Origin: Gammaproteobacteria bacterium
GTDB lineage: Bacteria; Pseudomonadota; Gammaproteobacteria; Chromatiales; Chromatiaceae
Assembly: GCA_024510845.1 (NCBI GenBank)
Contig: JANEMA010000006.1
Span: forward strand, 1-39,366
Length of the DNA: 39,366 nucleotides
Direction: 5' to 3'
Every line of letters begins with the position of its first letter. Within the stretch, counting starts at the first letter, position 1. Made by a program: the position numbers and the translations under genes. The notes beneath the pieces were generated by a model, which saw only the letters and a list, made by a program, of their open reading frames with translations, was not told the DNA's origin and made no database searches. Shown one piece after another: positions 1-39,366 of this stretch.

Positions 1-223
1 CCGAGGTTCCAGCCTCTGCCAGACGACGCCGCCAGCGGTACAGGGTGGCTCGGCTTACCCCCAGAATCTCCGCCGCCTGGGCCGCTGTCAGCCCATGCGC
101 CTTTCGCAGCCGCTCGAACCGCTCCAGCTGCCGGAGGCGAAAAACCACCTCGGGATCGTCAAAAACCTTGTCTGCCAGGCGGGCAGACCGCATGATTTCG
201 CCTTGAAGGCCAAATACCTTCAT
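1..223 (-). CDS. Transposase/integrase-like helix-turn-helix protein, N-terminal part (cut by window edge)
   Basis: Only the first 74 residues are visible; the gene runs off the left edge. The ATG at 223-221 has GGAGG seven bases upstream, a strong ribosome binding site. Residues about 45-66 form a helix-turn-helix with GVSRATLYRW as recognition helix, preceded by a charged helical stretch (RLRQLERFERLRK). This arrangement is typical of the N-terminus of transposases with an HTH followed by an integrase-type catalytic domain, but that domain lies outside the window, so the IS family cannot be named. A DNA-binding regulator is the alternative. The gene follows mucD on the same strand, separated by a hairpin and about 280 bases without a convincing gene. 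Confidence 0.65.
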   Translation of the reverse strand, partial: MKVFGLQGEIMRSARLADKVFDDPEVVFRLRQLERFERLRKAHGLTAAQAAEILGVSRATLYRWRRRLAEAGTS

Positions 224-226
224 CTC

Positions 227-273
227 GGGGCCTCCTCTTCCGGTTTCTCAACCACTCCCGGAGATGAGGCCCC
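227..273 (-). promoter_or_regulatory. Imperfect inverted repeat covering the ribosome binding site of the transposase-like gene
   Basis: The arms are 227-243 (GGGGCCTCCTCTTCCGG) and 258-273 (CCGGAGATGAGGCCCC). They pair almost completely, with one mismatch and one bulge, around a 14-base loop. On the minus strand the arm nearer the gene contains the GGAGG ribosome binding site, ending three bases before the start codon region. If transcription starts upstream of 273, the hairpin would hide the binding site. Hiding the start site from read-through transcripts is a known way of limiting transposase synthesis in some insertion sequences; its use here is inference. Confidence 0.5.
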
Positions 274-447
274 TTCTTCATGCCCTCAACGTCTCACATG
301 TGTCTGAACCTGGTCAGCTGCTCAATATCGGTGACATACTCGCAGATCGTCTCGTCGCCCAGGCAGAGTACCGGCACCTTTCAGGCCAAAACGCTCGTGC
401 CAAGACAGATGCTAAGCCAGATATGGCCACAGCTGCGAAACAGCAAG
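274..447. other. No convincing gene; possible minus-strand 3' gene remnant at 294-381
   Basis: No complete gene is visible here. On the minus strand one frame reads about 28 residues, including PVLCLGDETICEYVTDIEQL, ending at a TGA at 296-294. It is closed by a stop just upstream and has no credible start. Its composition looks protein-like and it could be the 3' end of a gene broken next to the transposase-like gene, but I recognise no family. Plus-strand frames through this stretch look random. Confidence 0.25.
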
Positions 448-480
448 GCTGCCATCTCCTCGCAGAGATGGCAGCTTTTT
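448..480 (+). terminator. Hairpin with T-tract between mucD and the transposase-like gene
   Basis: GCTGCCATCTC (448-458) pairs perfectly with GAGATGGCAGC (465-475) around a 6-base loop, followed by five T on the plus strand (476-480). Read as plus it is a textbook intrinsic terminator. Read as minus, in the direction of mucD, the same 11-bp stem lies 24 bases past the stop codon but lacks a T-tract afterwards. It may serve mucD as a weaker terminator or may block antisense transcription entering mucD. Confidence 0.65.
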
Positions 481-503
481 CCCGGGAATAGAGGACGATG
501 TCT

Positions 504-1934
504 TCAGTCATCCAGACGGATGGCGATGAACAGCGGCTGACCATCACGCAGGATCAGTGCCGCCACGGTGCCCTTCGTTTTCTTCACCAACTTGCGCAGG
601 TGTGCCGCACTCTCGACCCTTTTGCGGTTGAATATGCGAATCACATCGCCACGCATCAGACCTGCCTCGCGCGCAGGACCTTCGTCATCCACTTGGGTGA
701 TCAGAGCACCGCCGGCCGACAGCTTGGCGCGCTTGCGTACCTCGGGTGTCGGGTCCACGATCACTGCACCCAGGTGACCGATGTGATCGGGGTCGACGCG
801 CTGACCACCACCGACACTGGCGGTGATGGCCTTTCCTGGCAGTTCGGTGATACGCACCTTGACCGTCATACGCTTGCCGTCGCGAATGATGGCAAGGGTG
901 GCGTCCTTGTCCACCGCGCTGACACCGACCAGCGGCGGCAACTCACCCGAGCGCTTGATTGGCGTACCATTGAACGCAATGATGATGTCACCGGCCCGCA
1001 ATCCGGCCTTTTTGGCTGGAGTGTCCTTCATGACCTGGGTGACCAAGGCGCCCTGCGGCTGCTTCAGCTCGAAGGATTCGGCCAGGTTGCGATCCACGTC
1101 CTGGATGAGTACTCCCAGATAGCCGCGTGAGACATGACCAGTCTTGCTCAACTGCTCAGCCACGTTCATTGCCAGTTCGATGGGAATGGCGAAGGACAAT
1201 CCCATGAAACCGCCGGTACGGCTGTAGATCTGAGAGTTGATGCCAACCACCTTGCCATTCATGTTGATCAACGGACCGCCCGAGTTACCGGGATTGATGG
1301 CCACGTCGGTCTGGATGAACGGCACATAGTTCTCGCTCGGCAGGCTGCGCCCCTTTGCCGAGACGATACCGGCGGTCACACTGTAGTCGAAGCCAAAGGG
1401 TGATCCGATGGCCAGTACCCATTCGCCCACATCCAGCTCACTCGATTTGCCGATCTTCACGGTTGGCAGATCGTCGGCCTCGATCTTGATCAGCGCGACA
1501 TCACTGGCCTTGTCGCTGCCGATCACCTTGGCATCGAACACTCGGCGATCGTTCAGGCGGACTTCCACCGTGTCGGCACCATCGATCACATGCCGGTTGG
1601 TCAGGATGTAACCGTCTTCCGAGATGATGAATCCCGAACCGAGCGACTGCATATCCGGCTCCGGCACGGGCATATTGGGAATTCCCTCGAAGAAGCGACG
1701 CAACAGATCATTGAAGGGACTGTCCTCCGGCAGGTCGGGAATCTTGAACTGATGTGGAAATCGCGGCTTGTCGCTCTTCTTGGCCTCGCGATGGCTGCTG
1801 ATATTGACCACCGCCGGGCTGTTCTCGCGCGCCAGATCGGTAAAGTCGGGCAGACTTCTGGCAACCGCCTGGCTGAGTGCCATCCAACCGACCAGTAACA
1901 TTCCGATCGAGAAGATACGAATCGTCTTCGACAT
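504..1934 (-). CDS. mucD: Periplasmic HtrA-family serine protease MucD/DegQ
   Basis: Periplasmic protease/chaperone of the DegP/DegQ/MucD family that degrades misfolded envelope proteins. The 476-residue protein starts with a Sec signal peptide (hydrophobic 5-20, cleavage likely after AVA near 25). The trypsin-like domain shows the complete triad: His115 (TNRHV), Asp145 (SDVAL) and Ser218 (GNSGGP). Two PDZ domains follow, about 255-350 and 385-470. The start at 1934 was chosen because it gives the signal peptide directly and has AAGGAAAAG upstream; a longer frame reaching 2102 would overlap rseC and add no family sequence. It is the last gene of the algU-muc operon, 50 bases after rseC, as in Pseudomonas, where MucD restrains AlgU activation. 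Confidence 0.96.
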   Translation of the reverse strand: MSKTIRIFSIGMLLVGWMALSQAVARSLPDFTDLARENSPAVVNISSHREAKKSDKPRFPHQFKIPDLPEDSPFNDLLRRFFEGIPNMPVPEPDMQSLGSGFIISEDGYILTNRHVIDGADTVEVRLNDRRVFDAKVIGSDKASDVALIKIEADDLPTVKIGKSSELDVGEWVLAIGSPFGFDYSVTAGIVSAKGRSLPSENYVPFIQTDVAINPGNSGGPLINMNGKVVGINSQIYSRTGGFMGLSFAIPIELAMNVAEQLSKTGHVSRGYLGVLIQDVDRNLAESFELKQPQGALVTQVMKDTPAKKAGLRAGDIIIAFNGTPIKRSGELPPLVGVSAVDKDATLAIIRDGKRMTVKVRITELPGKAITASVGGGQRVDPDHIGHLGAVIVDPTPEVRKRAKLSAGGALITQVDDEGPAREAGLMRGDVIRIFNRKRVESAAHLRKLVKKTKGTVAALILRDGQPLFIAIRLDD

Positions 1935-1984
1935 GATACTTTTCCTTGTTTGTTCACTGATATCGTTGTGCGACACGGAATGGA

Positions 1985-2491
1985 TCAGGTGTGCAGCCCA
2001 AGATCCCTGACCGCCACTGTCCGCATGCTGGGTTCGACTCGCAAGACTCGCACCGAGTGCGCGAGGTGAGCAGTGGTGCGATGATTGCGCCAGCTGACCC
2101 AAAAGAATGCCGCTGTCAGGCCGGATAGACCACCGAGGATGGATGCGAGTTCCGAGTTGCCCGCCACCGGTTCACCAGCGCCGGACAAGCCTCCGAGAAT
2201 GGCCCCACCCAGCAGCCCCAGCAGTGGTACGGCATACAGCAACAAGATGTTGCGTTGCAGATAGTCCTCGTCGATTCCCAGCACCGCCCGCTGACCAGGC
2301 AAGGGCCGACGCGCCAGATGATCGATCGGAAGGCACAATGGCTTCCGTTCACGGTCGGGGAAGAGCTTTGCCAGCAGGTCGGTTCCGCAAGTAGTATTCG
2401 CCCGGCACCCCCTGCAAGTCGACTGGCCCTCGGTATGTAATAGGGCGATGTCTCCCTCGACAGCAACCACAAGGGCGGGCTGTTCGATCAT
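1985..2491 (-). CDS. rseC: SoxR-reducing / sigma-E regulatory protein RseC (MucC)
   Basis: Inner-membrane protein of the RseC/MucC family, 168 residues. A cysteine cluster C26-x2-C29-x5-C35 lies in the N-terminal domain (CRGCRANTTC), followed by two membrane helices at about 82-104 and 115-134. The family is linked to sigma-E control and, in E. coli, to keeping SoxR reduced; which role applies here cannot be told from sequence. The ATG overlaps the rseB stop as ATGA, so translation is probably coupled. Confidence 0.93.
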   Translation of the reverse strand: MIEQPALVVAVEGDIALLHTEGQSTCRGCRANTTCGTDLLAKLFPDRERKPLCLPIDHLARRPLPGQRAVLGIDEDYLQRNILLLYAVPLLGLLGGAILGGLSGAGEPVAGNSELASILGGLSGLTAAFFWVSWRNHRTTAHLAHSVRVLRVEPSMRTVAVRDLGLHT

Positions 2492-3525
2492 CTCGGTTCC
2501 GCCGTGCGAACGATCCGACGCAAGGTATCACGTGGCACCTTGCCGACAGCCACCAACTGATAACCATCCCGGACCGTGCCAAAAGCTTCGGTGGCCCCGA
2601 TGCGCGAGAAACCGTCGAGCACAGGCTCCCTGTCACGATTCGGTTCGATATAAATTGACACCGAGGCCAGACCATCGGTGAAAACGTAGCGCTGCACACC
2701 CTCGCCCATACTGCCCTGAGTGATCAGACGGAAACCGGCAGGCAGATCACGAAACTGCCAGTCGATCGGTGGCGCAGCCTCGGTGGCCTCTTCCATCCTG
2801 GGCGGCCTGCGGGTCAGCTCCAGGGCCGAGATATCCCTCTCGATGGGGGTGATGTGACGGCCGGTCTTGAGATTGACAAACAGGGTCTGTGAACGCACCC
2901 GGCCGTCGTGTTCCAGCATTGCGGAGCGCAACGGCAGCACTGTGACCTCGTCGATGTCGATGCGATAGCCGAAACGCAGATGGTCGCGCGGGCGAATCTC
3001 GAGGCGCCGTGCCCGCCGTCCGACGGCACGCACCGAACCGAGCAGGACGAATTCGTAGAATTTGCGCAGGTGCTTGAAATCGGGCGCATTGCGATCCTGT
3101 ATGTCGGCGCGATTGCCGACTACGCTGATATGCCGACTGCGCGGCTCCAGACAGGCGACGGCCTGCTGTCCGCGGATCACCTGCTTGGGCTCACCATCCA
3201 GTGCCACCAAGCGTTCCAGCTCATGGCCCTCACGCACACGGTGGACCACGTACATACCATTGAGCTGTTCACCGACCTGATAGACGAATTGCCCCTCGTA
3301 ATCGGTGTCATGCACTGCCTGACGCATGCGTGCAAACCAGTCGGCGGCATCATCGGCATCCCCAGCCACCAAAAATGTCGGCAAGGCCAACGTCATCAAC
3401 AGGATCGACAGCCACAGAAAACGCCTGCCGGGATGGTCCTGGAGGACGCACCGCGCACCAGGCCTCGATATGTTCGGCCACGAAACGCGCTGACCACGGC
3501 TCTCGGAAAGTTCAGGGAAGAGCAT
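2488..3525 (-). CDS. rseB: Sigma-E factor regulatory protein RseB (MucB)
   Basis: Periplasmic partner of RseA that shields it from site-1 proteolysis and senses mislocalised lipoproteins or lipopolysaccharide. The 345-residue protein has a hydrophobic export segment at about 36-53 ending FLVAG, then the LolA-like N-terminal domain (from DWFARM) and the C-terminal domain ending near residue 340. The 35-residue stretch before the signal segment is unusually long, but no other ATG, GTG or TTG lies between 3525 and the hydrophobic core. The start overlaps the end of rseA by 14 bases, consistent with coupled translation. Confidence 0.95.
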   Translation of the reverse strand: MLFPELSESRGQRVSWPNISRPGARCVLQDHPGRRFLWLSILLMTLALPTFLVAGDADDAADWFARMRQAVHDTDYEGQFVYQVGEQLNGMYVVHRVREGHELERLVALDGEPKQVIRGQQAVACLEPRSRHISVVGNRADIQDRNAPDFKHLRKFYEFVLLGSVRAVGRRARRLEIRPRDHLRFGYRIDIDEVTVLPLRSAMLEHDGRVRSQTLFVNLKTGRHITPIERDISALELTRRPPRMEEATEAAPPIDWQFRDLPAGFRLITQGSMGEGVQRYVFTDGLASVSIYIEPNRDREPVLDGFSRIGATEAFGTVRDGYQLVAVGKVPRDTLRRIVRTAEPR

Positions 3526-4186
3526 GCTGATCGCTGACGAAACTCAAGTGTGCGCTCGGCTGTTGGGCCGCGATCTGGCCTGCCACCTCGTTGTGCTGCA
3601 ACAGATAGCGCACCAGTTTCTCGCGCATTGCTGGCTTGAGGCTCTTCCAGTGCCCCATCACCAATGGTGGACCGTCAGCGGCACGCTCCGCAGGCAATGG
3701 CCGACGATGCCCCGGCAGTATCTGCAGAGATGCGGTGCGAAAACCATCGGCCGGTACGCTCAGATGTGGCGCGAAGGCAAAAATCTGTGTCTCGGGCAGG
3801 AGAGGTGCCGACTCCTGCATGCCGATCATCTGCGGCACCACCGCGACCACCAGCACCGCCACACCGGCTGCCAGGGTTGCTCCCAGTGCCCGTCGCGGCA
3901 CACGCAAGGCATCGTACCATTGACGGGGCGTCAGGATGGAGGGCTCATTGTTCAGGGCCTGGCTCACGCGCTCGGCGATGCCGCTGGCATCGACCCGGGA
4001 ATAACCGCTGCCGGTGATGTGTGCCACGACCTGTGCGTAGCGTTGGTAACGCTGGCGCGCGCCGCGATCACCAGCAAGTTCCGTGGTCATATGCTCCATC
4101 TCGCGCGCCGGCAGCTCGCCGTCTAGAAAGGCGGACAATCGTTCCCGGTAACGCTCGTCTTCAGCCAGATCCCGTTTCGTGTTCAT
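3512..4186 (-). CDS. rseA: Anti-sigma-E factor RseA (MucA)
   Basis: Single-span inner-membrane anti-sigma factor. The cytoplasmic domain (SAFLDGELPAREME near residues 18-31) binds RpoE, a membrane helix spans about 99-121, and the periplasmic tail is the target of regulated proteolysis and RseB binding. The ATG at 4186 was preferred, giving 224 residues; it lies one base after the rpoE stop (TGAcATG). A GTG nine bases earlier (4195) is possible and would overlap rpoE by eight bases. The position directly after the sigma gene is standard for this regulatory pair. Confidence 0.95.
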   Translation of the reverse strand: MNTKRDLAEDERYRERLSAFLDGELPAREMEHMTTELAGDRGARQRYQRYAQVVAHITGSGYSRVDASGIAERVSQALNNEPSILTPRQWYDALRVPRRALGATLAAGVAVLVVAVVPQMIGMQESAPLLPETQIFAFAPHLSVPADGFRTASLQILPGHRRPLPAERAADGPPLVMGHWKSLKPAMREKLVRYLLQHNEVAGQIAAQQPSAHLSFVSDQHALP

Positions 4187-4187
4187 G

Positions 4188-4769
4188 TCATGCACCCAAA
4201 AGAGATTTGATCTTCTTGTCTATCGCTTCGCGTGCGCGGAAAATTCGTGAACGCACCGTACCGATGGGGCAATCCATTGCCTGGGCGATCTCCTCATAAC
4301 TCAGACCATCGAGTTCACGCAAGGTGATCGCCATTCGCAATTCCACTGGCAGATCATTCACCGCCTGTTTGATGGCGCGGGCGACCTCATCCTGCAAGGC
4401 CAGTTGCTCGGGGGTATCGAACTCCTTGAGCCGTCCCCCCATGTCGGTCTGTTCTGCCGTCTGCACCTCGATGTCATCCTGCGGCGGCCGGCGCGCTTGT
4501 GCCGCCAGATGGTTCTTGGCGGTATTGATCGCCACCCGATACAGCCAGGTGTAGAAAGCGCTGTCACCACGAAACTTCGGCAAGGCCCGGTAGGCCTTGA
4601 TGAAAGCTTCCTGAGCCACGTCCAGCACATCGGACGGATCCCGGATGTAGCGACTGATCAGGTTGGCCACTTTCTGCTGATATTTCAGGACGAGCAGGTC
4701 GAAAGCCTTCTTGTCACCTTTCTGCACCCGCCAGACCAGAACCCGGTCAGCATCCCTGTCGGGCGTCAT
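4188..4769 (-). CDS. rpoE: RNA polymerase sigma-E factor RpoE/AlgU
   Basis: ECF sigma factor directing the envelope-stress regulon, 193 residues, the usual size. Region 2 contains DVLDVAQEAFIKAYRAL and FRGDSAFYTWLYR; region 4 contains LRELDGLSYEEIAQ and GTVRSRIFRAREAID, nearly the same as E. coli RpoE. AGGGAG lies upstream of the ATG with suitable spacing. It heads the operon rpoE-rseA-rseB-rseC-mucD and is divergent from nadB, the same arrangement as in Pseudomonas, where the gene is called algU. A sigma-E-type promoter sits 42 bases upstream of the start codon, implying autoregulation. Confidence 0.98.
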   Translation of the reverse strand: MTPDRDADRVLVWRVQKGDKKAFDLLVLKYQQKVANLISRYIRDPSDVLDVAQEAFIKAYRALPKFRGDSAFYTWLYRVAINTAKNHLAAQARRPPQDDIEVQTAEQTDMGGRLKEFDTPEQLALQDEVARAIKQAVNDLPVELRMAITLRELDGLSYEEIAQAMDCPIGTVRSRIFRAREAIDKKIKSLLGA

Positions 4770-4810
4770 TCCGGATGCTCCCTGGCCACGGGCACCACCC
4801 TTCTCGCCCT

Positions 4811-4837
4811 ATGGACAGACAATGAGCGTACAAGTTC
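4811..4837 (-). promoter_or_regulatory. Sigma-E (AlgU)-type promoter of the rpoE operon
   Basis: On the minus strand GAACTT (4837-4832) is followed by exactly 16 bases and TCCAT (4815-4811). The consensus for RpoE/AlgU promoters is GAACTT, 16-17 bases, then TCTGA or TCCAA. Transcription would begin near 4804, giving a leader of about 35 bases before the rpoE ATG. Finding this in front of the sigma factor's own gene supports positive autoregulation. Confidence 0.8.
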
Positions 4838-5007
4838 AGGTCGATGCACGACCCGACGCGAAAAGTCTCCGTTCGTTGTTCCGATCCTGCACATGGGCGC
4901 ATGATACTGTGTTCCCCAGCCTTGGGGCGAACCGATCGGCGGATGCGTACTGTCTTTCCGCCCGATAGACTTCTCCTCAAAACCGAATCGACCGGAAACT
5001 ACTACGC

Positions 5008-6675
5008 ATGACCAATACTCTGCTGACCACGGACGTTCTGATCATTGGTAGCGGTGCCGCCGGCCTCGGTCTGGCACTACGCCTGCCCGAGCAGGTACGT
5101 TGCACCGTAGTCGCCAAGCGTGAACTCGTGGAAGGCAACACTCTATACGCCCAGGGCGGTATTTCGGCAGTGCTGGATTCTGCCGATTCCCTGGAGTCGC
5201 ATGTGCTCGATACCCTTGAGGCAGGCGCCAGCCTGTGCCAGGAAGACGTGGTGCGTACCGTGGTCGAACATGGCCCGGCAGCCATCCGCTGGCTGGCCGG
5301 GCAGGGAGTGGCCTTCACCCAGAATCCCCCCACCGGTGATTCTGAGTTCCACCTGACCCGCGAGGGCGGCCACAGCCACCGCCGGGTGGTGCATGCCGCC
5401 GACGCCACCGGCCGTGCCGTGGAGACCACGCTGGTCGAGCAGGTGCGGCAACGACCCAATGTGACAATCCTCGAACATCACATCGCGGTGGACATCACCC
5501 GCACACACGAGCCCCGCTGTACGGGCGCCTATCTGCTCGATCTGCAACACGACCGGGTGGTGGCCGTGCCGGCGCGCATCGTGGTACTGGCTACCGGCGG
5601 AGCGGCCAAGGTTTATCTCTACACCAGCAATCCCGACGTGGCGACCGGAGATGGCATCGCCATGGCCTGGCGCGCCGGCTGTCGCATCGCCAACATGGAG
5701 TTCGTTCAGTTCCACCCGACCTGCCTCTATCACCCGCAGGCCAAGTCCTTTCTCATCAGCGAGGCCGTGCGCGGCGAAGGTGGCCATCTGCTGCTATCCG
5801 ATGGCACGCGCTTCATGTCACGCTTCGACGAGCGCGCCGAGCTGGCACCCCGAGACATCGTGGCGCGAGCCATCGACCACGAAATGAAACGTCTGGGTTC
5901 GGACTGTATCTATCTCGATATCAGCCACAAACCAGCGTCCTTCATCGAGGAGCACTTTCCCACCATACACACGCGATGCCTGGAGCTGGGTTTCGACATG
6001 CGCAAGAAACCCCTGCCCGTGGTCCCTGCGGCACATTACACCTGCGGCGGTGTACGTGTGGATATTCATGGCGAGACCGACGTCCCGGGTCTGTTCGCCA
6101 TTGGCGAAACCGCCTATACGGGGCTGCACGGAGCCAATCGCATGGCCAGTAACTCCCTGCTCGAGTGCCTGGTGTATGGCGAACTGGCCCTCGCACGCAT
6201 TCTGCAACAGCTTGATGAGTCGGATGAGATGCCACAGGTGCCAGCCTGGGACGAGAGCCGGGTCACCGATTCCGACGAGGAAGTGGTGGTGTCACACAAC
6301 TGGGAAGAATTGCGCCGTTTCATGTGGGACTATGTCGGCATCGTGCGCAGCAATAAGCGCTTGGCCCGTGCACGGCGGCGAGTGGACCTGCTGCGCCACG
6401 AGATCAATGAATATTACGGCAATTTCCGAGTGTCCAATGATCTGCTGGAGCTACGCAACCTAGTCGAGGTCGCCGACCTGATCGTGCAATCGGCGATGCG
6501 CCGCCGCGAGAGTCGCGGCCTGCACTACAACATCGACTTTCCCGAGACCGATCCCAACCAGGCACAACCTACCGTGCTGATCCCGGACAACTATGTTCCC
6601 CGGATCCCGGAAGACCGAGTCTCCTCGGGGTCGGCCGGCAATCCCTCGAGCAACAAGCGGCGGAGGACACGATGA
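5008..6675 (+). CDS. nadB: L-aspartate oxidase NadB
   Basis: FAD enzyme oxidising L-aspartate to iminoaspartate, the first step of de novo NAD synthesis; NadA is not in the window. The FAD-binding motif [13 protein letters not shown] is at about 12-24, followed by [27 protein letters not shown] and [13 protein letters not shown], all family signatures. The C-terminal helical domain ([18 protein letters not shown]) is complete. At 555 residues it is slightly longer than the E. coli enzyme because of a polar, basic tail (after about 535, ending NKRRRTR) that lies over the 3' end of ygfX on the other strand. It is divergent from rpoE with a 238-base gap. Confidence 0.98.
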
Positions 6676-7031
6676 GCTTCGAAGCCGGCACTGTCGGCCG
6701 GAACGACCAGTGGCACCGGGCCAGCCGGTGTCATCAACTCGCCACTGGCCAGCCATGCTGACACCCCACCACGACGCAGACCGATGATCGGCACAGACTC
6801 TCCGCCATCCCGACACAGGCTCCAACCTTCTTTCGCCCGCCAGATCTGCAGTTCGGGTCCGCCTAGTCCCGGGGTCTTCCGCCACCACCAGAACAACATC
6901 ATTATCCAGGCCAGATCGATGAACAATCGCGCCTCGATACGGGTGTCGTCCAACAGGATGGGCACCAGGATGGCAGCGACGATGACCACCCGGTATCCCT
7001 GCCGTGACGGGCCGATGTGAATGTCCTGCAT
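6591..7031 (-). CDS. ygfX: YgfX/CptA-family small membrane protein
   Basis: A 146-residue protein with two adjacent membrane helices (about 11-28 and 34-50, the second rich in tryptophan: LFWWW) and a cytoplasmic C-terminal domain ending [19 protein letters not shown], like the E. coli YgfX pattern. YgfX (CptA) has been described as the toxin-like partner of SdhE (CptB), acting on MreB and FtsZ. No sdhE is visible in this window. The start at 7031 was chosen for the AGGGAGG ribosome binding site six bases upstream. It follows tatD by 43 bases and ends inside nadB on the opposite strand. Its placement beside nadB-algU is as in Pseudomonas. The family call is fairly firm; the toxin role is not. 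Confidence 0.78.
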
Positions 7032-7074
7032 GTCACGCCTCCCTGCCTTCCATGATTGAGTCTTTGCACTGTAT

Positions 7075-7848
7075 TCAGCCTTGCAGGAACAATCGGTCAA
7101 AATTGGTACTGCTCAGGCGAGCCACCTCGGCTGTGCTCAGGCCACGCAGCCTGGCAATGGTCTCTGCCACCTGTGCCACATGGCGTGACTCGTTCGGCTT
7201 GCCGCGATGAGGCACAGGCGCCAGATAGGGCGAGTCAGTCTCGATCAACAGGCGATCGAGCGGCACCCGCCGCACCACCTCGCGCAGCATTTTGGCGTTC
7301 TTGAAGGTGACGATCCCGGAGAAGGAGATGTAGAACCCCATGGCGATGGCCGCCTTGGCCATTTCCCAGGTCTCGGTAAAGCAGTGCATCACCCCGCCGA
7401 TCTCGGCCGCGTTTTCTTCTTCGAGGAGACATAGCGTATCCTCACGCGCCTCGCGAGTGTGGATGATCAACGGCTTGCCCGTCTCTCTCGCGGCGCGGAT
7501 GTGGATGCGGAACCGCTCGCGCTGCCAGTCGAGATCACCCTCAGCACGAAAGTAGTCCAGACCGGTCTCGCCAATGGCGACATTGCGCGGATCATCAGCC
7601 AATGCCACCAGTTCGGCTACCGTGGGCGTACGGCGATCGGCATCACAGGGATGCACTCCAGCCGAGACCAGCACGTTCTCGTACGGTTCGACCAGCTTGC
7701 GCATCGCCGGATAGGATTCGAGATCGATGGACACGCACAGCATGCGTTCCACCCCGGCTTCGCGGTTGGTGGCCATCATGCGCGAAAAATCGCCCTCGTA
7801 AGGTGTCAGATCGATACGATCGAGATGACAATGGGAATCGACAAACAT
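7075..7848 (-). CDS. tatD: TatD-family metal-dependent hydrolase/DNase
   Basis: TIM-barrel metal-dependent hydrolase, 257 residues. Metal ligands expected for the family are present: HCH at 6-8 (FVDSHCHLD), Glu94 (IGETGLDY), His130 (LIIHTRE), His155 (MHCF) and Asp205 (ETDSPYLAP). Relatives are 3'-5' exonucleases or D-amino-acyl-tRNA deacylases; the E. coli gene after holB is the TatD paralogue YcfH. The ATG at 7848 is at the conserved N-terminus; longer readings run back into pilZ. It follows pilZ by 34 bases. Confidence 0.95.
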   Translation of the reverse strand: MFVDSHCHLDRIDLTPYEGDFSRMMATNREAGVERMLCVSIDLESYPAMRKLVEPYENVLVSAGVHPCDADRRTPTVAELVALADDPRNVAIGETGLDYFRAEGDLDWQRERFRIHIRAARETGKPLIIHTREAREDTLCLLEEENAAEIGGVMHCFTETWEMAKAAIAMGFYISFSGIVTFKNAKMLREVVRRVPLDRLLIETDSPYLAPVPHRGKPNESRHVAQVAETIARLRGLSTAEVARLSSTNFDRLFLQG

Positions 7849-7882
7849 CGGAGATCCTGCTGCGGGCCGGGAACTCGCCCAG

Positions 7883-8233
7883 TTACATGGTGTGGGTGGC
7901 TCTGTCCGATTTGGGCATGCCGGCCAGGTAGCCCTCGATCTTGTTGCGCGCCACGCCGTTGTCCTGGTCCGAGAACTGCACCCCGATACCGGCTGCACGG
8001 TTGCCCTCTGCACCCGGTGGAGTGATCCAGATGATCTTTCCCGAAACCGGCAGTCGCTCGCTCTCATCCATCAGACTGAGCAACATGAAAACCTCGTCAC
8101 CCAGCTTGCAGGATTTGCTGGTCGAAATGAACAGACCCCCATTCTTGACGAATTGCATGTACGCCGCATAGAGGGCGTACTTGTCCTTGACAGTTAGGGA
8201 CAGGATGCCCTGCCGAGCACGGGGGGCTGCCAT
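7883..8233 (-). CDS. pilZ: Type IV pilus assembly protein PilZ
   Basis: A 116-residue single PilZ domain of the type IV pilus subfamily (ILSLTVKDKYALYAAYM, FVKNGGLF, GDEVFMLLSLMDE, NRAAGIGVQF). The RxxxR and (D/N)xSxxG motifs used by other PilZ domains to bind cyclic di-GMP are not apparent, as expected for the founding PilZ, which acts in pilus biogenesis through protein partners. The start ATG overlaps the holB stop by one base (TGATG). The tmk-holB-pilZ-tatD order is that of Pseudomonas. Confidence 0.96.
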   Translation of the reverse strand: MAAPRARQGILSLTVKDKYALYAAYMQFVKNGGLFISTSKSCKLGDEVFMLLSLMDESERLPVSGKIIWITPPGAEGNRAAGIGVQFSDQDNGVARNKIEGYLAGMPKSDRATHTM

Positions 8234-9237
8234 CAATGCTTCTCCGGTCGGGTCAGCTTCAACCAGTTGTTGACCAGTTTTTCCATCATCATCTGCGAAT
8301 TGAGATTATGGCTTGTCAGTCGCTCCAGGTGGTCGATCTCATCTTTGAAATGAAATATTTTTCGCAAGTTTATGTCTTTGGAAAGATTTTTCAAATCCAT
8401 CCGTTTACCACCAAGGTACAGTCCGTCATGATTGGCGACATCGGTCACACACAATCTCGTCAGATCGAAGATCACCCGGCGCAGATCGGCCAGTTGTTGT
8501 GTTATCGGCCACTCGGCCCAGACCTGAGCCACTTCCAGCGGGTCGGCGCGACGCTGCCCCAGCCCGATCAATTCATCGGCCAGCTGGTTTAGACGCTCCA
8601 GTTTCCCTGTTTCGAGCAGTGTCTGTGCCAGCAGCGGCGCCCCGCCGGCAGCATCCAGCACGGCACTGACGTCGCCACCACCGGTGCGCTCGATCAGCCA
8701 TTTCCGTGCCTGTTCGCGGGGAACCGGCCGAAATGCCACCTCCTGACAGCGACTGCGAATGGTCGCCGGCAAACGGTGCGATGCAGAGGAGACAAGAATC
8801 AGACAGCTGGCGCCGCTCGGTTCCTCCAGGGTCTTGAGCAGGGCATTGGCAGCGGCACGGTTCATGGCTTCAGCCGGCGAAATCACGAACACCAGCATAC
8901 CCTGTCCCGCTGTAGTCAGGCTGCTTCGCCCGATCAATTCGCGGATGGCCTCGATACGAATCGGCTTGCCCTTCTCCACCGGCATTACTCGATGCAAGTC
9001 GGGATGGGTACCGTCGGCAGCCAGGCAACACGCCCGACACCGATGGCAGGGTTGTGCCTCCAGTACCGAAGTCTCGCACACCAGGGCGGCAGCCAGACGA
9101 TCGGCAAAGATCTGCTTGCCTACACCCGCAGAACCCGTGAGCAGCAGGGCATGCGGCAGACGACCGGCGCGACGGCTGGCGAGTAATCGTGCCCAGGGAT
9201 CGGCATGCCAGGGTAGCAGATTCTCAGGCAGCACCAT
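8233..9237 (-). CDS. holB: DNA polymerase III delta' subunit
   Basis: Clamp-loader subunit, 334 residues, the normal length. The AAA+ P-loop GSAGVGKQ is at 35-42. A zinc module follows with Cys54, Cys64, Cys67 and Cys70 (CHRCRAC). The sensor-type segment LLKTLEEPS, AAA+ lid and C-terminal collar domain are present. Its ATG lies 14 bases inside tmk, so translation is likely coupled. Confidence 0.97.
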   Translation of the reverse strand: MVLPENLLPWHADPWARLLASRRAGRLPHALLLTGSAGVGKQIFADRLAAALVCETSVLEAQPCHRCRACCLAADGTHPDLHRVMPVEKGKPIRIEAIRELIGRSSLTTAGQGMLVFVISPAEAMNRAAANALLKTLEEPSGASCLILVSSASHRLPATIRSRCQEVAFRPVPREQARKWLIERTGGGDVSAVLDAAGGAPLLAQTLLETGKLERLNQLADELIGLGQRRADPLEVAQVWAEWPITQQLADLRRVIFDLTRLCVTDVANHDGLYLGGKRMDLKNLSKDINLRKIFHFKDEIDHLERLTSHNLNSQMMMEKLVNNWLKLTRPEKH

Positions 9238-9871
9238 GACGTCGAATCTCTATGAAATCATCGATCAGATGGGTGATCTCTGCGCGCACTTCGTCCAGAG
9301 GGCGTGCTGCGTTCACTACCCTCACCCGCTGTGGCTGTTCACGGGCAATCCGCAGGTAGCCCTCGCGCACGCGCTCGAAAAAGGCCTGGGCATCGTGCTC
9401 GAAACGGTCGGGCGCGGAACGCTTGCCGGCGCGTTCCAGCCCCAGCGTCACGGGCAGGTCCATCAACAGCGTCAGATTAGGGCACAGATCACCCTGCACC
9501 CAAGACTCCAGGGCGGCGATGCGCGCCTCCGAGACACCCCTCCCTGCCCCCTGGTAGGCATAGGTTGAGTCGGTGAAACGGTCGCACAACACCCAATCGC
9601 CAACATCCAACGCCGGCAGGATACGTACAGCCAAGTGCTCCGCGCGCGCAGCGAACATCAGTAACAACTCGGCGTCACTGAACATGCCCTCATCGCGGTG
9701 CCCCAGCAGCAGGGTGCGAAGATCCTCGCCCAATGGTGTTCCGCCGGGCTCACGGGTCTGCACCAGACCGATGCCAGCCGCCACGATGCACTCGGCGACC
9801 ATGCTCATGCAGGTGGTCTTGCCCGCGCCATCGATACCCTCGATGGTGATGAATGCACCCCTGTCATTCAT
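9224..9871 (-). CDS. tmk: Thymidylate kinase
   Basis: Phosphorylates dTMP to dTDP. The 215-residue protein has the P-loop GIDGAGKTT at 12-20, the substrate-binding DRF motif (CDRFTDSTYAYQG) and TREPGGTPLGE, which is diagnostic for bacterial thymidylate kinase. The ATG overlaps the mltG stop as ATGA and the 3' end overlaps holB. Confidence 0.98.
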   Translation of the reverse strand: MNDRGAFITIEGIDGAGKTTCMSMVAECIVAAGIGLVQTREPGGTPLGEDLRTLLLGHRDEGMFSDAELLLMFAARAEHLAVRILPALDVGDWVLCDRFTDSTYAYQGAGRGVSEARIAALESWVQGDLCPNLTLLMDLPVTLGLERAGKRSAPDRFEHDAQAFFERVREGYLRIAREQPQRVRVVNAARPLDEVRAEITHLIDDFIEIRRHGAA

Positions 9872-10863
9872 CGCTTCAACTGGTACTTGCGTACCGCCGC
9901 ATTGTGTTCCTTGAGCGTGACCGAGAAGACATGGGAGCCATTGCCCCGTGCCACGAAGTACAGTGCATGTCCTGGCGCAGGATGCAAGGCCGCGTGAATG
10001 GCCTCACGGCCCGGCATGCAGATCGGAGTCGGCGGCAGCCCTCGGTGGACATAGGTGTTGTAGGGCGTATTCTCGTGCAGGTCACGTCGGCGGATATTGC
10101 TGTCATAGCGCTCGCCCATGCCATAGATCACGGTAGGATCGGTCTGCAGTTTCATGCCCTTCTGCAACCGTCGTGTGAAGACGCCGGCGATGCGTTCACG
10201 TTCTTCGGGTACTCCGGTCTCCTTCTCAATGATGGAAGCGAGGATAAGCGCCTCTTCCGGCGTATTGACAGCGATGTCCTCGGCACGTTGCGCCCATTCC
10301 TCGGTCAGTACCTGCTGCATGCGCCGATAGGCACGGACCAGCAGGTTACGGTCGCTGGTGCCACGCGGAAAGCTGTAAGTATCGGGGAAAAAGCGCCCTT
10401 CAGGGTGTTCACCTTCATGACCCAACAACTGCATCACCGCCTCGGGCGTGACGTTATCGAGTGTCTTGTCCAGCACCGAATCATGCGCAATGGCGGCTAT
10501 CATCTGACGGAAGTTCCAGCCCTCGACCAGGGTCAGACGGTACTCGATCGGCCGCCCCTTGGTCAGGATCATCAACAGGCCTGGTGGCGTGGTACCGGGC
10601 GGGATCAAAAACTCGCCGGCGCGGATACGGTGTGCCAGCTCATGCCAGCGTGCGTGCCAGTAGAGCAGGCGCGCATCGCCGAACACCCCCTCGTGCTGCA
10701 GGCGGCGCGCCAGTGCCTGCAGGGAGGTACCGCGTTCGACTTTCAGCACCAGTCCCTGTTCTGGCACGACAAGCGGAGTCTCGAGAAAGCGTTGGTAGCT
10801 TATCCAGTACCAGCCAGCCAGCAGGGCGGCACAGAAGACGAACAGGCCGATCATTCGTCGCAT
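9868..10863 (-). CDS. mltG: Endolytic murein transglycosylase MltG
   Basis: Inner-membrane enzyme cleaving nascent glycan strands and thought to terminate their elongation. The 331-residue protein has one N-terminal membrane helix (about 4-23), a LysM-like region, and the YceG domain with the catalytic Glu213 in LASIIEKETG; the DPTVIYGMG and NTYVHRGLPPTPI signatures follow. The ATG at 10863 was chosen because GGAG lies seven bases upstream; an alternative ATG at 10854 forms an ATGA overlap with the pabC stop. Extending further upstream adds no family sequence. Confidence 0.96.
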   Translation of the reverse strand: MRRMIGLFVFCAALLAGWYWISYQRFLETPLVVPEQGLVLKVERGTSLQALARRLQHEGVFGDARLLYWHARWHELAHRIRAGEFLIPPGTTPPGLLMILTKGRPIEYRLTLVEGWNFRQMIAAIAHDSVLDKTLDNVTPEAVMQLLGHEGEHPEGRFFPDTYSFPRGTSDRNLLVRAYRRMQQVLTEEWAQRAEDIAVNTPEEALILASIIEKETGVPEERERIAGVFTRRLQKGMKLQTDPTVIYGMGERYDSNIRRRDLHENTPYNTYVHRGLPPTPICMPGREAIHAALHPAPGHALYFVARGNGSHVFSVTLKEHNAAVRKYQLKR

Positions 10864-11684
10864 GCGGTTTCTCCGGCAAAGTGAAAAACAGCACAATTCA
10901 TGGCTTCCAGTTCCGGCGGTCGCTCCTGCAACATAAAGACATGGCCATCAAGAGTGGCTACTGGGCGAATGCCCAGCAGTGCACTGGTCAGAAATAGACC
11001 ATCTGCGTCAAACAGTCTTGCATGCGACAAGGGCTCGACGTGGACTGGCAGGGTCGACTCGAGAAGCAAGTGGCGCACCGTCCCCGTCACGCCGCATTCA
11101 TCCAGCGGCGGCGTGAGCCATCGGTCGTCGAGACGGATCAGCAGGTTGGCTGCGATGGCCTCGACAACGCGGTCGAACGGGTCGCACAACACTCCTTCAT
11201 CTGCCTCTGGCGGCAACTCGCCTCGTGCCAGCACCTGTTCGAGGCGATTGAGGTGCTTGATACCTGCCAGCCGGGGTTGGAGCGCCAAGCGTAGGCGACA
11301 ACTGTGCAGCTGCAATGGCGCGGCGTGGGCCAGCGCCCCCTGCCCCGGCCAGTCCGTACATTGCAGCCAGCGCACAGGCACTGCATCCGGCTCACGCGCA
11401 TAACCGCGTTGTGAACGCCCGGCGGAGAGCACGATCTTGAGCACACCGTGCTCACGGCCAGCACACAGACAGCGTGCCTCGTCCAGCAACCGGGCGGTAT
11501 CGGGTTGGCGGAGTCCCAACCGCGCGCAACCTTCACTCAGGCGTTCGGCATGCAAACGCCAGAGGCAAGGCTGACCATCCACCACGGCCAGAGTCTCGAA
11601 CAGGCCGTCGCCAAACTGACAGGCGCGATCGGCGAAGGCCCCTGCCGGGGCCGGTTCGCCATCGAGCAGCGCGTGCCCCGGCAT
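10851..11684 (-). CDS. pabC: 4-amino-4-deoxychorismate lyase
   Basis: PLP enzyme releasing pyruvate from aminodeoxychorismate to give p-aminobenzoate for folate. The 277-residue protein shows fold-type IV features: RACQFGDGLFET near the N-terminus and the PLP lysine in GIKHLNRLEQVLAR, close to the E. coli enzyme. The ATG at 11684, 13 bases after the fabF stop, gives the expected N-terminus; a longer frame would run into fabF. The ribosome binding site is weak. The fabF-pabC-mltG-tmk-holB order matches E. coli. Confidence 0.95.
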   Translation of the reverse strand: MPGHALLDGEPAPAGAFADRACQFGDGLFETLAVVDGQPCLWRLHAERLSEGCARLGLRQPDTARLLDEARCLCAGREHGVLKIVLSAGRSQRGYAREPDAVPVRWLQCTDWPGQGALAHAAPLQLHSCRLRLALQPRLAGIKHLNRLEQVLARGELPPEADEGVLCDPFDRVVEAIAANLLIRLDDRWLTPPLDECGVTGTVRHLLLESTLPVHVEPLSHARLFDADGLFLTSALLGIRPVATLDGHVFMLQERPPELEAMNCAVFHFAGETACDE

Positions 11685-11697
11685 GACGCGGGCAGGC

Positions 11698-12954
11698 TCA
11701 GCCGTCGAAGCGACGCAGGACCAACGTGCCGTTGGTGCCGCCGAAACCGAAGGAGTTGGAGATGGCCACCTCAATCTTCGCCTCGCGCGCGGTGTGCGGC
11801 ACATAGTCCAGGTCGCACTCTTCGTCGGGATTGTCGAGGTTGATAGTGGGCGGCATCACTTGATCGCGAATGGCCAGCGCGGTGAAGACCGCCTCGGCAC
11901 CACCCGCGGCCCCCAGCATGTGGCCGGTCATGGCTTTGGTGGAACTGACTGCCAGCTTGTAGGCATGATCGCCAAAAGCGCGCTTGAGCGCCTTGGTCTC
12001 GGCCACATCGCCAACTGGAGTCGAAGTACCGTGAGCATTGATGTAATCAATCTCTTCGGGGTTGATACCGGCATCTTCGAGGGCCATGCGCATGCACTCT
12101 GCCGCGCCCTCACCACCTGGCGAGGGTGATGTCATGTGATAGGCATCGGCATTCATAGCCGTGCCTATGACCTCGCAGTAAATGGTCGCACCCCGTGCCT
12201 TGGCGTGCTCCCGTTCCTCGATCACCACCACGCCTGCACCGTCACTGAGTACGAAGCCGTCACGGTCACGATCCCAGGGGCGACTGGCGGCTTGTGGGTC
12301 GTTGTTGCGCGTGGACAGGGCACGCGCCGCAGCGAACCCCCCCAACCCAACCGGTGAGGTGGCCATCTCGGTACCACCGGCAACCATCACGTCCACGGTA
12401 CCGTACTGGATCATGCGCATGGCATCACCGATGCTGTGGGTGCCGGTGGCACAGGCCGAGACCAGCGATACGTTCGGTCCTTTGAGGCCAAACATGATCG
12501 ACAGGTTTCCAGAGACCATGTTGATGATGTTGGCCGGCACGAAGAACGGGGAGATCTTTCGCGGCCCACCCTTGAGGTAGGCGCCATAGGCATTCTCGAT
12601 GCCAGTGATGCCGCCGATACCCGAACCGATGGACACACCGATGCGACGCCGGTTCTCGTCGGTGATCTCGATACCACTGTCTCGGATGGCCTGAACCCCG
12701 GCGGCGATGCCGTAGTGGATGAAGGCATCCATCTTGCGAGCTTCTTTCTTCGAGATGTACTTCTCGATATCGAAGCCGTAGATGGGACCACCGAAGTGGA
12801 CACTGAAGGGCTCGATATCAAAATGCGTGATCGGCTGGATGCCACTCTTTCCAGCCAGGATATTCTCCCAGCCCGTGGCCGCGTCCTGGCCGACCGGGGA
12901 GATCAGGCCAAGACCAGTGATGACCACTCGTCGTTCGGATTTGTAACCAGACAT
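11698..12954 (-). CDS. fabF: 3-oxoacyl-ACP synthase II (KAS II)
   Basis: Elongating condensing enzyme of type II fatty acid synthesis, 418 residues. The Cys-His-His triad is present: Cys168 (SACATGTH), His308 (NAHGTSTP) and His345 ([10 protein letters not shown]). The C-terminal [10 protein letters not shown] glycine-rich loop is intact. It lies 98 bases after acpP, its substrate carrier, and is followed by pabC. Between acpP and fabF there is only a short GGAAC/GTTCC hairpin. Confidence 0.98.
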
Positions 12955-13052
12955 CAGGGAGCAGGCCTCGCGATGCGCTTGATCGGAATATCAACAAGGC
13001 CGCACGGAACGCAAGTTCCATGGTGGCCTCGAACTGGTACTATCGCTACAGA

Positions 13053-13289
13053 TCAGCCGCTGTGGGCCGTGACATAGTCGATGGCCTGTTGCACCGTGGT
13101 GATCTTCTCGGCTTCCTCGTCGGGGATCTCGGTCTCGAATTCCTCTTCCAGGGCCATCACCAATTCGACGGTGTCCAAGGAATCCGCGCCCAGATCATCC
13201 ACGAAAGAAGACTCGTTGGTGACCTCGTCCTCACTGACACCCAGCTGCTCCACAACAATCTTCTTGACGCGTTCTTCGATAGTGCTCAT
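13053..13289 (-). CDS. acpP: Acyl carrier protein
   Basis: A 78-residue acidic carrier whose Ser37 in [10 protein letters not shown] is the phosphopantetheine attachment site. GGAGG lies upstream of the ATG at a somewhat long 11-base spacing. The gene is set off by 149 bases from fabG and 98 from fabF, larger gaps than elsewhere in the cluster, and has its own promoter-like sequence, consistent with the high ACP levels cells need. Confidence 0.99.
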
Positions 13290-13343
13290 TTCGGTTCGTT
13301 CCTCCAGATATGCGTGATCCCATCGCTCACGCGATGATGCCGT

Positions 13344-13371
13344 ATTGTATGTGTAAATCCGCCCCTGTCAT
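13344..13371 (-). promoter_or_regulatory. Sigma-70-type promoter of acpP
   Basis: On the minus strand ATGACA (13371-13366) and TACAAT (13349-13344) are separated by 16 bases. Each hexamer matches the sigma-70 consensus at five of six positions. Transcription would start near 13337, about 48 bases before the acpP ATG. A separate acpP promoter inside the fab cluster is known in E. coli; this site would be its counterpart. Confidence 0.65.
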
Positions 13372-13438
13372 AGTGCCTTGCCAATTCGACCCGGGTTAAA
13401 TCAATAACCTTTTACTACAATACGTTACGCAATATTCC

Positions 13439-14179
13439 TCAAGCCATGTACATGCCGCCGTTGACATGCAGTGTGGTGCCAGTCACATAGCTGGCGTCCT
13501 CCGATGCCAGGAAAGCCACCGCCGCGGCGATCTCCTCGGGTTGCCCCAGGCGACCCATCGGAATGGCCGAGAGCAGTGCCTCGCGCTGTGCCTCGGGCAA
13601 CTCACGGGTCATGTCTGTGTCGATGAAACCCGGCGCGACAGCATTGATGGTGATGCCACGTGAGCCAACCTCCTGCGCCAGAGACTTGGTGAAACCGATC
13701 ATACCGGCCTTGGCCGCCGCATAGTTGGCCTGCCCCGCGTTGCCACTGGAACCGACTACCGAGGCAATATTGATGATGCACCCGGTCCTCGCCTTCATCA
13801 TCGGGCGCAGACAGGCCTTGCATACCCGATAGAGCGAGCCAAGATTGGTGTTGATCACCGTCTGCCACTCTTCAGGCTTCATGCGCATCAGCAGGTTGTC
13901 TCGGGTGATACCGGCATTGTTGACCAATACGGTGACAGTTCCGAATTGCTCGGCGACGGCCTTGAGCACGGCCTCCACCGAGGCATCGTCGGCCACGTCC
14001 AGGCGCATGCCGGTGCCGGGAATGCCGGCCTCCGACAACATGGCGGCGATGGCCTCGGCACCCTTGTCCGAGGTGGCGGTGCCGATCACGGTCAGGCCGT
14101 CGGCGCCCAGGCGCAGGGCAATGGCCCTGCCGATTCCCCGGCTGGCGCCGGTAACCAGTGCAATCTTCTGTTCAGCCAT
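13439..14179 (-). CDS. fabG: 3-oxoacyl-ACP reductase
   Basis: NADPH-dependent ketoreductase of fatty acid elongation, short-chain dehydrogenase family, 246 residues. TGASRGIG (10-17) binds NADP, NNAG is at 87-90, and the catalytic Ser140, Tyr153 and Lys157 are in place (NIASVVGSSG, NYAAAKAG). The ATG at 14179 has GGAGA upstream and overlaps the end of fabD by eight bases. Longer readings into fabD lack family sequence. Confidence 0.98.
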   Translation of the reverse strand: MAEQKIALVTGASRGIGRAIALRLGADGLTVIGTATSDKGAEAIAAMLSEAGIPGTGMRLDVADDASVEAVLKAVAEQFGTVTVLVNNAGITRDNLLMRMKPEEWQTVINTNLGSLYRVCKACLRPMMKARTGCIINIASVVGSSGNAGQANYAAAKAGMIGFTKSLAQEVGSRGITINAVAPGFIDTDMTRELPEAQREALLSAIPMGRLGQPEEIAAAVAFLASEDASYVTGTTLHVNGGMYMA

Positions 14180-15107
14180 TGATCTTCTCCAGAGCCTTGT
14201 CGAATGTCGCCCCGTCATACACCGGCAGGGCCGCAATCTGCTTGTCGATGCGCTTGCACAGGCCGCTCAGCACCTTGCCGGGACCGGCCTCGATGAGGGT
14301 GTCCACACCCTGCCCAGCCATGCCGCGCACCGTCTCCACCCAGCGCACCGGGCTGTAGAGCTGCTGCGCGAGCAGCTCGCGAATGGCGTCGGAATTGTCG
14401 GCGGTGGCCACCGAGACATTATGCAATACCGGGATCTGCGGCACCGCGAAGGCGATGTCGTCCATGACCTCGCGCAGCGCGGCGGCAGCGTCCTGCATCA
14501 GAGCGCAGTGCGAGGGCACGGAGACGTCCAGCGGCAGCGCGCGCCGGGCACCCGCGGCCTTGGCTGCCTCGACCGCACACGCGATGGCTGCGGCGTTGCC
14601 CGCGATCACCACCTGCCCCGGCGAATTGAAATTGACTGCCTCGGCCACCTCGCCCTGCGCGGCCTCGGCGCAGATGGCACGCACCTGGTCGTCGTCCAGG
14701 CCGAGGATGGCGGCCATGGCACCCTCGCCCGCCGGCACCGCAGCCTGCATCAGGCGACCGCGTTCGCGTACCAGGCGCACCGCGTCGGCAAAGGCCAGCA
14801 CCCCGGCGGCGACCAGTGCGGAATACTCGCCAAGACTGTGACCGGCAAGCAGGGCAGGCTGGGGGCCAGACTGATCCTGCCAGATCTGCCACACCGCGAT
14901 ACCCGCACTGAGCATCGCAGGTTGGGTGTTCTCGGTACGGTTGAGGTCTTCGGCCGGCCCTTCCTGACTCAGCACCCACAGGTCGGTACCGATGGCGTCG
15001 GAAGCCTCTTCGAAAGTTTCACGCACTTGCGGGAAGACAGAGGCCAAATCGGCCAGCATGCCCACCGACTGCGACCCCTGGCCGGGAAATACGATTGCAA
15101 AACTCAT
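14172..15107 (-). CDS. fabD: Malonyl-CoA:ACP transacylase
   Basis: Moves the malonyl group from CoA to ACP. The 311-residue protein has the nucleophile Ser91 in GHSLGEYSALV, PGQGSQSVGM at 8-17, and the catalytic histidine in VPSHCALM near 200. GGGAG lies seven bases before the ATG. It follows fabH by 11 bases and overlaps fabG. Confidence 0.98.
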   Translation of the reverse strand: MSFAIVFPGQGSQSVGMLADLASVFPQVRETFEEASDAIGTDLWVLSQEGPAEDLNRTENTQPAMLSAGIAVWQIWQDQSGPQPALLAGHSLGEYSALVAAGVLAFADAVRLVRERGRLMQAAVPAGEGAMAAILGLDDDQVRAICAEAAQGEVAEAVNFNSPGQVVIAGNAAAIACAVEAAKAAGARRALPLDVSVPSHCALMQDAAAALREVMDDIAFAVPQIPVLHNVSVATADNSDAIRELLAQQLYSPVRWVETVRGMAGQGVDTLIEAGPGKVLSGLCKRIDKQIAALPVYDGATFDKALEKING

Positions 15108-15118
15108 GGCGAACTCCC

Positions 15119-16099
15119 TCAGAACTTCAGTAAGGCCGAACCCCAGGTAAAACCACCGCCGAACGCCTCCAGCAACAGGGTTTCACCGCGCTGGATACGC
15201 CCATCGCGTACTGCGGTGTCCAGTGCCAGTGGCACTGATGCAGCCGAGGTGTTGCCGTGTTGATCGACAGTGACCACCACCTTGTCCATCGACATGCTGA
15301 GCTTGCGCGCCGTGGCGTTTATGATGCGGATGTTAGCTTGGTGCGGCACCAGCCAGTCGATATCGGCCTCCTTGAGGCCATTGGCCTCAAGGGTCTCGTC
15401 TACGATGCGTCCCAGTGTGCGCACCGCAATCTTGAACACTTCGTTACCGCGCATGTGCGTGCAGTGGGGATCACCCGCATCCAGCGCGATATCGAAACCG
15501 CGCGACACTCCACCTGGCACGTGAAGCAGTCCCTCGTAGCTACCATCGGCGTGCAGGTGAGTGGACAGGATACCCGGCTCGTCGGCTGCCTCGAGCACGA
15601 CTGCCCCGGCGCCATCGCCGAACAGCACGCAGGTGCCGCGGTCGGTCCAGTCGATCAGGCGCGAGAAGGTCTCGGCACCGATTACCAGAGCGCAACGATG
15701 CGTGCCCGAACGGATGAACTGCCCGGCCACGCCCAGAGCATAGATGAAACCGGTACACACCGCCTGAATGTCGAAGGCCGTGGCACCGTGGTTGCCCAGT
15801 CGCGCTTGCAACAGACAGGCGGTGCTGGGAAAGATCTTGTCCGGGGTGGTGGTCGCCAGCACGATCAGATCGACCTCGCCGGGCTCGTGCCCGGCGGCAG
15901 CCAGGGCTCGGCGCACGGCATGCTCGGCCAGATCGCAGGTGGTCTCGTCGTCCGCGGCAATATGACGCTTGACGATACCGGTGCGCTCGCGGATCCACTC
16001 ATCCGAAGTCGCAACCATTTCCTCGAGATCGTGATTGGTGAGAATCTTTTCCGGCAGATAGCTGCCGGTGCCGGTGATACGAGCGAAACGGGTGCTCAT
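15119..16099 (-). CDS. fabH: 3-oxoacyl-ACP synthase III (KAS III)
   Basis: Starts fatty acid synthesis by condensing acetyl-CoA with malonyl-ACP. The 326-residue protein has Cys115 (DIQAVCTGF), the histidine of VPHQANIRI and the asparagine of [10 protein letters not shown], the expected triad. The ATG overlaps the plsX stop as ATGA, so synthesis is probably coupled to PlsX, which uses the ACP end products. Confidence 0.98.
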
Positions 16100-17121
16100 G
16101 CTCTGACCTTTTGTTGCAGTTGCGCAGCCACCGTCTCTGTGATGCGCCCGGCAATATCAGCCTCGACCTCCTTGCGCGCGATACCGATGGCATTCTCGAA
16201 CGAAAAGCGATCGGCGCCACCGTGGCTCTTGACCACGATACCGCGCAAGCCGAGCAGCGAAGCACCATTGTAGCGGCGCGGATCGATGCGTTGCTTCAGA
16301 TTACCGAGCACTGGCAGGGCCACCACGGCTGCTAGGCGAGCCAGCAGGCTGCGGCGAAATTCCACCCCGAGAAAATGACGGATCATCTTGGCCACACCCT
16401 CGCTGCTCTTGAGCGCCACATTGCCGATGAAACCGTCGGTGACCACGATATCCAATCCCTCGCGGGTGTAGATATCGTCTCCCTCGACGTAACCGATATA
16501 GTTCAGGGTGCTGGCGCGCAACAGCTGGTGTGCCTGCTTGACCGATTCCACGCCCTTGATCTCCTCGGCACCGATGTTCAACAGGCCCACGGTGGGAAAC
16601 TCGATTCCCTCGACGGCGGTCACCAGATCGGAACCCATCACCGCAAATTGCATCAGGTGCTCGGCCGAAGAATCGACATTGGCCCCCAGGTCCAGCACCC
16701 AGGTGCGGCCGTCGATCGCCGGCAAGGCGGTGATGATGGCCGGCCGGTCCACGCCGGGGATAGTCTTGAGCACGAAACGTGCGGTCGCCATCAGCGCCCC
16801 GGTGTTGCCGGCGCTGACACAGGCGTCGGCCTCGCCCGACTTGACCAGATCGATGGCCACGCGCATGGATGAATCCTTCTTGCCGCGCAGTGCGCTGGCC
16901 GGTGGCTCATCCATGCCGACGATCTCCGAGGCATGCACGATCGAGATCTGCACAGATGGCTCGCCCCCGGGCAGGTGCTCGCGGATCTTGTCCTTCTGTC
17001 CCACCAGCACCAGGCGGCAGTCCACCTGCCTTCGGGAAAAGGAAACCGCCGCCGGAACCACGACAGAGGGACCGAAGTCGCCGCCCATCGCGTCCAACGC
17101 CAAAGTGATCGATGTGGTCAT
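16096..17121 (-). CDS. plsX: Phosphate acyltransferase PlsX
   Basis: Peripheral membrane enzyme converting acyl-ACP to acyl-phosphate for phosphatidic acid synthesis; PlsY is not in the window. The 341-residue protein has the signatures [12 protein letters not shown] at the N-terminus, [19 protein letters not shown] and [13 protein letters not shown] near the C-terminus. It sits between rpmF and fabH, 54 bases after rpmF, as in E. coli. Confidence 0.98.
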
Positions 17122-17175
17122 GAATACCTGATGTGATGCACCGCCGACAGAAACGACCGCGACATCACGATCCGT

Positions 17176-17346
17176 TTACTTGTCCACGACCTTGCGGCCC
17201 TTGTAGAAGCCGTCCGGGGTAATGTGGTGACGCAAATGGGTCTCGCCGGAAGTCGGATCGACCGACAGGGTCTCTGGCCTGAGCGCATCGTGCAAACGGC
17301 GCATACCGCGCTTGGAAGGGGTCTTGCGGTTCTGTTGGACTGCCAT
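17176..17346 (-). CDS. rpmF: 50S ribosomal protein L32
   Basis: A 56-residue basic protein matching L32 from end to end: [29 protein letters not shown], and [16 protein letters not shown] at the C-terminus. It has no cysteines, so it is the zinc-free type. AGGAG lies upstream of the ATG at 17346. It is placed between yceD and plsX, the arrangement conserved across most gammaproteobacteria, linking ribosome supply to lipid synthesis. The short length makes it easy to miss. Confidence 0.98.
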
Positions 17347-17378
17347 ATTCGTCTCCTGAGGGACAATCGTCTTTGAAT

Positions 17379-17906
17379 TCAGCCATCATTGTCGTGCTTC
17401 AACACCCGAAGCGGGGCGAAAGGATTTTCTTTCTGTTGTGCTGCTTCCGGAGCGGACTCCTGCCGGTAGTCGGTCAGATCCACACCACAGTCGGCGGCTG
17501 TATGACGCGGTGCCGGCGGAATGGCCAGGATCAACTCGTCCTCGACCAGATCCATCGGATGCAGCAGGTGCTCGTCGAGCATCAGTGGCTCGTACTCTTC
17601 CGGTAGACGTTCGGCCTCTTCCAGCCCCGTCACCGGACTGAGCTGGAAGACCAGATCTACCGCCAGTGGCATGCTCTGCAGACAACGCTGGCAGCACAGC
17701 TGCAATTCGGCACACACCCTGCCACGCACACGCGGACGACGGGTTTCATCACGATCGAAAGCCAACGTAAACGCCGCCTCACCCCCCGTAAAGTTCAGAA
17801 GTGACGTCAAACGAGCCAGATCCTGCAACGCGACACGCCCTTCGTAGCATTTCCCCTGCTCGCACAGCCTCCAGGGATCCGCCTGTTCAGGAAGTTGCAA
17901 CGACAT
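17379..17906 (-). CDS. yceD: YceD family 23S rRNA accumulation protein (DUF177)
   Basis: A 175-residue DUF177 protein. The family's cysteine pair region is present (LCCQRCLQ, about 70-77), followed by the acidic [12 protein letters not shown] segment and a C-terminus ending [10 protein letters not shown], all typical. In E. coli YceD is needed for normal 23S rRNA accumulation and is the partner gene of rpmF. It is first in the minus-strand run, with a promoter-like sequence just upstream and a leader of about 22 bases. Confidence 0.94.
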
Positions 17907-17934
17907 AAGCCCGAAATTCTATGAAAACACTAAA

Positions 17935-17962
17935 AAAATAGCAACATCCACTTGACTGTCAA
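17935..17962 (-). promoter_or_regulatory. Sigma-70-type promoter of the yceD-rpmF-plsX-fab run
   Basis: On the minus strand a perfect TTGACA (17962-17957) is followed by 16 bases and TATTTT (17940-17935, four of six consensus positions) in an AT-rich pocket between oadB and yceD. Transcription would start near 17928, about 22 bases before yceD. This would separate the lipid cluster from the upstream oad genes. Confidence 0.65.
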
Positions 17963-18005
17963 ACTGGCAGGTTTTCCTTGATATGGCAATAAAACCATCA
18001 AAAAA

Positions 18006-19301
18006 TCAGTGTCCTACAACTGCCAGCAATACACCTGCGGCGACCGCTGAGCCGATCACGCCAGCCACGTTAGGCCCCATGGCATGCATCAACAGAAAAT
18101 TGTGATGGTTGACTTCCAGACCCACCTTGTTTACCACCCGCGCGGCCATGGGAACCGCCGAGACTCCGGCGGCTCCGATCAACGGGTTCACCTGCCCACC
18201 AGAGAGGCGGTGCATCAGTTTGCCCATCAGCACCCCGGCAGCAGTTCCAATGGAAAAGGCAATCGCGCCCAGTACCAGGATGCCGAGTGTCTCCACACTC
18301 AGGAACTTGTCGGCCTGCAGCTTGGAGCCCACCGAAAGCCCGAGAATGATGGTGACGATGTTGATGATCTCGTTCTGTGCCGCCTTGCTCAGACGCTCCA
18401 CCACGCCCGATTCGCGCAACAGATTACCGAAAGTGAGCATACCGATCAGTGGCGCAGCCGAAGGTAGAAACAGGGCACACAGGGCCAGCACGGTGAGCGG
18501 AAACAGGATTTTCTCCAGTTTGCCTACCGGACGCAGTTGCGACATTTCCACCCGACGCTCGGCCTCGGTAGTGAGCAGACGCATGATCGGAGGTTGGATG
18601 ATGGGTACCAGCGCCATGTAGGAATAGGCTGCTACAGCGATGGCACCGAGCAGGTCCGGCGCCAGCTTGGAAGCAACGAAGATCGCAGTTGGTCCGTCCG
18701 CGCCGCCGATGATGGCGATCGCCGAGGCGTCGGCCAGGCTGAAGCCGAAACCGGGCACCAGGTCGAGCGCCAGCGCCCCCAGCAGGGTGGCGAAGATTCC
18801 GAACTGGGCCGCCGCGCCCAGCAACAGGGTGCGCGGCATGGCAATCAAGGCGCTGAAGTCGGTCAGCGCCCCTACCCCCATGAAAATCAGCAGCGGGGCC
18901 ACACCGGAGCCGATGGCCACGTCGTAGAACATGCGCAGCATGCCCGACTCGTAGCCCATGCCCTCGGCGGCGAGCAGGCCGGCCGCATGCTGCGCCGGGC
19001 TGGCATGCTTCCAGGCATCGGCCACCTGCGCCACGGGACTGCCGATGGCCTGCGCCAGCAGTGCGAACTGCTCCGGGGTGCCTTCGGCCAGCAGATGTCC
19101 CACCGCGTCCTCGGCCAGCCCGGCGACCGGGATGTTGGCCAGCACGCAACCAAAACCGATGGGCAGCAGCAACAGGGGCTCGAAGCCCTTGCGGATGGCC
19201 AGATACATCAACAGGCCACCGACACAGAGCATCAGCGCCTGTCCCCAATCCATGTTGGCAATCCCCATCGACTGCCAGAGTGCCTCGAAACCGGCTTCCA
19301 T
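18006..19301 (-). CDS. oadB: Oxaloacetate decarboxylase sodium pump, beta subunit
   Basis: Membrane subunit that decarboxylates carboxybiotin and exports sodium, 431 residues with about nine or more hydrophobic segments. Hallmarks are [37 protein letters not shown] (with the coupling aspartate) and the C-terminal [14 protein letters not shown]. The extra segment at about 65-110 also occurs in the Klebsiella-type subunit, so length is normal. It lies nine bases after oadA. In some bacteria related subunits serve methylmalonyl-CoA or glutaconyl-CoA decarboxylases; the neighbouring alpha subunit points to oxaloacetate. Confidence 0.96.
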
Positions 19302-19310
19302 GACCGCGCC

Positions 19311-21089
19311 TCAGGCCAGACTGAGCAGGGTGTCACCGACCTGAACGGCGTCCCCTTCCCTGACCGCGACCGAGCACACCGTGCCATCGGCGGGCGAACG
19401 CACCTCGGTCTCCATCTTCATGGCCTCGAGCACCATCACCACCTCACCGGAGCGCACGACCTGGCCTTCGGCCACCTTGACCTTGAAGATGGTGCCAGCC
19501 AGTGGCGAAGGCACCGGCTGGCCCGCGCCGTTGCCGCCTGCAGCCGGCGCGGCATTCGTTGGCACCACCTGGTCGAGACCGCCGTCCGGCCCCACGGTGA
19601 CGCTGTAGGCATGGCCATCGACGATCACCTGATAGGACTCGGGGCCACCTGTAGCGGACGCCGCCGGGACGGTGACGGCCGCGGGTACCGGCTCGCTGCC
19701 CGGTATTGGCTCGAAGGCCGAGGGATCGTCGTGGTGTTCGAGGAACTTCAAGCCCACCTGCGGAAACAATGCCCAGGTGAGCACGTCGTCGATCCTGTTT
19801 TCGGCCACCCGAAAGCCCTTTTCGCGGGCCAGGGCGTCGAACTGTTCGACCAGGCTGTCCAGTTCATTCTCCAGCCGGTCGGCCGGACGACAGACGATCG
19901 GCTCTTCATCGTCTTCGAGCACGCGCGCCTGGAGCGCCGCGTCCACCGGCGCGGGTGTGGCGCCGTACTCTCCACGCAGCACCCCGGCGGTCTCCTTGGT
20001 GATGGTCTTGTAACGCTCGCCGGTGAGCACATTGAGCACCGCCTGGGTGCCGACGATCTGCGAGGTCGGCGTGACCAGCGGGATATAACCCAGATCCTCG
20101 CGCACCCGTGGGATCTCGGCCAGCACCTCGTCCAAGCGGTCGGCGGCATTCTGCTCCCGCAACTGGCTCTCCATGTTGGTGAGCATGCCACCGGGCACCT
20201 GGGCCACCAGGATGCGCGAATCGATGCCCTTGAGCGAACCCTCGAACTTCGCATAGCGTGCGCGCACTTCGCGGAAATGTGCGGCGATCTCCTCGAGCAG
20301 CGCCAGGTCGAGACCAGTGTCGCGCTCGCCTCCCGCGTGGATGGCAACCACCGATTCGGTGGCCGAATGACTGTAGGTCATGGCCATCGAGGAGATGGTG
20401 GTATCGACCATGTCCACGCCGGCCTCGGCAGCCTTGAGGATGGCCGCGGTACTCATGCCGGTGGTCGCGTGCGAATGCAGCGCTACTGGAACGGAGACCG
20501 TCTGCTTCAGGCGTCTGACCAAATCGAAGGCGGTATGTGGGGTGAGCAGCCCGGCCATGTCCTTGATGCAGATGGAGTGACAACCCATGTCTTCCAGGCC
20601 ACGCGCCATATTCAGCCAGTAGTCCAGGTCGTGCACCGGGCTGACGGTGTAGGACATGGCTCCCTGGGCGTGCTTGCCGACCTCCAGCGTGGCGCGCACC
20701 GCGGTCTCGAGATTGCGCAGGTCGTTCATGGCGTCGAAGATACGGAACACATCAATGCCGTTCACCGCCGCACGCTCGACGAACTTGCGCACCACATCGT
20801 CGGCGTAGTGCCGATAGCCCAGGATGTTCTGGCCGCGGAACAGCATCTGCTGCGGCGTGTTGGGCATGGCCTGCTTGAGCGCGCGCAACCGTTCCCAAGG
20901 GTCTTCACCCAGGTAGCGAATGCAGGCATCGAACGTGGCTCCACCCCAAGTCTCCAGTGACCAGAAGCCGACGCGATCGAGCTTCTCGGCAATGGGCAGC
21001 ATGTCGCCCAGGCGCATACGCGTGGCGAACAGCGACTGGTGGGCATCGCGCAGCACCACCTCGGTCAGGGCAAGCTTGTTCTCGGGCAT
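19311..21089 (-). CDS. oadA: Oxaloacetate decarboxylase, alpha subunit (biotin-containing)
   Basis: Cytoplasmic carboxyltransferase that moves CO2 from oxaloacetate to biotin, 592 residues. The TIM-barrel domain starts with [19 protein letters not shown] and includes [12 protein letters not shown] and the metal-binding [10 protein letters not shown] conserved carboxylase domain follows to about 460, then a proline/alanine linker and a biotinyl domain with the biotin lysine at about 558 in EAMKMETE. Pyruvate carboxylase B subunits are similar, but the flanking oadG and oadB settle the assignment. Confidence 0.97.
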
Positions 21090-21118
21090 GGAGAGACTCT
21101 TGTATGCTGGGCGGGCGC

Positions 21119-21370
21119 TCAGGCGCCACGCATGGAACGGTAACGGGTGACAGCGGCACTGACGGCAGCGATCAGACGGAGATCGGACGCGGCGCCGGCA
21201 CTCACGGCCAGCGGCTCGGCATCTGGCGACTCATTTCCACCCTCTAGGCGCGCGGCCAGCACGCTCATGCCGCGCATGACCACGATCAGCACCACCAGGA
21301 ACATGAATACCATGCCCATGCCGAGCACCATCAACTCGAGGCCGGACATCAACATCTCGGATAGCGCCAT
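21119..21370 (-). CDS. oadG: Oxaloacetate decarboxylase, gamma subunit
   Basis: An 83-residue protein with one N-terminal membrane helix (about 11-33, [19 protein letters not shown]) and a short cytoplasmic tail, the normal plan for the subunit that holds alpha and beta together. AGGAGGG precedes the ATG at 21370. A longer reading in the same frame (to 21898) would run antisense through maf and is not credible. The order gamma-alpha-beta is the usual one. Confidence 0.92.
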
Positions 21371-21434
21371 GATCCCTCCTGTGTCGGACGCCGCCCCGGA
21401 GCGACGTGCATCGTGATTCGGCGTGACGGGCGGC

Positions 21435-21464
21435 ATTCTACTGGAATTCATCTTATGGAGTGAA
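21435..21464 (-). promoter_or_regulatory. Possible promoter of oadGAB
   Basis: On the minus strand TTCACT (21464-21459, four of six) and TAGAAT (21440-21435, five of six) are 18 bases apart, 65 bases upstream of the oadG start codon and inside the divergent oadG-maf gap. The -10 is good; the -35 and spacing are only fair. Confidence 0.4.
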
Positions 21465-21566
21465 TCGGAACCGCAGTCCGTACACATGGAACCAGCCTCT
21501 CCGCCGGAACTGGTGCCACCATCTGCTACACTGCGCCCCCTTGTCTGATCAGCCTTTTCCGCAACC

Positions 21567-22148
21567 ATGTCGATCAACCTGGTACTCGCCTCGACCTCGC
21601 CCTTTCGCGCGCAATTGCTGACCCGTCTGGGCCTGCCATTCGAAACCGACTCGCCGGCGGTGGACGAAAGCCGCCTGCACGACGAGGCAGCCGAGGTGCT
21701 GGTGCAACGTCTCGCCCGCACCAAGGCCGAAGCCGTGGCAGACCGGCATCCCGACAGCCTGATCATCGGCTCTGACCAAGTAGCGGTGATCGACAGCGAG
21801 ATCCTGGGCAAACCGGGCGAACGCGAACACGCCATCGCGCAGTTGCAGCGCGCATCGGGCAAGGTGGTGACCTTCTTCACCGGCCTGTGTCTGTACAACA
21901 GCCGCAGCGGCCGCAGCCAGGTCGTCTGCGAACCTTTCCGGGCTCACTTCCGCGAGCTGGACACACACCAGATCACGCGTTACATCGACCGCGAACAACC
22001 ACTGAACTGTGCCGGCAGCTTCAAGTCGGAAGGACTGGGTATCACCCTGTTCCGGCGGCTCGAGGGGGACGACCCCAATGCCCTGATCGGCCTGCCGCTG
22101 ATCCGCCTGACCGAACTGCTGTACAACGAAGGAGTGTTCCTGCCATGA
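21567..22148 (+). CDS. yceF: Maf-family nucleotide pyrophosphatase (YceF type)
   Basis: House-cleaning nucleoside triphosphate pyrophosphatase, 193 residues. LVLASTSPFRAQLL at 5-18 and VDES at 32-35 form the substrate site; the catalytic Asp70 is in GSDQVAV. The subfamily pattern suggests the YceF type, reported to act on 7-methyl-GTP. In E. coli yceF is divergent from yceD-rpmF-plsX; here the three oad genes sit between them. The 3' end overlaps the next gene as ATGA. Confidence 0.93.
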   Translation: MSINLVLASTSPFRAQLLTRLGLPFETDSPAVDESRLHDEAAEVLVQRLARTKAEAVADRHPDSLIIGSDQVAVIDSEILGKPGEREHAIAQLQRASGKVVTFFTGLCLYNSRSGRSQVVCEPFRAHFRELDTHQITRYIDREQPLNCAGSFKSEGLGITLFRRLEGDDPNALIGLPLIRLTELLYNEGVFLP

Positions 22149-22876
22149 ATGGACTGATCGACGGCTTGCTGCTTCCCCTGCAGGGACTGCGTCTGGTGTT
22201 CCGCCCGGGCTTCCGGCGCTACATGATCGTGCCCCTGCTGCTCAACATCGTGATCTTCTGGCTGCTCGCCTGGCTGGGCACGCATTACTTCGACGGCTTC
22301 ATGAACCACTACCTGCCGGAAGACGCTTGGTGGAGCTTCCTGCGCCCGGTACTCTGGGTGGTGTTCGCCCTGGCCTACGCCATGCTCATGTTCTATGGCT
22401 TCACCATCCTCGCCAACCTGATCGCCTCGCCTTTCAACAGCGTGCTTGCGGCACGGCTCGAGGAACACCTCACCGGGCAACGCCCCGACGGCGCGCAGAC
22501 CGGCGTGCTGGCTGCCATCGGCCCGGCGGTGCGTGCCGAACTGAACAAGCTGCTGTACATGGCCTCGCGCATGGTGCCGCTGCTGATCCTGCTCGCGGTC
22601 TCCGCACTGATCCCGGGGCTCAACCTGGTGGTCACCGTGCTGTGGCTGCTCGCCGGCTTCTGGTTCCTGACCCTGGAATACCTCGACTATCCCATGGCCA
22701 ATCACGACCTGCCGCCACAGCGCCAGCGTGAACTGCTGCGCCAGCGCCGTTTCAAGAGCCTGGCCTTCGGCGCCGGGGTAACCGGAATGATGCTGGTGCT
22801 CGGCTTCGTCGCCATGCCGGCTTCGGTGGCCGGCGCCACCCTGTACTGGGTACGCGACCTGCGCGCCCGCGCCTGA
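22145..22876 (+). CDS. cysZ: CysZ-like (EI24 family) membrane protein
   Basis: A 243-residue membrane protein of the CysZ/EI24 family. It begins with an amphipathic stretch (LPLQGLRLVFRPGFRRYMIVPLLLN), then has about four hydrophobic segments near 28-45, 68-95, 140-175 and 205-230. Family marks are [18 protein letters not shown] and LEYLDYPMANH. CysZ of E. coli takes up sulfate, but many homologues are uncharacterised and no cys genes are next to it, so the substrate is open. The ATG overlaps the maf stop by two bases. The 3' end is six bases from the convergent ATPase gene. Confidence 0.82.
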   Translation: MNGLIDGLLLPLQGLRLVFRPGFRRYMIVPLLLNIVIFWLLAWLGTHYFDGFMNHYLPEDAWWSFLRPVLWVVFALAYAMLMFYGFTILANLIASPFNSVLAARLEEHLTGQRPDGAQTGVLAAIGPAVRAELNKLLYMASRMVPLLILLAVSALIPGLNLVVTVLWLLAGFWFLTLEYLDYPMANHDLPPQRQRELLRQRRFKSLAFGAGVTGMMLVLGFVAMPASVAGATLYWVRDLRARA

Positions 22877-22882
22877 AGCCGC

Positions 22883-23734
22883 TCAGACCTCGGTCTGTCT
22901 GCCCAGCCAATCGATCGCGAACTGGCGCGCCACCCGCCCCGAGCGTGAACCACGCTGGGTGGCCCAGCGCAGGGCCTGGTCGCGCCAGATGCCCTCTTCC
23001 ACCGGGCCATTGCCCAGGCGTGCGATCCAGTGCGCGCAGATCGCCAGGTATTGCACTTGGTCGAAGGGATGGAAAGACAGCCAAAGACCGAAGCGTTCAG
23101 ACAGCGACACCTTCTCCTCGATCGCCTCGCCGGGATGGACCTCGCCATCCACATAGCGGGTCCGGCGGTTCTCTTCCATGAACTCGGGCATCAGGTGACG
23201 CCGGTTGGAGGTCGCGTACAGCAGCAGATTCTCCGGCGGCGCCACGATGGAACCTTCGAGCAGGGCCTTGAGCGTCTTGTAGGACGGGTCATCGGCCTCG
23301 AAGGAGAGGTCATCGCAATACAGCAGAAAGCGCTCAGAACGAGACCTCAGCAGCCCGGTGAGCGACGGCAGGCGCCGCAGTTCGGCTGGTTCGATCTCGA
23401 TGAGGCGCAGCGCCTGGCCGGCCAGGGCATGGAACACGGCCTTCACCAGGCTGGACTTGCCGGTGCCGCGCGCGCCCCAGAGCAGCACGTGATTGGCCGG
23501 GCGACCGACCACGAAATTGGCGGTGTTGCGCAGCACCTCGGCCTTCTGCCGGTCCATGCCGAGCAGGTCATCCAGTGCAACCCGGTGCGGCTCGCGCACA
23601 CCGACCAGACCACCGTCCTGCCAACGAAAGGCTTCGCAGGACCAGTCAGGCATACCGGACCCGTGCGGCAACAACGGTTCGATGCGGTCGATCAGGTGAT
23701 GCAGGCGCGCGATCAGGCGCTTCTTGTGGCCCAT
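22883..23734 (-). CDS. DUF815 family AAA-type ATPase
   Basis: A 283-residue ATPase of the DUF815 family. The P-loop GARGTGKSS is at 87-95, the Walker B segment RFLLYCDDLSFE at about 135-146, and the conserved ATSNRRHLMPE, EKVSLSERFGLWLSF and SGRVARQFAIDWL blocks follow. The biological role of this widespread family is unknown to me. It is last in the acnB-acylphosphatase-ATPase series, four bases after the acylphosphatase, so all three are probably co-transcribed. Confidence 0.9.
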   Translation of the reverse strand: MGHKKRLIARLHHLIDRIEPLLPHGSGMPDWSCEAFRWQDGGLVGVREPHRVALDDLLGMDRQKAEVLRNTANFVVGRPANHVLLWGARGTGKSSLVKAVFHALAGQALRLIEIEPAELRRLPSLTGLLRSRSERFLLYCDDLSFEADDPSYKTLKALLEGSIVAPPENLLLYATSNRRHLMPEFMEENRRTRYVDGEVHPGEAIEEKVSLSERFGLWLSFHPFDQVQYLAICAHWIARLGNGPVEEGIWRDQALRWATQRGSRSGRVARQFAIDWLGRQTEV

Positions 23735-23738
23735 GCGA

Positions 23739-24005
23739 CTAACCGACGGTAAAGTTCGCCGACGGTTCGCCGGTCCAATCGATACAACGCACCTCGGTCA
23801 CCTGTGACAGGGGCGAACCCTCCCACAACCAGTCGCACAGGGCGGCAACCGCTTGCGGCTCACCGCAGGCGATCACCTCCACCGTGCCGTCAGGCAGGTT
23901 GACCGCGCTGCCCGACAACTCCAGTTCCAGCGCCTTGCGCCGCGTGGTGTCGCGATACCAGACTCCCTGAACACGGCCGGATACGATGCAGCGTTTGCAG
24001 ATCAT
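23739..24005 (-). CDS. acyP: Acylphosphatase
   Basis: An 88-residue acylphosphatase hydrolysing carboxyl-phosphate bonds. The phosphate loop GRVQGVWYR includes the catalytic Arg18, and Asn36 of SAVNLPDGTVEV is the second catalytic residue. Length and fold pattern are normal. It lies six bases after the acnB stop and four before the ATPase gene. Confidence 0.95.
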   Translation of the reverse strand: MICKRCIVSGRVQGVWYRDTTRRKALELELSGSAVNLPDGTVEVIACGEPQAVAALCDWLWEGSPLSQVTEVRCIDWTGEPSANFTVG

Positions 24006-24011
24006 GATCTC

Positions 24012-26624
24012 TCAGAGTGCGAAATTTACCACCACCTCGTTCCTCGCGTGCTCGGCGGCCTCGGTAAAGTCCGGCATCTTGTCGAACTCGAGGTAACGGT
24101 AGATCTCGGGCGCCATGCTGTCGATACGAGTGGCGTACTCCATGTATTCCTCTACCGTCGGCAAGTGGCCCAGCACCGCGGCGATAGCCGCCAGCTCGGC
24201 CGAGGACAGGTAAACATCGGCTCCCGACCCCAGTCGGTTGGGGAAGTTGCGGGTCGAGGTCGAGACCACCGTGCTGTTGGGTTCCACCCGCGCCTGGTTG
24301 CCCATGCACAGGGAGCAGCCTGGCATCTCGGTGCGGGCACCTGAGGCCCCATAAACGTTGTAGTACCCCTCTTCCATGAGCTGGTGCTCATCCATCTTGG
24401 TGGGCGGGGCGATCCACAGCCGCGTGGGAATGACGCCACCGACTGCCTGCAACAGCTTGCCGGCCGCCCGGAAGTGGCCGATGTTGGTCATGCACGAACC
24501 GATGAATACTTCGTCGATCCTGTTGCCGGCGACCTCCGAGAGCGGCCTGATATCGTCCGGGTCGTTGGGGCAGGCCAGCAGCGGCTCGGTGATCTTGTTC
24601 ATGTCGATCTCGATCACCTCGACGTACTCAGCGTCGGCATCGGCGCGCAGCAGGCTGGGATTGGGCAGCCATTCTTCCATGGCGCGCGCGCGACGCTCCA
24701 GAGTGCGTGCGTCCTGGTAGCCGTTGTCGATCATCCAGCGCAGCATGACGATGTTCGAGCGCAGATAGTCGGCCACCGATTCTTCGGACAGATCGATGGT
24801 GCAGCCCGCGGCGGAACGCTCGGCGGTGGCATCCGACAGCTCGAAGGCCTGTTCCACGGTCAGGTTCGGCAGCCCCTGGATCTCGATGATGCGGCCGTTG
24901 TAGACGTTCTTCTTGCCCTTCTTCTCGACAGTGAGCAACCCGCGCTGGGTGGCTTCATACGGAATGGCATTGACCAGGTCACGCAGGGTGATGCCCGGCT
25001 GCATCTCACCCTTGAAACGCACCAGTACCGACTCGGGCATGTCCAGCGGCATCACGCCCAGCGTGGCGGCAAAAGCCACCAGGCCAGAGCCGGCCGGGAA
25101 GGAGATGCCGAGCGGGAAACGGGTGTGCGAATCGCCGCCGGTGCCCACGGTATCGGGCAGCAGCATGCGGTTGAGCCAGGAATGGATGATACCGTCACCG
25201 GGACGCAGCGATACCCCGCCACGGGTCTCCATGAAGTCCGGCAGGGTGTGTTGAGTCTCGATGTCCACCGGCTTGGGATAGGCCGCGGTGTGACAGAAGC
25301 TCTGCATCACCAAGTCGGCGGAGAAGCCCAGACAGGCCAGCTCCTTGAGCTCGTCGCGGGTCATCGGGCCGGTGGTGTCCTGCGAGCCCACGGTGGTCAT
25401 CCTGGGTTCACAGTAGGTACCCGGGCGCACCCCCTCGACACCGCAGGCGCGGCCAACGATCTTCTGCGCCAGGGTGAAACCCTTGCCCGAATCTTTCGGG
25501 TCACGCGGGCGACGGAACACGTCCGAGGGCCCCAGCCCCAGGGACTCGCGCGCCTTGTCGGTGAGGCTGCGGCCGATGATCAGCGGAATGCGACCGCCGG
25601 CGCGCACCTCGTCGAGCAGCACCTCGGTCTTGAGCGAGAACTCGGCAACCAGGCTGCCGTCCTCTCGCTCGATGCGCCCGTCATGAGGGCGCACCACGAT
25701 CACGTCGCCGGTTTCCAGATTGTCCACCGAGACCTCGATGGGCAGGGCCCCGGCATCTTCGAGAGTGTTGAAGAAGATGGGGGCAATCTTGCTGCCCAGC
25801 ACTACCCCGCCCTGTCGCTTGTTGGGGACGAAGGGAATGTCGTGTCCCATGTGCCAGAGCACCGAATTGGTGGCCGACTTGCGCGAGGATCCGGTACCCA
25901 CCACGTCACCCACGTAGGCCAGCGGATGGCCTTTTTCCTTGAGCGCCTCTATCTGACGGATCGGCCCGATTTCGCCCGGCTTGTCCGGGGTGATTCCCGG
26001 ACGCTCGTTCTTGAGCATGGCCAGTGCGTGCAACGGGATATCGGGACGCGACCAGGCATCCTGCGCCGGCGAGAGATCGTCCGTGTTGGTCTCGCCCGGG
26101 ACCTTGAACACCGTGACGGCGATCGCTTCGGGCACCTCGGGCTTGCGGGTGAACCACTCGGCATCCGCCCAGGACTGCATGACCTCCCTGGCATTGGCGT
26201 TGCCGGCCTTCGCCTTTTCGTCCACATCGTGGAAGGTGTCGAACACCAGCAGGGTGAACTTGAGCTGTTCGGTGGCCAGTTCGCCCAGTTCGGCATCGTC
26301 GAGCAGGTCGATCAGTGGCTGGATGTTATAACCCCCGAACAGGGTACCCAGAAGCTCCACCGCGCGGCGCTTGTCGATCAGCGGTGATTCGGCCTGCCCA
26401 CGGGTGATGGCGGCCAGGAAGCCGGCCTTCACGTAGGCAGCCTCGTCCACCCCCGGCGGCACCCGGTCGGTGATCAGCTCCAGCAGGAAGTCCTCTTCGC
26501 CTGCCGGCGGGTTCTTCAGCAGCTCGACCAGGTCGTTCACCTGCTGCGCGTTCAGCGGCAGCGATGGAATGCCCAGGGCGGAACGTTCTTCGACATGAGC
26601 GCGGTAGTCTTCGAGAAAGGCCAT
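24012..26624 (-). CDS. acnB: Aconitate hydratase B
   Basis: Main TCA-cycle aconitase, interconverting citrate and isocitrate through a 4Fe-4S cluster; it can also act as an iron-responsive RNA-binding protein in E. coli. The 870-residue protein has the N-terminal HEAT-like domain ([20 protein letters not shown]), the swivel domain, [16 protein letters not shown], and cluster ligands in [10 protein letters not shown] and GCSLCMGNQ. The ATG at 26624 has GAGG eight bases upstream and matches the family start; a TTG seven codons earlier is unlikely. It follows a 58-residue membrane peptide gene by 51 bases. Confidence 0.98.
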
Positions 26625-26675
26625 GGCAGGTACCTCGATGTTCAAGAATTCGGAATGCGGTGATGACGGTTCGCT

Positions 26676-26852
26676 TCAGGCGTCCTCGGGGATTGGGCCC
26701 AGCAGCCAGACGCCGAGCCCACCCAACCCCAGCCACAGGGGCAACACGCCCGTGCCGATGTACTGGCCGATGGACTGCTGAAAGAACAACACCCCCAGCG
26801 AGGCGAGCAGACAGACCAGACCCAGCGGACGGCGCCATTCGCCATTGTTCAT
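26676..26852 (-). CDS. Small two-helix membrane protein, 58 residues
   Basis: An uninterrupted frame from an ATG at 26852 to a TGA at 26678 encodes 58 residues. A short polar start (MNNGEWRRP) is followed by two hydrophobic helices, about 9-25 (LGLVCLLASLGVLFF) and 33-52 (LPLWLGLGGLGVWLL), joined by a QQSIGQYIGTG loop, and an acidic end (PIPEDA). GGGAG lies upstream with a long spacing. The length and organisation are those of a real small membrane protein, and the other minus frames here look random. I recognise no family. It lies directly upstream of acnB on the same strand with a promoter-like sequence before it. Function unknown. Confidence 0.65.
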   Translation of the reverse strand: MNNGEWRRPLGLVCLLASLGVLFFQQSIGQYIGTGVLPLWLGLGGLGVWLLGPIPEDA

Positions 26853-26891
26853 CACGACTCGAGTCTCCCGGAATGGTTATGCGTTATCTTC

Positions 26892-26920
26892 ATCCTAGTG
26901 GCCTGCCATACACTCGTAAA
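26892..26920 (-). promoter_or_regulatory. Possible promoter of the small membrane gene and acnB
   Basis: On the minus strand TTTACG (26920-26915) and TAGGAT (26897-26892) are 17 bases apart, each matching the sigma-70 consensus at four of six positions. The start would be near 26885, about 33 bases before the small gene's ATG. The spacing is ideal but both hexamers are mediocre. Confidence 0.35.
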
Positions 26921-27082
26921 ACAGATACTTCGTTGTCCATGCTGATTTTGCATGGCATGGGTCTTCGGTTGCCCCGCTCGTTGCTGGCCCACCCCTCACC
27001 CACCGTCATTACCCGGTGATACAGGAATGGCCGACGAGGGTTTCGTCGGTTTCGAGACCGGCATCGCCCGCCCTGCTCCAGA

Positions 27083-27267
27083 ATGATCAAAATTCCATTC
27101 ATCACCGGGGACCTTGTCTTCATCAGCCGTCTGGCCTTGCAGAACCAGCAGAAAGTATCGAAATGAAGATGCGCGATCTGCGCATCCGTCACCATCTGGA
27201 CATGGTCTCGCACAGACGGCGCGCACTGAATGCCGCGGCTCGGACCTTTGTCGATCACCTGCTCCAG
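27083..27267 (+). pseudogene. Frameshifted C-terminal fragment of a LysR-type regulator
   Basis: Two plus-strand frames join into the end of a LysR-type effector domain. Frame one (27083-27163) reads FITGDLVFISRLALQ, like the 'GLGxxFxSRLAL' segment of such proteins, and stops at a TGA at 27164. The frame starting at 27163 reads MRDLRIRHHLDMVSHRRR and ALNAAARTFVDHLLQ, like the last helix-strand unit (dLxIRRxLxLVxHRRRxLxxAAxAF). Linking them needs a frameshift. The 200 or so residues of a full regulator, including the DNA-binding domain, are absent upstream. The second frame has no nearby stop and runs antisense into the methyltransferase gene. The call rests on remembered family patterns, not a search. 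Confidence 0.45.
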
Positions 27268-27288
27268 CCATCTTCGGATTGGATCTTC

Positions 27289-27873
27289 TCAGGCCTGGCG
27301 CGTGGCTACCAGGGTTGCGATGTCGCGCTGCCCCTGCTCCGTATCGCCAAACAGCGCATGTTCCCGATAATCGATAACCCGCAATTCGGCAAACAACCGC
27401 AGCAGTTCGCCAGGCATCAGCCGGAAATCCGGATTCGTGGGGCCACTGGTACCGACCGCTTCGCGCACGAAGGTCTCGTAGAACAACAGACCGCCGGGAC
27501 GCAGCGCGTCGGCGATGGCTGGCACCAAACCACGGTCGAGAAAAAAACTGACGACGATCACGTCGAAAGTCTCGGATGGCAGTGGTTTGGCACAGACATC
27601 GCGCACCTCGGCACGGATCGGCAGGCCACGCACCGAAGCGCGTTCGCGCAGATCTTCGATGGCTGCTCCGGCATAGTCCCACGCCGTCACCGCCAGTCCT
27701 TGCGCTGCCATCAGCAAGGCATTGCCCCCGTATCCACAAGCCAGGTCCAGCGCCTGCCCTTGCTGCGGTAGCAGAAAATCCAGCTCACGTAACACGCGGG
27801 CCGGCTGCGGTTCGCCTTCAGCGGTACGATAACGGGATTCCCAGCGAAGGTAACGGGAGGTTTCCTCGGTCAT
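27289..27873 (-). CDS. Class I SAM-dependent methyltransferase (TehB-like)
   Basis: A 194-residue Rossmann methyltransferase. Motif I ALDLACGYGGNA is at about 41-52, motif II around VTAWDYA, motif IV around FDVIVVSFFLDRGL and motif V near LRPGGLLFYETF. The pattern resembles TehB-type small methyltransferases, but the substrate cannot be inferred. The ATG at 27873 has GGAAG upstream. It follows metZ by 100 bases, with no clear terminator between them, so it may be the last gene of the cvpA-purF-metZ series. Confidence 0.85.
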   Translation of the reverse strand: MTEETSRYLRWESRYRTAEGEPQPARVLRELDFLLPQQGQALDLACGYGGNALLMAAQGLAVTAWDYAGAAIEDLRERASVRGLPIRAEVRDVCAKPLPSETFDVIVVSFFLDRGLVPAIADALRPGGLLFYETFVREAVGTSGPTNPDFRLMPGELLRLFAELRVIDYREHALFGDTEQGQRDIATLVATRQA

Positions 27874-27973
27874 GCTATCACGTCTTCCAACCCTTGCCTC
27901 CGGCTGAAAATGGAACGGACACTCCGGTGCGGATTCTTCGTTGCGGGGACACCATATCTACAGGCAGGATGTC

Positions 27974-29158
27974 TCAAAGCCGATCCAGCCCCCGCACCAG
28001 GTCGTTGTGGATATCTTCGACAGCCTCCAGCCCGACCGCGATACGAATCAGGCCCTGAGTGATGTCTGCCCGCTCGCGCTGCTCGTTGCTCAACCGCCCA
28101 TGGGTGGTAGTAGCTGGATGAGTGATGGTGGTCTTGGTATCGCCCAGGTTGGCGGTGATGGAGCACAGGCGGGCAGCATCGATCACCGACCAGGCAGCCT
28201 CGCGCCCACCCCTCACCTCAAGGGAGAGAATACCACCGGGCGCCTCCTGCTGACATTGTGCAAGCGCATGCTGGGGGTGACTTTCGAGTCCGGGATAATG
28301 CACCCGCTCCACTGCTGGGTGTGTTGCCAACCACTCGGCAAGTTGCCCGGCATTACGGCTGTGCTCGTGCATGCGCAGGGTCAAGGTCTCCAGCCCCTTG
28401 AGGAAGAGCCAGGCATTGAAGGGACTCATGCTCGGCCCGGCGGTACGTAACACGCCATAGACATCTTCCCCAACTCGCCTGGCGTCACCGACCACCGCCC
28501 CCCCCAGCGCACGGCCCTGGCCATCGATATACTTGGTGGCCGAGTGCACCACGACATCGGCACCCAGTTCGAGCGGACGTTGCAGTACCGGGGTGCAAAA
28601 ACAGTTGTCCACTACAAGCAGGCAGTCATGGGCATGAGCCAGCTCGGCCAGAGCCCGGATGTCACCCAGAGTGGTCAGCGGGTTGGCCGGGGTCTCGAGA
28701 AACAACATGCGCGTCTCGGGGCGAATGGCGGCTTCCCAGGCGGTGAGATCGGCGAGATCGACATAGCTGGTCTGAATACCGAAGCGCGAGAGGTACTTGT
28801 CGAACAGCACCACGGTGCTGCCGAAGGTGCTGCGCGAGCTGATCAGATGGTCGCCCTGCTGCAACAGGCCCATGCAGGTCGCCAGGATAGCAGCCATGCC
28901 CGAGGCAGTAGCCACGCAGGCCTCGCCCCCTTCCATGGCCGCCAGGCGCTCCTCGAAGGCACGCACCGTAGGATTGGTGAACCGCGCGTATATGTTGCCG
29001 GGTTGCTCACCCGAGAAACGCGCAGCGGCCTCGGCAGCGGAACCAAACACGAAGCTCGACGTGGCGAAGACGGGTTCGGAATGCTCATTCTCGGACGTAC
29101 GCCGATGGCCGACACGGATGGCACGCGTGGCAATGTCCCAGTCGTCTGAATCAGCCAT
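27974..29158 (-). CDS. metZ: O-succinylhomoserine sulfhydrylase
   Basis: PLP enzyme of the Cys/Met metabolism family making homocysteine directly from O-succinylhomoserine and sulfide. The 394-residue protein has the PLP lysine at about 209 ([11 protein letters not shown]), [15 protein letters not shown] and the C-terminal [16 protein letters not shown]. The ATG at 29158 overlaps the end of purF by eight bases; a longer reading would go deep into purF. The purF-metZ pair as in Pseudomonas favours MetZ over cystathionine gamma-synthase. Confidence 0.93.
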
Positions 29159-30671
29159 GGTTGTGTACCCCAATGATATTGGCGCCCTGCGCCCGATCGT
29201 GCTCGCTCTTGGCCAGATCATTGCGCTGGCACTCCAGAAGATGCAGATATTCCGGAGTCACATCTCCAGTAACGTACTCACCATTGAACACCGAGGCATC
29301 GAAGCGATCGACATGGATATAACCTTTCTTCTGCACTGCTTCGATCAGGTCGTCGAGATCCTGGTAAATGAGCGCATCGGCGCCAATCCACTTACACACA
29401 TCTTCCTCGCTGCGCCCATGCGCGATCAGTTCGGAGGCCGCCGGCATGTCGATACCGTAGACATTGGGATAACGCACCGGTGGTGCCGCCGAGGCGAAAT
29501 AGACCTTGGAAGCGCCGGCCTCACGCGTCATCTGCACGATCTGTTTCGAGGTGGTACCGCGTACGATGGAATCGTCGACCAGCAGCACGTTCTTGCCCTT
29601 GAACTCGACATCGATGGGGTTGAGCTTCTGACGCACCGACTTCTTGCGCGTGGCCTGTCCCGGCATGATGAAGGTCCGACCGATGTAACGATTCTTGATG
29701 AACCCCTCAGTATAACGCACACCAAGGTGTGCCGCCAAGCTCATCGCCGAGGTACGGCTGGTATCTGGAATGGGGATGACCACGTCGATGTCGTACTCGG
29801 GCAGCATGTACTGGAGCTTGCGTGCCAGCTTTTTCCCCATGCGCAACCGCGCCTTGTGCACGAAGATATCGTCGATAATGGAGTCAGGCCGCGCAAAATA
29901 GACGAACTCGAACAGGCAGGGCGAGCGCTGCCACCGTTCGGCGCACTGCCGATGCAGCAGGCGGCCATCCAGGGTGAAGATCACCGCTTCTCCGGGATCG
30001 ATATCGCGTACCCGGTCGAAACCCAGGGTATCGAGCGCCACACTCTCGGAGGCGACCATCATTTCGGGTCCCTGCTCAGTCTCGCGCACACCGAACACCG
30101 CCGGGCGAATGCCGTTGGGATCACGAAAGGCGATCACTCCGAAGTTGGGAATCAGCACCACCGCCGCATATCCCCCCCGGCAACGGCGGTGTACCCCCTC
30201 CACCGCGCAAAACACGTCCTCCTCGTCCAGTGCCAGCGAACGGCTCTGGTTGGCCAGTTCATGGGCGAAGATGTTGAGCAGGACCTCGGAGTCGGAATCG
30301 GTATTGATATGCCGCCGGTCCTGGCGGAACAATTCCTGCTTGATCTGTCCGGCATTGATGAGATTGCCGTTGTGCGCCAGGGCGATGCCATAGGGTGAGT
30401 TCACATAGAACGGCTGCGCCTCGGCCGAGGAGGAACAGCCGGCTGTGGGATAACGTACATGGCCGATACCCATGTTGCCGCGTAGCGAGATCATGTGTTC
30501 GTTGTCGAACACGTCACGCGCCAGACCGTTGTCCTTGCGCAGATGCAGGCGCCCTTCTTCGCAGGTCATGATGCCTGCCGCATCCTGCCCACGATGCTGC
30601 AATACCTGCAAGGCATCGTAGAGCGACTGGTTCACTGGCTGCCTGCCGACAATGCCGACGATTCCACACAT
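29151..30671 (-). CDS. purF: Amidophosphoribosyltransferase
   Basis: First committed step of purine synthesis: PRPP plus glutamine to phosphoribosylamine. The 506-residue protein starts MCGIVGIVG, with Cys2 the glutaminase nucleophile after Met removal. [25 protein letters not shown] and NGNLINA mark the N-terminal domain; the PRPP-binding loop [13 protein letters not shown] is at about 362-374. It follows cvpA by six bases. Confidence 0.98.
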
Positions 30672-30677
30672 CTCAAA

Positions 30678-31193
30678 TCAACCCCGCTGGATGTCAGAGA
30701 GAGAAGCATATTGGAAATAACTGGCCAGGTCTTGCGGCAACAGATCATGCAGCCACATGGCTAGCTCCTGAAAATACGGGACGAGACGGGATTCGTGCCA
30801 CCAGACCTCCTGCGGCAAGGTAGTCAGGCCGGACAAGAACACCAGTACCGATATCAGCAGTACACCACGTGCCATGCCGAAGATCATGCCAATGAAGCGG
30901 TCAGTACCAGACATGCCGGTCTTCTCGATCAAGTGTATGAGCAGGAAATTGACCAGACCGCCGATCACCAGGGTGAGCAGCATCAGGGTACCGAAGGCCA
31001 GCCCCAGGGCCACCGTGGGCGAACCGACCCAGGGCTGCATGTGAATCTGGAGATCGCGGAAGAAACTCCAGCTGATCCAGAAGGCGAGGATCCAGATAGC
31101 CAGGGAAAAGGCCTCACGGATGAAGCCACGCACCAAGCTGATCAGCGCTGAAATCAGAATGATGCCGATCAGCACAGTGTCCAGCCAAGGCAT
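30678..31193 (-). CDS. cvpA: CvpA family membrane protein
   Basis: A 171-residue inner-membrane protein with four hydrophobic segments, carrying the family marks SLVRGFIREAFSL and LIEKTGMSGTDRFIGMIFG, close to E. coli CvpA (colicin V production, also linked to envelope stress tolerance). The ATG at 31193 matches the family start (MPWLDTVLIG); upstream codons in frame add nothing conserved. It is directly before purF, the widespread order. Confidence 0.95.
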   Translation of the reverse strand: MPWLDTVLIGIILISALISLVRGFIREAFSLAIWILAFWISWSFFRDLQIHMQPWVGSPTVALGLAFGTLMLLTLVIGGLVNFLLIHLIEKTGMSGTDRFIGMIFGMARGVLLISVLVFLSGLTTLPQEVWWHESRLVPYFQELAMWLHDLLPQDLASYFQYASLSDIQRG

Positions 31194-31243
31194 GCAGAGT
31201 CTCTCGGGTGATTCGGAAAACGGGAATTCTAGCAGGTTCAGGG

Positions 31244-31789
31244 TCACGGATAGGAAAGCACCCTGCCCCGTGTACCCGCCACCTTGTTCACAACGGGTAG
31301 CATCGCCTTGGCGCGCCTACGCTCCAGCACTGGCCCCACCTGCACCCGGTAGAGAACCTTGTGACGCAGCTGGATGCGCTCGGGATCGAGCACCTGCAAG
31401 CCGGCCTTGCGAAGCCGGCCCACCAGCTTGCGGGCATTCGCGAGGCTGGAGAAGCTGCCGACCTGAACCACCCAGGCGGCCAGGCCGGGGCGTGGCGTGG
31501 CAGGCTCGGAGCTGACCGGCGGCGCCGGCTTGGGGGCAACCGGGACGATGGACGCGGGCGCGACCTGCTCCTCCTCCGTCCTGGCCTGGGTCGGTGGCAC
31601 GGCAGGCGGTAGCAACGGGACCTCCCTGCGCAACAGCGACGACTCGAAGGGCTTGGCCGGCGGGGGTTCCGGCACGGCCTCCGGCGGCTGCCTGTCGGCC
31701 GGCTCTTCCACCAGCATGGGTACGAAGATCACCGCGAGCGAGGCCAGCACGGCGGCCCCGATCAGACGTTTCTTGAGTGCTTCGTCCAA
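31244..31789 (-). CDS. dedD: SPOR-domain protein (DedD-like)
   Basis: A 181-residue bitopic inner-membrane protein: short cytoplasmic start (MDEALKKRLIG), membrane helix at about 8-26, a proline-rich periplasmic linker to about residue 100, and a C-terminal SPOR domain from WVVQVGSFSSLANARKL to the end. SPOR domains bind denuded septal glycan, and DedD helps cell constriction. The position between folC and cvpA is the usual one for dedD. Confidence 0.9.
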   Translation of the reverse strand: MDEALKKRLIGAAVLASLAVIFVPMLVEEPADRQPPEAVPEPPPAKPFESSLLRREVPLLPPAVPPTQARTEEEQVAPASIVPVAPKPAPPVSSEPATPRPGLAAWVVQVGSFSSLANARKLVGRLRKAGLQVLDPERIQLRHKVLYRVQVGPVLERRRAKAMLPVVNKVAGTRGRVLSYP

Positions 31790-31819
31790 AGGTCTGTTTC
31801 CTGTAGTACGGTGAGCGAA

Positions 31820-33094
31820 TTATAACTCGTCCGGGTGTGCATCCAGCCAGACCATCACCCGCCCGACCGTGATGAAGGACCCGAAAACCAGCATCTCGTC
31901 GTCCGCACCGAGCCAACAGTCGAGATCGGCCAGGCAGTCATCGATATCGGTGCAGCAATGCGCACTGGTACGCGCGGCTGCCGGTAAGGCATCCAGCAGC
32001 ATCTGAGCAGGAGCGCCACGTGGTTGCTCCCCCAGGTCCAGCAGGTGCCAATGATCGACACAGGGGGCCAGCACGGCCAGCACTTCCTCGATAGCCTTGT
32101 CGGCCAGCATGCCGATCACGGCATGCCGCTCCCCGGCCACGAAACGTTCACTCAGCTGCGCGGCCAGCACTCCTGCCGCCTGCGGATTGTGCGCCACATC
32201 CAGAATCCAGGAACAACACCGCTGTCGCACATCGAAGCGGCCGGGCAGTCGCGCCTCCAGCAGACCCGTGCGCAGGGCTGCAGCATCGACCGGCAGGTCC
32301 GCCAGCTGCGAGAGCACCGCGAGGGCGCCTGCCGCGTTCTGCATCTGTGCGGCGCCCCGCAGGGTCGGCAATGGCAGCCCCGGGCGGTCTCCGGCCTCAC
32401 CCTGCCATTCCCAGCCGTCACCGGTCTGTCGCCAGACATAGTTCCGACCCGCACGCAACAGGCAAGCACCTCGCACATCGGCGACCCGGGCCACCGAGTC
32501 CGGCATCCCGTGTGCAGCGTACACCAGTGGACGACCAGGACGTGCAATACCCGCCTTTTCGAGACCGATGGCGTCCAGATCGTCACCCAGCCAATCGGTA
32601 TGATCCAGCTCGATGCCGGTGATCAGGCCCACGTCGGCATCCACGATATTCACTGCGTCCAGGCGCCCACCCAGGCCTACCTCCAGGATGGCGGCATCCA
32701 GCCCGGCACACGCGAAGCACCAGAGTGCGGCCAGGGTGCCGAATTCGAAATAGGTCAGCGGCGTGTCACCCCGTGCCTGCTCGATGCGTTCGAAGGCCTC
32801 GCAGAGGATGGCGTCGGGCACCGGCATGCCCTCGATGCGCACCCGCTCGTTGTAGCACAGCAGGTGCGGCGAGGTGTAGGCGCCGACACGATAGCCCGCA
32901 GCCCCCAGAATGGCCTCGAGAAAGGCTACGCTGGAGCCCTTGCCGTTGGTGCCGGCGACGGTGACGACATGCAGCGCCGGGGTCGGGGCACCCAGCGCCC
33001 GCCACACCGCCGCAACCCGCTCCAGGCCCAGCTCAATGTCGGCAGGATGGGTCTGTGAAAGGTGGTCGAGCCAGTCGTCGAGGGTGCGTTTCAC
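31820..33094 (-). CDS. folC: Bifunctional dihydrofolate/folylpolyglutamate synthase
   Basis: Adds glutamate to dihydropteroate and to folates. The 424-residue Mur-ligase-fold protein has the P-loop GTNGKGSS at 48-55, TSPHLLCYNERVRI, EVGLGGRLDAVN, and LDVAHNPQA in the C-terminal half. The start is GTG at 33094 with GGAAA upstream. It lies 75 bases after accD and 30 before the SPOR gene. Confidence 0.97.
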   Translation of the reverse strand: MKRTLDDWLDHLSQTHPADIELGLERVAAVWRALGAPTPALHVVTVAGTNGKGSSVAFLEAILGAAGYRVGAYTSPHLLCYNERVRIEGMPVPDAILCEAFERIEQARGDTPLTYFEFGTLAALWCFACAGLDAAILEVGLGGRLDAVNIVDADVGLITGIELDHTDWLGDDLDAIGLEKAGIARPGRPLVYAAHGMPDSVARVADVRGACLLRAGRNYVWRQTGDGWEWQGEAGDRPGLPLPTLRGAAQMQNAAGALAVLSQLADLPVDAAALRTGLLEARLPGRFDVRQRCCSWILDVAHNPQAAGVLAAQLSERFVAGERHAVIGMLADKAIEEVLAVLAPCVDHWHLLDLGEQPRGAPAQMLLDALPAAARTSAHCCTDIDDCLADLDCWLGADDEMLVFGSFITVGRVMVWLDAHPDEL

Positions 33095-33169
33095 GGCGAT
33101 TTTCCGGACCGGTGGGGTATGCGCCTGTCCGAGCTGTTACGGGGGCTCGGGATGCGACTGCGGACAGAC

Positions 33170-34033
33170 TCAGGCTGCGCCGGCGCGACCGCTCATCATG
33201 CCCAGCAGATTGGCGATGCGGTCACGCATCTCGCGGCGGTCGACGATCAGGTCGATGGCCCCCTTCTCGAGCAGGAACTCCGAACGCTGAAAGCCCTCGG
33301 GCAGCTTCTCGCGCACCGTCTGCTCGATCACCCGTGGGCCGGCAAAGCCGATCAGGGCCTTGGGCTCGGCCACGTTGATGTCGCCGAGCATGGCCAGGCT
33401 GGCAGAGACCCCGCCCATGGTGGGGTCGGTCATCACCGAGACGAAGGGCAGGCCGCGCCGCGCCAGGCGATTGAGGGCAGCGGAGGTCTTGGCCATCTGC
33501 ATCAGTGAGAACAGTGACTCCTGCATGCGTGCCCCGCCACTGGCCGAGAAGCACACCAGAGGACAGTCATGTTCCATGGCGGCATTCACCGCACGTACGA
33601 AGCGTTCGCCCACTACCGAGCCCATGGAGCCACCCATGAAGGCGAACTCGAAGGCACAGGCGACGATGTCGCTACCCTTCAGATGCCCGCGCATGGCGAC
33701 CAGGGCGTCTTTCTCGCCAGTGGCCTTTTGCGCGCTCGTGATGCGGTCCCTGTATTTCTTGCTGTCCTTGAACTTCAGCGGATCGGCGGGTTCGAGCTCG
33801 GTGCCGATCTCCTCGCGCGACTCCGGGTCGAGAAAGATATCCAGTCGCCGGCGCACGCCGATGCGATTGTGGTGCGAGCACTTGGGGCAGACGTCGAGAT
33901 TGCGCTCGACCTCGGCACGATAGAGTACCGCGTTGCAGCTCGGACACTTGGTCCACAACCCTTCTGGCACCGTTTTCTTGTTGCCGCCGTCGGTGCGGAT
34001 GCGGCTGGGCATCAGTTTTTCGAACCAGCTCAT
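33170..34033 (-). CDS. accD: Acetyl-CoA carboxylase carboxyltransferase beta subunit
   Basis: Beta half of the carboxyltransferase making malonyl-CoA; accA, accB and accC are elsewhere. The 287-residue protein has the zinc ribbon with Cys30, Cys33, Cys49 and Cys52 (CPSC, CPKC) and crotonase-fold marks [21 protein letters not shown] and [11 protein letters not shown]. It feeds the FabD/FabH pathway encoded in the other cluster of this window. It follows trpA by 67 bases. Confidence 0.98.
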
Positions 34034-34100
34034 GGATCAGCCTTGCGATGGGAGGTCGTTGCGATTCTAGCAGGATGCGGCATGCGGTCGCCCGTTACAG

Positions 34101-34907
34101 CTACTCGGTGTCCATTGCCTGTCGCATCTCCCCGACGAGACGACCGATCGCCTTGCGAATGGCCTCGGGGTCGTCGGCGTGGCGCTCGACCAGCGAGACG
34201 ATGGCACTGCCGACCACCACTGCGTCGGCAATCTCGCTCATGGCACGTGCGGTGGCCGCGTCCTTGATGCCGAAACCCACGCCCACCGGCAACCCGGTGA
34301 CCGCACGGATCTCACCCAGCTTGGCGCGCACCGCATCCAGGTCCAGATTGCCGGCCCCGGTCACGCCCTTGAGCGAGACGTAATAGACGAAACCGCTGGC
34401 CGAGGCGGTGAGACTGCGGATGCGCTCGGGCGTGCTGGTCGGCGCCAGCAGGTAGATGGGATCGATGTGGCGTACGCGCAGGGCGGCAAGCAGCTCCTCG
34501 CCCTCCTCCGGCGGAATGTCCACGGTGAGCACCCCATCGATCCCGGCCTTGGCCGCGGCCTCGGCGAAGGCCTGATAGCCCATGACCTCGATAGGGTTGA
34601 GGTAGCCCATCAGCACCACCGGGGTATCGGCGTCGGTCTCACGGAAGGTGCGCACCATCTCCAGCACGTCGTGCAGCGAGGTGTGATGCGCAAGCGCCCG
34701 CTCGCTGGCACGCTGGATCACCGGCCCGTCGGCCATGGGATCGGAGAAGGGCACCCCCAGCTCGAGAATGTCTGCACCCTGTGCCACCAGTGTGTGCATC
34801 AGCGGCACTGTGTCTTCCTTGCCCGGGTCACCGGCGGTAATGAAGGGAATCAACGCGGTGCGACCCTGCGTACGCAAGGCCATGAAACAGTTTTCGATAC
34901 GACTCAT
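34101..34907 (-). CDS. trpA: Tryptophan synthase alpha chain
   Basis: Cleaves indole-glycerol phosphate to indole, passed to TrpB. The 268-residue TIM barrel has the catalytic Glu49 ([11 protein letters not shown]) and Asp60 (ADGPVIQ), ITAGDP near 24-28, YVSLKGVTG and VGFGIKD. The ATG overlaps the trpB stop as ATGA. Confidence 0.98.
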
Positions 34908-36103
34908 AGCTTCAGACCCTCGAATGCAGCCACGGTGTGCATGTCCTTGTCACCCCGGCCGGAGAGGTTGACCAACAGAATGGCGTCGGAGGTCATCTGC
35001 GGTGCCAGCTTGATCGACTGAGCGATGGCATGGCTGGACTCCAGCGCCGGGATAATGCCTTCGGTACGGGTCAGGCGGTGAAATCCTTGCAGCGCCTCCT
35101 CATCGGTGATCGTGACATATTGTGCGCGTCCACTGTCCTTGAGCCAGGCATGCTCAGGTCCCACTCCCGGATAGTCCAGCCCGGCAGATATGGAGTGGGT
35201 CTCAATGATCTGACCATCGACATCTTCCATGAGGTAGGTGCGGTTTCCATGCAACACACCGGGACGACCGGCGCACAGAGGCGCGGCATGGCGGCCGGTT
35301 TCCAGACCATCACCAGCGGCCTCGACTCCGTAGATGGCAATCTGCTCATCCCCGAGGAACGGATAGAACAGGCCAATCGCATTGGAGCCGCCCCCCACGC
35401 AGGCAATCAAGGCATCGGGCAGACGACCGGTCATTGCCTGGATCTGCTCGCACGCCTCCCGGCCAATCACCGCCTGGAAGTCACGCACCATGACCGGATA
35501 GGGATGCGGTCCCGCCACGGTGCCGATGATATAGAAGGTGTTGTCCACATTGGCCACCCAGTCGCGCATGGCCTCGTTGAGGGCATCCTTCAATGTCTTC
35601 GAACCCGAGGAGACAGTACGCACCTCGGCGCCCAGCAGGCGCATGCGGTAGACATTGGCCTCCTGGCGTGCGGCATCCACCTCGCCCATGTAGATCACAC
35701 ATTCCAGTCCCAGTCGCGCGGCTACGGTGGCAGTAGCCACCCCGTGCTGGCCGGCCCCGGTCTCGGCGATGATGCGGGTCTTGCCCATGCGCCGCGCCAG
35801 CAAGGCCTGGCCGATGGTATTGTTCACCTTGTGCGCACCGGTGTGATTCAGGTCCTCACGCTTGAGATAGATCTGGGCGCCTCCCAACTCGCGGCTCAGA
35901 CGTTCGGCGTGATAGATGGGCGAAGGCCGGCCCACGTAGTGCTGCAGATCGGCGTCCAACTCGGCCAGGAAGTCCGGATCGCGCATATACCTCTCATAGG
36001 CCAGACGCAACTCCTCGATGGGTGCCATCAGTGTCTCGGCCACGAAGACACCACCATAGGGGCCGAAGTGGCCGCGGGCATCGGGCAGCTCTGTCAGTTT
36101 CAT
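34904..36103 (-). CDS. trpB: Tryptophan synthase beta chain
   Basis: Condenses indole with serine. The 399-residue PLP enzyme has Lys92 in HTGAHKVNN, the substrate loop [10 protein letters not shown] and the phosphate-binding [10 protein letters not shown]. It is the standard TrpB1 type. The ATG overlaps the trpF stop as ATGA, so trpF-trpB-trpA are translationally linked. Confidence 0.98.
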
Positions 36104-36729
36104 CTCGTCTCGTCTCCACGTCGCACCGCCTGCACGAAGCGGGCGATCTTCTCGGCATTCTTGATACCGGGTTTGCTTTCCACCCCGCTGCTCACGTCCA
36201 CGGCAAAGGGACGGACCTGGCTCACGGCCTGTTCCACGTTGTCAGGCGTGAGTCCCCCGGCAAGCACGATGCGCCAGGCCATCTCCGCCGGGATGCGCGA
36301 CCAGTCGAAGGTCTCACCAGTGCCGCCCGGCACGTCGGGCCGCCAGGCGTCCAGCAACAGACCTCGTGCGCCGGAGAAGCGATCGGCCTCTGCGAACAGA
36401 TCGATATCGTCCTTCATGCGCAAGGCGCGGACCCATGGCCGTCGGTGCGTGCTGCAATAGTCCGGACACTCATTGCCGTGGAACTGGATCAGGTCGATGC
36501 CCACCTGCCCGACCACTTTGGCGATGGTTTCGGCATCGGCATTCACAAACAGACCCACGGTGGTCACGAAGGGCGGCAGAACAGCAACAATTTCAACTGC
36601 CTGTGTCAACTCGACATGCCGTGGGCTGGGTGGATAGAACACCAACCCGATGGCATCCACACCCGCCTCGGCCGCAGCCAGCGCATCCCCGGGGTGAGTA
36701 ATGCCGCAGACTTTTACCCGGGTTCGCAT
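36100..36729 (-). CDS. trpF: Phosphoribosylanthranilate isomerase
   Basis: Tryptophan pathway isomerase, 209 residues. The N-terminal [12 protein letters not shown] contains the catalytic cysteine; [19 protein letters not shown] and [10 protein letters not shown] follow, and the C-terminal VDVSSGVES holds the phosphate-binding part. ATG at 36729 was chosen; GTG two codons earlier is an alternative, and neither has a strong ribosome binding site. trpC, trpD and trpE are not here. Confidence 0.97.
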
Positions 36730-36738
36730 GGGCACGTA

Positions 36739-36993
36739 TTATGCCGCATCCGCAAGCCAGCGCGGGCACGGTTGTCGCCAAGTGACAAAGGTTTTTTGGA
36801 AGGCAACTTGAACTCTGGAACATTGAACACAACGCGAAACAACCATCATGCCAGCAGTGAAACTGCTGGAGTATATGTCCATGGTGTCCGCAAATCCGTG
36901 GTCCATCTGCTCGCCAACCCAGTCCAATATCACTTCGATCACCCTCGCGTCCTTTGCGGTTAAGAACTCATTGCTTAAGAACTCATTGCTCAC
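36739..36993 (-). CDS. Uncertain 84-residue ORF between truA and trpF
   Basis: A GTG start at 36993 overlaps the truA stop as GTGA, and the frame ends at a TAA 10 bases before trpF, so the ORF fills the gap exactly. It opens with a duplicated block (SNEFL twice) from a 15-bp tandem repeat, followed by DARVIEVILDWVGEQMDHG, which looks helical and acidic. The second half is less protein-like and uses codons (TTA, ATA, AGG, CAA) that are rare in the neighbours. I recognise no family. It could be a real small gene, a decayed one, or a chance frame in non-coding DNA. Confidence 0.28.
   Translation of the reverse strand: MSNEFLSNEFLTAKDARVIEVILDWVGEQMDHGFADTMDIYSSSFTAGMMVVSRCVQCSRVQVAFQKTFVTWRQPCPRWLADAA
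36961..36990. repeat. Perfect 15-bp tandem duplication next to the truA stop
   Basis: TAAGAACTCATTGCT occurs twice in direct succession (36961-36975 and 36976-36990) with no mismatch. The second copy ends at the truA stop codon. Identity of the copies suggests a recent slip or duplication. The 15-bp unit keeps the small ORF in frame. Confidence 0.9.
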
Positions 36994-37772
36994 GCCGGGA
37001 AGCCACTCAGAAACGGTGCGGGGATACCGAATTCCGGCGGGTATTCGACCCGCTCGAAATAGAGTCCTTCTGGCGGTGCAGTGGCGCCGCCGAGGGTACG
37101 GTTACGCAGTTCCAGTACCTCCACAGCCCACTCCACGGGGCGGTCACCCTTGCCGATGGCAATCAACACGCCGGCAATGTTGCGCACCATATGGTGCAGA
37201 AAGGCGTTGGCATGCACCGACAACACCACGAAATCGCCGTGCCGCTCCACTGTCAGCAAATGCAGGGTACGTACCGGACTCTTGGCCTGACAACTCAAGG
37301 CACGGTAGCTGGAGAAGTCGTGCTCGCCGACCAGTACCCGGCCAGCGGCGTGCATGCGCTCGGCATTCAGAGGACGGTGGGTCCAGGTCACCCGTCCTGC
37401 CAGGACCGCGCTGTGGACGGTGCGATTGAATATCACATAACGATAACGCCGCGAGACCGCCGAGAAACGTGCATGGAAGTCCTCTGACATCTCACGTACC
37501 CAGGTGATGGCGACGTCCGCCGGCAGATTGACATTACCGCCGAGCAACCAGTTGCGCTCGCTACGTACTGCTTGCGTATCGAAGTGCACCACTTGTCCCA
37601 CACCATGCACCCCGGTATCGGTGCGTCCGGCACAGACCACCCGCACCGGATGATCTGCCACCCTGGTCAGGGCCGCTTCCAGCACCGTCTGTACTGTGCG
37701 CACACCCGGTTGCTGTGCCTGCCAGCCATGGAAGCGACTACCGTCGTATTCGATGCCGAGTGCGATTCTCAT
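36990..37772 (-). CDS. truA: tRNA pseudouridine(38-40) synthase TruA
   Basis: Makes pseudouridine at positions 38-40 of the anticodon arm. The 260-residue protein starts MRIALGIEYDGSRFHGWQ, carries the catalytic Asp52 in AGRTDTGVHG, and has HHMVRNIAGVL and the C-terminal APPEGLYFERVEY. The ATG at 37772 is the family start; the frame extends further upstream but into a terminator and fimV. The fimV-truA-trpF order is as in Pseudomonas. Confidence 0.97.
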   Translation of the reverse strand: MRIALGIEYDGSRFHGWQAQQPGVRTVQTVLEAALTRVADHPVRVVCAGRTDTGVHGVGQVVHFDTQAVRSERNWLLGGNVNLPADVAITWVREMSEDFHARFSAVSRRYRYVIFNRTVHSAVLAGRVTWTHRPLNAERMHAAGRVLVGEHDFSSYRALSCQAKSPVRTLHLLTVERHGDFVVLSVHANAFLHHMVRNIAGVLIAIGKGDRPVEWAVEVLELRNRTLGGATAPPEGLYFERVEYPPEFGIPAPFLSGFPA

Positions 37773-37793
37773 GATGGTCCCGATACGCCAACG

Positions 37794-37816
37794 AAAAGGG
37801 GCGCCAACGGCGCCCC
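37794..37816 (-). terminator. Intrinsic terminator after fimV
   Basis: On the minus strand GGGGCGCC (37816-37809), a three-base loop and GGCGCCCC (37805-37798) form a perfect 8-bp GC-only stem followed by TTTT (37797-37794). It starts 30 bases after the fimV stop and ends 22 bases before the truA ATG, so truA transcription needs read-through or a promoter within it. Confidence 0.85.
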
Positions 37817-37845
37817 ATGGAATTCCGGGAGGAATTCTCTCCTGC

Positions 37846-39366
37846 TCAGCCGATATCGGCAAGCAACTTTTCAGCCTCGCTGCACTGCGTCTCGTTGCCC
37901 TCCTGGCGGATATCCTCGAGGATACCCTTTGCTCCTTCAGGGTCACCCATCTCGAGGAAGGCCCTGGCCAGGTCGAGCCTGGTCTCGACTGCCTCGGCAT
38001 CGAGCACCTCCGGAGCAAGGTTGGAGATATCGATTTCCTCGTCCACTGCCTTGTCGAAGGCCTCATCGATGGACAACGGCTCATCCAGCGCTCCCCGCCC
38101 ACGCTGAGCCGATGATGTATCCAGATCGGGAGCGATATCCTCGGTCAGACAGCTGAGGTCGTCTTCCGGTTTGGACAGGTTGCCCGGTCCCTCGAGCTGA
38201 CTCCCGATCTTTTCATCAGCTGCCAAGCCTTCGTCGATAGCGACATCCAGTGCAGGCAGATCGATTGTATCACCGGGATGATCGACCACAGCGACGCTCT
38301 CCACACTGGAGAGATCTAGATCCAGTGGACGCGTATCGAGACCATCCAGATCCAGCGAAGATACATCCACTGAGTCCTGCAGGCCATCCACTTCACCATC
38401 CAGATCGTCCGGAGTGAACAGACCCGACAATTCCTCTCCGATCCGGGCGGCAGACTCGGTCCCGGCATCGTCATCAACAACATCGACTTGGGGTGTCACC
38501 TGGCTCGACGTGTCGTTCTGGTAGAGGTTGTTGTCGGGCGAGATTTCGTGGCCCATGTCACAGATCCGCGACCAAGCATCAGGGTCAACGATATCCTGAC
38601 CTTTTTCCACCATACTTTCGGACAGATCATTGAAAGCTGTCACGTTGCGCGTGGCATAGTAGACCTTGAGCAGCCTGTGCTTGAGCTCCAATTGGTCGGG
38701 GGCCTGGATCAATGCCTGCTCCAACCGATCCTGGTAGCAGCCATAAGCGGTGTACACGGGATCCACCTCAGCGGCAAATTCATCCACCCAGGTCTCCTCT
38801 GCTACCGAAGAAGCAGCCAGGTCGTCAAGTGCCTCGCCCTCTTCTGCCTCTGCCCTTTTCCTGCGAATCCCCAGCAAGGTCAACAGCAATGCCAGGATGC
38901 CACCACCCGCCACGATGGGCAGACTGTCACGCAGCAGATCGAAAATGTCCAGGCCATAGAGAGAGGGGGCCCCGGCTTCTTGCATTACCACCCCACTGTT
39001 TTCCATCACCGTATCCACCGGCGACTGAACCGCCACCTCCGGCGGTGTCTGCCCACTGTCCGCACCTGAGGCAACGGGTTGAGGCTCGACCGCCAGCGGT
39101 ACCGATACGCCCCTGGCGTTGTTTTCCTCGACTACCGCATCGGCTGCCGCGATGAGATCGTCTGCTATCACGGACGGCGTCCCGACCAATACAGGAGCCA
39201 TCCCTTCGGCATTCTCCGTCACACCTGCCTCTGGTGTCGCCTGCCCGCTGTCCGTGCCGGAAACAACGGGTTGGGGCTCGACCACCGGTGGTACCGATAC
39301 GCCCCCGGCGTTGTTTTCCTCGACTACCGCATCGGCTGCCGCGATGAGATCGTCTGCTATCACGGA
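37846..39366 (-). CDS. fimV: FimV/HubP-family polar protein, C-terminal part (cut by window edge)
   Basis: The frame is open at the right edge, so the N-terminal signal and LysM region are not seen; about 506 residues are visible. Order in the visible part: a periplasmic Ala/Val/Pro-rich segment with a 64-residue repeat, a membrane helix at about 147-166 followed by RRKR, a cytoplasmic TPR-like segment (ALIQAPDQLELKHRLLKVYY), a long acidic Asp/Leu-rich region and the conserved FimV C-terminal domain (LDLARAFLEMGDPEGAKGIL). FimV organises the cell pole and supports type IV pilus assembly. Its position before truA agrees. Confidence 0.93.
   Translation of the reverse strand, partial: SVIADDLIAAADAVVEENNAGGVSVPPVVEPQPVVSGTDSGQATPEAGVTENAEGMAPVLVGTPSVIADDLIAAADAVVEENNARGVSVPLAVEPQPVASGADSGQTPPEVAVQSPVDTVMENSGVVMQEAGAPSLYGLDIFDLLRDSLPIVAGGGILALLLTLLGIRRKRAEAEEGEALDDLAASSVAEETWVDEFAAEVDPVYTAYGCYQDRLEQALIQAPDQLELKHRLLKVYYATRNVTAFNDLSESMVEKGQDIVDPDAWSRICDMGHEISPDNNLYQNDTSSQVTPQVDVVDDDAGTESAARIGEELSGLFTPDDLDGEVDGLQDSVDVSSLDLDGLDTRPLDLDLSSVESVAVVDHPGDTIDLPALDVAIDEGLAADEKIGSQLEGPGNLSKPEDDLSCLTEDIAPDLDTSSAQRGRGALDEPLSIDEAFDKAVDEEIDISNLAPEVLDAEAVETRLDLARAFLEMGDPEGAKGILEDIRQEGNETQCSEAEKLLADIG
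39119..39366. repeat. 192-bp direct repeat inside fimV, entering from the right edge
   Basis: The block around TTGTTTTCCTCGACTACCGC begins at 39119 and again at 39311, a period of 192 bases or 64 codons. The first 55 or so bases are identical apart from position-specific differences near the edges, and the protein repeat continues more loosely (IADDLIAAADAVVEENNA, GVSVP, VEPQPV, SGQ). The window ends inside the right-hand copy, so the copy number is unknown. Confidence 0.85.

Follow-up and report, generated by a model that had tools for sequence, protein, structure and literature searches.

The locus studied here raises the question of whether an inverted repeat directly upstream of a transposase gene hides the ribosome binding site of that gene from transcripts that enter from outside. 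The window, the whole stretch of DNA that was analyzed, comprises 39,366 nucleotides from a Gammaproteobacteria bacterium, and its start is a contig end (G000:C62). The features that bear on the question are the following.

1..316, minus strand: left part of an IS481-like insertion sequence (IS), the rest lying off the contig end
2..223, minus strand: N-terminal 74 codons of the transposase (helix-turn-helix [HTH] domain; Pfam HTH_23, 3.1e-09), with the ATG at 223
227..243 (minus strand 243-227): arm 2 of the repeat, CCGGAAGAGGAGGCCCC, 17 nt, containing the Shine-Dalgarno (SD) sequence, from sequence and folding
231..236, minus strand: SD sequence AGGAGG, separated by 7 nt from the transposase ATG at 223
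258..273 (minus strand 273-258): arm 1 of the repeat, GGGGCCTCATCTCCGG, 16 nt, the anti-SD side and also the left copy of a subterminal repeat
291..316, minus strand: left terminal inverted repeat TGACCAGGTTCAGACACATGTGAGAC, matching right ends of the type TGTCTTGGTTCAATACATCTGAGAC in the same genome
317..321, minus strand: 5-bp target duplication GCAGC; on contig C55 the right end has these 5 bp as its flank
448..475: hairpin between the mucD-like gene and the IS, with TTTTT on the plus strand and CTTGCTGTTT toward the IS
504..1934, minus strand: mucD-like (Do family) serine protease gene pointing into the IS (TIGR02037, 492.5 bits; cut-off, 416.2)

The hairpin and the element that carries it

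The initial annotation of this DNA had described two arms of 17 and 16 bases that pair, with the SD in one of them, and both the sequence and RNA folding bear this out. Minus-strand RNA from 500 to 200 forms the hairpin in its minimum free energy structure and in its centroid structure. The RNA of positions 205 to 290 folds at -35.1 kcal/mol (z -3.2), and 1 of 200 dinucleotide shuffles was equally low. An Rfam search of window positions 1 to 2500 (E up to 1) returned two weak matches, neither close to the hairpin. A short leader open reading frame was rejected because its ATG is missing in several relatives. Within the transposase gene there is another hairpin, terminator-like, at 188-170 on the minus strand, about 35 nt past the start codon.

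Four copies of the left end, each at a contig end and identical as far as they extend, and five right ends were found in the genome. The edge of the element was placed at 316, the point where the four genomic copies lose similarity; relatives having both ends are mostly 1136 to 1141 bp long. The hairpin is complete and unchanged in the copies on contigs C18 and C16, and on C53 the contig stops in the loop, right after arm 1. The repeat thus moves with the element, being linked to the IS left end in copies and relatives. Copies lacking the repeat had been named beforehand as evidence that would count against a shield; one copy without it exists, a deletion derivative (L013 2967-3862, at the same locus as L061) that lacks the SD and the start codon along with the hairpin. 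The right ends on C8 and C24 are internal to their contigs and remnant-like. The 5-bp flank CGTGC pairs C16 with C34, and GCAGC pairs the window with C55, which continues into a gene that we take, by eye, to be lepA. The mucD-like gene and lepA therefore probably flank the IS, all three being codirectional. A plasmid DNA search with window positions 1 to 320 gave no match.

The gene starting at 223, previously called transposase-like, is a transposase gene of which the contig end leaves the N-terminal 74 codons. The fragment is 84% identical to an intact relative (L036), a 345-amino-acid transposase with HTH and rve domains. Two intact transposases, P0001 (L036) and L074, were taken into the NCBIfam scan, and L067 was left out. 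The IS481 model was the top model for both, at 201.3 and 214.8 bits, respectively; neither reaches the curated 224-bit cut-off of this equivalog model, and the elements are therefore named IS481-like. Both transposases contain Pfam HTH_32, rve, and rve_3 in a single frame, whereas LZ_Tnp_IS481 was found in P0001 only (23.5 bits versus 22.2). Candidate DDE residues, located by motif, are D183, D242, and E277. As in the IS481 family, there are terminal inverted repeats and a short target duplication, which is an exact 5 bp in 44 of 57 left-right pairs. In Meiothermus taiwanensis, seven of nine fragmented left ends match a right end with the identical 5 bp. No Mutator-type match was obtained for these transposases at the limits used; HTH, rve, and IS481/IS3-type matches were found instead. 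In the Thermus copies L105 (both ends) and L106 (right end) the terminal repeat is swapped for GAGGTAGCACACGAAGGCAT.

The transposase had a match in 1 of 398 genomes in a phylum-wide search (E ≤ 1e-40) and in 7 of 369 genomes in a class-wide search (1e-30), and 25 of 50 Thermaceae genomes searched have a match at E ≤ 1e-30. Two Thermaceae genomes have at least 41 scored copies each. Viral contigs yielded no relative, and phage records yielded five, all below 60% identity.

Conservation of the leader hairpin

Eighteen leaders, the window's included, were scored; they come from named Gammaproteobacteria, Thermales, Octadecabacter, and other genomes, and some share a genome. The pairing of the SD region that the initial annotation saw in one leader is predicted in all 18, with a mean SD pairing of 0.40 to 0.83. 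SD pairing exceeds the shuffled mean in 17 leaders and equals it in Tth_L078. Against shuffles of the upstream part, the folding z score is -2 or lower in 14 of the 18 leaders; the other four fall short, and the Tos_L106 leader folds worse than its own shuffles. G175_L038 was left out of this scoring since its start codon is unclear; its leader folds too. The modest z scores of some relatives are what an inverted repeat arising by chance would lead one to expect, but in 18 leaders, which represent two phyla, both position and pairing have been retained, and this makes chance a barely credible explanation.

Compensatory changes were found in Thermales. Across 18 aligned Thermales leaders, 98.6% of cells are paired, and 14 cells are changed on both sides versus 6.0 ± 1.4 in shuffles, none of 500 being as high; the covariation is confined to two of eight pairs, and therefore reflects few independent events. 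The SD in Thermales is partly located in the loop. Among 10 gammaproteobacterial leaders 93.9% of cells are paired, a value as high in 11 of 500 shuffles, and both-side changes occur in 2 of 13 pairs, which 81 of 500 shuffles match. The first 115 bases of L034 and L014 differ solely in one base pair, C-G versus U-A. Template switching in quasi-palindromes can copy one arm from the other and so mimic selection. On the folding predictions, the earlier reading of the hairpin as a possible shield is better supported than before.

Transcription into and out of the element

The most probable explanation, in our judgment, is that a mobile IS481-like element carries the repeat as a leader hairpin at its left end, where it would lower transposase translation from RNA that crosses this end. 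Such RNA, for example, read-through from the mucD-like gene, would fold arm 1 onto the SD region of the transposase; with the SD region covered, translation would be lowered and transposase synthesis would stay low. The earlier observation that mucD points at the transposase gene holds, the TIGR02037 match identifying the gene as mucD-like. The accompanying statement that the hairpin between the two lacks a T-tract toward the IS needs correction. The hairpin at 448 to 475 has a clean T-run on the plus strand and a poor one toward the IS, yet its tail in that direction is CTTGCTGTTT and, for the same direction, a consensus scan classes it as terminator-like. Read-through from mucD may therefore be reduced. 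According to a crude coding score, the upstream neighbors of 38 copies read into the IS in 19 cases and away from it in 19. A shield would suit an IS that inserts upstream of promoter-like sequences and about half of whose upstream neighbors read into it.

Leader RNA pairing is known to conceal the transposase start in IS10, IS50, and IS200, and the predicted leader pairing over the transposase start makes the element studied here similar to all three. In IS10 and IS50 the native transcript lacks one arm, and by folding prediction the SD here is likewise paired in RNA entering from outside. In IS200 the leader hairpin is a brake on the transposase mRNA, as in ISPpu9 of Pseudomonas putida, which belongs to another IS family. 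The available text on ISPpu9 describes a leader structure that likely buries the ribosome binding site and limits transposase translation, and weakening of that structure raised a reporter 26-fold (PMC8450116). The ISPpu9 leader thus resembles the one predicted here in hiding the ribosome binding site; it differs, as far as that text goes, in having a long 5' untranslated region with two small RNAs, and ISPpu9 has REP targets (PMC8450116).

The hairpin might accordingly act as a constant brake, in the manner of ISPpu9, whether the transposase mRNA is native or comes from read-through. This possibility, to which we give about half the weight of a shield against entering RNA, overlaps that explanation and differs only in the transcripts affected. 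What separates the two is where native transcription starts. A consensus scan of window positions 1 to 700 found no promoter and none between the arms, and when the RNA was cut in silico 6 nt into arm 1, SD pairing was still at least 0.5 in 10 of 14 leaders; both results are in keeping with a constant brake. Yet in the window's element a cut 4 to 6 nt into arm 1 frees the SD, pairing falling from 0.80 to 0.10 and 0.06. In the Thermales leader alignment, moreover, an AT-rich block (GATAAAAAGA or GTAAAAATG) lies immediately upstream of arm 1. This block is a possible -10 element of a native promoter, and a native start could then fall inside arm 1, which would argue against a constant brake.

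The stem could also serve mainly as a terminator for transcripts that exit through the left end. In most Thermales leaders a T-rich tract (the reverse of AAAAAGA or AAAAATG) follows the stem on the outward strand. However, the outward tail in the window is TTCTTCATGC, and the scan lists no outward terminator at the stem. We consider this role very improbable.

Arm 1 as a subterminal repeat

The initial annotation had allowed that the repeat might instead be part of the end of the element. This alternative was right in part, since 12 of 18 elements carry arm 1 a second time, inverted, close to their right end (p < 0.05, uncorrected). The left and right ends compared came from different copies in the case of the window's element, G207, and G347. 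The window's arm 1 and the right-end copy on C34 share 14 of 17 bases (p = 0.0025), and in Tos_L106 the right-end copy matches arm 1 over as many as 15 of 15 bases. KatS3_L011 (9 of 10 bases, p 0.07) and Tos2_L104 (9 of 9 bases, p 0.10) gave weaker matches, and the copy was below significance in L038, L039, G371, and Octadecabacter. Lineage-specific variants of arm 1, for example, GTGGGGACC or GGGGAACC, are found at both ends. This includes the Thermales variants, and comparisons of Thermales left ends with gammaproteobacterial right ends score 5 to 8. Because it recurs inverted near the right end, arm 1, the left copy of this subterminal repeat, may also bind the transposase.

It follows that the arms might have been kept as DNA, as transposase-binding sites made up of the subterminal repeat and an inverted operator partner, with the RNA hairpin as a by-product. 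The right-end copies in 12 of the 18 elements, and the lineage variants at both ends, are what such sites would produce. Against this, arm 2 of the leaders examined contains or adjoins the SD, and it diverges, by eye, from the shared motif at the SD. Furthermore, G371_L070 and Oar_L079 keep an SD hairpin of another sequence and have no detectable right-end copy of arm 1. We therefore regard a purely DNA-level role as rather unlikely, somewhat more so than a constant brake. The two functions are compatible in the shield explanation, in which arm 1 would double as the left copy of the subterminal repeat and as a probable transposase-binding site.

Insertion upstream of promoter-like sequences

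The right flanks of the elements show where they insert. We pooled 113 distinct right flanks, removing only those that share their first 25 bases, so that orthologous insertions may remain. Flanks L133, L155, and L191 (inside a duplicated IS right end), L165 (N), and L122 (a duplicate) were excluded. For G805 (Thermaceae), 40 regions of one variant were fetched; this genome is probably Allomeiothermus silvanus because its leader is the same as that of the copy on the plasmid of that species.

TTG begins at +6 in 70 of the 113 right flanks, versus an average of 1.8 at other positions, and a -10-like TANNNT is at +29 or +30 in 77. Both hexamers match at 4 or more of 6 positions in 51 of the 113, compared with a fraction of 0.0010 of random positions in the loci; the corresponding count in left flanks is 0 of 86. 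The register of the right flanks and the left-flank result together indicate that the IS targets a point 5 bp ahead of promoter-like sequences, those of tRNA genes included, and inserts there in a single orientation. Thus, copies of such elements in two bacterial phyla are mostly at the same exact spot before predicted promoters, an oriented insertion at a fixed distance upstream of predicted sigma70/A promoters like that of TnGBS and ISLre2. In the window's genome, C34 reads CGTGC-TTGACA-17-CATAAT, C8 and C24 fit the pattern, and C55 has a weak -35 with TACAAT. Other flanks, for example, C49, Tos_L106, and Mta_L089, do not fit at all. IS481 itself targets NCTAGN and is not known to target promoters.

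Two other explanations were judged insufficient. Survival of intergenic insertions accounts for neither the exact register nor the left-flank result. A -35 motif alone as the target does not explain why flanks with a weak -35 keep a spaced -10: in 27 of 47 such flanks the -10 matches at 4 or more of 6 positions, and the mean number of -10 matches at the right spacing is 3.64 versus 2.21 ± 0.12 in shuffles. Also, TTGACA at an IS flank is followed by TANNNT at spacer 17 or 18 in 12 of 18 flanks of the Thermales set, versus 14 of 51 for TTGACA elsewhere in the same loci, a 27% background that is not small and weakens the case. The target register suggests that the transposase reads the promoter as a whole, perhaps via bound polymerase, and the promoter-like targets may be active promoters.

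The neighboring genes were also considered. A downstream tRNA gene in the same direction is present in 9 of 40 G805 loci (L138, L139, L141, L143, L146, L148, L151, L152, and L157), in two of four G833 loci scanned (L179 and L181), and at C8 and C24; from these sequences, tRNA promoters seem to be frequent targets. By the crude coding score, 23 of 38 copies have a downstream neighbor on the transposase strand, 13 have one on the opposite strand, and 2 have none; with tRNA genes counted, 32 of 38 have a downstream gene on the transposase strand. The loci at which an IS right end directly precedes a codirectional tRNA gene comprise the G805 and G833 loci named above together with L030 and L033.

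In 5 of 40 G805 loci (L137, L155, L156, L157, and L158) the right end is present two or three times in tandem, and L191 (G814) has a tandem duplication of its right end as well. The duplications comprise about 83 bp of the right end, with the junction GGGTC-TTGCTC-16-TAAGAT inside the IS, and it looks as if the IS had inserted into its own promoter-like sequence. The 5-bp flanks are swapped between L138 and L147 (CAATA/CATCC) and between L120 and L182 (TCATC/CCACC), as expected from recombination between two copies.

Relation to known systems and implications

Insertion at a fixed distance upstream of sigmaA promoters has been described for TnGBS integrative and conjugative elements, ISLre2, and ISKra4, which are Mutator-like (PMC3942029). 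As here, the right end is mostly on the promoter side, according to the portions of that paper that were available. However, the transposase of those elements is Mutator-like, whereas the one studied here is rve/IS481-like; the distance from the -35 is 13 to 17 bp there and 5 bp here; and a leader hairpin, present here, is not mentioned in those portions (PMC3942029). Promoter targeting by IS481-like elements was not reported in the literature searched, a search that did not extend to subscription papers or ISfinder notes. The hairpin logic and the kind of target are thus both known, whereas the transposase family and the distance differ from those of the published promoter-targeting elements.

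A more far-reaching reading, which we consider improbable, is that the IS481-like lineage independently evolved insertion at the upstream edge of the -35 contact, guided by RNA polymerase holoenzyme bound to the promoter, together with a single repeat in three roles: transposase site at both DNA ends, anti-SD arm in RNA from read-through, and, as a copy in the 3' part of the complete mRNA, a competitor that might release the SD. Within the mRNA, arm 1 and the right copy are complementary, with a duplex energy reached by no more than 4 of 300 shuffles in 13 of 17 elements, although such complementarity is inevitable for any inverted repeats in transcribed DNA. The icaR mRNA of Staphylococcus aureus offers a comparison, in that its 3' region can pair near the SD in a 5'-3' untranslated region interaction, as given in the available text (PMC3868564). 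In icaR the SD is covered by the 3' part, whereas the 3' copy here would hypothetically bind the anti-SD arm and might leave the SD exposed.

An IS that inserts at one base pair register before promoters would allow promoter finding by a transposase to be studied in a simple system with a single protein, and a promoter-registered IS481-like element would be a second case beside the Mutator-like elements. The 40 copies in G805 make the target rule directly testable. The combination of features may also be part of the reason why 40 or more copies can be tolerated in one genome, with genes and core promoters left intact and transposase from read-through limited by the hairpin.
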